Of a stretch of DNA of 64,000 nucleotides, positions 1-64,000 are shown one piece after another. The stretch's first letter is position 1. Each line of letters opens with the position of its first letter. Source of the stretch: Phaseolus vulgaris (taxonomy: Eukaryota; Streptophyta; Magnoliopsida; Fabales; Fabaceae). Where the stretch lies: positions 6,200,815 to 6,264,814 of the forward strand of contig NC_023756.2 of the NCBI RefSeq assembly GCF_000499845.2, written 5' to 3'. The position numbers and the translations under genes were made by a program. A model generated the notes under the pieces. It saw nothing but the letters and a program-made list of their open reading frames with translations. It ran no database searches and had not been told where the DNA came from.

Positions 1-2100
1 CTCCTCAACGGCGGCATCTCCAGAGGCCACCTGCTTCTCCAGAGCCTCTTTCTCCACGCGAAGCCGGCTGACCTCGACCTGTAGTTTGTCGTAGTCAGCG
101 CGAAGAAGGTCCATAGCTTTGGTCTGGGTGGCCATTTCCCCCTCCATCCGCTCCACTTTGGCTGCCTGTTCACAGCAACGGTCCTTCAGGTCCTTTTGAG
201 TTTCTGCATCCGCTTTGACCAATTCCTGAAGACCCGCTACCTGCACTTGAAGAGCAACTTCCCGAGTGTAGAAGCCTGCCTGGAGCTCCAATGCCCCCGC
301 CAGTTGCCTCTCTGTTTCTGCCTTGGACTCTTGTATTTGTTTCAGAGAAGTTTGATAGGCTTCGTTCTGGCGTCCCAAGGTCCTCATTTCCTCTTCCAGG
401 GTAGATGCTTTTGTTTCCAAGGCCTGGAGGGTTTGAGCTTGCAGGACCGCGTTTCTGGCCTGGGAACGCCATTCGAGAGCCACCGCCAAGAAGGCCCCCA
501 AGTAGAAAGGCATGCCTTCCCTCCTGTCGGTACCTTCTGGCATAGTCCCGCCACTAAAACCCCTCATCAGATGCATGATTGGAGGAGGGATGGCGATGAA
601 GTCGGGGGCGGCAGCGTCGGGAGCCGGGGAAGCAGTGGTTTCTGGCGGCGGGGCAGATTCGGCGCCTTCGCCCTTTTCCTCTTGGAGTATCATAGGAGGG
701 AGTGAGCTTGGGCTTGGAGGGTTATCCATGAAGGGATTCCCTCCCTGCGGCGACGTCTCTACCAGAAGAGGAATTCGCGCAGATTTTCTCCTTCTGAAGG
801 GCGCCACGCCTTCTGACTCCTCATCATCTGATAGAACCTCCAGAACCCTTTTTCCTTTGTCAAGAGGGGTTGGAGCCGGTGATGAGGCCGCAGCTAGGGG
901 AACGGCGGCGATAGGCGGAGGAGAATTGGGAGTTGGAAGCACTTTGGAACCAGGCGGAGATGTCGGAGATGGGCTAGAAGGAGCTTCCGCGGTGACTGGA
1001 GGTGGCGGTGACAGAGCCGGTGGGAGAACCGGATTGGCAGAGGGGCTGGAGGAGGCGCCTGCCTTGGCGGCACGAGCCTCCTTCAGTGCTTTCGCCAACA
1101 TCATTCTTTTGGAAGCACCCATCACCGATCCTACATCAAGACAGGCCAAACAACAAGGGTTAGTACTAGAGCAGTATTGCGAATTCACGATACATGAAGA
1201 GACGTGAAATACAAGTAATATTGTAGCATAAGTTTGATTCAGATGAATCAGAAGGAAATTTCTATGGCCAAACATATGCAGATAACCACAACGACTAATG
1301 CATCATAAATCACCAAGGGCAGATACCAAAGTAGGTAGAGAGCCCATGGGCTTTGAACTCGTTCGCGATAAGTTTGGCGGTATCGAAGGCTATTCCCAGT
1401 CCCGCCAAGGCTTTGCATACATCCCGGTCAGGCGGGGCAAGTTCGTCCAGAGCCAAGGGCTTCATGGTTATGGGTTTGTCTGTCCAGTACAGGGGAAAGC
1501 CCTCTAGGATGGTAGGATCGCGCTTGGTTGCGCGTACCTTGAAGAATTTCCCTTTCCATCCTTTGAACGAATTCTGGAAGAGCGTAAGGATGATGCGCCC
1601 GGCGATGCCAGAAAAGCTCATCCAAAGACTCTTCCCTTGCTTCTTTACCTCGAAGAAGTGAAGAAAAACGTCCACAGAGGGGGGAACACCTAGATAGCCG
1701 CAGAAAAACCCCCTCACGAAAGCCCAACTGTTGGGATGGAGTTGGGCGGGAGCAGTGTTTATCTCTGTCAGTAGCTCTTTTTCGAAGGGAGTGAGGGGCA
1801 GGCGCAGGCCCACCCTCTTGAGCACCATTTGATAGAGGAAGAAGAAAGGGCATCCCCCAGTATCCCATGAGTCCGCACAAACGAGCATCCCAGGTCGCAC
1901 CCGGCTTACCAGGACTTGGGAGTTGTGATTTTTGTGGAAAGCATTGAAGTTATAGAGAGCAGGGTCCCCCTGTGAGCCTCCACGTCCTCAACAGAGTTCA
2001 GGAGGGAACATTCGTCCAGAAGTTCGTCGGGGGCCCAGTCATATTCGCCCTTATAATAAGACTTAGGGAGCGGGGGAGGCGCGGTGGTCTAGTTTTCGCC
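1..2100 (-). pseudogene. antisense spliced ORF of the gypsy element: Transposase_28-like domain plus coiled coil
   Basis: Reading leftwards, about 2078-1971 gives a frame with DWAPDELLDECS. The frame then shifts at the C-run near 1966-1970. From about 1960 to 1327 it encodes a domain resembling Pfam 'Putative gypsy type transposon' (Transposase_28), with AQLHPNSWAFVRGF, DVFLHFFEVK and NSFKGWKGKFF. A GT donor after 1327 and an AG acceptor before 1130 join in frame, giving TYF-GS-VMGASKR. Exon 2 (1130-1) has a Pro/Ser/Ala-rich linker and then, from about 480 to the window edge, a long Glu/Lys/Leu/Gln-rich segment that looks like a coiled coil. It stays open to position 1. The apparent frameshift and an in-frame stop near 2089 suggest decay. 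Its role is unknown; it belongs to the retroelement rather than the host. Confidence 0.65.
1131..1326 (-). other. predicted intron of the antisense ORF
   Basis: GTATCT donor (at 1326) and ...TGTAG acceptor (at 1131) on the minus strand. Removing it joins a phase-1 codon (G|GA) and keeps the frame between the Transposase_28-like exon and the linker/coiled-coil exon. Without splicing the first exon ends at a stop at 1310. Confidence 0.6.
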
Positions 2101-2806
2101 ATCAATGCCAATGCTGAAGACCAAAAGAGAAAGAAAGGGTTCAGAGAAAAAGGGGTTGGGGAGAAGAAAAGGGAAAAATCGAAGAACCCTAGGAGCGCCC
2201 TACCCACAAGAGAACGAAGGGAAACAAGAGGAACAAAGAAGCATACAAACAATATCCAGAGAAAGGCGGTAATATGGACAGTCCCAGGCAGTTCATACAG
2301 TAAAGAGAATCATCAGTGAGGGAAAAACCGTACCTTTGAGGGCTGAAGGGCGTAAAGAGCGGAAGCGCGAACGAACAGGGGTCGCAAGAGAAGGGATTTA
2401 GAGAAGATGAACAGTGACAGAGGGCAGAGAAAGTGGATGTAACAGTAGTGGCAAGCGCGGGGTTTGGTAACTTGAACGTTACGAGAAGCGCGAGGGGCAA
2501 CAAAGGATAACCGTGTGATGACGCCACGTGTTGCAAGATTGAGCGCTCAAGGGAAGCGCAAGAGGTTCTTGAAGACAACCGCACGATGAACCACGTGGCA
2601 CACGATTAAGCGCAACTTCAAAAGACATCATTTTTTCCCATTTCAGGGATGTCCAATCAGCCATTAAGAATACCTCTGTGGTTCAGAAAGCGTCACGTCA
2701 GTAATTCGAAAAATTGCTGAGTCAGCAGAGAATGACACGTCATCAGATGGACACGTGGACGGCGTGGGCGAGGCTTTAGTCTTTGCGCTGAAGACAAGTC
2801 TTCGGC
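2093..2806. other. non-coding DNA between antisense ORF start and polypurine tract
   Basis: Only short spurious ORFs. It would contain the promoter of the antisense ORF if that is transcribed. I recognise no specific element. Confidence 0.4.
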
Positions 2807-2822
2807 TTAAGACTGGGGGGCT
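2807..2822 (+). other. polypurine tract of the gypsy element
   Basis: AAGACTGGGGGGCT lies immediately before the LTR start TGTGTACCG. Position and purine content fit the plus-strand primer of an LTR retrotransposon. Confidence 0.7.
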
Positions 2823-3817
2823 TGTGTACCGTCCCGTATCCGGGTGTTGACTAAGTCAAGGTCAAAGTCGACGACTGGAAAGTCAAAGTCAATGCAAGGC
2901 GTCGCCTAGGTGTAGAGACGCCAAGAGGAAGCGTCGCCAAGGCAAGGCGTCGCCAAGGCAAAGCGTCACCCAGAGGGAGGCATCGCCTCACTAGGGCGTC
3001 GCCAGATCAAATAGTGTAAAAACAAGGCAATCACGGTGTGGTTCCCCGATACCCATGGGCAGGAAAGACCATGGAGGGAGCGACGCCGTGGGAGGGCCTT
3101 AGGTCCCGATATCTCGGGAAAGTGATAAAGAGAAGGAAAAGGTGGCTTCAAGGCCATAGTAATAGTATCAGTGAAGGGCAGCCTGACTCGTGAAGTACCC
3201 CTGCCACCCCAGCAACGCCCTCGGGACAGATACGACCCATGAGGAAGGTCACGCCCAGGGTAACCGGGTGCAGGGTACGAGAGGAAGGCAGATACGCTCT
3301 CAGAGTAAGTGACTAGATACTTGGGGGCATGAGTTGGCACCCAGAAAGTCACCCCTAGCGCAGTAGCACTCTCAGTAGGAGGACTCACACGTAGAAACGT
3401 CCTCAGGCGGGCCGAAGCGCTCCCAGATGGGGTCATGGCGTCGTGAGGCCCTCCACGTGTACGACAGTCATGCCGGAATAGAAACACCCTCTAGTCAGGT
3501 GCCAGGTAATTAAAGATATTCAATACAGTTTCCCTTTTCAGCATTCAGGTACTATGATGGCTCCCGAGCGTTTCAACGTCTTAAATGCGCTACGTTTTGT
3601 AATTAAGCGCCTTAATGAGTGCGTTATGTTTGAGATTAAAAGCGCTTTAAGGCGCTTTAAATGCTGGGGTAGTTTAAATAGCGCGGAGAATGTTGGAAAA
3701 AGGGTTGGAACTTTTGGCAAATTTACGAGAGAACTCTTTAGTTGCTTGTTCGCGTTCGAAGGTTACGTACAAGTGACTGGGAAGTATTTTTGCCTGAAAG
3801 GAGACAACACACACACA
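2823..3817 (+). repeat. 3' LTR of the Ty3/gypsy element
   Basis: It starts TGTGTACCGTCC next to the polypurine tract and ends ...ACACACACA, just before sequence of another LTR family begins (about 3826). The first 200 bp contain an iterated GGCGTCGCC-type motif (2897-3003). The segment 3580-3665 is rich in AGCGC/TTAA palindromic words. The right edge is inferred from the CA end and the start of foreign homology. Confidence 0.65.
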
Positions 3818-3825
3818 GTATTGTA

Positions 3826-4239
3826 ATGACTAAAGCGTGAGCAGTTAAATCATTTAAAGCTCAGTCAAAGATAAAACAGTTTTTCTGTTATGGTCCCAAA
3901 ACAAACAATCGGTTGTTTCTTCGAATCAATCGGTTGTTTTGGTACTTAACAATTCAACCATTTGAAAAACAGTTTTCAATCTTTTTCTCAAAACACCTAA
4001 GTATAAACAATCGGTTGTTTCGACAAAACAATCGGTTGTTTTAACTTAGTTTGAAAACATTTTACTTTCACAAAGATTGAGAATGCTTATGCTTTAGATT
4101 CGATCAAAGGGTGGATTACAATACTCAAACTACCCCAGAACTAAACTAAACCAGCACAGCAACAGCAAGCACAACCAAGACTTCAACATCTTTCAAAGGG
4201 TTTAGATTCTTCAAAGCTTGAACACCACTTGGTTCAACA
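3826..4239 (-). repeat. truncated LTR of the element A family
   Basis: Reverse complement of the first ~400 bp of the element A LTR (compare 23935-24330). Its outer end, 4239, reads TGTTGAACCAAGTGG on the minus strand. It carries two pairs of the AAACAATCGGTTGTTT motif (3901-3940 and 4008-4045). The inner part of the LTR is missing, probably displaced by the adjacent gypsy LTR. Confidence 0.8.
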
Positions 4240-5542
4240 CTTATAATGAGAGCAAAATAGAGGTATACACTCATATTCCACATCAACTTAAAAGAAAACC
4301 CTAAACATTCGACCAAGTGCTAATTAGGAAGAGAGGATAAAAAATCAATATTCACAAGCACTTTGGCAAAAAGATACCCTATTTTTTCTTAGTATGATCA
4401 TCCAAAGACAAAGGGGTACCAATTCCTCAAGTAATAGAAAATTTAGCCCTCGACCTCCAATATTCTAGAGGCAAATTATAAATTGAACTCATGCCTAGGT
4501 TTTAGTGCTTTTCATAGTAGATGAGACAAAATATTTTGTCCAGGAAAACAACCTCAAGAAGCCAAGAGATAACTTCCATGAGCCAACCCCTAGAACCCAC
4601 CTCATTTCTCTAAAGAAGAAAACTGAACTCATAGAAGCCATTTTCAAGAGGTAGCTTTCCATGGTTTGAGAGCTTTCCACACAAGCTGCAAATTTTTGGT
4701 TTAATCAAGATGTGTAAAAGGTTGATCACCGTTAACCATGTAGGTGATTCTTGCAATCTTCAAAACCTGCCAAGTAATCTTTCTCCTCAACATGGACAAC
4801 AATCATGTCTCCCTTATTATAGGGTGTAGGCAACTGGGACAAAGGATGTCACAAGAATTGCCCAAGAACTAGGCAAAGGTGTAGCCTTGCACCGCTACAC
4901 ACATCAATTGTCCCACATCAAGACTGCACTGCCAATTCCCCCTCCATGCACGTCTGTACCGCTTGGTTTGGACCTTCTACACTCTCAACAACAACACTCA
5001 CTTGCACCCACACTGCCTTAAAGTCTTGCCTCCACGAACCCACGTGGCCTCCAATCCACCACCCAACACACCATGCCTACACCAGCCAAAATCACCCAGC
5101 CGCACAAAACCGATCCACAAGAAATCAACAAGAAAATTTGAAGCACTTTGATAAACAAAATTGAAGAACAAGACCAAAATAAATATAACTTCATGTTAGT
5201 ATTATTAACAATAAAAGAGGGAATTGAATTCTTACTTTGTTTCTTTTCTTTTTCAGGTGGATTAACGAACCACGTGGATCTTGAATTCAGTCATTCAAAT
5301 AAGGTGGCACTTTGACTGGATCTAAGGACAAATCAAACTCATATATTCATATTTGCTTATATTGAATGAAAAGTTCAGATTTGAAACTTCATTCTCTCCT
5401 AAATCTCCCTTACTAGTGAGCCTAATTGGCCTAGTAAACCCAAGGAAAGTTGGCCACACCTCTTTCCCTTCATTGCACCTCCAATTCCACCGAAACCTCA
5501 CCTTTTCTCTTATCTTTGGTGCACCTTTTCCAATTCATTTCC
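4240..5542. other. unassigned AT-rich DNA
   Basis: No ORF with a recognisable domain and no terminal repeats found. Short ORFs near 4946-5164 and 5353-5550 lack family features. Confidence 0.4.
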
Positions 5543-6240
5543 TGATGTGAGTTGATTTAGATTGTTCCATTTTAGAGGTGACACTTGACTTATGATTGAG
5601 ATTTTAGCAATTATATAGTGAGAACCCATAGAAGATTCCCACTGGACACGAACTTAACCAAGTGGTTAAGTAAGTGTGAATGTTCACTTCTAGAGGGCAA
5701 AGGAAAAACACAAGTATATGGTGAAAGATGATGAGGGGCGGAAATTAAAAGAAAATGGAAGGAAACATAATAACTTGATGGAAACCGAAATGACAATGGA
5801 GGAAAATAAGAACATAAAAACACAAGTAAAATGGTGGAATGGAATATGAAAAAAAAAATGAAGGAAAAGGAAGCTTATGGATGATGAGAGAGAAATGGAC
5901 ACACCACTTGGAGGGTGGTTTCCTCCAAGATAAGTGTAGAGGGCCGCCACCTGAGAGCTCTCAAACACTCAAGATAAGACCTAATGCTAAGAGGACACAA
6001 GCCTCACAAACACCTCACACAAAATGTGCAGAGTAATTTTACTATTCAAATTCAACATATTTGTATCTTATAAGAAGACCAAAAGGAAGAATAGTTGGTG
6101 TGTTGATTTATGCGCGACTCCTCTGCTGAGGTCCATGTGATCCTTGGTGGGGTCTTGAATTGTTCGTTGAGATGACTGCTCACCATGTGCTTTGTCTTTT
6201 GCTTCCTTGGTCATCTTCGTAGCTACTTGGGTTGTATCGT
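5543..6240 (-). repeat. solo LTR, family S (copy 1)
   Basis: Homologous to 42183-43150 in opposite orientation; the shared stretch around 5640-5685 (TGGACACGAACTTAACCAAG) is almost exact. The outer end TGATGTGAGTTGA resembles the ends of the other family S copies. The sequence TTTCC flanks both sides (5538-5542 and 6241-6245), a likely 5-bp target duplication, although the right terminus is mutated. It has lost part of its middle relative to the 42-kb copy. Confidence 0.6.
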
Positions 6241-6245
6241 TTCCT

Positions 6246-6975
6246 CTGCCACTCCAATCATTCATCCAACCTCAAACTTGGACTACATCACAGCATGACC
6301 AAGGACAATTCTGATGGTTGTATGCTTGACAATAGGATTGAATGTTTCATTATAATCAAAGCCCTCGATTAGATTGAATCCTTTGACAATTAAGTGTGCC
6401 TATGTCTGTGAAAGGCACCATGAGCATTGAGCTTGTTTTTAAAGACCCATTTGCATCTAACAGATGATTCTTTATAAGGAAGCTTGGTGAGTGTCCAAGT
6501 CTTGTTTTTTATCATAACAAAATACTCTTCTTGCATAGCCTTGAGCCATGGCAGAGAGGCTAAGGCTTCTTAAAAGACCGATGAACAAAAGGTATAGAAG
6601 AAATAATAACATTGTAAATTTTGGGTTTAAAATACCAACTTTGGCTCGAGTATTCATTGGATGTGTGTTAGAAGAATGTGTAGTAGTTAGAGTATTATGA
6701 GAAGGAAGAGGAATAGGTAAAGAATGAACCGAAGAAGCAAAAGGAGAAATATTACCAGGAACATTAGTAGTTATAGGTGAAGTAATGTTACTTTCTTGTT
6801 TAAGAACAGTTAATGAAGGAATATGTGAGTCACATAACAAAGAATCATCCACGGTGTTAGATGAATCAACATATAGGAAAATATTTTCATTAAAAACATG
6901 TCTTGAAACACATTACAAAAAATCATGTATAAAGTGATGGTTTTAATATGAAGGTTATAATAACCACCACAAGTT
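6246..6975 (-). pseudogene. Ty1/copia integrase-RT linker and RT N-terminus remnant
   Basis: Minus-strand fragments read HPMNTRAKVGILNPK (the linker before RT), then KTWTLTKLPYKESSVRCKW, VFKNKLNAHGAF and VKGFNLIEGFDYNETF followed by PIVKHTTIRIVLGHAV. These are typical copia RT N-terminal motifs in order. Stops and frame changes break it, and the RT catalytic core is missing. The family S solo LTR lies directly where the rest of RT would be. Confidence 0.75.
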
Positions 6976-7009
6976 TTCGTATAATATGACATTTTAGTAC
7001 ATCCCACAA

Positions 7010-7201
7010 TTATCCTTCCAGATTTGCGTCGACTTCCGCAAGCAGCTTCACACACAATTCAAAACCTAGTCCCGCTACAAAGAGGAGCGCAGTGCGGTCG
7101 TCAGCGTCCACAACATCGACATCACGGTCGTCGCCGGAGTCGACGAGGTTCCTAAGGTACAGTGAGCACAAGAGTTGGTGGAGCTCCTGAGGTAGATGCA
7201 A
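7010..7201 (-). pseudogene. fragment of a cpSRP43 (chloroplast signal recognition particle 43 kDa) ankyrin region
   Basis: The minus strand reads [19 protein letters not shown] followed by [17 protein letters not shown]. This matches the first ankyrin repeat of plant cpSRP43 (CAO), whose protein delivers light-harvesting proteins to thylakoids. Only about 60 codons are present, with no chromodomain or transit peptide, between a copia remnant and an unrelated exon-like stretch. It is a broken fragment, either captured by a transposon or left by rearrangement. The assignment rests on remembered family similarity. Confidence 0.6.
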
Positions 7202-7342
7202 AATATTTCCATCTATACTGGTTCAATTTGAGAATATATACCTTTTATATTGTTTGTGGTATGTAGGGAACTCTAGTTTCATTTCACTCCTTAATTTGAA
7301 TGCTATCTTGATTGTTTTGGCAGAGCCGGATCCTGGTGATAT

Positions 7343-7884
7343 TGTAGGTATATCGTGTGCGGAAGCGTGATAATTTCAACCAAAGATTATGAGAAATTAA
7401 AGTAACAAGTAAAGTGAGAATGATACCAGAATTTTTAGGTGGAAAACCCCTTTAAATAGAGGTAAAAAACCACCGGCGAGAGAGCCAAAACTTCCACTAT
7501 AATGGTATTGGGAGTACAATGAATTCCTCTCAGGCTAATAGATAAATAGCCCCAAAACAAATCCTCTCTATATGGGTTAAACACTTACACCCAAGAGATG
7601 AAATAGAGAGTATAGGAAAAGAGAGAGGAAGCAAGTGTGTGTTGCTGTATGTTGTGTGTTACATTGCTTGAAGGAAGCCACTATATATAGTGGTTCTAGG
7701 AGACAACAATAATAAATACAATTAATGGTAATTAACCTCCCATTGATTGTAATTGATTGTGGCAATTAACCTCCCATTGATTGCAATTGATTGTGGCAAT
7801 TAACCTCCCATTGATTGCAATTGATTGTGGCAATTAACCTCCCATTTATGACAAGAAAACGGAAAGGTGAGTCATAAACCCACA
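7343..7884 (-). repeat. 3' LTR of the copia element
   Basis: Paired with 11903-12411. It holds about four units of a ~34-bp tandem repeat (ATTAACCTCCCATTGATTG plus GCAATTGATTGTGGCA) around 7725-7845, against about three in the 5' LTR. Confidence 0.93.
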
Positions 7885-7900
7885 AATCTCCACCTTGACT
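7885..7900 (-). other. polypurine tract of the copia element
   Basis: On the minus strand, AAGGTGGAGATT lies directly upstream of the 3' LTR, the expected site of plus-strand priming. Confidence 0.7.
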
Positions 7901-7939
7901 TGCCTTTGACTGGAACACTCTCTCGCTATGAAGCCTTGA

Positions 7940-10900
7940 TTAAGTATGGATAATACCAGCTAAGTTCAGGCAATGATCGAACTTAGCCGATGGAAGTGGC
8001 TTGGTGAACATGTCTGCAGGATTTTCGGTCGTATGAATTTTTTCAACAATTATATCTCCTGTATCAACAATGTCTCGGATAAAATGGTGTTTAATTTCAA
8101 TGTGCTTGGTCCTTGAGTGATACTTGCTGTTCCTGGTTAAGTGAACAACACTCCGACTATCACAAAATATAACAAGAACATCTTGTTGAAGATCAAGTTC
8201 ACATACCAAGCCTCGAAGCCATATAGCCTCTTTCATACCTTCTGTAGCAGCAATATATTATGCTTCAGTGGTGGACAAAACCGCAATGGCTTGAAGTGAA
8301 GAATACCAGCTGATAGCAGACCCACATAGGGTAAAGATGTAAGCTGAAAGTGACCTTCTCCGATCTAAATCACCACCATAGTCAGCATCAACATAGCCAA
8401 CTGCTCCTCCGAGATCGGCTCTATGTTGATCAAATACCAAACCAAGACCTGGAGACCTTTCAGATAACGAAGTATCCATTAACGGCTTCCCAATGTGCCT
8501 TGCCTGGATTATGCATGAACCTGCTAACAATGCTAACAACATAAGCTAAATAAGGTCTAGTACATACCATAGCATACATGAGACTTCCAATTGCATTTGA
8601 ATACGGGACATGTGACATGCGCCTTTTGTCCTCGTCTGATTTTGGACACTGATCTGATGACAACTTGAAGTGGGCGGCAATTGGAGTATTAACAGCTTTG
8701 CAATCTCGCATTCCAAATTTGTCAAGCATCTTAAGAACATACTTCTTTTGTGATAGAAAAAGTTTTCCAGCTTGACGATCTCTGTTGATCTCCATTCCCA
8801 AAATTTTCTTGGCAGGACCTAAGTCCTTCATATCAAATTCACTGCTAAGCTGAGCCTTTAACTTGTTAACTTAAAAATTTATCTCTTGCAGCAATCAACA
8901 TGTCATCAACATATAGCAACAAGTATACAAAAGACCCATCAAATGTCTTTTGAAAATAAACACAGTTATCATAGCTACTTTTGGAGTATCCATGTCCAAC
9001 CATGAAAGAATCAAACCTCTTATACCATTGTCTTGGTGATTGCTTCAAGCCGTAAAGAGATTTCTTCAAACGACATACATGGTTCTCCTTTCCAGGAACA
9101 ACGAAGCCCTCAGGTTGCTGGATGTAAATCTCTTCCTCAAGATTACCATGAAGAAAAGCAGTTTTCACATCTTTCTCTTGATCAAAACCTCTTACAACAA
9201 ATCTTGCTTTATTCCTTGTACTCTCAACACCAGGGATCCCTTCTTTTCTCTTAAAGATCCACTTGCAACTAATGACTCGTTTTCCTTCTGGTAACTTCAC
9301 CAATTCCCATGTTTCGTTTTTGAGAAGACTCTCAACTTCTTCTTGCATAGCAGCAATCCACTTTGTTGAGTCGTCACCAAAGATAGCTTCAGAGTAATTC
9401 TTGGGTTCACCTTCTTCACCCATCTCTTGTGCAATAGTTAAAGCATAAGCAATGTTGGCTGATTCTGCAATTAATCTTTGAGTCGGTTTTCCTAGTCTCT
9501 GTTGTGGAAGTTCTTGAGCCATAGACCATGGCTGTGGTAATCCTCGTCGTTTAGGTGGACATTGCTCATGTGGACTCAAATGTTCATTTGTACCATCAAT
9601 AACAGTGACTTGATCACCTTGAGTACTGGAGGAATTGGGAACGTCTTCCTCATGAGCGGGTGTTTTAATCTCAAACTCCACCTTCTCTCGAGCATCTTCC
9701 TGGTCACCTGTATCAATTGAGGAAATAACAGTATCTTTTACAGAAGAAAGCATAGCATTTTCATTAAATGTCACATTCCGAATGTGAATTACTTTATGAG
9801 ATTCTGGGTCATATAAACGATAGCCTTTAACCTCTGAGCCATAACCCAAGAAAATGCACTTCTTAGCACGAGGTTCTAATTTTCCCTCGTTTACATGAGA
9901 ATAAGCAGAGCAACCAAATATTTTAAGGTTAGAATAATCAACAGGGTTACCTGACCAAACTTCTTCTGGAATGTTGCAATCAATGGATCTGTTAGGAGAG
10001 CGGTTTATCAGATAACATGTCGTTGAAGCCGCTTCAGCCCAAACAGATTTGCTCAAACCAGAATGGGAGAACATGCAACGAACTCTCTCCAGGATAGTTC
10101 TATTCATTCTTTCTGCAACCCCGTTCTGTTGTGGAGTACTTGGGATGGTGAAGTGTTTGGAAATGCCTTCCTTCTTGCAGAAATCATTGAATTCATTCGA
10201 ACAGAACTCAAGGCCATTGTCTGTCCTTAACCTCTTTATCTTTTTGCCAGTCTGATTCTCAATCAATAATTTCCACTCTTTAAAAGTGGAAAATGCTTTA
10301 TTCTTATGTTTGAGAAAATACACCCACAGTTTTCGTGAGAAGTCATCAATAATTGTCATCATATAACGACATTTACCTCTCGAGGGAACTTTTGACGGAC
10401 CCCAAAGATCCGAATGAATATAATCCAAAGTACCTTTGGTTCTGTGTATGACTTTAGAAAAACTAACCTTTTTCTGCTTACCAAAAATGCAATGTTCACA
10501 GAAATCAACCTTTCCAGTACAGTGGTTACCAAGGTGACCCTTCTTCTTGAGGATTAGAATTCCCTTCTCACTCATGTGGCCTAATCTCATATGCCACAAC
10601 TTGGTGTTATCTTTGTTGGGTGAGGCAACAGCTGCAGAACCTGTAACTGTTGAACCCTACAGCACATACAAACTATCACATCGAATTGCCTTTAGTAACA
10701 CAAGAGCTCCTTTAGACACTTTTAAAACTCCACCTTCAGCTGAGTATCTACACCCATGAGATTCAAGGGTGCCTAAGGAAATGAGATTCCGTTTCAAATC
10801 AGGGAAATATCTGACACCTTTTAAAGTTCTAACAATTCCATCATGTGTCTTGATTTTGATTGTTCCTTCACCAACAACTTTGCATTGAGCATCGTTTCCC

Positions 10901-11852
10901 ATCAAAACAAGACCATTATAAACTGGTTCATATGTGGTAAACCAATCTCTATTGTGAGACATGTGAAAAGTACAACCAGAATCAAGAATCCATTCATTTT
11001 TAGACCTTTGTTTAGTGTTGGAAGCTACAAAACAATCCCCATCAGATTCACTTTCAACAATACTAGCTTCGGCAAATTTTTCTGGTTGTTTACCATTTCC
11101 CTTATCTTCTCTATCTTGCTTATATTTCAATTTATAGCATTCAGAGATCTCGTGTCCCTTTTTCTTGCAATAACGACAATATTTGGAGTTCTTGCCTCTA
11201 GATTTTGACCTAGATTTATGTTTAGTGTTCCTACCTTTCTCTTGGTTTCTCCCTCTAACTACTAATCCTTCACCAGAATTTTCAGAATGAATTTGAGTAT
11301 CAAATTTTTCTTTGGCTAGTAAATTAGTCTTGACATCATCAAAGCTTAAGGTAAGATAATTACCGTATAACATAATTTCTTTGAATTGTCGATGCGAGGG
11401 TGGTAGAGAAACAATAAGTAGAACTGCTTTATCCTCATCATCAATTTTAACATCCAAATTTTCCAAATCAATTATGATGGAATTAAATTCATCAAGGTGA
11501 GATTGGATGGGAGTACCTTCGGACATTCGAGTGTAAAGAGTCGCTCCTTTAACCGGAGTTTGTTTGCAAGACTTTTGGTCATGTACAGAGACTCCAATTT
11601 ACCCCATATGCCTGCTGTACTTTTCTCGTTGATGACCTCACGCATCACCTCACGGGACAAGCATAACTGGATTGCAGACAATGCCTTTTCATCCATCTCA
11701 TCCCACTGCTCCTCCGTCATAGTGGTTGGTTTCATCATTTTACCTGCCAGAACTTTCTTTAAACCATTCTGGGTGAGAACAGCTAGCATCTGGACTCGCC
11801 AGATAGCAAAACTGATTTTACCATCAAATTTCTCAATATCCAATTTCGACAT
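7940..11852 (-). pseudogene. copia gag-pol polyprotein (broken)
   Basis: It starts at MSKLDIEKFDGKISFAIW (11852), a UBN2-type gag. A frameshift lies near 11525. The zinc knuckle CRYCKKKGHEISEC is near 11150, and the protease motif WILDSGCTFHM near 10990. A stop at about 10655 separates protease from the GAG-pre-integrase domain (LWHMRLGHMSEKG). The integrase core follows (DYIHSDLWGPSK, RTDNGLEFCS, TPQQNGVAERMNRTI). RT lacks roughly 40 residues between VVRGFDQEKD and VKTAFLHGN, but YVDDM is present. A stop near 8866, a frameshift near 8480 and a stop near 8258 break the RNase H part (CDSRSVVHL, KHIEIKHHFIRD). Overall it is a recently dead copia polyprotein. Confidence 0.93.
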
Positions 11853-11885
11853 TATTGAACAATAGATCCTAGTTGAATTATCGAA

Positions 11886-11901
11886 AAGCTCTGATGCCAA
11901 T
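11886..11901 (-). other. primer-binding site of the copia element
   Basis: The minus strand reads TTGGCATCAGAGCTT just after the 5' LTR. It matches the 3' end of initiator-methionine tRNA (TGGTATCAGAGC) apart from one base. Confidence 0.85.
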
Positions 11902-11902
11902 T

Positions 11903-12411
11903 TGTAGGGATATCGTGTGCGGAAGCGTGATAATTTCAACCAAAGATTATGAGAAATTAAAGTAACAAGTAAAGTGAGAATGATACCAAAATTTTTAGGT
12001 GGAAAACCCCTTTAAATAGAGGTAAAAAAACCACAGGCGAGAGAGCCAAAACTTCCACTATAATGGTATTGGGAGTACAATGAATTCCTCTCAGGCTAAT
12101 AGATAAATAGCCCCAAAACAAATCCTCTCTATATGGGTTAAACACTTACACCCAAGAGACGAAATAGAGAGTATAGGAAAAGAGAGAGGAAGCAAGTGTG
12201 TGTTGCTGTATGTTGTGTGTTACATTGCTTGAAGGAAGCCACTATATATAGTGGTTCTAGGAGACAACAATAATAAATACAATTAATGGTAATTAACCTC
12301 CCATTGATTGTAATTGATTGTGACAATTAACCTCCCATTGATTGCAATTGATTGTGGCAATTAACCTCCCATTTATGACAAGAAAACGGAAAGGTGAGTG
12401 ATAAACCCACA
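11903..12411 (-). repeat. 5' LTR of the copia element
   Basis: Starts TGTGGG and ends CCCTACA on the minus strand. Nearly identical to 7343-7884 except for one fewer tandem unit. Confidence 0.93.
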
Positions 12412-12929
12412 GATATGTTTCCTGCAATTCAAAAGGCAATATCTATGCTGTCAAAGATAGATTCGCAAGCCACGCATAATCGATTGAGTTGTTGTTTACA
12501 CGGTCTTTCTGACACTACAAGAAAATCATGAAATAGAAACTAATTTTTAAAAACCAAAATAATTAGTTGTAACAGTAACTAAATTTTAGAAACTAAAAAA
12601 ACAATGGTTTCTAAATTAGTTTTTATTATTGTTAAATAGTTTCTAAATTGGTATCTAATTAGCAACCAAGGTTTTAACAACCAATTAACAACCAGTTAAA
12701 AGTTATGTAAGATTCTATCCAGTATCCATGCCAACTTTTATGCCTTCGGATACCACCAGTACTTTAAGTTTTCTCCTGTTTATTCAAGACCTGGACCTAT
12801 TTTTATTTATATTTTGGATACATTTTCCTTGGGTTTAGACACCACAATGCTGATAGAATTCCATTATTGCTTTTATTATTGTTAAATCAGAATATATTAT
12901 ACTGAAAGTCATAAACTTGACTTGAACAG

Positions 12930-13007
12930 GTGAAGAATCCCTCTTGAAGAGAACTCTGATGTTGGATTTACAAACTATATTGACTTTGGGATTGAGTTAG
13001 TAACAAG
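12930..13007 (+). other. exon-like segment, unknown protein
   Basis: Between an ACAG acceptor and an AAG|GTATTC donor one frame reads ENSDVGFTNYIDFGIELVTR. It might belong with the split exon at 7324/12412, but I do not recognise the protein and chance is possible. Confidence 0.25.
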
Positions 13008-14340
13008 GTATTCTTTTTAGTTCTAATTAGATGTATTCAAATTTATTGCAATCGCACCAATGTGATACAATCTAATTTTCTGTGGCAAAGGTTGGACCTC
13101 TAAGTAAATTTTATCTGCAACTATAAAATTTATTATGACTTCATTTTAGAACTTTATTTAGTAATATGAGACCTACTCTTGTAGAAAGAAAATCAGAACA
13201 CTGAACCAACCTCAGGAAAATGTTTAATTTATAGTAGAATATCCTGAAGATGGCTGCAACAAATACCCCTCCATGTGCTGCTATCTCTTCATTTATAACA
13301 GGTACCACACACTTCTTTAAAGCATTTGCTTAGAAATACTCCACAGTGATAATGTTACCTTTCATCCTCTATATTACAAGTACTTTTTATTATTATATAT
13401 TTGATATAATAAACAATGAAAATATTTGAAAGAATTTGCAGTTAAAGTAGATTCGTATACAATTATAAACGAGTACATATTTTCTTACATCTCTTTTATC
13501 TCATGCTATTATAATAATAATGACCAAACTTTTTTTGTTGGTGAGTACATCTATAAATATGGTTAACCTGAACACACGGGGCAGGGAGGAAAGTATAGCA
13601 TATGGGATTGTAACTTAAATACTTTATAATTAATATATATTAGTTATTAACCAGGACTGAACTGCTTCTATGTTTTCTTTGATATATTTTTTATTTTATT
13701 TTAGATACTTGATGTTTTTATTTAGTTAATGAGGTATTAATATATTTAAATATTTATTGATGTCTTTTATTTTATAATTATAAACATTTAAAATCATTAA
13801 CTTCAAATTATTTATTTCAAACATCAAATATTGGAAGTGGGGCTCTATTACCTATTCAAGTAATAGGATCAAGTGTTGGAAGCAAAACTGAGTAGGGATG
13901 AATAATGTGTGTTTTAATTTTAAATTATGTATCAACTTTAGAACAATTATATGTTTTAGTTTTAAATTGTGTATCAACTTTTTAACAATTAGTGTTTTAA
14001 TTTTCATTTATGTATTAATTTTTGAATACTATTATGTGTGTTTTAATTTTCCATGCAATGAATGAATGTTTATAATTTTATATATTATTTCGTTTTATTA
14101 GTATTTTATTTTTTCATTATGAAAATATATCATGTTCTGTTTAATTGTACAAACCAAATTATAAAAAAGTGGTGGCTAAATTTCATTTATTTAGAATTAA
14201 AATTAGGTCAGTTGAAACCGACGTATTATTTTTACAATTTTATTATAATACTGACAGTTAAAAACACCACATTATACCTTATACAATGGTGCCAAAATCT
14301 TCTTCAATGAATAAAATTGCGAAAGTTAAAACTGACACTA
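13008..14340. other. AT-rich DNA, no gene seen
   Basis: Only short ORFs, with no domain or terminal repeat recognised. Low-complexity T-rich tracts are common. Confidence 0.4.
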
Positions 14341-14817
14341 CTAATATATAAAAACGACCACTTTAAACATAGTGTTAAAGTGACGGGTGTTGTGGTGGAT
14401 AGTGTAAAACCGCCACATTAAACTTTGTGACGACCAGTTCTATGACGGTTTGGAAAACCGCCACACGTGTATATTGTGGCGGTTATAAACGCCCGTACAC
14501 GCGAGTTTCTTTTCAGCTTCGTTTCACTTTTGAGGTTAGTATACTTTTATTTATTATTTAATTATATATTAAATATTATTAACTATATTTTGAAAGTGTT
14601 TGTTTTGAGTTAGATATTGATTTTATAGATTGAACGCACCGAGTCTGAGTCTGAGGGTGTCCAACCTTCGGCAATCTGAATTTAGTTTCTATATATTGAG
14701 CGAACTAATTCTGAGTCCGGAGGTGTCCGACCTTCGACAATTTTGATTTATTTTTTAATGATTACATATTGAACGCATTGGTTCTGAGTCCGCACTGGTT
14801 CTTAGTTTAGCGGTTCT

Positions 14818-16060
14818 ATGGATCGGAGTGGATTAATACACCACGGATAACTAATGCTTACGAAAAAGTGGTGGAATAATTCATACAGTTCGCAGAACAT
14901 AATGTCATTAGTTGTAATAATGGAGTAAGAATAAGGTGTCCTTGGTCAATTGTTTGAATGGAAGGATATTGAGTGTTTCCGAAATTAGAGAACATCTTTT
15001 GTGTGATGGATTTTTGAAAAATTATACAACATGAACGTGGCATGGTAAATTGTTAGACTTGCCAAGTGTGCGTGGAGCTTCGGAGGAAGTTCATTTCTCA
15101 ATGAATGATAGATTAGAAGACATGATTCGTGATGTGGGAGTAGAATATTTTGCTAATGCAGTTTTTGAAAATATGTCTAATGATACAGAGACTCTTTTGT
15201 ATCCTGGTTAAACTAACTTTACACGACTATCAACAGTGTTAAGGTTGATGAATTTGAAGGCAATGAATGGATGGACCGACAACAGCTTTACGGAATTGCT
15301 CGGATTGGTTAAGGACATGCTTCTAGAAGGAAATACACTACCCAAATTGAAATTACGAGGCAAAAAAAATACTTTCTCCGATGGGTATGGAATATAAAAA
15401 AAAATACATTCGTGTCCTAACGATTGTATTTTATACAAAAATGAGTTCAAAGATTTAAGAAGATGTCCCAGGTGTGGTTTGTCATGTTATAAGGTTAAAG
15501 TTGGTCAGAATGATGAAATTGATGAATTCACAAAGGAAGGTCCTCCTGCTAAGGTTGTTTGGTATCTTCCAATAATTCGAAGGCTTAAGCGTTTGTTTTG
15601 CAAATGCAGATGATGCTAAAAACCTTAAGCAGCATGAAAAAAAAATAGAAAATGTGATGGATTACTTCGTCATCCTATTGATTCTTTACAGTGGAAGAAT
15701 ATTGATAAAGAATTTTCTGAATTTGGAAAAGAATCAAGAAACTTAAGATTTGGATTGGCAACTGATGGAATGAATCCCTTTGGAAATTTAAGTAGTAATC
15801 ATAGTTCATGGCCCGCTTTGTTAGTGATTTACAACTTACCTCCTGCTTTGTGTATGAAGCGCAAATACATGATGTTATCTATGATGATCTCTGGTCCAAA
15901 ACAACTTGGAAATGACATAGATGTTTATCTTAATCCATTGATTGAAGATTTGAAGTTATTGTGGAATGAAGGGGTTGATGTGTTTGACGCGTTTAAGAAT
16001 GAACCTAGACATCTCGTCAAACCTATAGACTATATGTTATATCTTTGCACTAATACTAAT
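14818..16060 (+). pseudogene. CACTA transposase TNP2-like (Transpos_assoc and Transposase_21) remnant
   Basis: Interrupted plus-strand frames follow the family order. First is DRSGLINTPRITNAYEKVVE, then FIQFAEHNVIS (N-terminal association domain). Next come LRRCPRCGLSCYKVKV and KVVWYLPIIRRLKRLF. Last is the Transposase_21 core, LRHPIDSLQWKNIDKEF and ESRNLRFGLATDGMNPFG, which continues to LNPLIEDLKLLWNEGVDVFD. This enzyme family cuts CACTA ends. Many stops and frameshifts (near 14918, 15210, 15395 and 15612) show it is dead. The sequence departs from the family after FDAFKNEP. Confidence 0.88.
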
Positions 16061-16179
16061 AGGATTATATATCAGCTATATTACATTTTAATTAATTTAA
16101 GTGTTTGTTTGTTGATGAGTAGTAGGAACCTAAGACAAAACTACATCTACGAAAGAAGAAAATATTCTCCATTGATGAT

Positions 16180-17290
16180 CTTGTGGCGACATTGGTGGAA
16201 GTTGCTACAGCTTTAGATACAACCCTCTTAGAGGTTCCATGGGATGCCAATGTTTTTATTAGGCATAGTGATGTACCGTTGTACGTTCACATGTCTGATT
16301 TGTTGGTTGGACCTTGCATCTGGAGATCAATAGATTAACATAATAGTTCTGCAATTATGGATAATGTAAGTTCAAATATTTAAATCTTTATACTTTTGAT
16401 TTATTAAATATATTAGTACTAACTTATTGAAATTTTGGTATCTTTGTGGATTATGCTTCAATGAGAGGAAACAAAATATATATGGGTTTTTAGACCCTCA
16501 ACTCATTCAATTAATTGGAAACAAGAAGTCAGAAACATAAACATACATCACCACTGCCTTAAAGAATGGAGAAAGTCAAATTTATTTTGCTGCATACATC
16601 CATGAGTAAGTCCTTATTTATGAAATAAGTTATACTAAATTAATGACATAAGAGAAACTAATTGATTTGTTATATAAGTGTCATTGGCAACTATTGATCA
16701 TATTTATTCAAGATCATATCGCTACATGGTTTTGCTTTTTGCATAAAAAAAAACCCTACCTATTTTACACACATTATAGATAGGTACGACTGTTTCATTT
16801 AACATTTATTATTACTTATATATTATATAATGTTATGTATTCTAACATGAAATCTTATTATTTTAGTGCTTACTCTGGATATAACATGTTGAGTGGGAGG
16901 AGAAGTGCAAATGCACAAAGACTCACTTGGATATACCTTAAGGTATTTAAAGTATATTTGTTCAATCAATTTAATGTGTCTTGCTCATTCATTTAATACA
17001 TTTATTTTCACATGCAATCCAACAAGCAATCCGGAAGTTATGATTGCAATTATTATGTTATGTAGTGGATGTTGACTATTGTGCAAACTGCAATTAATAA
17101 AGGTTGGGATCAGGTAATACATCAATACAATAAATACTTTAAAATTCGGGGTTTATTATTCATGTACTAATTCAAAAAAATTCAAATGTATAGATTTTCA
17201 ACGACCAACTCCCGCTAGATTTGGAAGCATTAGAGTATGTGAGAACAACATGGTCAAAGTATTTTGTAACCATGTATAACACCTTAGGAT
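16180..17290 (+). pseudogene. CACTA-associated C-terminal part with Ulp1-like protease remnant
   Basis: Scattered exons read VDDLVATLVEVATALDTTL... (near 16190; first residues differ by frame), GFLDPQLIQLIGNKK-like (16485), HWQLLIIFIQDHIATWFCF (16685) and, in shifted frames, CNYYVMQWMLTIVQTAI (17045). The last is FNDQLPLDLEALEYVRTTW (17190). His in HWQLL and Cys in CNYYVM fit the catalytic residues of Ulp1/C48 domains, which plant CACTA proteins often carry. Introns and frameshifts interrupt it. Confidence 0.65.
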
Positions 17291-17710
17291 AGATAAATCA
17301 TTAGAATGACATATTTTTTCATATATTAGGAAAACTTTTTGTAGAATGTTATAATTTGATGTATGTATTTTTCATATTTAAAATATAATTTTAAATTTTT
17401 TGATTTTCTGAAATTGGATATTTTATGCAGTTTTGAGGTTTTTTAAAAAACAAAATACTTTTTTAAACCCACATATAACGACGACTCCACGTGGAATCGT
17501 CTTTAAAAGTCCGACATACAACGATGGGAACTGTCTTTAAAAGTTTTTTTAAATTTTTTTATTACTATTTAGCATCCACTTATAAAGTATGTTAATTTTA
17601 TAACGACGGTTCAACAACCGTCGTTAAAAATGATTACTTTATAACGGCGCACGCAATAGCGACGATTTGAGAACCGTCTTTATATGTCTTCTTTAACCGT
17701 CGTTAATGTA

Positions 17711-17726
17711 CCTTTTTGTACTAGTG
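17711..17726 (-). repeat. right terminus of a CACTA element
   Basis: The minus strand begins CACTAGTACAAAAAGG, the classical CACTA start. ACGACGGTT words repeat inside it. Confidence 0.7.
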
Positions 17727-17818
17727 ACTGTAGAAAAAATATTTGACCATAAAACAAACATTCATGATCTGGCAAGTAGTATTAGGGAGTTAGTTATAGA
17801 GTTTTGGTTGTGCAAAGA
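17727..17818 (+). repeat. dispersed repeat, copy 1
   Basis: Matches 19563-19668, sharing CATTCATGATCTGGCAAGT and TATTAGGGAGTTAGTT. Copy 2 has a ~14-bp insertion. Confidence 0.7.
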
Positions 17819-18407
17819 ACACACAAAACACACAACCCAACACACGGGAAGACAACCACCAAAAGCAGAGCAAACGACCGAACAAACGGATGCACACCAT
17901 ACGATCCTTGCACCACACAAAACTGCAACAAAGAACAACAAGAGAAGAGCAAGAGCAAAGTAAAAGAAAAGAACAAAACACGAAAGACGAAAAAGGTAGG
18001 TGAGGGGGAATGAAAAAATTATCCTCAAATTTTGATTTTGTAGTGTAATTGCAACGTCATCCAACATAAGTGAGGTAAATCTATCTGTGACATGCCACAT
18101 TGTAGTATGTCAAATGTGTGTTAGTTGACGGTGGATGTCAACATATTGTGATCCTTGTATTGATGAGATTTGAAAACGTTGAAAATATAAAATTTCATTT
18201 AAAATATAAAAAGGAAAAAATGTTTTTTTATTTTATTTTAATATATATTAATAGAATGCCTTCAACTTTGAGACAATCATAAACTATATTAACTTTGCAC
18301 AAGAACTTTGGCTTGAATTTGTCATTTTTCACATTTAGGTCTTTCTTTCTTAAAAATGATAAGGATAGAAATACGAAATTCTGAGGAGAGAATAAAAAAA
18401 TAAAATA
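17819..18407. other. unassigned DNA, A/C-rich then AT-rich
   Basis: An A/C-rich stretch (17819-18000) gives overlapping low-complexity ORFs on both strands, which I regard as spurious. Nothing else is recognised. Confidence 0.4.
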
Positions 18408-18570
18408 AAAACACAGATGATACAAAGTTTTTAGGAGAGAGTAAATAAATTTAAAAAAAAAACAATTTTTCACACTTCCAGGTAAGAACTTGTTTTAAAC
18501 GATACATTAATTAAAAAATAAAGAAACCTTTATAATGGTAAAGAAAATATAGTGTAGCTAAAATAAAATA
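18408..18570 (+). repeat. dispersed repeat, paired with 40150-40318
   Basis: Both copies share GATGATACAAA, AGGAGAGAGTAAATAAATTT, CTTGTTTTAAACGATACATT and AAAGAAAATATAGTG in the same order. Confidence 0.7.
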
Positions 18571-18756
18571 GTAGATGTTAAGTAATTATACAAATACAAT
18601 AATATAAAGTTCGCCACCATAGAAAATAATTTGTCAATATGAATGATTCTATCACATTTTATTCTATGTTTTACCATTGTCCAAAAGGAAATTCTAGTTC
18701 TTATTGAAATCATACATATAAGTATTTCTTTTAAAATATATTATTACAACAATATA

Positions 18757-19228
18757 TGCACTAAGATTTTAATTGGTTTTATTTTATTAGAACAATATAT
18801 ACACTAAGATTTTAATTGGTTTTATTTTATGTATAATCACTACGGGAGTTGTGTCTATAGTAAAGATTAAGAAGAAAATAAATGTTGAAAGTCAATTATA
18901 TGGTAATGATTTTAATTTTAATTATTTATTTTTAACATGAAATTTTCTTTATATACTTCTCAATGTGAGACATTACATGTAAGGAAATATAAAAGTTACA
19001 CCTCAGTAATGTAGTTGAAGTATTAAGTATCGTCATAAACTATTAATTTAAAGAAGTATTAAAAATAAGGTGTCACAATACACAATTATGAAATTTTCAT
19101 TATGCGTGTCAAATAATAATTTCTGTTTTTAAATACATAAAAGATAAATTTGATGAAAATTAACATAAAGTAATTATTATAATAATTTGTATTTCGACTG
19201 TTTCTTACTCATTTTGTGTTCGTTCTAC

Positions 19229-19267
<39 letters not shown>

Positions 19268-20340
19268 TTTTTTAAATAATCCTATTTTCTTATTACCAAA
19301 ATATCTCACCAAACATTGTGGTGAAAATCTAATCTTAATATTCAGTATTAATAATGATTTTGTAGTTGTGCTGATAAATTATAATAAATTATACATTCAC
19401 AATTATCCTTGTGTCATTATCATTGATATTGAATCACTGGACATCTAATATAAAGTTTATCATTGACATCTTTGATATTGATATCCAATATACTATTATC
19501 TCTAATAAATTCTTTATGATAAATGTCTAGTGATCAAATCCTATCCATACTCGAAACAGGTTGAAGTAGTGTAGGAAAAATATTTAACCATAAAACAACC
19601 ATTCATGATCTGGCAAGTCCGTTAGCTTACTAATATTAGGGAGTTAGTTGTAGACTTTTGTTTGTACAAAGACAATAATTCTTTAGTAGGTTTTCATAAT
19701 AGATGGGAAGTAGACATAATAACAATGCAAAGGAAAGGAAGAGATAATTAATCATTAAAAAACAAAAAAAAATGGTTCAAACTATTTAAGTAAACTAACA
19801 AACCTGTATACATATACAGTATGTCCATACTGGAACTCTCCTCCATATATAGATGTTTTAAGGCCAGTAGTAATCTTATAAGTTATAGTCCTTTGGATAA
19901 ACTTCTCCACAAAAGTTAAAATTAACTTCTCCACAAACCTAACTTCTTAAAACTCTCTCATTTTAACATTTCCTATAACTAATATCCTCTTCTAAAATTC
20001 TTACGGAAAATTTTATCTAAGTAATTAAAAAATAATTAATTCCATAATCATTCAACAACCAAAATTGAGGAACAAACGAAGTCATGCATAACATGTAAAA
20101 AGAAAAGCATAAAAAAAGAAAAAGGCACTTTTCCCATGTGACCATGCAAAATTCCCTTAAAAAAATGTTCACTCTTATTACCAAAATATCTCACCAAACA
20201 TTTTGGTGAAAATCTAGTCTTAATACCCACTACTATAATAAAACATAATCTCTCCATATTAGTTGGAAATAATATATTTGATTAAATGTATTAATATAAC
20301 ATTATAATTTTATTTTTCATTAGAGTAAATTTAATAATGT
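18757..20340 (+). repeat. dispersed repeat, paired with 44930-45560
   Basis: Shares ACTAAGATTTTAATTGGTTT, the TGAAAGTCAATTATATGGTA stretch, ATATCTCACCAAACAT and GATTAAATGTATTA in the same order with the 45-kb block. This copy has about 900 bp of extra sequence, including an internal repeat of ACCAAAATATCTCACCAAAC (near 19290 and 20180). A (TA)n run lies at 19232-19256. Confidence 0.7.
19563..19668 (+). repeat. dispersed repeat, copy 2
   Basis: Second copy of 17727-17818 in the same orientation. Confidence 0.7.
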
Positions 20341-20394
20341 GATCTATCTAAAGTTACTAATAAATACAAAGATCATATGTTGTGTGTATTTTTC

Positions 20395-20506
20395 TAAAGG
20401 CCTTAATGAGATTTTCTGAATTATATGAAGCAAGTAAAAAAAAAACATCTAATCCATGGATATTTGAACCCAGTATCCGGAAAAAACAAAATATTTGATG
20501 GAAGAA
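20395..20506 (+). pseudogene. rpoB: plastid rpoB fragment in nuclear DNA, left part
   Basis: Reads RFSELYEASK, then NPWIFEP and, after a frame slip, GKNKIFDGR. These are consecutive motifs near the C-terminus of the plastid RNA polymerase beta subunit. The match continues exactly across the LINE, at 31913. The altered reading shows an old nuclear insertion of plastid DNA (NUPT), not a functional gene. Confidence 0.8.
20495..20506. repeat. target-site duplication of LINE 1 (left)
   Basis: TTGATGGAAGAA is identical to 31913-31924. It lies within rpoB sequence on both sides. Confidence 0.93.
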
Positions 20507-23275
20507 ACAAAAAGTGTGTTTGGTTGTGTGGAATCTTATAAAAGGCGCATTGAGATGGAAATTAAGAAATTAGACGGGGAGGATGACATTGATGCTTTAG
20601 AGGACGAGGGGAGATTGAGAAGAATGGATCTGCTCAGTCAATTGGGGTTGGTTAATAGAAAGTTAGAATCCATCTACAGGAAAAAAGCTAGAGTGAATTG
20701 GCTTAAACATGGGGACTTTAACTCCAAATTCTTCCATTCCGTGATTCGTTGGGGAAGGCTAAGAAATGAGGTCAAAGGAGTTGAGGTTAACACTCAGTGG
20801 TGTGAAGAACCGGAAGTTGTAAGGAGGGAAGCAAAGCTACTCTTTGAGAAGAGATTCATGGCTACGCAGGATTTTGGTGTAAATTTGGGTTCGGTGGAAT
20901 TCAGGTCGTTGACTTTGGAGGTAAGCAGAAAAATGGTTGCCAGCTTCACCGAGGAAGAAGTGAAGACTGCTGTATGGGATTGTGGAGGATCAAAAAGCCC
21001 GGGCCCGGATGGTTTCAATTTCAATTTTATTAAGAGTTGTTGGGAAGTGCTTAAGGCGGATGTTATGGCTGCAGTGCAACTTTTTCATATCACTGGTTCT
21101 CTTCCGAAAGGTTGCAATGCTTCCTTCATTGCGCTCATTCCCAAAGTAAGAGATCCGTCCTCGCTCGATCAATTCAGACCCATTTCTCTTGTAGGAGTAA
21201 TCTACAAGATTATTACTAAAGTTTTGTCAAGCCGTATGATGATTATAATGCCTTTAATCATTGACGAATGCCAGTCAGCCTTTATTTGTGGTAGAGGATT
21301 ATTGGACAGCGTTGTCATGGCTAATGAGGTCCTCGAGGATGTAAAGAGAAATGGGAAAAGCGGGGTGTGCTTTAAGGTGGATTTTGAAAAGGCATACGAC
21401 TCAGTGAGATGGAGTTTTTTGTTTGATATGCTTCACAGGCTAGGCTTCCATGACAAGTGGATCTCGTGGGTTAAAGGGTGCTTGGTTTCATCGTCAGTAT
21501 CTGTGTTGGTGAATGGGAGCCCTATGGAGGAATTCAAACCTTCCAGGGCGTTGAGACAGGGTGATCCAATGGCCCCGTTTCTTTTCTTAGTGGTTGTTGA
21601 AGGGTTAGCAGGTTTGGTCAGACAAGCGTTGAGAACGAATGTTCTTAGGGGTCTGAAGGTGGGAATAAACAAAGTCAAGTGTTGTTTGCTACAGTCTGCT
21701 GATGACACACTTTTTATGCGTGAGGATACCTTTGATAACATTTTTGCAATTAAGGTTATCCTTCGTTGCTACGAGATTGTATCGGGCTTGAAAGTTAATT
21801 TCCACAAGTCTAAATTGTCCGGTATTAAGGTGGATGGCTTTGCTTTGAGCACATATGCTAAAAGTCTGAATTGCAAAACGATGAAGCTTCCTTTCCAATA
21901 TCTGGGGGTTGAGATGGGTGGTAATCTGAGGAAGATACAGTTCTGGGATCAGGTTGTTAAAAAGGTCGAAGCCAAACTTAGCTCTTGGAAAGGGAGATTT
22001 CTATCAATGGCAGGACGAATCTGTTTGTTGAAATCGGTGTTCACTGCCATTCCTTTGTTTTACCTCTCGATATTCAAAGCCCCCGTAGCAGTGTACAATG
22101 AAATCAGTAGTATTCAGAGGAAGTTCTTATGGGCTTGGGGAAAACAGAGCAAGTCGATTTCTTGGGTTAGCTGGGATAATGTGTGTAAGCCTCTAGAGTT
22201 AGGAGGTTTGGGGGTGAAGGAAATGAAGAACTTTAATGTGGCCCTCCTGACAAAATGGAGATGGAGGCTCATGAGTAGTGAAGGAGGCAAACGGAAAGAG
22301 ATTATCTCATCTAAATATGGCACTGTAGCAGAGAATATACAGCTTAGGTCGAAATACCAATCTTGGTGGTGGAAGGATCTCACTAAAATCTGCGGTGAAG
22401 GTGTGGAAGACGGTTGGTTCCAAAAGGCCATTGGGTGGAAAGTAGGAAACGGAGCCATAGTGAGATTGTGGGAGGATTTGTGTCTTGGGAATGATTGTCT
22501 TAGATCGGCGTATCCTAGACTATTTTCCTTGTCACTTGACCAAGGTAAAAGGGTGGGGGAGGTAGGAGTATGGGAAGAGACCAGCTGACGGTGGAATCTA
22601 AACTGGAGGAGGGATAGGTTTCAATGGGAGATGGATATGGAGGCAGACATGTTATCCAGACTAAGTACGGGTGTTTTGTGTAAGGATTCCTTTGACCAAC
22701 TTGTATGGAAGGGGGACCAGAAGGGTACGTTCTCGGTAAAGTCAGCATATTCTATGTTGGCTAATCACCAATGCTCAGCCGCAAAGGAAAGTGTGTTTAG
22801 TCTCCTATGGCAAGCTAAAGCCATGCCCAGAGTTCTGACTACATCTTGGAGAATCCTCATTGATAGAATTCCTAATAGAGTTAATTTGTTGAGAAGAGGT
22901 GTGCCTGTGACCTCAACCTGTTGTGCTCTTTGCAATCTGTCGGAGGAATCCTCTCAACACCTTTTTTTAGAATGCGGTTTTGCACAACAAGTATGGTCCC
23001 GGTGTTATAGGAGGATTGGTACTCTAGGTGTCCAAAATAAGGATCTCATGAACCACTTTATGAATTTTCATCTAATACATCTTTCCAGTAAACAGAACCA
23101 AATTTGGTTAGGTTTTTGGGCGGCTATCGTTAGCTGTATTTGGGAGCATAGGAACATAGTGGTCTTCAGACAAGGGGTGCCTGATTATGATGAGATTTTC
23201 CAGAACGCTCAGCTGCAGTCATGGTTATGGTTAAAGCATAAAACATCAGACTTTTCGTACGCCTTCTCTGACTGA
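20507..23275 (+). pseudogene. LINE ORF2: reverse transcriptase and zf-RVT (one stop, no endonuclease)
   Basis: Open from the truncation point to a TGA at 22586-22588, where a Trp codon is expected. It then continues in the same frame to 23275. RT motifs in order are SPGPDGFNFNFIK, FIALIPKV, QFRPISLVG, VDFEKAYDSVRW (near 21378), LRQGDPMAPFLF (near 21550) and the active-site box. That box reads QSADD (21692-21706), where L1-like RTs normally have F or Y before ADD. The zf-RVT domain CCALCNLSEESSQHLFLECG lies near 22920. The long open frame with one nonsense change shows recent inactivation. Confidence 0.93.
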
Positions 23276-23934
23276 CTTTTGTATCCAAACCAGTGCCTTC
23301 TCTTGGTTCGCTGATTGGTTGGAGTTCGAGCTGGAACAGACGTGTTTCAAGAGTTTATCCATGAAAGCGGACATGGTTCCCCCTCGGTCAGGCACTGTGG
23401 CGTTTCTATAGAAGCAAAGGAATCATGGTGTTTTTTTTTTATCTTAAGACAGACCTTATCTGTTGTGACCTTGTTGCCTTGGCAGTGTATGTTTTGCGGG
23501 ATTGGTAGGGTGTGGTAGGAATGTGATGTGGGCAAACCCTCTCGACAGGCTTAATCATCTAGAAGTAAGGTCCAGGTCCGGGTTTTTAGTGGGGAAGATT
23601 GTATCATGCAACAGAGAGGAAGCGATTCTTTGTGTTAAATGTCTCTTTGACATGGGACTGGAAAAGCAAAGCACCCTCCACATCACAACGGCCTCCCGTA
23701 GGCGAGGGGCTGCATTTTTTCTTTGCACTTGTATGTTTCGTGAACGTAAACCAATTTCTTTCTTTTTTGGTGGACCTCTGTTTCTTTGTTGATGGTGCTG
23801 CTGCAAAGGCACATATTGTGTGTTTAAGGCTGTCTTGTTTGAGTTGTGCAAGTTTTTCAGTGGTTGATGCTAGTGTGCCGCCAATCCCAGGAATTCGCGT
23901 TCGGGCACATTTGTGTACTACCGAGTACTGTAAT
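23276..23934 (+). other. LINE 1 3' UTR, first part
   Basis: Non-coding continuation of the LINE up to the GTAAT duplication of element A. The UTR resumes at 31366. ORFs on both strands here are unsupported. Confidence 0.7.
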
Positions 23935-25059
23935 TGTTGAACCAAGTGGTGTTCAATGTTTTGAACAATCCAAATCCTTTGAAGGATGTTGAAGCCTCTG
24001 CTTTGCTTGGTGTTGCTGTGCTCGTTTAAGCTTTGTTCTGGGGTAGTTTAATGTTGTAATCCACCCTTAGATTAAATCTCAAGCAATTAGCATCTCAATC
24101 TTTATCAAAATAAAATGTTTTTCAAACTAAGTTGAAACAACCGATTGTTTACACTTAGGTGTTTTGAGAAAGTTTGAAAACTGTTTTTGAATGGTGAAAT
24201 CTGTTAAGTAATAAAACAACCGATTGATTCGAGGAAACAACCGATTGTTTGTTTTGAAACCATAACAGAAAAACTGTTTTCTTTGACTGAGCTTTAAATG
24301 CTTTAACTGAATACGCTCCAGTCATTAAATGCTTTGACCAATATATTTTAAATGCAATTAAGAGTTTGTTAAGATTTGATAACAAAATATATCCTTGAAT
24401 ATATTCTGAAAAACTGTTTTTAAGGATTGAGAATCTTGAGACAAAGTTTTTTTTTAACTAAGAGTTTTTCAAAGAGTTCTGAGATTGCTTAAGAGCTTAA
24501 GAGATTGATCAAGGTGCTGGAATAGGATTCTACTTGTATTGATTTCAGATATTCATCTGTAACAAGTGTAATCTGTGTAAACTGCTGAACAATTCGTTTG
24601 TGTGTTTTGCTGAGATTGGCTGTGTGTTCTTGAGGTGTTCAAGATTAGCAATCTTAGTGTTGGCCAAGGAGAGTGTGTTTCTTGAGGTTTTCAAGGTCAT
24701 TCTCTTGGTTGTTGTGTAAGTGATCAAGGTGTGGTTGCTTAGTGGATATCCTCAGGGTTTCTGAGAAGACTGGATGTAGCTCTGGTTTGGAGTGAACCAG
24801 TATAAACAACTGTGTACAATCTCTCTATCCCTAACTCTTTAATTTCAGTTTGTTAGTTGTTTGCTGGTATAAACAACCGATTGTTTCGAAGAAACAACCG
24901 ATTGTTTTTTCTAGTATTACAGTTTTTGTTTGCTGTTTTGGCTAACTGAATTGCTGAATCAATTGGTTTCTGAAATAAATTCATTCTATCTTTGAAAAGT
25001 TTGTGAAAACCCCTTTAAACAATTCACCCCCCTCTAGTTTAAAGCCATCTTTTCTAACA
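23935..25059 (+). repeat. 5' LTR of element A
   Basis: TGTTGAACCAAG ... TTCTAACA. The paired motif AAACAACCGATTGTTT occurs near 24135, 24212-24250 and 24868-24908. Confidence 0.95.
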
Positions 25060-25060
25060 A

Positions 25061-25076
25061 TTGGCATCAAGAGCTT
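25061..25076 (+). other. primer-binding site of element A
   Basis: TTGGCATCAAGAGCTT directly after the LTR. It resembles the initiator-Met tRNA complement, with an extra A in CAAGAG. Confidence 0.85.
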
Positions 25077-25118
25077 GGTTCTTGTAAGTCATTCAAGTTG
25101 ATCCTAAAATCTTTTAAA

Positions 25119-26850
25119 ATGGCTGATAGACTACCATTTGGGGAAGGTGCCTCAATAAACAGACCACCCTTGTTTTGTGGTTTGAATTACCAATTTTGGA
25201 AAGTTAGAATGAAAATATTTATGGAATCTCTTGACAAAGGAATTTGGGATGCAATTGAAAATGGCCCTTTTATCCCAAAGTTTGAAAAAGATGGTTCTGT
25301 CATTGAGAAGCCATGGTCTCAATGGACTGATCCAGAAAGTAAAAAGGCCAAATTCGATTGCATTGCCAAAAATATTATAACCTCTGCTTTAAATTCTGAT
25401 GAGTTTTCTAGGGTCTCACAATGCAAATCATCAAAAGAAATGTGGGATACTTTGGAAGTCACTCATGAAGGAACAAATGAGGTGAAAAGAGTTAGAAAGC
25501 ATGCTCTCATCCAAGAGTATGAAATGTTTAGAATGCTTAAAGGTGAAACCATAGCTGAAGTGCAGAAAAGGTTTACACACATCATCAACCACCTTATGAG
25601 CCTAGACAAGACGTTTGACAAAGAAGAGCTGAACATCAAGAATCTTGAAATGTCTTGATAGAGCATGGCAACCAAAGGTAACTGCTATTTCCGAATCTAA
25701 AGATCTAACATCATTAAGTGTTGCTTCTTTGTTTGGAAAGCTTAAGGAACATGAGCTAGAGATGAATAGACTCAATGTTCAAGAAAGTGAAGATAAGCAC
25801 ACAAGGAGCATAGCCTTGAAAGCATCCAAACATAAGGGAAAGCAAGATTCAAGTGATGATAGTGATGAGGAAAATCTTAGTTTACTGTCAAGAAAATACA
25901 GCAAATTTCTAAAGAGAAACCGCAACAAAGACAACAACAAGGATAGGTATGGAAACAAGAAACCCAATGAATTTAATTCAAATAACTATACTTGTTTTGG
26001 TTGTGGTGAGCAAGGTCACATAAAGGCAGATTGTCCCAGCAAGAGCAAAGGGAAAAAGACAAGCTACAAGGAGAAGAAAGGCAAGACAAAAAGAGCCTAC
26101 ATAGCTTGGGATGAAAATGAGGTGTCATCATCAAGTTCTTCATCAAGTGAAGATGAAAAAGCCAACATATGCTTAGTAGCTGAGGATGATGATGATTCTT
26201 GCAGTTCAAGTGAGGTAAGTTCATGTGCTTCCTTAAATGAACAAAACTACAGTGAATTGCTTAAAGCTTTTCAAGAAACTCATGATGAAGCTAATAGATT
26301 GGTTCTTTCAAACAACCGATTGAAAGATCTTAACAATGGGCTTGAAAAGAAAGTTAAATCACTTGAAGAGGATCTGAGAAAAGCAAAAATTGATTTTGAA
26401 AAACTGGAAAATCATTTCAAAAAGGCCTCTTGCAAGTGTGATACTCTCAATTGCACAAATTGTGAAAATCTTGAGAAAAAGGTTCACTATCTTGTTGAAA
26501 CTGTGGACAAGCTTTCAAAAGGGAAGTCAAACTTTGAGAATGTCTTGGCATCTCAAAGCTGTGTTTTTGGAAAGGCTGGTTTAGGCTTCAATCCACAGAA
26601 CAAGCAAGATAGGTTTTCAAAATGTTTTCTAAGAAAATCAGAAAAACAACCGATTGTTAAGACGAAACAACCAGTTGTTACATGCTTTTACTGCATGAAG
26701 AAAGGCCACTCTGTTAGATTATGTAAAATTAGAAAATATTATGTTCCTAAAGATCTAATGAAGTGGATTCCTAAGGGATGTGATGTTTCTAACAGCAAAG
26801 AAAAGCCAAGTGGACCCAAATTTGTAAGGGGACCAAATCTTGCTACTTAA
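25119..26850 (+). pseudogene. element A gag (UBN2/zinc knuckle), one frameshift
   Basis: It starts MADRLPFGEGASINRPPLF, an N-terminal motif followed by a UBN2-type gag core (FWKVRMKIFMESL, KEMWDTLEVTHEG). A one-base shift near 25645 gives an early stop at 25658, and the frame resumes as CLDRAWQPKV. Then come a CCHC knuckle CFGCGEQGHIKADC (25993), a Ser/Asp/Glu-rich tract, a probable coiled coil (26290-26530) and a second knuckle CFYCMKKGHSVRLC (26680). It ends WIPKG...GPKFVRGPNLAT with its own stop. No protease follows. Two palindrome motifs lie inside the coding sequence (26313 and 26645-26682) in different reading frames. Confidence 0.9.
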
Positions 26851-27468
26851 ATTTGTTTATGCAGGAAAAATGAAGAGAAAAAGAAGAACTGAGCCATCTG
26901 ATCAAGCTGTTGAAGAAAAAGGAAGTCATTGAAACTGAATCAATGATATGCAAAAGATCAAAACAGTGAAAAGAAGTTTTCTTGATCAACAAGCAATTGG
27001 CTCATTGAAGAAACAACACAAGGATAAGACCTTCCTTTATTAGTTCTCAATTTTTGTTTCAAAGTTCTTTCTTCTGATTAATTTTCTTTTAATCAATGTC
27101 ATGTGCTCTAATCTGTTTCTGTTTATGGTTAAAAATTTCAAAATCAAGTTTTTAACTGCTGCAGAAAAACAACCGATTGTTTCTTCGAAACAACTGATTG
27201 TTTTGAGTCTGACAGCACTGTGAAGAAATTGATTTAATTGCCTTTTGAAATTCTATCCGTTGCAGATCAATTTCAAAGGGAGAATCTTGGTCAAAAGATT
27301 TGTATTGAAAGCTGAGCATGTTCAGAAAGAAGTTACAACAGTCATAAAGGAATATATTCCAAAATCTTGGAAATTCAAGAGCCTTAATGACTAGTCAAAG
27401 ATCACATATGAAGACCATGTGATTTTCAACTTTTTCTGACATTTTCTTTGCAGAACAGAGTCAAGTCC
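26851..27468 (+). other. element A spacer between gag and second ORF
   Basis: Non-coding. Contains a motif pair at 27165-27203. The corresponding spacer in element B (54481-55270) is of similar length once the solo LTR is removed. Confidence 0.7.
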
Positions 27469-28453
27469 TGATGTGATTCCAATAGCCACATAGAGAAAGG
27501 TTCTTGACCTTCTTAGGAATCACCTTGAGTTGGACATTACAGAGGCACTTTTCTTAGAGTTGGATCATTGTTCTAAGACAAGAACTCACCAAAAACTAGT
27601 ACCAAATCCCAAACTCATTTGGATGAACCAATTTTAGTCAAATTGAACCGAACAAAAGAGTAAGAAAAGCAAAGGAACAAGATGAATGGACTGAAATATA
27701 AAACTGCCGAACCAAAAGTCATAAAAAACAGCATGAACACCAAACCAAAACTCAAGAACACAAGCTAACAAAAACAATAGAAAGAGAAGAAAGGAAGGAG
27801 AAGAGAGTGCTCATGAAGATGGAAGAATGTTGGATGATCTCGCCACTAGAAGTGTGGAATGCTCCTAGATGAGAGTGATGTCGCCACTTGAGGACTCCAA
27901 TGATCCATCAAGATAAGACTAGAGAAGAAGGCTCAAAGCTCTCCAAAGTTCACTCAAAATTTGAGTAGAGTTTTCTTAGATTAATTCCAATCTGAATTTT
28001 ACAAAGGAAGCACCTCTATTTATAGCCTAAGGTGCTGAAAAATAGGTGGGAAATTTCAAATAAACTCATTTGAAATTCCCACCAAAAACAAGTCACATGG
28101 GAGGTGTGACCTTTTTCTACTATGACACCTCCCAAAAACTACACCTACACCACTCTCCTAAGTCACATGGGTAATGTGACTTTATTTTACATTTTCACAC
28201 TCCTTTATTTAATAACCACACCTTCTAAAACTATACAAGAGTATTTCAAAGCTTGGCATTGCCCCTCATGGGATGGACTTGGGCTCTTTGGGCTTTGGCC
28301 TTCTTGGGCTTGGGCTTGGGCTTTGGGCTTGGGCCTCATCTTTATTTTATGTCTTCTTTTAATTTTGAGAAGACTAGAAGGAAGAACTTCAAATGTGAGG
28401 GTGGATGTCCTCTTCCTCCATTAATAAAAGCCTCCTTTATTTGATTCTCATCA
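27469..28453 (-). repeat. solo LTR, family S (copy 2), inside element A
   Basis: TGATGTGATTCC ... GATTCTCATCA flanked by AGTCC on both sides (27464-27468 and 28454-28458). Homologous to 47783-48811 in reverse. A TATAAATAG box on the minus strand (near 28020) gives the orientation. Confidence 0.92.
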
Positions 28454-28635
28454 AGTCCTCTCTCTGAAAATCAGGTACCCATTGAATGAAATTGAATTCA
28501 AATTGATTCTCTTACTGCTATAAAATCAGGTGCAGATTTCTTCCAACAAGAACAACCAATTGCAACATCTTTTGCAATATCTCTTGCACCATCTCTTGCA
28601 AAAATTCTGTGAAGTGAGTTTTCGTCTCTGCTGTC

Positions 28636-29826
28636 ATGGAATCAACCCCTCCCACCTCTAAAAGAGTCAAAACCAGAGCTGTAAGGTCTGGAGGAAGGCT
28701 TGAAAGCTGGTTTTCTGGTGACACCGATCTCATTGAGAAGTATAGGTATGAAACAAGTGTCAAGAAGATAAACAACCCCAAGGTTGTATGCTTTGATTGG
28801 CTGAAAAGTCAAAAGCTTGACAAAGTGAGGAGGCTTCTCAAGGACCAGTCACTCAGAAAATTTCTGGAGCTAAAAGGGAACATCTATCCAGATTTGGTGA
28901 GGGTATTCTACACCAACCTGAAGTTTGAGGGAAACAACCTAGTTTCTCATGTGAAAGGTGTGGAAATGGAGATAACTCACGAGGTTTGGGCTGCTGTTGC
29001 TGGGCTTAAGTTCTCTGGTCTAAGAATCAACAAAGGAAACCTTGGTGTGGTAGAAGATTTCAACAAAATCCAGTTCTACAAAAGTTGCTTGAAGAACAAT
29101 CAATCTCAAGTTAGCACATGCTCGGTTGGAGGTTTGAAGCTTGATGAGAGGTTGCTTGCTCTCATTGTAACTTGGATTCTAACTCCAAGGGGGAGTAATC
29201 ACTCTGTGTTGACTGAAGAAGATCTGGTTTACATCTTCTGCATCACCAAGAAAGTGAAGATCAATTGGATTCACATAATCAAAGAACATATGAAAAAAGC
29301 CATGAGGTTAGGTGATTACCACTATCCCTATGCTGTTTTAATATCTAAGTTTCTACTCTATTTTGAAGTTAATCTTGAAGATGAAACTTCTGAGCTGGTC
29401 AAGTCAACTCAAGAGTTGAACAGTGGATCTCTCAGCAAGATGGGCTTTACAAAAGTAGGTGGAAAATGGATAAGTAAGGATGGTGATCATGGTGCCTCAT
29501 CAAGTGGTGCTGCTCATCTTGAACAAGATGAACCTGCTGATATGGATGTTCAACATGAAGATCCAACTGGAGATTTTCAAGATGCAGGGCCTAGTGCTGC
29601 TGATGGATATCAAAGAGAAAGAATGTCAACCATGTCATCTTTTGAAAGAAAAATGATGGATAGGCTAGATAGCTTTGCTGAAAATCAAAGGAGCCTTCAT
29701 GATCTGTGTGTTAGTAATTTCCAGAGGTTTGACAACATGGATGCAAGGTTTATGACTCTGGAAGAACAGATTGAAGCTGTCCAGAATCAAATCTTTGATC
29801 TTCAGTTTGCTGATGAAGAAGAATGA
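28636..29826 (+). CDS. element A second ORF, Putative plant transposon protein-like
   Basis: An intact 396-codon ORF. It resembles the Pfam family 'Putative plant transposon protein domain': IYPDLVRVFYTNLKF, VKGVEMEITHEVWAAVAGLK, LDERLLALIVTWILTPRGSN and YIFCITKKVKINWIHIIKEH. An acidic low-complexity linker (about residues 280-330) leads to a C-terminal heptad-rich segment (EEQIEAVQNQIFDLQ) that may multimerise. No signal peptide or membrane segment is evident, so it is not a classical envelope protein. It sits where Sirevirus env-like ORFs sit. Element B has a broken homologue. The function is unknown. Confidence 0.8.
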   Translation: MESTPPTSKRVKTRAVRSGGRLESWFSGDTDLIEKYRYETSVKKINNPKVVCFDWLKSQKLDKVRRLLKDQSLRKFLELKGNIYPDLVRVFYTNLKFEGNNLVSHVKGVEMEITHEVWAAVAGLKFSGLRINKGNLGVVEDFNKIQFYKSCLKNNQSQVSTCSVGGLKLDERLLALIVTWILTPRGSNHSVLTEEDLVYIFCITKKVKINWIHIIKEHMKKAMRLGDYHYPYAVLISKFLLYFEVNLEDETSELVKSTQELNSGSLSKMGFTKVGGKWISKDGDHGASSSGAAHLEQDEPADMDVQHEDPTGDFQDAGPSAADGYQRERMSTMSSFERKMMDRLDSFAENQRSLHDLCVSNFQRFDNMDARFMTLEEQIEAVQNQIFDLQFADEEE

Positions 29827-30220
29827 AGGAAAAACAACCGATTGGTCAACAAAATAATCGATTGTTTTTGGGCTGTTCTTTTCTGGTTTTAAAATTTCTT
29901 TCCTTCTGCTGTTGCTGTTTTAAATTCTGATGTAATGGAACAATATCTTGTTTTACCTCTTATCTTTGTCTATTTGTGAAGACAAATAGGGGGAGATATA
30001 TGCTGTGTTTCCAGTTTGTTTAAATATTTCTATTTTTCATGTTGTTAAAAACAGTTTGGGTAACATGTTTTTGTTTCTAATATTAACTGTTTTGAGCTTT
30101 AAATGTTTATCTGTATGCTAACAGAATATCAGAAGTTCAATGTATTGCTCAAAGTTCTATTCCAGGAACTGCTTCAGATTTAATCAGGTACAACACAAGC
30201 ATCAGGAATTTGTCTTCATC
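29827..30220 (+). other. element A 3' non-coding region with internal hairpin-PPT
   Basis: Contains a motif pair near 29832-29870. It also contains CTATTTGTGAAGACAAATAG (about 29970-29989), a perfect 8-bp stem with a 4-base loop, running directly into GGGGAG. This is a second polypurine-like tract about 250 bp before the real one. Confidence 0.75.
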
Positions 30221-30234
30221 AAATAGGGGGAGAT
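30221..30234 (+). other. polypurine tract of element A
   Basis: AAATAGGGGGAGAT immediately before the 3' LTR. The same word precedes the LTRs of elements B, C and D. Confidence 0.9.
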
Positions 30235-31360
30235 TGTTGAACCAAGTGGTGTTCAATGTTTTGAAGAATCCAAATCCTTTGAAGGATGTTGAAGCCTCTG
30301 CTTTGCTTGGTGTTGCTGTGCTGATTTAAGCTTTGTTCTGGGGTAGTTTAATGTTGTAATCCACCCTTAGATTAAATCTCAAGCAATTAGCATCTCAATC
30401 TTTATCAAAGTAAAATGTTTTTCAAACTAAGTTGAAACAACCGATTGTTTACACTTAGGTGTTTTGAGAAAGTTTGAAAACTGTTTTTGAATGGTGAAAT
30501 CTGTTAAGTAACAAAACAACCGATTGATTCGAGGAAACAACCAATTGTTTGTTTTGAAACCATAACAGAAAAACTGTTTTCTTTGACTGAGCTTTAAATG
30601 CTTTAACTGAATACGCTCCAGTCATTAAATGCTTTGACCAATCTATTTTAAATGCAATTAAGAGTTTGTTAAGATTTGATAACAAAATATATCCTTGAAT
30701 ATATTCTGAAAAACTGTTTTTAAGGATTGAGAATCTTGAGACAAAGTTTTTTTTTTAACTAAGAGTTTTTCAAAGAGTTCTGAGATTGCTTAAGAGCTTA
30801 AGAGATTGATCAAGGTGCTGGAATAGGATTCTACTTGTATTGATTTCAGATATTCATCTGTAACAAGTGTAATCTGTGTAAACTGCTGAACAATTCGTTT
30901 GTGTGTTTTGCTGAGATTGGCTGTGTGTTCTTAAGGTGTTCAATATCAGCAATCTTAGTGTTGGGCAAGGAGAGTGTGTTTCTTGAGGTTTTCAAGGTCA
31001 TTCTCTTGGTTGTTGTGTAAGTGATCAAGGTGTGGTTGCTTAGTGGATATCCTCAGGGTTTCTGAGAAGACTGGATGTAGCTCTGGTTTGGAGTGAACCA
31101 GTATAAACAACTGTGTACAATCTCTCTATCCCTAACTCTTTAATTTCAGTTTGTTAGTTGTTTGCTGGTATAAACAACCGATTGTTTCGAAGAAACAACC
31201 GATTGTTTTTTCTAGTATTACAGTTTTTGCTTGCTGTTTTGGCTAACTGAATTGCTGAATCAATTGGTTTCTGAAATAAATTCATTCTATCTTTGAAAAG
31301 TTTGTGAAAACCCCTTTAAACAATTCACCCCCCTCTAGTTTAAAGCTATATTTTATAACA
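30235..31360 (+). repeat. 3' LTR of element A
   Basis: Near-identical to 23935-25059. Motif pairs near 30436, 30513-30550 and 31170-31209. Confidence 0.95.
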
Positions 31361-31365
31361 GTAAT

Positions 31366-31912
31366 ACCAATAGTGGAATAGCTGATTCAAGGGAATGGCT
31401 GGTAGGGACTGCTCCAAACGCTGATTTCTGCAGCCTCCAGTGGGGTTCCATTTTTTTTTTCGGTGCTCGTTTGGAAGAAACTTGACAAAAGTAGTGTTAT
31501 GTCTCGCAACTTGCGGTGGATTATACCCAATTGTGTGATGCCAAGTCATGAGTTACCGACAGCAGAATAGCAGAAACAGGGGATTGGCTGGAGGTGAATG
31601 AGAAAAATGCTACTAAACTCTTTTTTCTGCAGTTTTCAGGTTCATTCAGGTGTGTAAGGTTTTATAGAGTGTGAGGATGAAGGAGGTCATGTTGTTTGTG
31701 GGGATGCTTGATGGTGTTGTTGCTTTGTTTGTTTTAGTGTGTTTAGCGTTATAGAGGTAGGATTTTTTAATGCTAGTTTGTTGTAGCGTTTTATAGCAAA
31801 CAGGTCGTTCTCCCCTCCTTTGAGGGCGTTTCGTGTAAAAGGGTTGGGATACCCCTTTGTATTCCTTTTAATTTAATTACATTCTTTGCTGATAAAAAAA
31901 ATAAAAAAAAAA
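31366..31912 (+). other. LINE 1 3' UTR, second part, and poly(A)
   Basis: Resumes after the GTAAT duplication and ends TTTGCTGATAAAAAAAATAA plus A-run, next to the 12-bp LINE duplication. The same terminal word occurs at the end of LINE 2. Confidence 0.88.
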
Positions 31913-32257
31913 TTGATGGAAGAATAGAGAATTCTTTTCAACAGCCTGCTATAATGGGAAAGACTTATATTTTGAAATTAATTCATCTAGTTGATGATAA
32001 AATCCATGGACGTTCCCGTGTATATTATGCAACAACCACTTAAAGGAAGGGCTGAGCAAGGAGGACAATGGGTAGGCGAAATGGAGGTTTGGGCCTTGGA
32101 AGGAATTGATATTGCTCATATTTTACAAGAGATGCTTATTTATGAATCTGATCATATTAAAACTTGTCAAGAAGTACTCAAGACTACCATCATCATCATT
32201 GGAGGAAACATACCTAAACCTACATATGCTTTAAAATCTTTTCAATCTTTGTGGTAA
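31913..32257 (+). pseudogene. rpoB: plastid rpoB fragment in nuclear DNA, right part
   Basis: Reads [29 protein letters not shown], then [20 protein letters not shown] and [16 protein letters not shown], continuing to IPKP and KSFQSLW. This is the extreme C-terminal region of the plastid beta subunit, including the GEMEVWALE motif. A small indel and diverged residues mark an old nuclear copy. It joins 20395-20506 when the LINE is removed. Confidence 0.9.
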
Positions 32258-32355
32258 CAGTTGCAGCTAGATCAACCTGCCTGCAAGGCACTCTCAACTA
32301 CAATTTACAACCATGGCTGCATTAACAGTTTAACACCATTGTATCATTCACAAGC

Positions 32356-32697
32356 TTAGTAAAGAGGGCACCCTTCAGATTCAACACCTGGAGCAGTTGG
32401 ACATGAAGCTAATGGGCACCCATCTGAATCACTGCCCCACCAGTTTAGGCTGATATGTTCCAGTCAAGTCAAGAAAAACCAGTTAATAGCCGAGTAGTGT
32501 CCAAGATTTCCAAAAGTTCTACGGGGCCCTATCAAACCCCATATCAGAGACGCGTCATAGAACACATGATCACCAGGACAAGTCCAAAGACTTTCTGCTG
32601 GAAGCAATGCTCGTTCGCATATATTTGGAACAGTGTTCATGAGCCACCATGCTGTTAGTAAATGCACCACACCAGACATTAAGGTGCCAACTACCTA
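32356..32697 (-). pseudogene. oligopeptide transporter (OPT family) C-terminal fragment
   Basis: The minus strand reads [55 protein letters not shown], a stop, then [20 protein letters not shown] and finally [11 protein letters not shown] with a stop at 32356. These are two conserved segments of plant OPT proteins, which import oligopeptides or metal complexes across membranes. In intact proteins roughly 80 residues with membrane segments separate NWFFL from EHISLNWW, so this fragment has an internal deletion. It begins mid-gene and follows the rpoB insert by about 100 bp. Confidence 0.8.
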
Positions 32698-34239
32698 CAG
32701 AAGCAAGTAAGGGGGGTTATGATTCATAATTCACTAATAATTAAGTTGGTGTATGTTTATATTAAAGTGTGAAGACTTAAATTTGAAGAAACTTCATTTT
32801 GTAAACTGAGTATAACTCGTTCTTCTCTTTCATTTCAAATTGAGTTTGTTTGAACTATAAAATTGTGACAAAACCCATTTTATAATAATATAGGATCCAA
32901 CAAAAAACCAAACAAGTTTTTGGGTTGTTATTTTGAACGTATGTCTGAATCAAACATGTCCTCAGACTTTGAAAGGTCAATAACAGAGAAACAAAATAAA
33001 TAAATAAATAAAAAGAATCTCTTCTCTTTGTTTTTTTCTCTGTTTTTGAAAAGAGGGCGAGTATAACATCTTTAAATATATTAATAAAACATAACATGTT
33101 TAGATATATTAATAAAATTATTTCAAACACATATTAGATATAATATTTTCTAACACACTCTAAAATAAAAAAACCTTTAGCTTTTTTAAAAATCATAGCT
33201 TATAAATTAAGATTATTGAGTTTTATTTTTCTCACAAATATTGATAATGAATTATTACTTTTTTTTTATCCTTGGATGGTTATGCTAATGCTTTTGACTA
33301 TTGGATGATTTTACAATTTTGACATATTTATATTTCTTAAAATAGTATTTTAATATAATACTGGAATGTGATATTTTTTTTTTGTTTATTTTATTAGATA
33401 ACAAACTTAGATGCTCACCTTAAACAAGTTTGGCCAAGTTTGGGAGCACGAGTGGAAGCCTCATGGAACGTCTAACTCTATACACTTTATTTAATAATAT
33501 ATCTTTCTCTTCTTTAATTTATGTTTATTACATCATAGTCCATTTCACTCATTATTAATAAATGGAACATGCTTTCATATTTATAATAGAAAAAAGAAGC
33601 TTTAAGAAGAGAAGAAATGAAAGAGGGAGAAAATTTGTAGATGGGGAAAAAGAATATGTGGAAGAGACAACATTTGTAGATGGAGGGAGGAGACCTAGAA
33701 GTAGGATCATCCTGATAAATTACCAAGTTAAATAAAATAAGAATAAATTTTAAATGCCATTAAATAAAAAATATATTTTAATAAATGTAATATTCATAGA
33801 TAGAATAAGAATTATTCATCCATCTTTAAAAACTGGAAATTAATAATATTTTTGGTTAATATATTCTCACTAAATTATTAATGTACTTCGATGGTTTCAC
33901 AATTCCACTAACATCTTTAAGAATATGAATTCTTCTCTTCTTGGAAGATACAAGGCAAACTAATCTCAAAATCGTAAATAAGTCGCAACAAAGGAAATCC
34001 AAAAGACGTATTATAAAAAATTATCACAAAATCAAATTTAAAAGAATCTTAGGCACGACATAAAATGCATAGTTAAAGTCATTCTAATATAGAAGATTGA
34101 ATAGCAAATTAGAAAAGAAAAAAGAAAAATATTGCAATAGAAAATTATGTGATATAAAAATAAAGTAATTTCTGTAAACAAAAATATAGAAGGTAATTCG
34201 TATAAGTATCATAACTTAACACATTCGTATAAGTTATTT
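32698..34239. other. AT-rich DNA with a dispersed repeat
   Basis: No coding sequence recognised. 33063-33500 is one copy of a repeat (see its entry). Confidence 0.5.
33063..33500 (+). repeat. dispersed repeat, paired with 46083-46450
   Basis: Both copies share AACATGTTTAGATATATTAA, CTTGGATGGTTATGCTAATG and GGGAGCACGAGTGGAAGCCT in order. The 46-kb copy lacks about 60 bp. Confidence 0.85.
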
Positions 34240-34333
34240 TCAAAATTCTGATGTATCTGATTTCCACTGATATCCATTTCTGCCACAAGAGGAGCTGCTT
34301 AATCCTCCTAACTGCATCATCTTCGAGATTGCT
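34240..34333 (-). other. terminal-exon-like segment c (QLGGLS type)
   Basis: If spliced from the donor at 34896 to the AAAG acceptor before 34333, the frame reads FHQ-AISKMMQLGGLSSSSCGRN and ends KSDTSEF stop. It is related to segment b at GGLS...C.RN, with synonymous codon changes. The acceptor lacks a good pyrimidine tract. Function unknown. Confidence 0.35.
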
Positions 34334-34442
34334 CTTTAATTTTGAAAATACAGTGAACATTCACTTCTGAATTAGCTTCAAATATGTATAGATAGATACA
34401 TAGATATTGATGATATAAAAGTTATTATTGAAGCAAGAAAAA

Positions 34443-35352
34443 GAATAAATTTATAATTACTCTAGGCCAATGCAAAGTTGAGAATGCGGTTTCTGCAAAT
34501 TGGTTCACTGAGTCCTCCCATTTGCAACATCAAGTTGGTTCTGAATGACAAACAACAATTAATTTAAATGTGAAAGATACTTAATACTCACTGTATCTTA
34601 CAAAATTGATTTCATATGCAGAGATTTTTAATATTATCAAGAAGACAACATTTTACTGACTTTTTTTCATTGTAAAAAAAGGTTATGTTGTCAATCAAAA
34701 TAAAATAAAGCATCCTTAGTTTGTTCCCGTTTCCATATTCCCAAGTCTGAATTTTATTTCAATACTAAATTCATTAAATTAACTCAATAATATGAGAAAA
34801 TATTATAATCTGTAAATGATTTTGTGAAATAAAATTTATATGGGAACCCTTTAAACTTTGTGTAAATTTTAGTTAAAGAAGCTATGTATAACTTACTGGT
34901 GGAACAGTTCAAGGGTTTTGAGAGACCTGAAACAACCTCTCTCGGACTTGCAAATCTCTCTATGATTCCCCCTGCTTGTTTTGATCGAAAGGCATGTATA
35001 TTTAAACATGTAAATTATTAAGCTAATAACTTGCGTTTGCATAATAAGAATACATATATCTTGGAAATGATCTTCATAAAACCATTACGATTGAAGTGAA
35101 CACATGGAATGACATTTCAAAGAGCAAATTAATGGTAGTCACATCCCAGTCAATCCCTTGGACGAATTTGCAAAAGTGCCATGGAATTAATGAATGTGAA
35201 TAAAAACTACGAAAAAGTCCTAAGCCTTACAACCAATACAAAATCAATGGATAAAGGTTAGAGGAATGAAATTGAACATTGCTACTCCCAAATTAACAAA
35301 AAAATACTTGCAAAATTCATCCCGTCAAAATCCATATAAGACAAAAACTCAA
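34443..35352 (-). repeat. 910-bp duplicated segment, copy 1
   Basis: Aligned by eye with 40357-41266 at a constant offset of 5914 and with no difference noticed. It includes segments a and b and ends 11 bp before the F-box stop codon. Confidence 0.93.
34462..34971 (-). other. two-exon coding segment a+b, unknown protein
   Basis: Exon a (34971-34897) follows a CAG acceptor and ends at a GTAAGT donor. Exon b (34540-34462) follows an ATTCAG acceptor and ends with TAG. Joined, they read GNHREICKSERGCFRSLKTL, ELFHQ, then TNLMLQMGGLSEPICRNRIL and NFALA stop. Good splice sites, kept frame and the related segment c argue for coding origin. I do not recognise the protein and no start exon is visible. 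Confidence 0.4.
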
Positions 35353-35490
35353 GTAGAATTTATTAAGTTATAAACCATTCATCATTGCTTAAGTCAAACG
35401 ATACCAAATATGTTTTTTCAGGTTCATCATAACTTTCCCGCCAGTCACCCAACCAATGACACATCCCCTCTAAGTAGAATTTATTAAGTT
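35351..35490. repeat. 19-bp direct repeat at the F-box 3' end
   Basis: AAGTAGAATTTATTAAGTT occurs at 35351-35369 and 35472-35490. The outer copy supplies the stop codon that truncates the F-box protein. This suggests a template-switch join between gene and duplicated flank. Confidence 0.8.
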
Positions 35491-36987
35491 CTTCACACCT
35501 TGGATAAATATATATATCAGATTTAGGTTTCCTCCAAGAATTACTTCTTAGGCTATAAATCTCCCAGGATTCACTAATATCCCATTCTCCATAATCGTAG
35601 GTATCCTCAGTATCCTCATTTGGATAAAGAAATAATTGTCTAATTACCTTATAGTCATCTCTAGCACAATCATAGCCAAATCCAACATATCTAGAATAAG
35701 GGCACATAGAATCTGGTATATACTCAATTGGACTGGGAGGGATGATCTTAAATTCACCACTAGATGGATTCAATAAATACATAGTGCCTAATTCGTATGG
35801 GTGGAGGCAAATAATTCCATTAATGCTAGAAGAACCCAAAGTAAAATATCCAGAACAATGACCCTTTGGCCAATTTACTTTTTCCATATTTTGAAACGAC
35901 CTACCAGAAAGTGAAAATAAGGAGGAATTATCAGGTTGATCGAGGCATAGGAGGAGAGATGTATCGTCATAGTAAGAATGTTGGTTAGATATGAAATTAT
36001 TACGAAAAAGATCCATGAAATTAGAATTTTCAAGCAAGAGAGCCCATGATTTATGTAGGCATCCATATCTCTTAAGAGATTTCAAAGGTAGTTTGAAAAG
36101 AATGGAGAATGCAAGATCATCTGGTAAGTGATTCCCAAGCTTTTGAGCCACAAATTTATCGTACATGTCTTGGTTAGGCAACCAAATGTTAATGAGTTGC
36201 CAATGGTCTTTGTTGTTCTCATTCCAAAGGTAAATGGGATGGGTAATAAGTTGGCAATGTTTGCTAATAAGATTCTTTATGGTGGTCTCTTGCAAGTACT
36301 CCAACTGTTGACAACAATAAGTGAGCAAAAGAAATAACATAAAATATGGGAATGAATTAGTTTATGTACCTGGTTGTCCTTAAGGAAGAGGGTGATTTTG
36401 GTTCCCCTTGGGACTTGTTGGGCATTAATATCCTTGGTAATAATGAAAGGGGCACTAAGTTGAGATTCCAAAGTATATTGGTCATGGTCATTATGCTTAG
36501 TGGTGAGGATAACCTTCTCAGCAACCAGATAAGCAGAGTAAAAGCCAATACCCAAATGATCGACCAAATCTAAAACAAGCACATATGTCACATACTAGAA
36601 TTAATGAGCATGGAATGAAAATGAAAGTTGAACATCACCACCTACCTACCCATTTTGGTCATGCCAATACCATTGTCAATGATAGAAAGTGTTTTGTTAA
36701 CCTTGTGAGGGATCAATGTAATAATTAATTCATCATTTAAAACGCTATTGTTCATGAGCCTCTCAAATTTAATTTTATCCAAAGCCTGTGCATGCATACA
36801 TTAATCAATAACGATTAAAAAAAGAAATGTAAAAATAACGTATCAAATTTAATCGGCAACTTACGTTAGATGCATTGTTGATGAGTTCGCGAAGGAAGAT
36901 TTCTTCGTTCGAATAGAAAGTTTTGTTCATCACTCGCAACACCTCGCTCATCTCACCCTTCAATACCAACGTTACATCATTCGTCAT
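35363..36987 (-). CDS. HSP90 N-terminal domain fused to F-box/FBA protein (four exons, C-terminus truncated)
   Basis: Exons are 36987-36865, 36785-36650, 36569-36370 and 36304-35363. All introns are GT-AG and frame is kept through phases 0, 1 and 0, giving 466 residues. Residues 1-183 are HSP90-like: TFYSNEEIFLRELINNASN, LSIIDNGIGMTKM, FYSAYLVAEKVILTTKHND and RGTKITLFLKDNQLEYL. E34, N38 and D78 of the nucleotide site are kept. The conserved D after NAS is N41. About 28 residues (the ATP lid and first part of the GxxGxG loop) are missing between DLVDHLG and IGFYSAY. Residues ~211-255 are an F-box (LPDDLAFSILFKLPLKSLKR). The rest is an FBA-type substrate domain ending early at DEWFIT. An SCF adaptor carrying an HSP90 fold is the inferred product. 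A chimeric pseudogene is the alternative. Confidence 0.75.
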
Positions 36988-38462
36988 TGCAATTGCTTTA
37001 GAATAATACTAAAACTAAATGGAATCAATTTAACGAAGCAAAAACAACTCACAACCGTAAATTTATATTGGTTAACCACAACTACCAAATATAACCACTT
37101 AATACAAAACCACCATCCACATTTACTTTTAATTAATTAATTAATTAATAATTAGTTAGTTTTTAAATTTAATTAGGAAGTTAAATTTTAAACTTATTCA
37201 ATAATTATTATCATTATCCACTTTTTTTAAACAAATAATTAATTTTTGGCTTATTCATTTTTTGTCTCTATATTAATGGGAAAAATTCCCTTTAGTGTAC
37301 TGGTATTTAAAAAATTGAATTTGGTCCTAATGGTTGTTTAAAAGTATGCAATTTTGTATTTTCCGCCAAATTGACTTAAACGAAGTTAAGTGGTGATTAT
37401 GTGGCACACAATGGGACACATTTATGAACAGAGAATCCATGTGTAATATGGATTATATTTTAACACCCTTCTTGTCGCCCCCCTCCCAAACTAGTCTCCC
37501 CCATCAGAGCTTCATTCTCACCCTCACCCTTCGCTTTCCTCCATCTTACAAAGGGTTTCGCCTTCCTCTACACTGCTTATGATTACCACCTTCATGTCGT
37601 CTACACCAAGATCACGATGTTTGTCCCTATTCCACTTCTAGATAGGATTGACGAAGACAATTGTGTTTGGATAATTTATAAACATATTTATCAATTGGTA
37701 TGATGTATTTACAATTTTGTAATTTGTGGTAGCTAATTATGACTATCAAAGAAAGACTTTTGGGTAATTCTAAGTCTAGTTCGAACATAGAAAATTGGGA
37801 TCCAATTAGTAGTTAATGTTTACTTGGCATTTGTATTGAGGAAAATGTTTTGTTGACGTTGTTTATTTAGCAACTCACTATTGACACTGCAAACGTGGTC
37901 GTGGATGGTGATATGGCAACATTGCTGACATGTAAGGGTATAAATGGAAATTACAACAAAAAATTGATTGTGGAAGATTTTCCAAAATCGAGAGGAAGTA
38001 GTGATGTTTTGAATTGAAAAATTGCGGAAAGGGATTTTGGAATTTGGTTCTGCGAGAACCGAATAAGGGGTTTGAAGAATTCAGGGTTTGGAGAAATTTG
38101 GGATAGGATAGGAATTGAAACACAAGTACAATGTTTGCTACTCAGATCCCATATTTTTCTTAGGTTTTGCCCATGTATGGATTTTTTTTTTCTCTTATGG
38201 TAAATGGTGGATTGTTTAACGTTAAAGTTCGCTTTCTTAATTTAAAGGACAGGTTTGGATTATTTTGTTACTTAAAAGGATGACAAATAATCATTTTGTT
38301 TTCTCCAAGTTACTTTAGTAAGTTATTATAAAAATGTTCTGATGTGTAATTTTTATTGTTCTGATGTGTTTTTGCTATAGCGTAGAAAAGCACAGGGCTC
38401 AAACGTCTTCCCTTGTCAATTGCAGAGTCATTGGTTATATATGATTGTTTTGGCGTGTTTAT
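36988..38462. other. AT-rich DNA upstream of the fusion gene
   Basis: The first few hundred bases should hold the promoter of the minus-strand gene, but no clear TATA box or known element stands out. (ATTA)n at 37131-37150. No coding features seen. Confidence 0.4.
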
Positions 38463-38885
38463 TAATATTATGCTTAAATGCATTTTTGTTCCCTATAACT
38501 TTGTGAATGTGTAATTTTGGTCTTTAGAGAACTTTAATTGCACCTTTGGTCTTCTAGTTTTGTAAAATTAAACAATTATGGTTCAAAGTTAATGTGTTTT
38601 TAATTATCTACCAAGAAGGTTGATGCATTAGTAAATGATAACAAACTTAGTTAGGTCTTTTTAACTTAGAATATTAATGACTATGTTTAATTATAAGCTT
38701 TAAAATTATTAAAGCAATAACTACATTAGCATTTTTTTTGGTAGCATATAGATGATAAACTATGTTGAACTAAAATTGCTTAATTTTAAAAACTTAGAAG
38801 ACTTAATGTGTTATTAAATTTTTATAAGGACCAAAATTGTACATTAATCAATGTTAAAATTTTATTTAAGCTTTAATATTATTAA
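38463..38885. repeat. possible MITE-like element
   Basis: The ends form a loose inverted repeat: TTATGCTTAAATG ... AATTTTGGTC on the left, and GACCAAAATTGTACATT ... TTTAAGCTTTAATA on the right. No clear duplication and no coding sequence. Confidence 0.4.
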
Positions 38886-39924
38886 GATGAACAATGAATA
38901 TTAATTAATCTCTTTGATGTTGAGTGATGCTAGTACTTTGATTTGATTAGACTTCGTGTGAGTGAGTGTGAATTTAAGAGCTTTTGACTTGGGTTTCTTC
39001 CATTTTAAGATATGAGAGGTTTTCTTAGTACAACGGTGGCAATGAGGTTTAAATCTAAGAATTATATTTGTGAATTATGATTTATGGTTCCTATTTTTTA
39101 TTTATTTTTATTTATTTATTAATAATGCAAATCAGGAGGGATATTTTTATTATGAAGCTAGTCAGACATCCATATTATTTCGTTTGAACGAGGCATGTGG
39201 TATGGTATCAAATATCAAGTTTTACAACTCTTTTCTAGAAAGTAATGTAAAATCAGAATTATAGAAATTTCTTTCATTATTAGCTTGGAGGGAAGAGCAA
39301 TATTGGAAAATCATTTCAAAATTTGCCGTGGTTACTACTACACTTTTTTCCCTGAAATGTTATAGAAGAAGGTACAAAATGTCTAAATATTTTTTATCAC
39401 AAGTCTTTTAAGGTTTACCTCTTGTTTGTTATGAACACTCAATACTCAACTTTTTCCTCTTTGATGTATGCATGTAGGTTCATCTTGTAAATATCATAAA
39501 CAGAGAACATGCAAAGGTTGAATATAGCTCATAATCTAATGTATTACAGCTTAGGGAGAAACTTATAGATATTGCTTCTTTTTTTTACATTTGGCGATAA
39601 TCAATGTCTTTGGAAATACAAGTTTACCATTAAGTTATAAGTATCTTTGATTATCTAAAGAAACATTTGCTAAAGTAATAAGTGCTAAATTTAATGATGT
39701 TGAGAATTTCGTGTTTTTGATCCACCAATGCAAGTCATTATTAGGCTAATCATCAAGGTGCAATTCTAATTCTCATACCAAAAAACTAAAAGTACCTGAA
39801 GAATTGCACCTGATTTTATGTTTTGACAAACAATTGCCTCTTAATTCTTTCACTAATGATTGTTGTCAAAGTGATGCAATATAATGTGCGTATTTCCTCA
39901 CATGCATACAATTATATCTCTGGA
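38886..39924. other. AT-rich DNA, no gene seen
   Basis: Only short ORFs without recognisable domains. Confidence 0.4.
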
Positions 39925-40153
39925 ATTATATTATTAATAATAATAATATAAATTATATTATTAATAATAATAATATAAATTATATTATTAATAATAATAA
40001 TATAAATTATATTAATAATAATAATAATAAAATAATAATAACAATTATATTAATAATAATAACAATTATATTAATAATAATAAAAATTATATTAATAATA
40101 ATAATATAAATTATATTAATAATAATTATTATTATATTAATTATATTAATAAT
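39925..40153. repeat. AAT/ATT-rich array
   Basis: Imperfect tandem units built from TTATATTATTAATAATAATA-like blocks of about 31 bp, then shorter TAA variants. Low complexity. Confidence 0.9.
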
Positions 40154-40318
40154 ATAAAAAAACATAGATGATACAAACTTGTTAGGAGAGAGTAAATAAA
40201 TTTTTTTTTAAAAAAAACAACTTTTCACACTGTCATGTAAAAACTTGTTTTAAACGATACATTAATGAAAAAATAAATAAACCTTTATAATGATAAAGAA
40301 AATATAGTGCAGCTAAAA
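40150..40318 (+). repeat. dispersed repeat, paired with 18408-18570
   Basis: Second copy, ending at the AATGCAAAGTTGA tandem at the edge of the 910-bp duplicate. Confidence 0.7.
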
Positions 40319-40356
40319 TGCAAAGTTGAGAATGCAAAGTTGAAATGCAAAGTTGA

Positions 40357-41266
40357 GAATAAATTTATAATTACTCTAGGCCAATGCAAAGTTGAGAATG
40401 CGGTTTCTGCAAATTGGTTCACTGAGTCCTCCCATTTGCAACATCAAGTTGGTTCTGAATGACAAACAACAATTAATTTAAATGTGAAAGATACTTAATA
40501 CTCACTGTATCTTACAAAATTGATTTCATATGCAGAGATTTTTAATATTATCAAGAAGACAACATTTTACTGACTTTTTTTCATTGTAAAAAAAGGTTAT
40601 GTTGTCAATCAAAATAAAATAAAGCATCCTTAGTTTGTTCCCGTTTCCATATTCCCAAGTCTGAATTTTATTTCAATACTAAATTCATTAAATTAACTCA
40701 ATAATATGAGAAAATATTATAATCTGTAAATGATTTTGTGAAATAAAATTTATATGGGAACCCTTTAAACTTTGTGTAAATTTTAGTTAAAGAAGCTATG
40801 TATAACTTACTGGTGGAACAGTTCAAGGGTTTTGAGAGACCTGAAACAACCTCTCTCGGACTTGCAAATCTCTCTATGATTCCCCCTGCTTGTTTTGATC
40901 GAAAGGCATGTATATTTAAACATGTAAATTATTAAGCTAATAACTTGCGTTTGCATAATAAGAATACATATATCTTGGAAATGATCTTCATAAAACCATT
41001 ACGATTGAAGTGAACACATGGAATGACATTTCAAAGAGCAAATTAATGGTAGTCACATCCCAGTCAATCCCTTGGACGAATTTGCAAAAGTGCCATGGAA
41101 TTAATGAATGTGAATAAAAACTACGAAAAAGTCCTAAGCCTTACAACCAATACAAAATCAATGGATAAAGGTTAGAGGAATGAAATTGAACATTGCTACT
41201 CCCAAATTAACAAAAAAATACTTGCAAAATTCATCCCGTCAAAATCCATATAAGACAAAAACTCAA
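40357..41266 (-). repeat. 910-bp duplicated segment, copy 2
   Basis: Copy of 34443-35352, including exon-like segments a (40885-40811) and b (40454-40376). Just outside it, 40315-40356 holds about three extra copies of AATGCAAAGTTGA, taken from inside the segment. Confidence 0.93.
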
Positions 41267-42182
41267 TAAAAAAACAAAAAGCAAAGAACAAGAGAGATAA
41301 AAATATTAACTTTTTTCTCTCTGTTCATAAAATGCAAAGAACCCATAAGAACAAAAACTACATCGGAACCACTAAATTTATGAGATTCCCAAATGCAAAA
41401 TAAAAACTACAAAGAAAAGGTGAAGAACACAAGCTTCTTTACCATCTTATTTTGCAAATTAAATGAAAAATTGAAACATTTTTTTTTCAATTCTAATTAA
41501 AAAGGTGGAGTTGAGGAAGAACCATAAGAGCGAGGAGGAGAACAAACCTAAAAGAAATACTTAAAAATGCGGGATATTACATGGTAACACATATGATAGA
41601 AGTATTATCACTCTGATTTTAGAGGTTTTGAGAGACTTTATCCTATAAATAAGAGTCTCTTGTACATGTTTTTCAACTTGGATTTGAGTAATTAAATGTT
41701 ATCCAATTTGTGAAACACTTTTACTTGTTCAAAGTTCTCTATAGAGTTGTCTTCTTGCTAGACAAATTTCTAGACTCTTGCTAGTGTTGGCCAAACCTCA
41801 CTTATATTCATCGTCATAATTCTCATCTCTTTCGAAATTTCTACAATTCTTGATGTTTCCTCAATATTAATTCATCTTCCATAGAAGATATTCAAATCAA
41901 AACAACGAAGAAGGAGATCTACAAATGAAGATGCAAGTTAGGACTACATCAAGTAGTTCAACGACATTTACAAAGTTGTCTTGTAGAGCTAGAACAATCA
42001 CAAAGAGAGAACCTATTCCACATAAAGTATAAAGTTTTTTGAATTAAATTTTTTCCGTAATACTGATAGTGGCTTTTGATGTAACTATTGTAGCTACAAG
42101 TTAGTAAATAAATTGGCCTTGCAAGTTATTCCACATCCCCATCCCTACAAACTAGATTGAATTAGTCAAGAGGGTGGTGTGG
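41267..42182. other. unassigned AT-rich DNA
   Basis: No domain-bearing ORF. 41620-42170 has an LTR-like texture (a TATAAATAAGAGTC word and pyrimidine-rich tracts), but no partner repeat was found. Confidence 0.4.
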
Positions 42183-43150
42183 TGATACTATCCAAGAAGA
42201 CAAAAAGATGATCAAGGACTCAAGAGACCATTCACACTATGAGCAGTCATCTCAATAATCAAGTCAAGACCCCATCAAAGATCTAGCGAACCTCACCAAA
42301 AGAAGAAGTGGACATAGACCAGAACACCAAATGTTCTTTCTTCTGGTCTTCTTAAAATTAAAACATGTTCTAAATAATTTGGGCTCACTTTAAGGGTCCA
42401 AATAGCAAGATAAGCTAGAATAGGTGCCTTTAGCATAATATGAGGGGTGTAGTTATCATTTTAGCTTGTGCCTAGTCCTTTAGGAAGAAAAGTTGACCTA
42501 GCTTCTAGAAGAACAAGCATAGGGTACGGTTTTGACTTAGTCAAACCCTAAAGGCAACCCCTCGCAGATTTACCATCATACCCTTGCTCATCTTGTTTTC
42601 CAAGGCACCCATTCTTATAAATAGGGTGCCTTAGTCCATGTATATTCATGTTGAATTTTGATATAGAAGGAAAACTCTACACAAATTGTGTGAGACTTGT
42701 GTTCTCTTAGCTTAGGTTTTATCTTGTGAGAGTTGAGAGCTCTTCAAGTGGTCGCCCTCCACACTTATCTTGGAGAATCCACACTCCAAGTGGCGTGTTC
42801 TTCTCTTGTCCATCACCATAAGCTTTCTTTCCTCCATCTATTCTTCCATTTTCCATTACACCATTGTTCATTGTGTTTATGTTGTTGTTTTGTTCTTCCA
42901 ATTTCCATTCGGCTTCCTTCATCATATTTGTCTCTTTTAAGTCTTTCAATTTCGCAATATGCATTATCTTAACCATATAATGTGTTTTCCCCTTTTCCTT
43001 TGGAAGTGAACATTCACACATACTTAACCACTTGGTTAAGTTCGTGTCCAGTGGGGATCTTCCCTAGGTCTCACCTTATATTTTCTAAAATCCAAATCAT
43101 AAACAAAGTGTCACCCTTAAAATGGATAAATCTAAAATCAACTCACATCA
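42183..43150 (+). repeat. solo LTR, family S (copy 3)
   Basis: TGATACTATCC ... CAACTCACATCA flanked by perfect TGTGG duplications (42178-42182 and 43151-43155). TATAAATAG near 42617 gives plus orientation. Homologous to 5543-6240 in reverse and to 47783-48811. Confidence 0.92.
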
Positions 43151-43155
43151 TGTGG

Positions 43156-43509
43156 TAGTTGAAACCAAGTGAGTGTACCTATAGCCATAGGAAAATATAA
43201 ATAATTTTTTTCTGTGTGATATAGTTTCAATGAAAATAGGACGCATCATTCTTAGGAGACCCTAACAATTTGATCATAATACTTTTCATGAAGGACATAC
43301 TAATAAAACCACCTTTTCTTTTCAAGGTCATAAATTGGTTTTGTGTCCTCTTACACCTCAAAAGGTGAGAGAGGATGAAATAAAACTAAACACAACATTA
43401 GATGGTGAAAAAGAAAAAGAAATTTTTTAAAAATTAAACAAAATGTTTTCATATCTTCAAAGCCTCTTTGCATACTCACATCACCATCCTTTGAGAAAGG
43501 TATTTCTTC
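43156..43509. other. unassigned DNA beside element D
   Basis: No recognisable coding sequence or repeat partner. Confidence 0.35.
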
Positions 43510-44355
43510 TTCCATTTATATCACACAACCAATTATATTGGTTCACTCCTTACCAGAGCTACATCTAGTCCCCAGAAAACCATTGGGTATTACACTAAGC
43601 AATCAACAACAAATTACAATCACACAACACCACAAAGAAGTGATCTTGACCACACAAGAACACACACCCTCTTTGCCTTTACACACACAGTCAGAACAAT
43701 CCTTTGACTTTACAGATTTACTGTTTTACAAGTATACCAAATGGAAAATAATAACAAGAATAGAATGAACAAATTACACCTGGTGTACAGGAAATCATAG
43801 AGCTCCTAATTCACTTCTTAAACCAATTGCACAGTCTTAGGAAATCTTGCAAAGCTTGAAGCAAATCTCTCTCAAAACAATTTCTTAATCTCTTTTTCTG
43901 TGTTTTCAAATATGAAGGGTAACCCAGTTTTATAGCTCTTGAAACTAGTCGTTTTAGGCAGTTAAACGCGAACCAAAACAGTTTCCAATCAACTGAAAAC
44001 AGATTTAACAGGTTTTTGAAAAGCTGTTAAGAAATTCAAAAATCAACACGTTGAAATGTCGTTTTAACTGGTTGAATTGGTTTTGAAAGTTAGTCAACCA
44101 AGTCAAAAATAGTTTGAAAGCCCTCCAAACAAGCTAGGAGTAAAACAACCGACTAAACCGAGAAATCAATCGGTTGTTTTTCACTTAGCTTAGAAAAACA
44201 CTTTTCATTTTCAAAACTAGATTGATTCAGTTGTGCTTTGGATTAAGAATGAATTTTACAAATTCTAAACAACCTAGAACTAAACCCCAAAATCAGCAGC
44301 ACAGGCATCAAGCTCTCTTCATAGATTTGGAGAAGTTAAAGCTTCATTTTCAACA
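43510..44355 (-). repeat. LTR of element D (A/C-related family), 3' end truncated
   Basis: The minus strand begins TGTTGAAAATGAAGC right after a polypurine tract. It shows the family layout, with a motif pair at 44139-44180 and the AGAGTGAACCA-type word near 43540. It lacks the last ~250 bp. Confidence 0.8.
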
Positions 44356-44371
44356 TTCTCCCCCTATTTGA
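44356..44371 (-). other. polypurine tract of element D
   Basis: The minus strand reads CAAATAGGGGGAGAA next to the LTR, preceded by the same TTGTCTTCAT word as in A, B and C. Confidence 0.85.
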
Positions 44372-44929
44372 TGAAGACAAATCCCTGGGTTGCTTTGGGA
44401 AGTTTTGTTTAGAATTTGGCTCAACCTGCAATCACAAACAGATGTAGAAACATAGGATAATCTATTCCAGATATATCAAGCACCACAAACCCAGTTTCCA
44501 CTAGGTGATTTCTAAAGAGGAACATCAACAAAATATGTGTGAAAACCTTAACAAAATTATGTTAAGTAGTTTTTCTGTTTTAAATGATTCCAACAACTTT
44601 TGGACTTTTGTTGTAACTGTTTTAACCATTTGATTGAAAGATAAAAAGATGGATTTACACTCGGTTTTCAGAGTCTAGTCAGTAATGACATACCTTGTTC
44701 TTGGAATATGCAATATTTATATTATTTTAATGGGCTTACCTTATTGGGTAAGATTAGTGAAGTGGATCGTACTTAGAGACATATTACCTAATTCTTAATG
44801 ATGGTTTAACTTTACTGACCTTGATTTGAGCGTTAATGGACCGAATCTATCAGTCGGCCCGCACGGACGCATGACATCTGGTTGGCTCGGTCATGGGAGC
44901 CAAGTTGTGGTATTGACCGTTCGGTCCAT
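44372..44929. other. element D internal remnant and unrelated junction
   Basis: 44372 to about 44700 is non-coding internal DNA of element D. A short GC-richer piece (44830-44930) of unknown origin joins the next repeat. Confidence 0.45.
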
Positions 44930-45560
44930 AGCGATACACACTAAGATTTTAATTGGTTTTATTTTATGTATAATCACAACGAGAATTGTGTCTATCATAA
45001 AGATTAAGAAGAAGATAAATGCTGAAAGTCAATTATATGGTAATAATTTTAATTTTAATTATTTATTCTTAACATAAAATTTTCTTTATATACTTATCAA
45101 TGTAAGGAAATATAAAAGTTACATCTCATACTTCAGAGTGATGTTCTTGAAGTATTAAGTATAACTATAAACTATTAATTTGAAGAAGTATTAAAAATAA
45201 GGTGTCATAATACACAACTATGAAATAGAAAATGATTTCATTATGGGTGTGAAATAATATTAAATACAGAAAAAATAAATTTATTGAAAATTAACATAAA
45301 GTAATTATTATTATATTAATTTGTAATTGAAACATTTTCTTAATCATTTTGTATTCCTTCTACTTTTATATATATATATGTGTGTTTTTCTTTGAGTAAT
45401 CATATTTACTTATTACGAAAATATCTCACCAAACATTATGATGAAAAATTACTCTTATAAATAAAACATAATCTCTCAATATTAATGAGAAAAAATATAT
45501 TTGATTAAATGTATTATATATAACATTATAATTTTATTTTTTATTAGAGAAAATTTAAAA
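44930..45560 (+). repeat. dispersed repeat, paired with 18757-20340
   Basis: Same word order as the 18.7-kb copy, but without the plastid rpoB insert that follows there. Confidence 0.75.
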
Positions 45561-46082
45561 ATTGTACTTTGTGTTTTAACTTAAGTTTTAAATATTATGC
45601 AATTCCAATTTAATTTCATTGTTGATATTGAATCAAAAGTTTTGATAAGGCATGTGTCTCATTCTTTTGCATGCATGTGTTATGTCTAAATTATAATTAC
45701 TATTTTTATTGACATTCATGTTATATATGTCTAAGTTATTTTGATATGAATATAGAAAATTTAAAAAATTGTAAATGAAAATTATTTATATCTTAATATA
45801 AAAGTGATAATATATAACTTTTTTTTTCAAATTTGAAAACTAAGAAGGTATTATAAGAATGATATTAAAAAAATATGGCAAAAAAACAATATTGTTATTT
45901 TGAGATAGATATATTACTAAGAACTTGAAAAAAATAGTGAAATATAGTATTTAAAAAAAAAATTATATAATGTTTAACGAATTAAACTTCATCCATAATT
46001 TATGTTTATATCATAATTTTGTTTATTTATAGGTATATAGGTATAAGCTGCAAATAGATATAGGATTGTCACACACAACATA
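45561..46082. other. AT-rich DNA, no gene seen
   Basis: No domain-bearing ORF and no clear repeat boundaries. Confidence 0.4.
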
Positions 46083-46450
46083 ACATGTTTAAATATATTA
46101 ATAAAACATAACATGTTTAGATATATTAATAAAATTATTTCAAACACATATTAGATATAATATTTTCTAACACACTCTAAAATAAAAGAACCTTTAGCTT
46201 TTTTAAAAATCATAGGTTATAAATTGAGATTATTGAGTTTTATTGTTCTACACAAATATTGATAATGAATTATTACTTTTTTTTTATCCTTGGATGGTTA
46301 TGCTAATGCTTTTGACTATTGGATGATTTTACAATTTTAACATATTTATATTTCTTAATAATAGTATTTTGATAATATATAATATTTGGGAGCACGAGTG
46401 GAAGCCTCATGGAACGTCTAACTCTATAGACTTTATTTAATAATATATAA
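46083..46450 (+). repeat. dispersed repeat, paired with 33063-33500
   Basis: Second copy, followed by a TAATATAATATAA run. Confidence 0.85.
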
Positions 46451-46624
46451 TATAATATAATATAACTAATTAATGAATAATTCAAATATTAAATACACAT
46501 ATCTACAATTATACGTTATAGCTTGTTTTCTGTTGGGACTTGGTATGCTACCCTCCCTATGTTATGTTATCTTCAACGTCACTCATAAATAAAGACTTCA
46601 CTTCTATACTTCTACACTTGTGGT

Positions 46625-49600
46625 GAAGTTTGAGACCTAGTTTGCCACTAGCAGGCCACTCCACCTGATCTCCATCACCCTGGTGGGCATCCGTGAGGAG
46701 AAGGGAAAGTCACTAAGAACCTTTGTTGATAGGTTCAACAAAGTGGCAATGAGCATTCAGAATCTCAGCCCAGATGTTGCCATGCATCATATGTTGACTA
46801 CTCTGCGCCCAGGACTGTTTGCTAATAACTTGTGTATGCAGCCAGCCACCAGCCTGGACAAGCTCAGGAAGAAAGCTGCCAAGTTCATGCAGCTAGAGGA
46901 ACTCAGGGAGTTTCACAACCAGGCCCGTGCCGAAACCAACAAAGAGAAAAGCAAGGAAGAGAAGGACCTCCAAGGTTGATCAGGTCAATGGGGTGACAGA
47001 CGCATAAATAATAGGGACCGAGGAATTTGATTCTCAAGATACCCCGCTAACAGTCGACAGGGGAAGAATCCTGGACGAGGCACTCAACGTCGAGTTAATC
47101 CCTCCTCCCAGGAAGATGGCCAACCCAAACAACGTCAACCGAAGGAAGCAGTGTCGGTATCATCAAAACAGCGTACAGTCCACTAGGGAATGCCAGGCTT
47201 TGAAAGACAAAATTGAGGAACTCATTCAGGTCGGGCACCTACGTTAGTTCATCAGAAATGGCCAAGACGTAGGGCGCTCACCTCGCAGAGAAGAACACTC
47301 TAAGAGAAGAAGATCGCCTCCACGAACTCGAGATGATCGAGACTGCAGGGAAGACCGCCAATCTCGAAGAGACGACCCTCCCCGCAGGGATGACCCTCCC
47401 TGGGAGGCCGAAAGAAGAGGAAACTGAGAGGTTATCAACACCATAGTCAGCGACTTCGTCGGTGGAGGGAGTAGAAATAGCGCAAAAAAAAAATACCTTC
47501 GGACAATACACTAGGTAAACGCGGTAGCATTCTGACCAAGGATGCCACCCATCACCTTCACATATGACGACTTCAAAGGCGTAAACTATCGGCAAAACGA
47601 TCCCATGGTGATATCAGTCGATATAGACCGATTTACCATAAAAAAGACCCTTTTGGACCAAGGAAGCTCAATAGAGATCCTCTACTAGAAAACGTTTAAA
47701 GTTGTGAGGATAGCCGAGGCCGACATGGTGCCTTACGATGACCATGTGATCAGTTTCTCGGGCGAGAGGGTGGGAACAAAGGTGATGAGAATCAAATAAA
47801 GGAGGCTTTTATTAATGAAGGAAGAGGTCATTCACCTTCACATTTGAAGTTCTTCCTTCTAGTCTTCTCAAAATTAAAAGAAGACATAAAATAAAGAGAG
47901 AATCAAGCCTAAAGCCAAAGAAGTCTACAAGCTTTCAAGAATGGGCTTCAATTAAATATCTCTCTTTATAGTTTCTTTTAAATTGTAAATAATATAGAAA
48001 AGTGTTTAGAAAGGTGCTTAGAGGGAAACATAAGACACCTCTTTTGTAAAAGCATCTTTAGGTTTTTAGTTTAGGAAAATTATAGGAAGCTTGGGGGGTG
48101 TGAGCTTAGTAAAGGAGTGTAGACGTAATAGGGAGGTGCCAAACTAAGAAAGGAAGTCACACCTTCCTCATGCTCTAAGTTGGCGCCACTTTTATGTCAT
48201 TTAGGGGGTAATTTGAGTTTAATTAGCTTTTCATTTCAGCACCTCTTAGGCTATTAATAAAGGTGCTTGCCTTTGTAAAAATCATATTTGAATTTTGAAT
48301 TAGAGAAACTCTACTCAATTTGAGAGAGAATTGGAGAGCTTTGTGCCTTCCTCACTTAGTCTTATCTTGAGAGTTCTTGATTACCTCAAGTGGCGGCATA
48401 GCACACTCATCTTGGAGTCTTCATCCTCTAAGTGGCGTGATCATCCAACCAATCCCTCCATCTTCACGAGCTTTCTCTTCTCCTTCCTTCCTTCTCCTTT
48501 TATGTTCATGTCATAGCTTGTGTTCTTTGCATTTTCAGTTCGGTATTCTAGTTTCCTTTGCTGTTTTGCTTCGGTTCCTTTTTACATTTTTTGTTCCTCT
48601 TTGCTTCTTCTTCATTTCTAGTTGCTGTTTTGATTCAATTGACAATACATGGATCTTCCAAATGAGTTTGGCGTTTGGAGCAAGTTTTGGTGAGTTCTTG
48701 AAACATAGAACATTGATCCAATTCTACTAAAAGTGCCTAAGCTATCTCCAACTCAAGTTGATTCCATAGAATGTCAAAGAATATCTCTTCTTTGCTATTA
48801 GATTCATATCACAAGGGCTACATCAAGGTCTACACCACCTTCGGTCAAGAGAAAAACTGCAAGACGATAAGGATCTGGTATCTGGTCATTGATGCCAATA
48901 CCTCTTACAACATTCTATTCGCACGACGGTCCATTAACCAGCTAATGGAAATCGTATCGATACCTCACCTAACAATGAAGTTCCCTTCACCAATGGGGGA
49001 TATTCTTACGGTTCATGTCGACCAGAAAGGGGCAAGAGAGTGCTACGCCGAAAGCCTCAGATTGGAACCTTTGAGGAACGATGTCTCTCCCAAGAGAAAA
49101 TCCTCTTGGAAGGACCGTGCATCCCGGGAAGCCCAACCGATGTTAGTAGAGCCAATTGTTGCGTTGGTAGACCTGGACCCACGGGCGACTGAAGATAGGC
49201 TGGAGGCCAGAGAAGAAATGAGACGAGTACCTCTTCTGGACGAGGAACGCAATACTGCTGTTGGAACGGCCATGGTAGCAGTCGAGGTAATGCATGTCGT
49301 GCTAAAGAAGAATATAGATCTATTTGCGTGGACACCGTCTGAGATGCCAGGCGTAAGCCTGTACATCATTACTCACAGGCTGTCAGTGTTTAAGGAAGCA
49401 CGGTCGATCACCCAGAAGAAGAGGGATTACTGCGATGAGAAGCGCCTAGTAGCAAAAGTAGAAGTCGAGAAGCTTCTATCAGTCAGGTTCATATGTGAAG
49501 CCCTGTACACCACCTGGCTGGCCAATGTCGTCATGGTCACCAAGTCGAACGGTAACTGGAGGATGTGTGTCGACTACAGAAACCACAATAGCGCCTGTCC

Positions 49601-50450
49601 GAAAGACTCTTACCCTTTACCGAACATCGACCATCTGGTAGATGGGGTGGTCGACCACAAAATCCTGAGCTTCCTGGATGCTTATTCTGGCTATAACCAG
49701 ATAAGTATGCACCCCAAGGAGAAAGAGAAGACGGTCTTCATGACGACCGATGCCAATTATTATTATGAGGTCACGCCGTTCAGCCTCAAGAACGGAGGGG
49801 CAACCTACTAACGCCTCATGGACAAAATCTTCCCAGGGCTGATTGACTGGTGTTTAGAGGTATATGTCGATGACATCATGGCGAAGTCCGACTCTTTCAA
49901 CCAACATGTGGAAGACCTCGAGGAGGTGTTCAAATCCCTCAATGGGGCCAGTATGAAGGTCAACCCGGAGAAGTGGATATTCGAGGTTGAGGGAGGGAAG
50001 TTCCGGGGTTTCATGCTAACCCATAGGGGGATAGAGGCCAACCCCGACAAATGCCAAGCCATTGTCGACATGAGAAGTGCGAAGAATATCAAGGAGGTGC
50101 AACAACTCCTAGGACGCCTGACAGCCCTTTCCAAGTATGAACCTCGGCTAGCCGAGAGAATGAAACCGATGGTGCAACTGTTTCGGAAAGCAACCAAGTT
50201 CAACTGGGACGATAGATGCGAAGAAATCGTCAAGCAAATGAAGGATTTTCTAACATCACCATCGGTCATACAAAATTTGAGACCCAATAAGGCCATCCTG
50301 GTGTATTTGGCGGTCTTAGAGGAGGCAATCAGTGTTGCGTTAGTATAGGAGGTTGAAAACGAGGAACGACCGATATACTTCGTCAGTTAGATGCTGCATG
50401 CGGCTGAGACGAGGTATCAGATGATCGAAAAGGTGGCGCAAGCTTCCTAT
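46625..50450 (+). pseudogene. Ty3/gypsy (Tat-like) gag-pol remnant
   Basis: The gag domain is at 46683-46979 (EEKGKSLRTFVDRFNKVA, MHHMLTTLRPGLF). A frame-broken linker follows. The protease region has ITFTYDDFKGVNYRQNDPM and TLLDQGSSIEILY (near 47655), then a stop at 47686. After the solo LTR, the protease tail (YIKVYTTFGQEKNCKTIRIW) and RT continue: NGNWRMCVDYRNHNSACPKD, LDAYSGYNQISMHPKEKEK, a stop at 49811, and YVDDIMAKSDSF (near 49862). Stops at 50346 and 50388 and a break near 50450 end it before RNase H. No LTR was found on either side. Confidence 0.9.
47783..48811 (+). repeat. solo LTR, family S (copy 4), inside gypsy protease
   Basis: TGATGAGAATC ... GATTCATATCA (1029 bp). It splits the protease coding sequence between GERVGTK and GYIKVYTTFG. 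The flanks AAAGG (47778-47782) and CAAGG (48812-48816) fit a 5-bp duplication with one change. Confidence 0.88.
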
Positions 50451-51389
50451 GAATAATGCAATTAACAGAACTTTCCTTCATGTCAAATATAACAAGATTG
50501 CGAATAATCGTTAAGAAATAACCAACAAAGTAACATTTTACCTTGTATAAACAAACTTTGTAAGAATGTGTTTGAACAGAAATTTGTGGTTGAAGCTGAA
50601 CCAAATATAGATATAAGTTGTTCCTCCACAGAGAAGACAAATGAAGGCTGGATTAAAAAAGAAGAAAAGGAAACTAGAAAAAAGTAAGAGTCTCTTATAA
50701 TATCCCCTGCAAGCAGAGTTGAGAAAGAATTCTTAAATGGGGATTGCAATACTTTGAACTCTTCTTTTTCAATTATATAATGTTAATTCTTCTTCACAAA
50801 AATCTAAAAAAGAACACTTTATAATGTTGTTGCCTAGCTTGGGCAATAAACAACACAAAGTGAACAAACATATTTTTTCAAAAGGCCCCACTTATTCCTT
50901 CCAAACCTCTTATAAAAATAAAATGACCGTATTTCTTTTTTGTTTTCTTTTGTTGCAATTTTCTTTTTCTTTTTTATAAAAGCTTTTATGTTAGGCATCA
51001 CTATGCAACTTGATATCTCGACTTGGTAGACACCTCAAGTAACAACAATCATATGCTATCACATGAAAAAAGTATTATTAAAAAAATAAAAATAAAGAAA
51101 GAACATACAAATAAAAAGTATATGGGGAGACTAGACCAAAACCCATATGTTAACAAAATAGATACATAGGTAGATTATACATATTAATAAAGAATTCTAA
51201 GAACATACTAGATGGAAGTCTATTATACCCATGAAATTATTCTCTATGAATAAATCTTAAATTAGCCAACTTATCAGTACACACATTCTCTTCAAGAAAA
51301 ATAATGTGGGGTTCTGAAGGATAAAGGCATAACCATCCACTCATCGCACGGCTTGGAGGATTCTGGAAGACAAAATAACATCTAAAGAA
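50451..51389. other. AT-rich DNA, no gene seen
   Basis: Short ORFs without domains. Separates the broken gypsy from LINE 2. Confidence 0.45.
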
Positions 51390-51780
51390 AATCTGGTAAG
51401 AAGCGGGATAGGATTGACCACAAATATCTACAACCTGTGCGGGGAGGAGGAGGAAATTACGTCTCACCTCTTTTCTACGTGCAGAGTAGTGCCTGGCTTG
51501 TGTGGGCTAAGTGCTATGAGTGGGTAAGGATGGTTTCAATGGGTCATAGGAAGCCAAAAAGTCATTTCTTAAGCTTTAGGATGAGTAGGGTCACAAAAAG
51601 TGTAAATGAGGTATGGGGGGGTGAGGATAGCAGTGGGAGGGGGAATTGTGGAAACAGAGGAATAAGAAGGTTTTCAGAAGAGTCAGGATTGATCCCATCG
51701 AAATTTTTGCTTTGTCACAGTTGAAGGCCTGGTCATGGGTAGTGTCCAAATCGCGAGGTGTTTGCTTTTCTTTCTGTGAT
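51390..51780 (+). pseudogene. LINE 2 zf-RVT remnant
   Basis: Mixed frames read SGIGLTTNIYNLCGEEEE, ITSHLFSTCRVV, WAKCYEWVRMVS and, further on, AWSWV. This is the zinc-binding C-terminal part of plant L1 ORF2 (C-x2-C / H-x4-C type). Several frameshifts; the RT is absent. Confidence 0.75.
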
Positions 51781-51883
51781 TAGTGTCTTGAGAGGACAAT
51801 TAATTTTCCTAGGAACTCTTTTTCTTTAGAGTAGATGTTTGTTCTTTGAGCGGAAGGCATGTCTTATGTATACGGGTTGAGGT

Positions 51884-52695
51884 TGTTGATCAAGAGTGAT
51901 CAAATGTTTTGAAAAATTCAAATTGTGCTTTGAAGAATCCAAATCCTACGTGTTTGATGCAAGACTGAGTTGCTGCTGTGTTTTGGGAGGGATCAGGGTA
52001 GTTTTATTTGTAATCTACTCCTTTGTTGAATCTAAAGCTAATGTGTTTTAAATCCTTTTTGAAATAAAGTGTTTTTCCAACTAAGTGAAAAACAACCTGT
52101 TGTTTTGTCGAATCAACTTGTTGTTTTACTCTTAGGAGTTTTTGAAAAGGTTGAAAATTGATTAAGTTTGGTTGACTTAACTGCCAAACCAAACAATCGG
52201 TTGTTTCATGGTTTCAACCGATTGTTTCTTTGAAAATCCAAACATAATTATGTTTTGGTGGTTAAATGTGCTTTAAATGATTTCCAACTGAATACGCTCC
52301 TTCATTAAATGCTTTGACCAAGCTTTGGAAATATAAATAGTTTGTTTAAGTTTTCAAACATGTAAGAAAAACACATTTGAGTTTTTCAGTTGTGAAAGAG
52401 TTTATTCAAGATTTGAACATTCACATCAAAGCTTTGGGTTTTCTAAGAGAGTGGAATAAGATTGCATTTGTATTGATTTCATATTTTTCTATAAACAAGT
52501 GTAATCTCTTCTCAACCTTCTGTATTTCTAGTGTTGTGTTGCCAAGGAGTGTTGTGTGCTCTTGAGGTGGTTATGATCAATATTCTTGGTGTGTGATTTG
52601 CCAAAGTGAGTGTGTTTCTTGAAGGGTTCTAGGTCCCTTAAACAACCTCCCTTAAACAATTCACCCCCTCTCGTTTAAGGCCATATATTCTAACA
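51884..52695 (+). repeat. 5' LTR of element B (internally deleted)
   Basis: TGTTGATCAAGAG ... TTCTAACA, 812 bp. It lacks about 300 bp near its 3' end, including the third motif pair, relative to the 3' LTR. Motif pairs near 52090-52130 and 52190-52225. Confidence 0.9.
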
Positions 52696-52696
52696 A

Positions 52697-52712
52697 TTGG
52701 CATTAAGAGCTT
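52697..52712 (+). other. primer-binding site of element B
   Basis: TTGGCATTAAGAGCTT after the LTR. The A-element site with one C-to-T change. Confidence 0.8.
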
Positions 52713-52756
52713 GGTACTTGAAAAATATTCAAGTTTGATCCTAAAATCTTTTTTCT

Positions 52757-54480
52757 ATGGCTGAAATACTACCTTTTGGGGAGGGTGCCTTAATTAACAG
52801 ACCACCTCTGTTTTGTGGTTTGAATTATCAATTTTGGAAAGTTAGAATGAAAATCTTTGTTGAATCTCTTGATAAAGGAATTTGGGATGCAATTGAAAAT
52901 GGTCGTTTTATTCCGAAATTTGAAAAGGATGGACCTTCTATTGAAAAACCTTGGTCCCAATGGACTGATGCTGAAAATAAAAAGACCAAGTTTGATTGCA
53001 TTGCCAAAAATATCATAACCTCTGCTTTGAATTTGGATGAATTTTTCAAGATCTCACAATGTGCATCGGCTAAGGAAATGTGGGATACTCTAGAAGTCAC
53101 CCATGAAGGAACAAATGATGTGAAGAGAGCTAGGAAACATACTCTAATACAAGAGTATGAGATGTTTAGAATGCTCAAGGGAGAATCAATTGCTGAAGTA
53201 TAAAAGAGATTCACTCACATCATCAACCATCTAATGAGCCTTGGAAAAACCTTTGAAAAAGAGGAGCTAAACATCAAGATTCTCAAGTGTCTTGATAGAT
53301 CCTGGCAACCTAAGGTAACGACAATATCTGAATCAAAGGACTTAACATCCTTGATTATGGCATCCTTGTTTGGTAAGCTTAGAGAACATGAGTTGGAGAT
53401 GAATAAACTCAATGTTCAAGAAAGTGAGGACAAGCATGTAAGGAATATTGCCTTAAAGTTGCCAAGCACAAGAAGAAGCAAGATTCAAGTGAGGAAGAAA
53501 ATCTAAGCCTGCTGTCCAAAAAGTTCAGCAAATTCTTGAAGAGAAATCGCAACAAAGAATCCAAGAAAGAAAGGTATGGAAACAAGAAAACTAGTGATTT
53601 CAATTCTAACAATTATACTTGCTTTGGTTGTGGTGAACAAGGGCATATAAAAGCTTATTGCCCAAATAAAGAAGGCAATGAAAAGAAGTCAAGCAATAAG
53701 GAAAAGAGAGGGAAATCAAAAAGAGCATATATTGCTTGGGATGAAAACGAAGTCTCCTCATCAACCTCCTCATCAAGTGAAGATGAAGAAGCCAATCGTT
53801 GTTTAATGGCAGAAGAAGATGATGATTCAAGCAGCTCCAGCAGTGTAAGTTCTTGTGCTTCCTTAAGTGCTGAAAATTATAGCCAACTTCTTCAAGTTTT
53901 AAAAGAAACTCATGAAGAAGCTAACCGATTGGCTCTCTCAAAAAACCGATTGAAATGGTTGAATAACTGGCTTGAAAATAGAGTGAAGACGCTTGAAGAA
54001 GAATTGGAAAAGTCAAAAAATGATTTTGAAAATCTTGAAATGAATTGCAAAAACTCTTCTCATTTGTGTAACTCTAAAGTTTGTGAAAATTGTAAAACTC
54101 TTGAGAGTAAAGTCCACTACCTTGTAAAAATTGTGGATAAACTTTCAAAGAGTAAATCCAACTTTGAAACTGTCTTAGCATCCCAAAAATATGTTTTTGG
54201 AAAATCTGGTTTGGAGTTTTATCCTCAAAACAAGAAAAATGGGATTTCAAAGCCTTTTTCAAAAGTTCCAGAAAAACAACTGATTGAAAGATCAAAACAA
54301 CCGGTTGTTACATGCTTTTATTGCATGAAAAGATGCCGCTCAGTTAGATTCTGTAAAATTAGGAAATATTTTGTTCCTAAAGGTATTTTACAATGGATTC
54401 CCAAAGGTTCTGAGGTTTCAAATGATAAAGACAAATCAAAAGGACCCACATTTGTAAGGGAACCAAATCTTGTTGCGTGA
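52757..54480 (+). pseudogene. element B gag (broken)
   Basis: Homologue of element A gag, starting MAEILPFGEGALINRPPLF. A Gln codon has become a stop at 53201-53203. A deletion near 53465-53505 shifts the frame before FSKFLKRNRNKE. The knuckles CFGCGEQGHIKAYC and CFYCMKRCRSVRFC follow. The second has lost its His (R for H), so it probably cannot bind zinc. The stop after REPNLVA matches the end of the A gag. Confidence 0.9.
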
Positions 54481-55270
54481 ATTCATTATGATGCAGGGAT
54501 ACTAGAGAAACATGAAGTCCTGAGTTATCTGATCAAGTCCTTGGAAGAAAAGAAGTATGACTGGAACTGAATTAAGGGTATGTACCAGTCCAAGATATCT
54601 TGAAAGGCAAAAGAAGTATTCTTGATCACAAACAATGACTCATTGAAGGAACTTCGTAACAAAAGGACAAGACCTTCCCTATCTCTGCTTTTCAATTATA
54701 AATTGATATCAAATTCTTCATCTACATAAGAGAAATTGCATCTGTTTTAAACTCTTCTCAATTTCTATTTAAAATACAAACTCTATTATTGTTGCAGAAA
54801 AGTAACCGTTTGTTTCCTCGAAACAACCGTTTGTTTCTTCTTTGTCAGAACTGCATAAATAGATTTAATTTCTTTATGCATTTTATCTTTTGCAGTTCAA
54901 ATCTTGATGAGTCTTTAAGTCAATAAAGCAGTCATGAAAGGTTGATTTGGTTATGAAGGAAGTTACATGTTGTCATAATGGAATATATTCCATATCTTGG
55001 AAATTCAAGTGCCTTTATGTCTAGTCAAAGTCACATGTGCTGACCATGTGTTTTTCTGCTCTAAGCTGACGTCTTTTTCTGTGCAAAAGCTGGACCAGAT
55101 TTCTTCCTTGAAGACTGAAAGCCACTTCAACCAAAGTTTCAAAGAGGGATTCTGTTTGGCTATAAAACCCTCTGCAACTGTTTTCCTTCACAAAAATAAC
55201 CCATTGGCTCATCTCTTGCTACATCTCTTTCTCTCCTTGTGTGTGTGCCTTTTTCTCATTCTGCTTTCAT
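54481..55270 (+). other. element B spacer between gag and second ORF
   Basis: Non-coding, with a motif pair near 54800-54838 (variant AACCGTTTGTTT). Collinear with the element A spacer. Confidence 0.7.
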
Positions 55271-57133
55271 GGATTCCACTCCTCCTACATAAAAAAGGAT
55301 TAAAACTAGGGTTGTGAGATCAGGAGGATGTCTTGAGGGCTGGTTTTCAGGAGATAATGAATTGATTGAGAAGTATTGCTTTGAAACAAGTAGAGAAGTG
55401 ATAAACAACCCAAAAGTTATCTCCTTTGATTGGTTGAAAAGCCAAAAGCTGGACAATGTTAAGAGGATTCTCAAAGAACAGCTGTTGAAGAGGTTCTTGG
55501 ATATGAAAGGAAACATCTATCCAAATCTCATTCGGGTTTTCTACACCAATGATGGCATTGAGGTATTCTCTTTTGTGGTTTTTGGGTGGTTTGCGGAAGC
55601 TTAGTTGTTTGTTGATGGATCAAGGCCCTCCTAGGAGGTGTGGCTGCCTTGGAGGTGCATGAAGAGTAGGGAAATGAGGGAGGTTCGGCCAGCCCCCTTT
55701 GGTAGGTGAAAGGATTGAAGATTAAGACCTAAATCTTAGGAAAGGGAGTAAAGTATGACTCAGGTTTGGCAGCATAACAATACTCAAATTAATCTTACAA
55801 AATGAGAGCCAAGCACCTCAATTTATAGTGTTTAGAGGGCTGGAAATTTAAAAGAAAGTGGAGGGAAATTCAAATGAATTCCCTCCCAAAAGTGGAGCCT
55901 AAATGAGCACATGGGGAGGGGTGTGTCTAGTTTGTATGGTCACCCCCTCCATGGGCTTTCTAGATCGACCTTGGTAAATTTAGAGGTTTTTTTAGAAACT
56001 CTAAGTTTACCTAGGTTGGTGTTTTAGGTGCCAAAATTAATTCTAAGAAAAATTACAAATAAAGTTCCTATGCTAATTTTGACAAGAAATTAAAGTCTAC
56101 TCTACACTAGAGTTTATGGCATTTGAACATGTAAAAGAACGTCTTCTTGGATCCTCTTGGCCATAACTTTAGGGTTGACCCAAATCTATCCTTTGGTGGG
56201 CTTGCATGTGGGCTTGTGCTTGGGCCTCTTCCATCAACCAACTTGAAATTTGAAGGTAATTAAGGTTGTGGATATGGAGATCACTCATGAGATGTGGGCT
56301 TTTGTGGCTGGCCTAAAGTATGTGGGGTTGAGAATCAACAAAGGGAACATTGGTGTGGTGGAAGACTTCAACAAAATTCAATATTACAAAAGCTGTTTGA
56401 AGAATCCACATGCACAAGTAAGGACTTGTTCGGTTGGAGGGCTGAAATTAGATGAAAGGTTGTTGGCTCTCTTTGTCACTTGGATTCTAACACCAAGAGG
56501 AAGCAATCATTATGTTCTAACTGAGGAAGATCTTGTCTACATCTACTACATTATGAACAAAGTCGAGATTAATTGGATTCATATCATCTACTACATTATG
56601 AACAAAGTCGAGATTAATTGGAGCATATGCAAAAGTCTTTGAGGTTAAGTGATTATCATTACCCTTATGCTATCTTGATTTCTAAATTGTTACACTGTTT
56701 TGAAGTAAATCTTGAGGGTGAAACATCTGAGTTGGTGAAGTCAACATTTGAAGTGAACAATGGATCATTAAGCAAAATGGGTTTTACCAAGATTAATGGA
56801 AAATGAGTAAGTAAGGATTATGGACAAGGTAGTTCCTCAAGTGGTCTTCATGCTGAACATGGTGAAGAAGATCAAGAGGATGCTGAAGGTACTGATATGG
56901 AGCTTCCAGATGCAGAACAACCTGCAATTGATTTTGGTGTTGGGACAAGTGCTAGACATCAAGGAGATGGGACTCCTTCAATGACTTCCTTTGAGAGCTA
57001 CATGGTGAATAGGCTAGATGGCTTTGCGGAAAATCAAAGGAATCTTCATGCTCTTTGTGTTTCAAACGCTTGACGAACAAATTGTAGCTGTTCAGAATCA
57101 AATTTTTGAGCTACAATATGGAAAGGAAGACTG
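55271..57133 (+). pseudogene. element B second ORF, Putative plant transposon protein-like (broken)
   Basis: Homologous to 28636-29826. An early stop lies near 55291, and the frame is interrupted by the solo LTR at 55550-56236. A ~45-bp tandem duplication (about 56539-56625) repeats the YYIMNKVEINW segment. Further stops lie near 56637 and 56806. The C-terminal DEQIVAVQNQIFELQ-like heptads remain in shifted frame near 57075. Confidence 0.85.
55550..56236 (-). repeat. solo LTR, family S-like (copy 5), inside element B
   Basis: TGATGGCATTGAGG ... CTCTTCCATCA flanked by perfect ACCAA duplications (55545-55549 and 56237-56241). A TATAAATTG box on the minus strand (near 55830) gives orientation. 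It is shorter and more diverged than the other family S copies. Confidence 0.9.
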
Positions 57134-57139
57134 AAAAAA

Positions 57140-58175
57140 AAGGATGCTTTGATGTCTCCAAATCCAAAAGGAAAGCTTGAAGACCTTGCTGCTGGGTGTG
57201 TGTGTGTTGTCTAGTTGTTTGAAACTTGTTAATTCACTCCTTGAGATGATACAAGTTCATTTGAATCTTTAACCTTTTGAAAAGATGTGTTTTCTAAAAA
57301 GCTATCCAAAATTCAACAGGTTGTTTTTCAAAACAACAGGTTGTTTACCTTAGTTGTTTTTGAAAAACTTGGTTGACTTTGCTGTCAAACCAAAACAATT
57401 GATTGTTTCGACAAAACAACCGATTGTTTTCCTGAAAACCTTAATAAAATTCTGTTAAGCGGTTTTAATATGTTTTAAATGATCCTAACTAACTTGGCTC
57501 CTTTATTTAATGATTTTGACCACTTGGTTGGTCTATATAAAGGTGGTTTTACGCTCCTAATCTTGAAGTAACAGAAAGAGTTTATCAAAACAGTTTTTCC
57601 AAGATTTGAAAGAGCTTTGGATCATTCTTAAGTGTGTGGAATAAGATTGAGTTGTAATTCTAAAATTTAAGCTTTGTAATACCCAGGTGTATTCTATTCC
57701 CTTCTTCCTTGATTACTGTATTTTTGTAGTTGTGTTGCCAAGGAGTGTTGTGTGTTCTTGAGGGGTTCAAGATCAACACTCTTGGTGTGGTTTGCCAAAG
57801 GTAGTGTGTTTCTTGAGGGGTTCAAGGTCACTACTTTGGTGTGTGGTGTTTGTAATCTGGTTTTGATTGCATAGTGGAATACCTAGTGGTTTCTGGGGAC
57901 TTAATGTAGCTCTTGGTGTAAGAGTGAACCAGTATAAATTGCTTGCGTGCTTATCTCTTACCCTTAACTCTTTAAATTCTGTTTTTAAGTTGTTTTTATA
58001 AACTGCTGATAAAAACAACCGATTGTTTCGACAAAACAACCGATTGTTTTTCTGATATCATCTTAAAACAGTTTTGGGTATTTGTTTCCTTAATTCTTTT
58101 CTCTGTAATTCAGCATTGTTTTTCATTATACCTTCAAAGTTTGCGAAAATCCCTCATAAACAATTCACTCCCCTC
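57140..58175 (+). repeat. 5' LTR of element C (both termini eroded)
   Basis: Aligned with 60469-61500. Motif pairs near 57395-57430 and 58012-58050. The AACAGGTTGTTT variant lies near 57315-57345. Confidence 0.88.
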
Positions 58176-58190
58176 CTAATTCTTTTTTAA

Positions 58191-58673
58191 ATGGCTGAAA
58201 AGTTTTCTTTTGGGGAAGGTGCCTGTTTAAGCAAACCACCTTTGTTCTGTGGTATGAAGTATGAATTGTGGTGCATAAGAATGAAATTCTTTGTTGAATC
58301 TATAGATAGAAAAATCTGGAATGTTATTACAAATAGCTATCTCATGCCTATATCTGAAAATGTTTCTTCTGAAAGAGAACATCTTGATTGTGTAACTATG
58401 AACATCATTGTATCTGCACTTGATTCTAATGAATTGCTCAAGGTTTCAGAATGTAGTTCTGCCAAAGAAATGTGGAATACCCTTGAAGAGTATCACAAGA
58501 ATCCAAGGAGTGCCTTGATGGACAAAGAAGAATCTTTTGTTGAATCTTTCTCTTCAGAATCTAGAAAAGAGGTTTGTCTAATGGCAAAAGAAGAATTTGG
58601 ATCAAGTCAAGCTGCTAGGAACAAAGTCTTCTTCTTGAGTGAATCTATTGGGGTTCTCTGTGAAAAGGTATGA
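58191..58673 (+). CDS. element C short gag-like ORF
   Basis: 160 codons starting MAEKFSFGEGACLSKPPLF, with the A/B-type N-terminus (FGEGA..PPLFCG.KYELW.IRMKFFVES) and the KEMWNTLEEYH motif. It then diverges and stops. It lacks both zinc knuckles, so it cannot act as a full nucleocapsid. It may be a truncated relic or a small trans-acting gag. Confidence 0.7.
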   Translation: MAEKFSFGEGACLSKPPLFCGMKYELWCIRMKFFVESIDRKIWNVITNSYLMPISENVSSEREHLDCVTMNIIVSALDSNELLKVSECSSAKEMWNTLEEYHKNPRSALMDKEESFVESFSSESRKEVCLMAKEEFGSSQAARNKVFFLSESIGVLCEKV

Positions 58674-60450
58674 ACAAATTGCATACTGCATTTTCATCAA
58701 TTTTAAAAGATATATTCTAGTTATGAAAAATGTTCTTTTTGCTGTCACAGTAAAACAACCGATTATTTTTTAAAACAACCGATTATTTTTCCTCTAGTAC
58801 CTTTGTATAACGTTGTCAAGCTTGTTTATGCATGATTAAACCTATTTCTCTTTTTCAAATCTTGCTTTTGGACAAATATACATTGAGTGTGCCTCAAAAT
58901 TTGATAATAAAAGTTATATCCACTTGTTTTCTTGAAAGCTCTATGCCATACTATATTATTATTCTGATTTCTGCTTTGTACAACCCTTCTCATTGTCTAT
59001 TTGTAGATCAAATAGGGGGAGAAGTTTATGCTTGATTTGGTTGTATAGTTAGCTTTAAATATGTGCATTATGTTGTTGTTTCTCTGCACTTGAAAGCACT
59101 TGATTACTTTAATTTTTTCTAGTTTTTCTGCTAATGTTGTATATGCAGAAAACTGGTTTGTGTGTGTCTTGTTATCTTGTTGCTATACTTGCTTTGTATA
59201 TGCATCAATTCTGTGTTACAGGACCTTTCAAGTACAAGTGCTATGATGAAAAATGATCAAAGTGATGCTTCTGGTTCAAGAGTATACACCTTACTCAAAT
59301 TCTTGACAAGTCAAAATTCATGACCTATGTAAAGTAAGTTGTATATGTTCATCCTATGCTTTTGGCTTCATAAGACCAAATGAGATTCTAAACATGCTTG
59401 AAGTAATGCAAAGGTATGAATGTATTTCATTATGCCTTTCCCATCACTTTGAAAGATGATTTGCTTTGAAAAATAAAATTTTTCTTGCTGTCTCAAAAAA
59501 ACAATCGATTGTTTTCATGAAACAACCGATTGTTTTACCTCTGGCACATTTGAATAAAGCTGTTATGATTTCTTATGCATGATTACAGATGTTTATTTTC
59601 TTTCATAACTCATTATGAGTCAAATATGCATTCTTTGTGCCTCTGAATTAGATCATAAAGAGATATATTCTTTGTTTTCCTTGAAATTCAAAGCTTTTTA
59701 TGAATAGAAACCACATTGGTGGTTATGGGGTTGATGAATATTTATGAATGTATCTTTGGATTATCTGGAAGGTTTGCTCTTAACAGAAGAGAGAATGTGT
59801 CTACCAAATCCAACTCTTGAGCAATCATTTGACCAACTTGAAGATTAACTTTTTGAAGTACTCCATTGTTGGGTGCTGCTGGATGAAGAAAAGATTGGGG
59901 GAGAAATTGTGGTCTCCTTGCTGAAATTTATGGGGTCTATGGTACTTTGATTTTGTTGTTGTCATAGCTTTGATACACCATAGATTTTGCTGCAATTCTG
60001 ATATGGTATCAAAGTTTTGTTGCTGAAATGGTGCTGCTACAACACACAGGTTTTCTGGTTTATCATGTTGCTGCTATATGCTGGAAATTCTACTGTTTGT
60101 ATCCCTTCTTTCATTCTATTTGAGAAGACAAATAGGGGGAGAATGGTGTGGTTTTATGTGTTGTAATGCTGCTGCTACACTATGGTGTTATCTGGTTTTA
60201 TCATGGTTTAAATTCTGCTGCTGCCATGCTCTTATTCACCATAGTTCTGCTGCACACAAGTCTCATTTTGGCACTGGTTTTTATGGTTATTTGACTGGTT
60301 TTTCTGCTTAAAGGCTTATGCAGAAAACTGGTTGTGTGCCTTGGTATCCTGCTGGTATACTTGCTTTGTATATGCACAAATTATGTTTTGCAAGACATTT
60401 CAAGTTCAAAAACAACAACACAAACAAACCAGGGATTTGTCTTCATCAAA
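58674..60450 (+). other. element C internal non-coding region
   Basis: Contains motif pairs (58752-58790 and 59498-59538). It also has two hairpin-plus-purine units, CTATTTGTAGATCAAATAGG (about 58999) and CTATTTGAGAAGACAAATAG (about 60118), each running into GGGGAG. A third GGGGGAGAAATTG tract lies at 59896. Confidence 0.7.
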
Positions 60451-60461
60451 TAGGGGGAGAT
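60447..60461 (+). other. polypurine tract of element C
   Basis: CAAATAGGGGGAGAT directly before the 3' LTR. Confidence 0.88.
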
Positions 60462-61530
60462 TGTTGAACAAGATGCTTTGATGTCTCCAAATCCAAAAGA
60501 AAAGCTTGAAGACCTTGTTGTTGGGTGTATGTGTATTGTCTAGTTGTTTGAAACTTGTTAATTCACTCCTTGAGACGATCCAAGTTCATTTGAATCTTTA
60601 ACCTTTTGAAAAGATGTGTTTTCTAAAAAGCTGTAAAAAATTCAACAGGTTGTTTTTCAAAACAACAGGTTGTTTTACCTTAGCTGTTTTTGAAAAACTT
60701 GGTTGACTTTGCTGTCAAACCAAAACAATCGATTGTTTCGACAAAACAACCGATTGTTTTCCTGAAAACCTTAATAGAATTCTGTTAAGCGGTTTTAATA
60801 TGTTTTAAATGATTCTAAGTAACTTGGCTCCTTTATTAAATGCTTTTGACCACTTGGTTGGTCTATATAAAGGTGGTTTTACGCTCCTAATCTTGAAGTA
60901 ACAGAAAGATTTTATCAAAACAATTTTTCCAAGATTTGAAAGAGCTTTGGATCATTCTTAAGTGTGTGGAATAGGATTGGGTTGTAATTCTGAACTTTAA
61001 CCTTTGTAATACCCAGGTGTATTCTATTCCCTTCTTCCTTAATTACTGTATTTTTGTAGTTGTGTTGCCAAGGAGTGTTGTGTGTTCTTGAGGGGTTCAA
61101 GATCAACACTCTTGGTGTGGTTTGCAAAAGGTAGTGTGTTTCTTGAGGGGTTCAAGGTCACTACTTTGGTGTGTGGTGTTTGTAATCTGGTTTTGATTGC
61201 ATAGTGGAATACCCAGTGGTTTATGGGGACTGAATGTAGCTCTTGGTGTAAGAGTGAACCAGTATAAATTGCTTGCGTGGTTATCTCTTACCCTTAACTC
61301 TTTAAATTCTGTTTTTAAGTTGTTTTTAGAAACTGCTGATAAAAACAACCGATTGTTTCGGCAAAACAACCTATTGTTTTTCTGATATCATCTTAAAACA
61401 GTTTTGGGTATTTGTTTCCTTAATTCTTTTCTCTGTAATTCAGCATTGTTTTTCATTATACCTTCAAAGTTTGCGAAAATCCCTCTTAAACAATTCACCC
61501 CACTCTTGTTTAAGGCCATACATTCTAACA
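60462..61530 (+). repeat. 3' LTR of element C
   Basis: TGTTGAACAAGATG ... TTCTAACA. Motif pairs near 60722-60758 and 61342-61380. Confidence 0.9.
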
Positions 61531-61656
61531 AAAACTAGTTAATGTGCTATTCTAACCTGCTGTTAAAGATGCTTTGGTTTCCATAATTTTTGCTTTGCAG
61601 GTGCTGCTTCAGATTCAAACAAAGACAAACACAAGCAACAAGGGATTTGTCTTCAT

Positions 61657-61671
61657 CAAATAGGGGGAGAT
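61657..61671 (+). other. polypurine tract of element B
   Basis: AAATAGGGGGAGAT before the 3' LTR of B. Confidence 0.88.
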
Positions 61672-62787
61672 TATTGATCAAGAGTGATCAAGTGCTTTGA
61701 AGAATACAAATTGTGCTTTGAAGAATCCAAATCCTATGTGTTTAATGCAAGGTTGAGTTGTTGCTGTGTTTTGGGAGGGATCTGGGTAGTTTTATTTGTA
61801 ATCAAATCCTTTGTTGAATCTAAAGCAAATGTGTTTTAAATCCTTTTTGAAATAAAGTGTTTTTCCAACTAAGTGAAAAACAACCTTTTGTTTTGTCGAA
61901 TCAACCGGTTGTTTTACTCTTAGGAGTTTTTGAAAAGGTTGAAAATTGTTTAAGTTTGGTTGACTTAACTGCCAAACCAAACAATCGATTTTTTCGTGGT
62001 TTCAACCAATTGTTTCTTTGAAAATCTTAACAGAATTCTGTTTTGGGGGTTGAATGTGCTTTAAATGATTTCCAACTGAATACGCTCCTTCATTAAATGC
62101 TTTGACCAATCCTTGGAAAATATAAATAGTTTGTTTATGTTTTCAAACATGTAAGAAAAACATATTTGAGTTTTTCAGTTGTGAAAGAGTTTATTCAAGA
62201 TTTGAACATTCACATCAAAGCTTTGGGTTTTCTAAGAGAGTGGAACAGGATTGCATTTGTATTGATTTCATATTGTTCTGTAAAAAGTGTAATCTCTTCT
62301 CAACCTTCTGTATTTCTGGTGTGGTGTTGCCAATGAGTGTTGTGTGCTCTTGAGGCGGTCAAGATTAATACTCTTGGTGTGTGATTTGACAAAGTGAGTG
62401 TGTTTCTTGAAGGGTTCAAGGTCACTGCTTTGGTGGATTGTGTGTTGTAATCTGGTTTGATTACTTAGTGGATTACCCAATGGTTTTCTGGGGACTGGAT
62501 GTAGCTCTTAGTTTAAGAGTGAACCAGTATAATTGTTGGTGTATCTTTCTCTTACCTTTAAACTCATTTAAATTATGCTTTTAGCTTTACTGGTATAAAC
62601 AACCGATTGTTTCGCAGAAACAACCGATTGTATTTATGTTGCTTTGCTGTTTTATTGCTCTTATTCTTTGCTAACCTGATTTCTATTAAGGATTCATACA
62701 AAGAATTTTGTTAAACTTTTAAAAATATTTCAAAAACCTCCCTTACACAATTCACCTCTGTCTCGTTTAAGACCATATATTCTAACA
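61672..62787 (+). repeat. 3' LTR of element B
   Basis: TATTGATCAAGAG (first TG mutated to TA) ... TTCTAACA. Motif pairs near 61880-61915, 61980-62015 and 62596-62632. Confidence 0.92.
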
Positions 62788-62847
62788 GAGGTACCCCTGA
62801 AATTCCTCATATTTATTCATTCGTTTTTTGCTGATAAAAAAAAATTA

Positions 62848-64000
62848 TGCTACCAAAATAAGATGAACAACATTTCATCTTCCGTTCTCATATTCGCGCT
62901 TAAGTGTTTTCTAGTAACAATAAACCTATCCAAACCTTTATGAAAAACCCTCTACTCAATTGCAATTCTCATGTAAATATAGGGGGACACAAGCTTGAAG
63001 GTATATACAAGCATCTATGTATGCACAAACTTAGTTGGCAAAAAGGACTTCCATCTCTAATCACTCTTAACCATAACAAAAGAAACTAATATGTTAGCAT
63101 CTAACATTTATCAGTAAAAAAAGCTAAATTAATTACTTTCATTAATCTTAATAAATGATTTTTTGGTATCTTAAAGTAATAAAATTAAATAAATATAATA
63201 ATAACTTTATAAAATAATTTCACACCATGAAACCAAAAAAATTGTTTTTAAAAACATCAAACTTTCTTTAACAATTAATATGAGTGACTACAAATATTAT
63301 CACGATATTTGTGATTTTTAGTTCTTTATAAAATAAAAATAACTCGCTAAGCAACGTATGTATTTTCAAATGGCCATTTATATTTGGTTTTTCTTATTAC
63401 TCCGTAATGGGAACGTCTTATTTGTTTTATTTTCTCACAAAGACGACTTGTTTGTACATTTATTTTTTCAGTTTTTATAAAAGGAAAGAAAACCCAAATG
63501 ATAGTTAAAACTGATACTATGAAATGCAAATGTTAAGTTTAAAAATAAGAAGTAAATTCAAATAAATAGATTATATATTTATATATTATAGAGAAGTCAC
63601 TCACTTAATTAACGCATTTCAAATAACTCAAACTCTAAACCGTATTTAAAAAATAAACATGAGATCTAAATAATAATTCAAGTCAATGTTCACACATTGA
63701 AGAATGTAGACTTTTTCTAAGATTTAAAAAAGGAACACTAGTACATACTTTTGTAGGTAAATTTCATTAAACAAATGTAAATACAAAACAAGTTGCAACA
63801 TTGATGACAATTTTATACTTTCATCAAATAGTTGGCTATACTCAAAAAGGACATTAAGTCATTGTGATGCAAAATTTGATTACAATGTGTTACAAATATA
63901 GCAAGTTTTTTAGTGTTCTCGAGTTCAACATAGCTAAGGAAGAAAGAAGTACAACATGAAATTGAAAAATCACATTTTTAATATTTGTAGGGGAAAATTC
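62848..64000. other. AT-rich DNA, no gene seen
   Basis: Short ORFs only, with no repeat partner within the window. Confidence 0.45.

What the first reader, a model, noticed from the sequence alone, without database searches (positions are those of the whole stretch)
35363..36987. HSP90 N-terminal domain spliced in frame to an F-box/FBA protein
Seen: four exons with consensus GT-AG junctions in compatible phases read from an HSP90-type ATPase domain straight into an F-box (LPDDLAFSILFKLPLKSLKR) and FBA region. Known: HSP90 is a chaperone and F-box proteins are SCF ubiquitin-ligase adaptors; the two cooperate but are separate proteins. Inferred: a chaperone-like module tethered to a ubiquitin-ligase adaptor. 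The ATP-lid segment is cleanly absent and the conserved Asp after NAS is Asn, so the module may bind clients or nucleotide without cycling.
Basis: partly seen in the sequence, partly recalled or inferred. Interest (0 to 1): 0.87.

Follow-up and report, generated by a model that had tools for sequence, protein, structure and literature searches.

The report
Legume HSP90–F-box fusion gene family
In bean and related legumes the ATP-binding end of the HSP90 chaperone became fused, apparently once, to a protein-degradation adaptor and was kept by selection in many copies; the copy in this window is real but has lost its tail.

Summary
The fusion is real. On the minus strand four exons (36987-36865, 36785-36650, 36569-36370, 36304-35363) encode 466 aa: HSP90 N-domain, F-box, partial FBA. 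Two corrections: the joint lies inside exon 4, whose first ~40 codons are still HSP90, and the three introns are old HSP90 introns; and this copy is C-terminally truncated (P0001 has 595 aa).

It is not a one-off. The genome, evidently Phaseolus vulgaris, has 20 such loci, 10 with full-length frames. Relatives occur in Vigna, Cajanus, Mucuna, Spatholobus and Glycine. Trees of both halves fit a single origin. The HSP90 half is under purifying selection (omega 0.44) and its nucleotide-pocket residues are kept above background (P 0.0016). The ATP lid was trimmed or lost differently in different genera. A database protein on a 2.3-kb contig crosses two introns spliced.

Seven literature searches listed no description. 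Likely an SCF adaptor with a non-cycling, probably nucleotide-binding HSP90 module. SGT1/RAR1 docking faces are not specially conserved, so that appealing link gets no support.

The parts
36865..36987 (-). exon 1: HSP90 N-domain start (MTND...INNASN), contains the Glu and Asn of the GHKL N-box
   Evidence: frame and splice sites; residues
36650..36785 (-). exon 2: HSP90 N-domain with SIIDNGIGMTK nucleotide-pocket motif
36370..36569 (-). exon 3: HSP90 N-domain without the ATP lid (DLVDHLG directly followed by IGFYSAY), ends at LKDNQ
35363..36304 (-). exon 4 with stop: end of HSP90 N-domain, linker, F-box, truncated FBA region
36182..36304 (-). HSP90-derived part of exon 4 (LEYLQE...WQLINIW); the fusion joint follows it
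   Evidence: alignment; coordinates computed
36164..36166 (-). Met of MYDKF; start of the F-box-only database protein P0006 and likely fossil start of the ancestral F-box gene (inferred)
   Evidence: P0158 and P0129 starts
36017..36130 (-). F-box (residues 212-249)
   Evidence: PF00646 E 0.0017, below curated cut-off; coordinates computed
35366..36016 (-). truncated FBA region
   Evidence: alignment to P0001
35351..35369 (-). 19-bp copy of an internal gene segment at the truncation point
   Evidence: the two copies are printed

Best explanation
One truncated member of a multi-copy chimeric gene family of phaseoloid legumes. The 5' exons of a cytosolic HSP90 gene (N-domain, charged linker, first residues of the middle domain) became joined in frame to the start of a CPR1-like F-box/FBA gene, apparently once, and the chimera then multiplied as a unit. 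Shown by sequence: the architecture, common ancestry of the copies in both halves, purifying selection on the HSP90 half, retention of the nucleotide pocket, and different trimming or loss of the ATP lid and charged linker in different genera. Inferred: the protein is an SCF (SKP1-CUL1-F-box) adaptor whose faster-evolving FBA region picks the substrate, while the HSP90-derived domain is a static, probably nucleotide-binding docking or sensing module that cannot run the HSP90 ATPase cycle (no lid, no middle-domain catalytic Arg, no C-terminal dimer). The window copy may be decaying.
Against: The window copy lacks the FBA end; 10 of 20 bean loci are broken, truncated or incomplete. Both Mucuna proteins have Lys at the catalytic Glu and at the Mg-binding Asn, so the pocket is not kept everywhere. 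Pocket residues are also fold-core residues, and fold constraint alone could explain part of the signal. The F-box tree support (84/95) is under the tool's star, and an earlier tree with P0043 rejected one clade. The structure model's alignment held canonical HSP90s, which favours the fold. No SKP1 binding, nucleotide binding or expression of the window copy was tested.
Confidence: 0.6

Rival explanations
1. The HSP90 half is a passenger: it supplies promoter, start codon and a folded N-terminus, and only the F-box/FBA part has a function.
For: Lid, linker and pocket erode differently in different genera. Asp42 is lost in 20 of 27. Known co-chaperone faces are not conserved above background. 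Half of the bean copies are broken.
Against: Omega 0.44 for the HSP90 half, lower than F-box (0.60) and FBA (0.75). The catalytic Glu and Asn are kept in 25 of 27 fusions, Asp81 and Thr173 in 27 of 27. In the bean genome no F-box copy of this subfamily was found away from HSP90 exons, except that one locus (L037) lacks exons 1-2.
Confidence: 0.25
2. The HSP90 N-domain is a built-in dock for the co-chaperones SGT1/RAR1. SGT1 binds HSP90, SKP1 and NLR immune receptors, so the fusion brings NLR-SGT1 complexes to a CPR1-like SCF ligase and tunes immune-receptor levels.
For: SGT1-CS and RAR1-CHORDII bind this very domain, and SGT1 can bind HSP90 and SKP1 at once (PMC2935968, passages read). Relatives of the F-box half are named 'CPR1-like'; that CPR1 targets NLRs is recalled. 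Loop 141-148 keeps K, N, D, Q, Y in 24-27 of 27.
Against: Conservation at the SGT1 face is 0.58 and at the RAR1 face 0.54, against 0.65 background. Asp42, which holds the RAR1 loop, is mostly lost. The NLR map of the genome was never obtained.
Confidence: 0.11
3. Two neighbouring genes or a pseudogene mis-joined on paper; the F-box gene starts at MYDKF and the HSP90 exons are a relic.
For: The database protein of this locus (P0006) covers only the F-box part; this copy is truncated.
Against: HSP90 homology and F-box share exon 4 in one uninterrupted frame; order and exon lengths recur in 10 full-length copies; database models in several species span both halves; P0026 is spliced across two introns.
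Confidence: 0.04

Closest known systems
Cytosolic plant HSP90 (HSP83/HSP90; PF02518/PF13589 + PF00183)
   Same: N-domain fold, GHKL pocket motifs, positions of three introns as in the HSP90 gene at C4:37.56 Mb
   Different: No ATP lid in Phaseolus/Vigna, nearly all of the middle domain and the whole C-domain replaced by F-box/FBA; cannot run the ATPase cycle
CPR1-like F-box/FBA proteins of legumes (F-box/kelch-repeat At3g06240-like names)
   Same: F-box followed by FBA region, encoded in one exon, large and fast-turning family
   Different: Known members carry no HSP90 domain
SGT1 (HSP90-SKP1 bridging co-chaperone)
   Same: Brings HSP90 and SCF components together
   Different: SGT1 is a separate adaptor with TPR, CS and SGS domains; here a piece of HSP90 is covalently part of the F-box protein

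Membership tests
HSP90 chaperone family | N-terminal GHKL fold | tested here: met
HSP90 chaperone family | Catalytic Glu, Mg-binding Asn, Asp of the pocket | tested here: met
   Present in the window copy; 25, 25 and 27 of 27 fusions; both Mucuna proteins fail the first two
HSP90 chaperone family | ATP lid | tested here: not met
   27 residues absent in the window copy and in the Phaseolus and Vigna rows
HSP90 chaperone family | Middle domain with catalytic Arg, C-terminal dimer domain | tested here: not met
   Frame passes into the F-box instead
HSP90 chaperone family | Retained SGT1-CS and RAR1 docking faces | tested here: inconclusive
   0.58 and 0.54 kept against 0.65 background
HSP90 chaperone family | ATPase and chaperone activity | not testable with these tools
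   needs purified protein
F-box/FBA proteins | F-box motif | tested here: met
   PF00646 18.7 bits in the window copy, under the 20.5 cut-off; 28.6, 28.6 and 33.3 bits in P0018, P0019, P0041
F-box/FBA proteins | FBA domain | tested here: inconclusive
   FBA_1 19.2 bits in P0001, under the 21.1 cut-off, though the database lists FBA for P0001; not listed for the truncated window copy
F-box/FBA proteins | SKP1 binding in an SCF complex | not testable with these tools
   needs interaction assay
CPR1 subfamily | Orthology to Arabidopsis CPR1 | not tested
   only database names of relatives

The most novel reading that the evidence does not exclude
Phaseoloid legumes evolved their own class of ubiquitin-ligase adaptors in which a captured, lid-less HSP90 N-domain acts as a non-hydrolysing nucleotide-binding receptor that brings HSP90 clients or co-chaperones straight to SCF, coupling chaperone recognition to degradation without the HSP90 cycle, while the FBA part diversifies by birth and death.
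Probability: 0.2. Interest if true: 0.85.

Novelty: new variant of a known kind. Interest (0 to 1): 0.63.

Why it matters
HSP90 and SCF ligases share fold-or-degrade decisions, and in plant immunity SGT1 bridges them. A gene family in which an HSP90 domain is welded to an F-box protein, keeps its nucleotide pocket and drops the lid in more than one way is a natural experiment on what the HSP90 N-domain does when freed from the ATPase cycle. It also corrects public records: several bean members are stored as F-box proteins without their HSP90 exons, and others are named 'molecular chaperone HtpG' or 'Heat shock protein 83'.

Tried and rejected
SGT1/RAR1 docking: tested with published contact positions and not conserved above background; kept as a rival. 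The first pocket list left out the mutated Asp42; repeated with a fuller list that includes it. Apart from N39 and D42, which PMC2935968 names, that contact list is recalled and comes from no call.

Heat-shock promoter inherited from HSP90: no heat-shock element in 700 bp upstream of the window copy and 11 other fusions (best 6-7 of 9 core bases, no better than shuffles); three canonical HSP90 genes reach 8 of 9, itself not significant (P 0.165-0.195).

First fold job (P0001 with 15 fusions) unusable in the N-half (pLDDT 24-37). First HSP90-half tree used rows that ran past the N-domain into F-box or linker; rebuilt with a clean cut, same result for the grouping. First F-box tree had P0043, annotated without HSP90, inside the fused group and rejected one clade. 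Because P0044, P0045 and P0017, similarly annotated, proved to have HSP90 exons in the genome, I dropped P0043 and rebuilt; the DNA of P0043 was not seen, so that is a judgement.

Microhomology at the lid deletion: TTGG stands at both edges in the two C8 HSP90 genes but only GGT in the parent-type gene L046, so no claim is made. Rfam found nothing in the window.

Literature: sought the fusion. Searches returned no paper; some searches returned lists (3 of 3, 12 of 19, 15 of 70 shown) in whose titles and abstract starts nothing on it appears. One library of open-licence papers; no claim beyond it. PMC5066796 (passages by terms): six HSP90 genes in common bean, proteins of 648-818 aa over five legumes, no 'F-box'.

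Full report
What is there. The window lies on contig C4 of a 537.7-Mb genome. That contig has the same length (48,048,378) as the one carrying Phaseolus vulgaris proteins P0001-P0004 in the protein database, and locus L026 encodes P0001 at 100% over its last 443 residues, so the genome is evidently common bean. On the minus strand four exons give a 466-residue frame. Residues 1 to about 194 match the HSP90 N-terminal domain, 212-249 an F-box, and the rest an F-box-associated (FBA) region. Pfam scores in this copy are below curated cut-offs; members from Mucuna, Cajanus and Spatholobus pass for HSP90 and F-box.

Where the joint is. Exon 4 opens with LEYLQETTIKNLISKHCQLITHPIYLWNENN, which is HSP90 sequence. 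The three introns are therefore HSP90 introns: the canonical genes at C8 have the first two, and the HSP90 gene at C4:37.56 Mb (L046) has all three, including LKEDQ|LEY. Less reduced relatives show the joint better. Spatholobus P0041 and soybean P0151 run through the charged linker to IWLRKPEETT of the early middle domain and then into GLQLQ.EME just upstream of the F-box. Relatives without HSP90 begin MNLLQFQAEMEKYF (P0158) and MKKSVSATN (P0129). So HSP90 coding sequence was joined to the start or 5' region of an F-box gene, and the old start Met seems to survive inside the linker; that last step is inference.

The window copy is truncated. DNA homology to L024 and L026 (95.6-95.7%) ends at 35366, where a 19-bp copy of an internal segment follows and a stop codon falls. 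Full-length paralogue models have 592-613 residues (L031 cut by the projection at 597).

A family of 20 loci. Searching the genome with the HSP90 half gave 85 exon matches, which I group into 20 fused loci plus three canonical HSP90 genes. The F-box half gave the same 20 loci: 19 at 52-100% identity and the one at C4:3.67 Mb by fragments of 41 and 67%; the next F-box loci are 26-33% identical. Candidate lists are capped, so counts are lower bounds. At one C6 locus (L042) the F-box match lies about 2.8 kb beyond the HSP90 exons, as an insertion would leave it. Nineteen loci were modelled by projection from L026; L037 was left out because nothing before residue 106 was found. Ten of the 20 have full-length frames with GT-AG or GC-AG sites: L026, L028, L031, L033, L034, L035, L038, L039, L041, L043. 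In 15 of 19 modelled loci the HSP90 exons are exactly 123, 136 and 200 nt. Database proteins P0044, P0045 and P0017 are stored as F-box proteins, yet their loci L035, L034 and L039 have the HSP90 exons upstream.

Beyond bean. Proteins joining HSP90 to F-box/FBA sequence occur in Vigna unguiculata, V. mungo, V. angularis, V. umbellata, Mucuna, Cajanus, Spatholobus and Glycine. Of 138 fetched proteins picked by an F-box word, 28 match an HSP90 N-domain by BLAST; among the 28, those with a species name are from these genera or bean. Hits named from Cicer, Trifolium, Medicago, Vicia, Lathyrus and Lotus were F-box-only or plain HSP90. The listings show the best 120 per search, and an F-box-only entry can hide unannotated HSP90 exons, as bean shows, so absence outside phaseoloid legumes is likely but not proven. 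A tree of HSP90 halves cut cleanly at the N-domain puts 12 fusions on one side of a branch, 100/98, against 24 canonical sequences; Spatholobus attaches nearest to canonical HSP90. A tree of F-box halves puts 14 fusions on one side, 84/95 (not starred), against 22 others, after dropping P0043, with which one clade had been rejected. The simplest reading is one fusion in an ancestor of these genera. The age is not dated here.

What was lost and kept. The Phaseolus and Vigna rows lack the lid (27 residues). Cajanus and P0026 keep LGRSSQLG, Mucuna keeps a different remnant, and Spatholobus keeps nearly the whole lid. Over 27 fusions (10 intact bean loci and 17 database proteins; the window copy and partial proteins such as P0026, P0151 and P0155 left out) Glu35 is kept in 25, Asn39 in 25, Asp81, Gly85 and Thr173 in 27, and Asp42 in only 7. 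A 14-position pocket set is kept at 0.89 against 0.65 for canonical-invariant positions (P 0.0016; residue-type matched P 0.0018). A model of P0124 keeps the N-domain fold without the lid (block pLDDT 65-94 over residues 21-190); its alignment held canonical HSP90s, and its F-box end is below pLDDT 50 and says nothing.

Selection. Codon maximum likelihood on the 10 intact bean copies gives omega 0.44 for the HSP90 half (2dlnL 33.9 against omega 1), 0.60 for linker plus F-box (4.6), 0.75 for FBA (6.1) and 1.02 for its end (0.0). Among the five recent copies of the C4:6-9 Mb/C256 group the HSP90 half is at 0.55 (5.0), linker plus F-box at 0.92 (0.0) and FBA at 1.43 (2.3, not significant); adding the window copy leaves the HSP90 half at 0.57 (4.9). 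Kappa under the null was taken from a coarse grid. Gene conversion was not tested.

Expression. P0026 comes from a 2319-nt 'lgn' contig and crosses the exon 2/3 and 3/4 positions spliced. Canonical HSP90 proteins of 693-704 residues from the same source sit on 2.2-2.7-kb contigs, which fits cDNA, because the three bean genes have introns. It is 81% identical to Cajanus P0019. That it is a transcript is my inference; the tool does not say so. Nothing shows that the window copy is expressed.

How it probably works. An F-box should bind SKP1 and the FBA region a substrate. The HSP90-derived domain has a pocket but no lid, no middle-domain Arg and no dimer domain, so turnover as in HSP90 is very unlikely. 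I favour a static, probably nucleotide-binding docking or sensing module that steers the ligase (0.6 for the whole statement; anatomy and history far surer than function). The attractive link to SGT1 and RAR1, which bind this very domain (PMC2935968, passages read), gets no support from conservation of their faces. A passenger role remains possible.

Novelty. Ten library searches were made; seven sought the fusion and listed no paper describing it (titles and abstract starts seen). Both halves belong to known families; the combination and its reduction are new to me, hence 'new variant of a known kind'.

Noticed in passing
P0129, P0135, P0137, P0150 and others: JGI F-box proteins without an HSP90 part carry the name 'molecular chaperone HtpG', probably spilled over from fusion proteins named that way.
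   Followed up: partly
L034, L035, L039 (P0045, P0044, P0017): Bean genes stored as F-box-only have unannotated HSP90 exons upstream.
   Followed up: yes
P0018, P0048 (Mucuna pruriens): Lys replaces both the catalytic Glu and the Mg-binding Asn, so the pocket is lost in that lineage.
   Followed up: partly
window 35351-35369: A 19-bp filler copy of an internal gene segment sits at the 3' truncation point.
   Followed up: partly
L042 and G000:C6:12041724-12042869: HSP90 exons and most of the F-box lie about 2.8 kb apart, suggesting an insertion that splits this fused copy.
   Followed up: no
window 8869-10656 (-), 20468-22585 (+), 48762-49808 (+): Long ORFs that look like retrotransposon proteins (motifs recalled, not searched); the gene sits in repeat-rich DNA.
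   Followed up: no
P0054 (Sphenostylis): A lid-less HSP90 N-domain followed by low-complexity repeats instead of an F-box; possibly a misprediction.
   Followed up: no
P0151 (Glycine max): HSP90 tail, a degraded F-box/FBA and a second F-box start at the C-terminus, as if two copies ran together.
   Followed up: no
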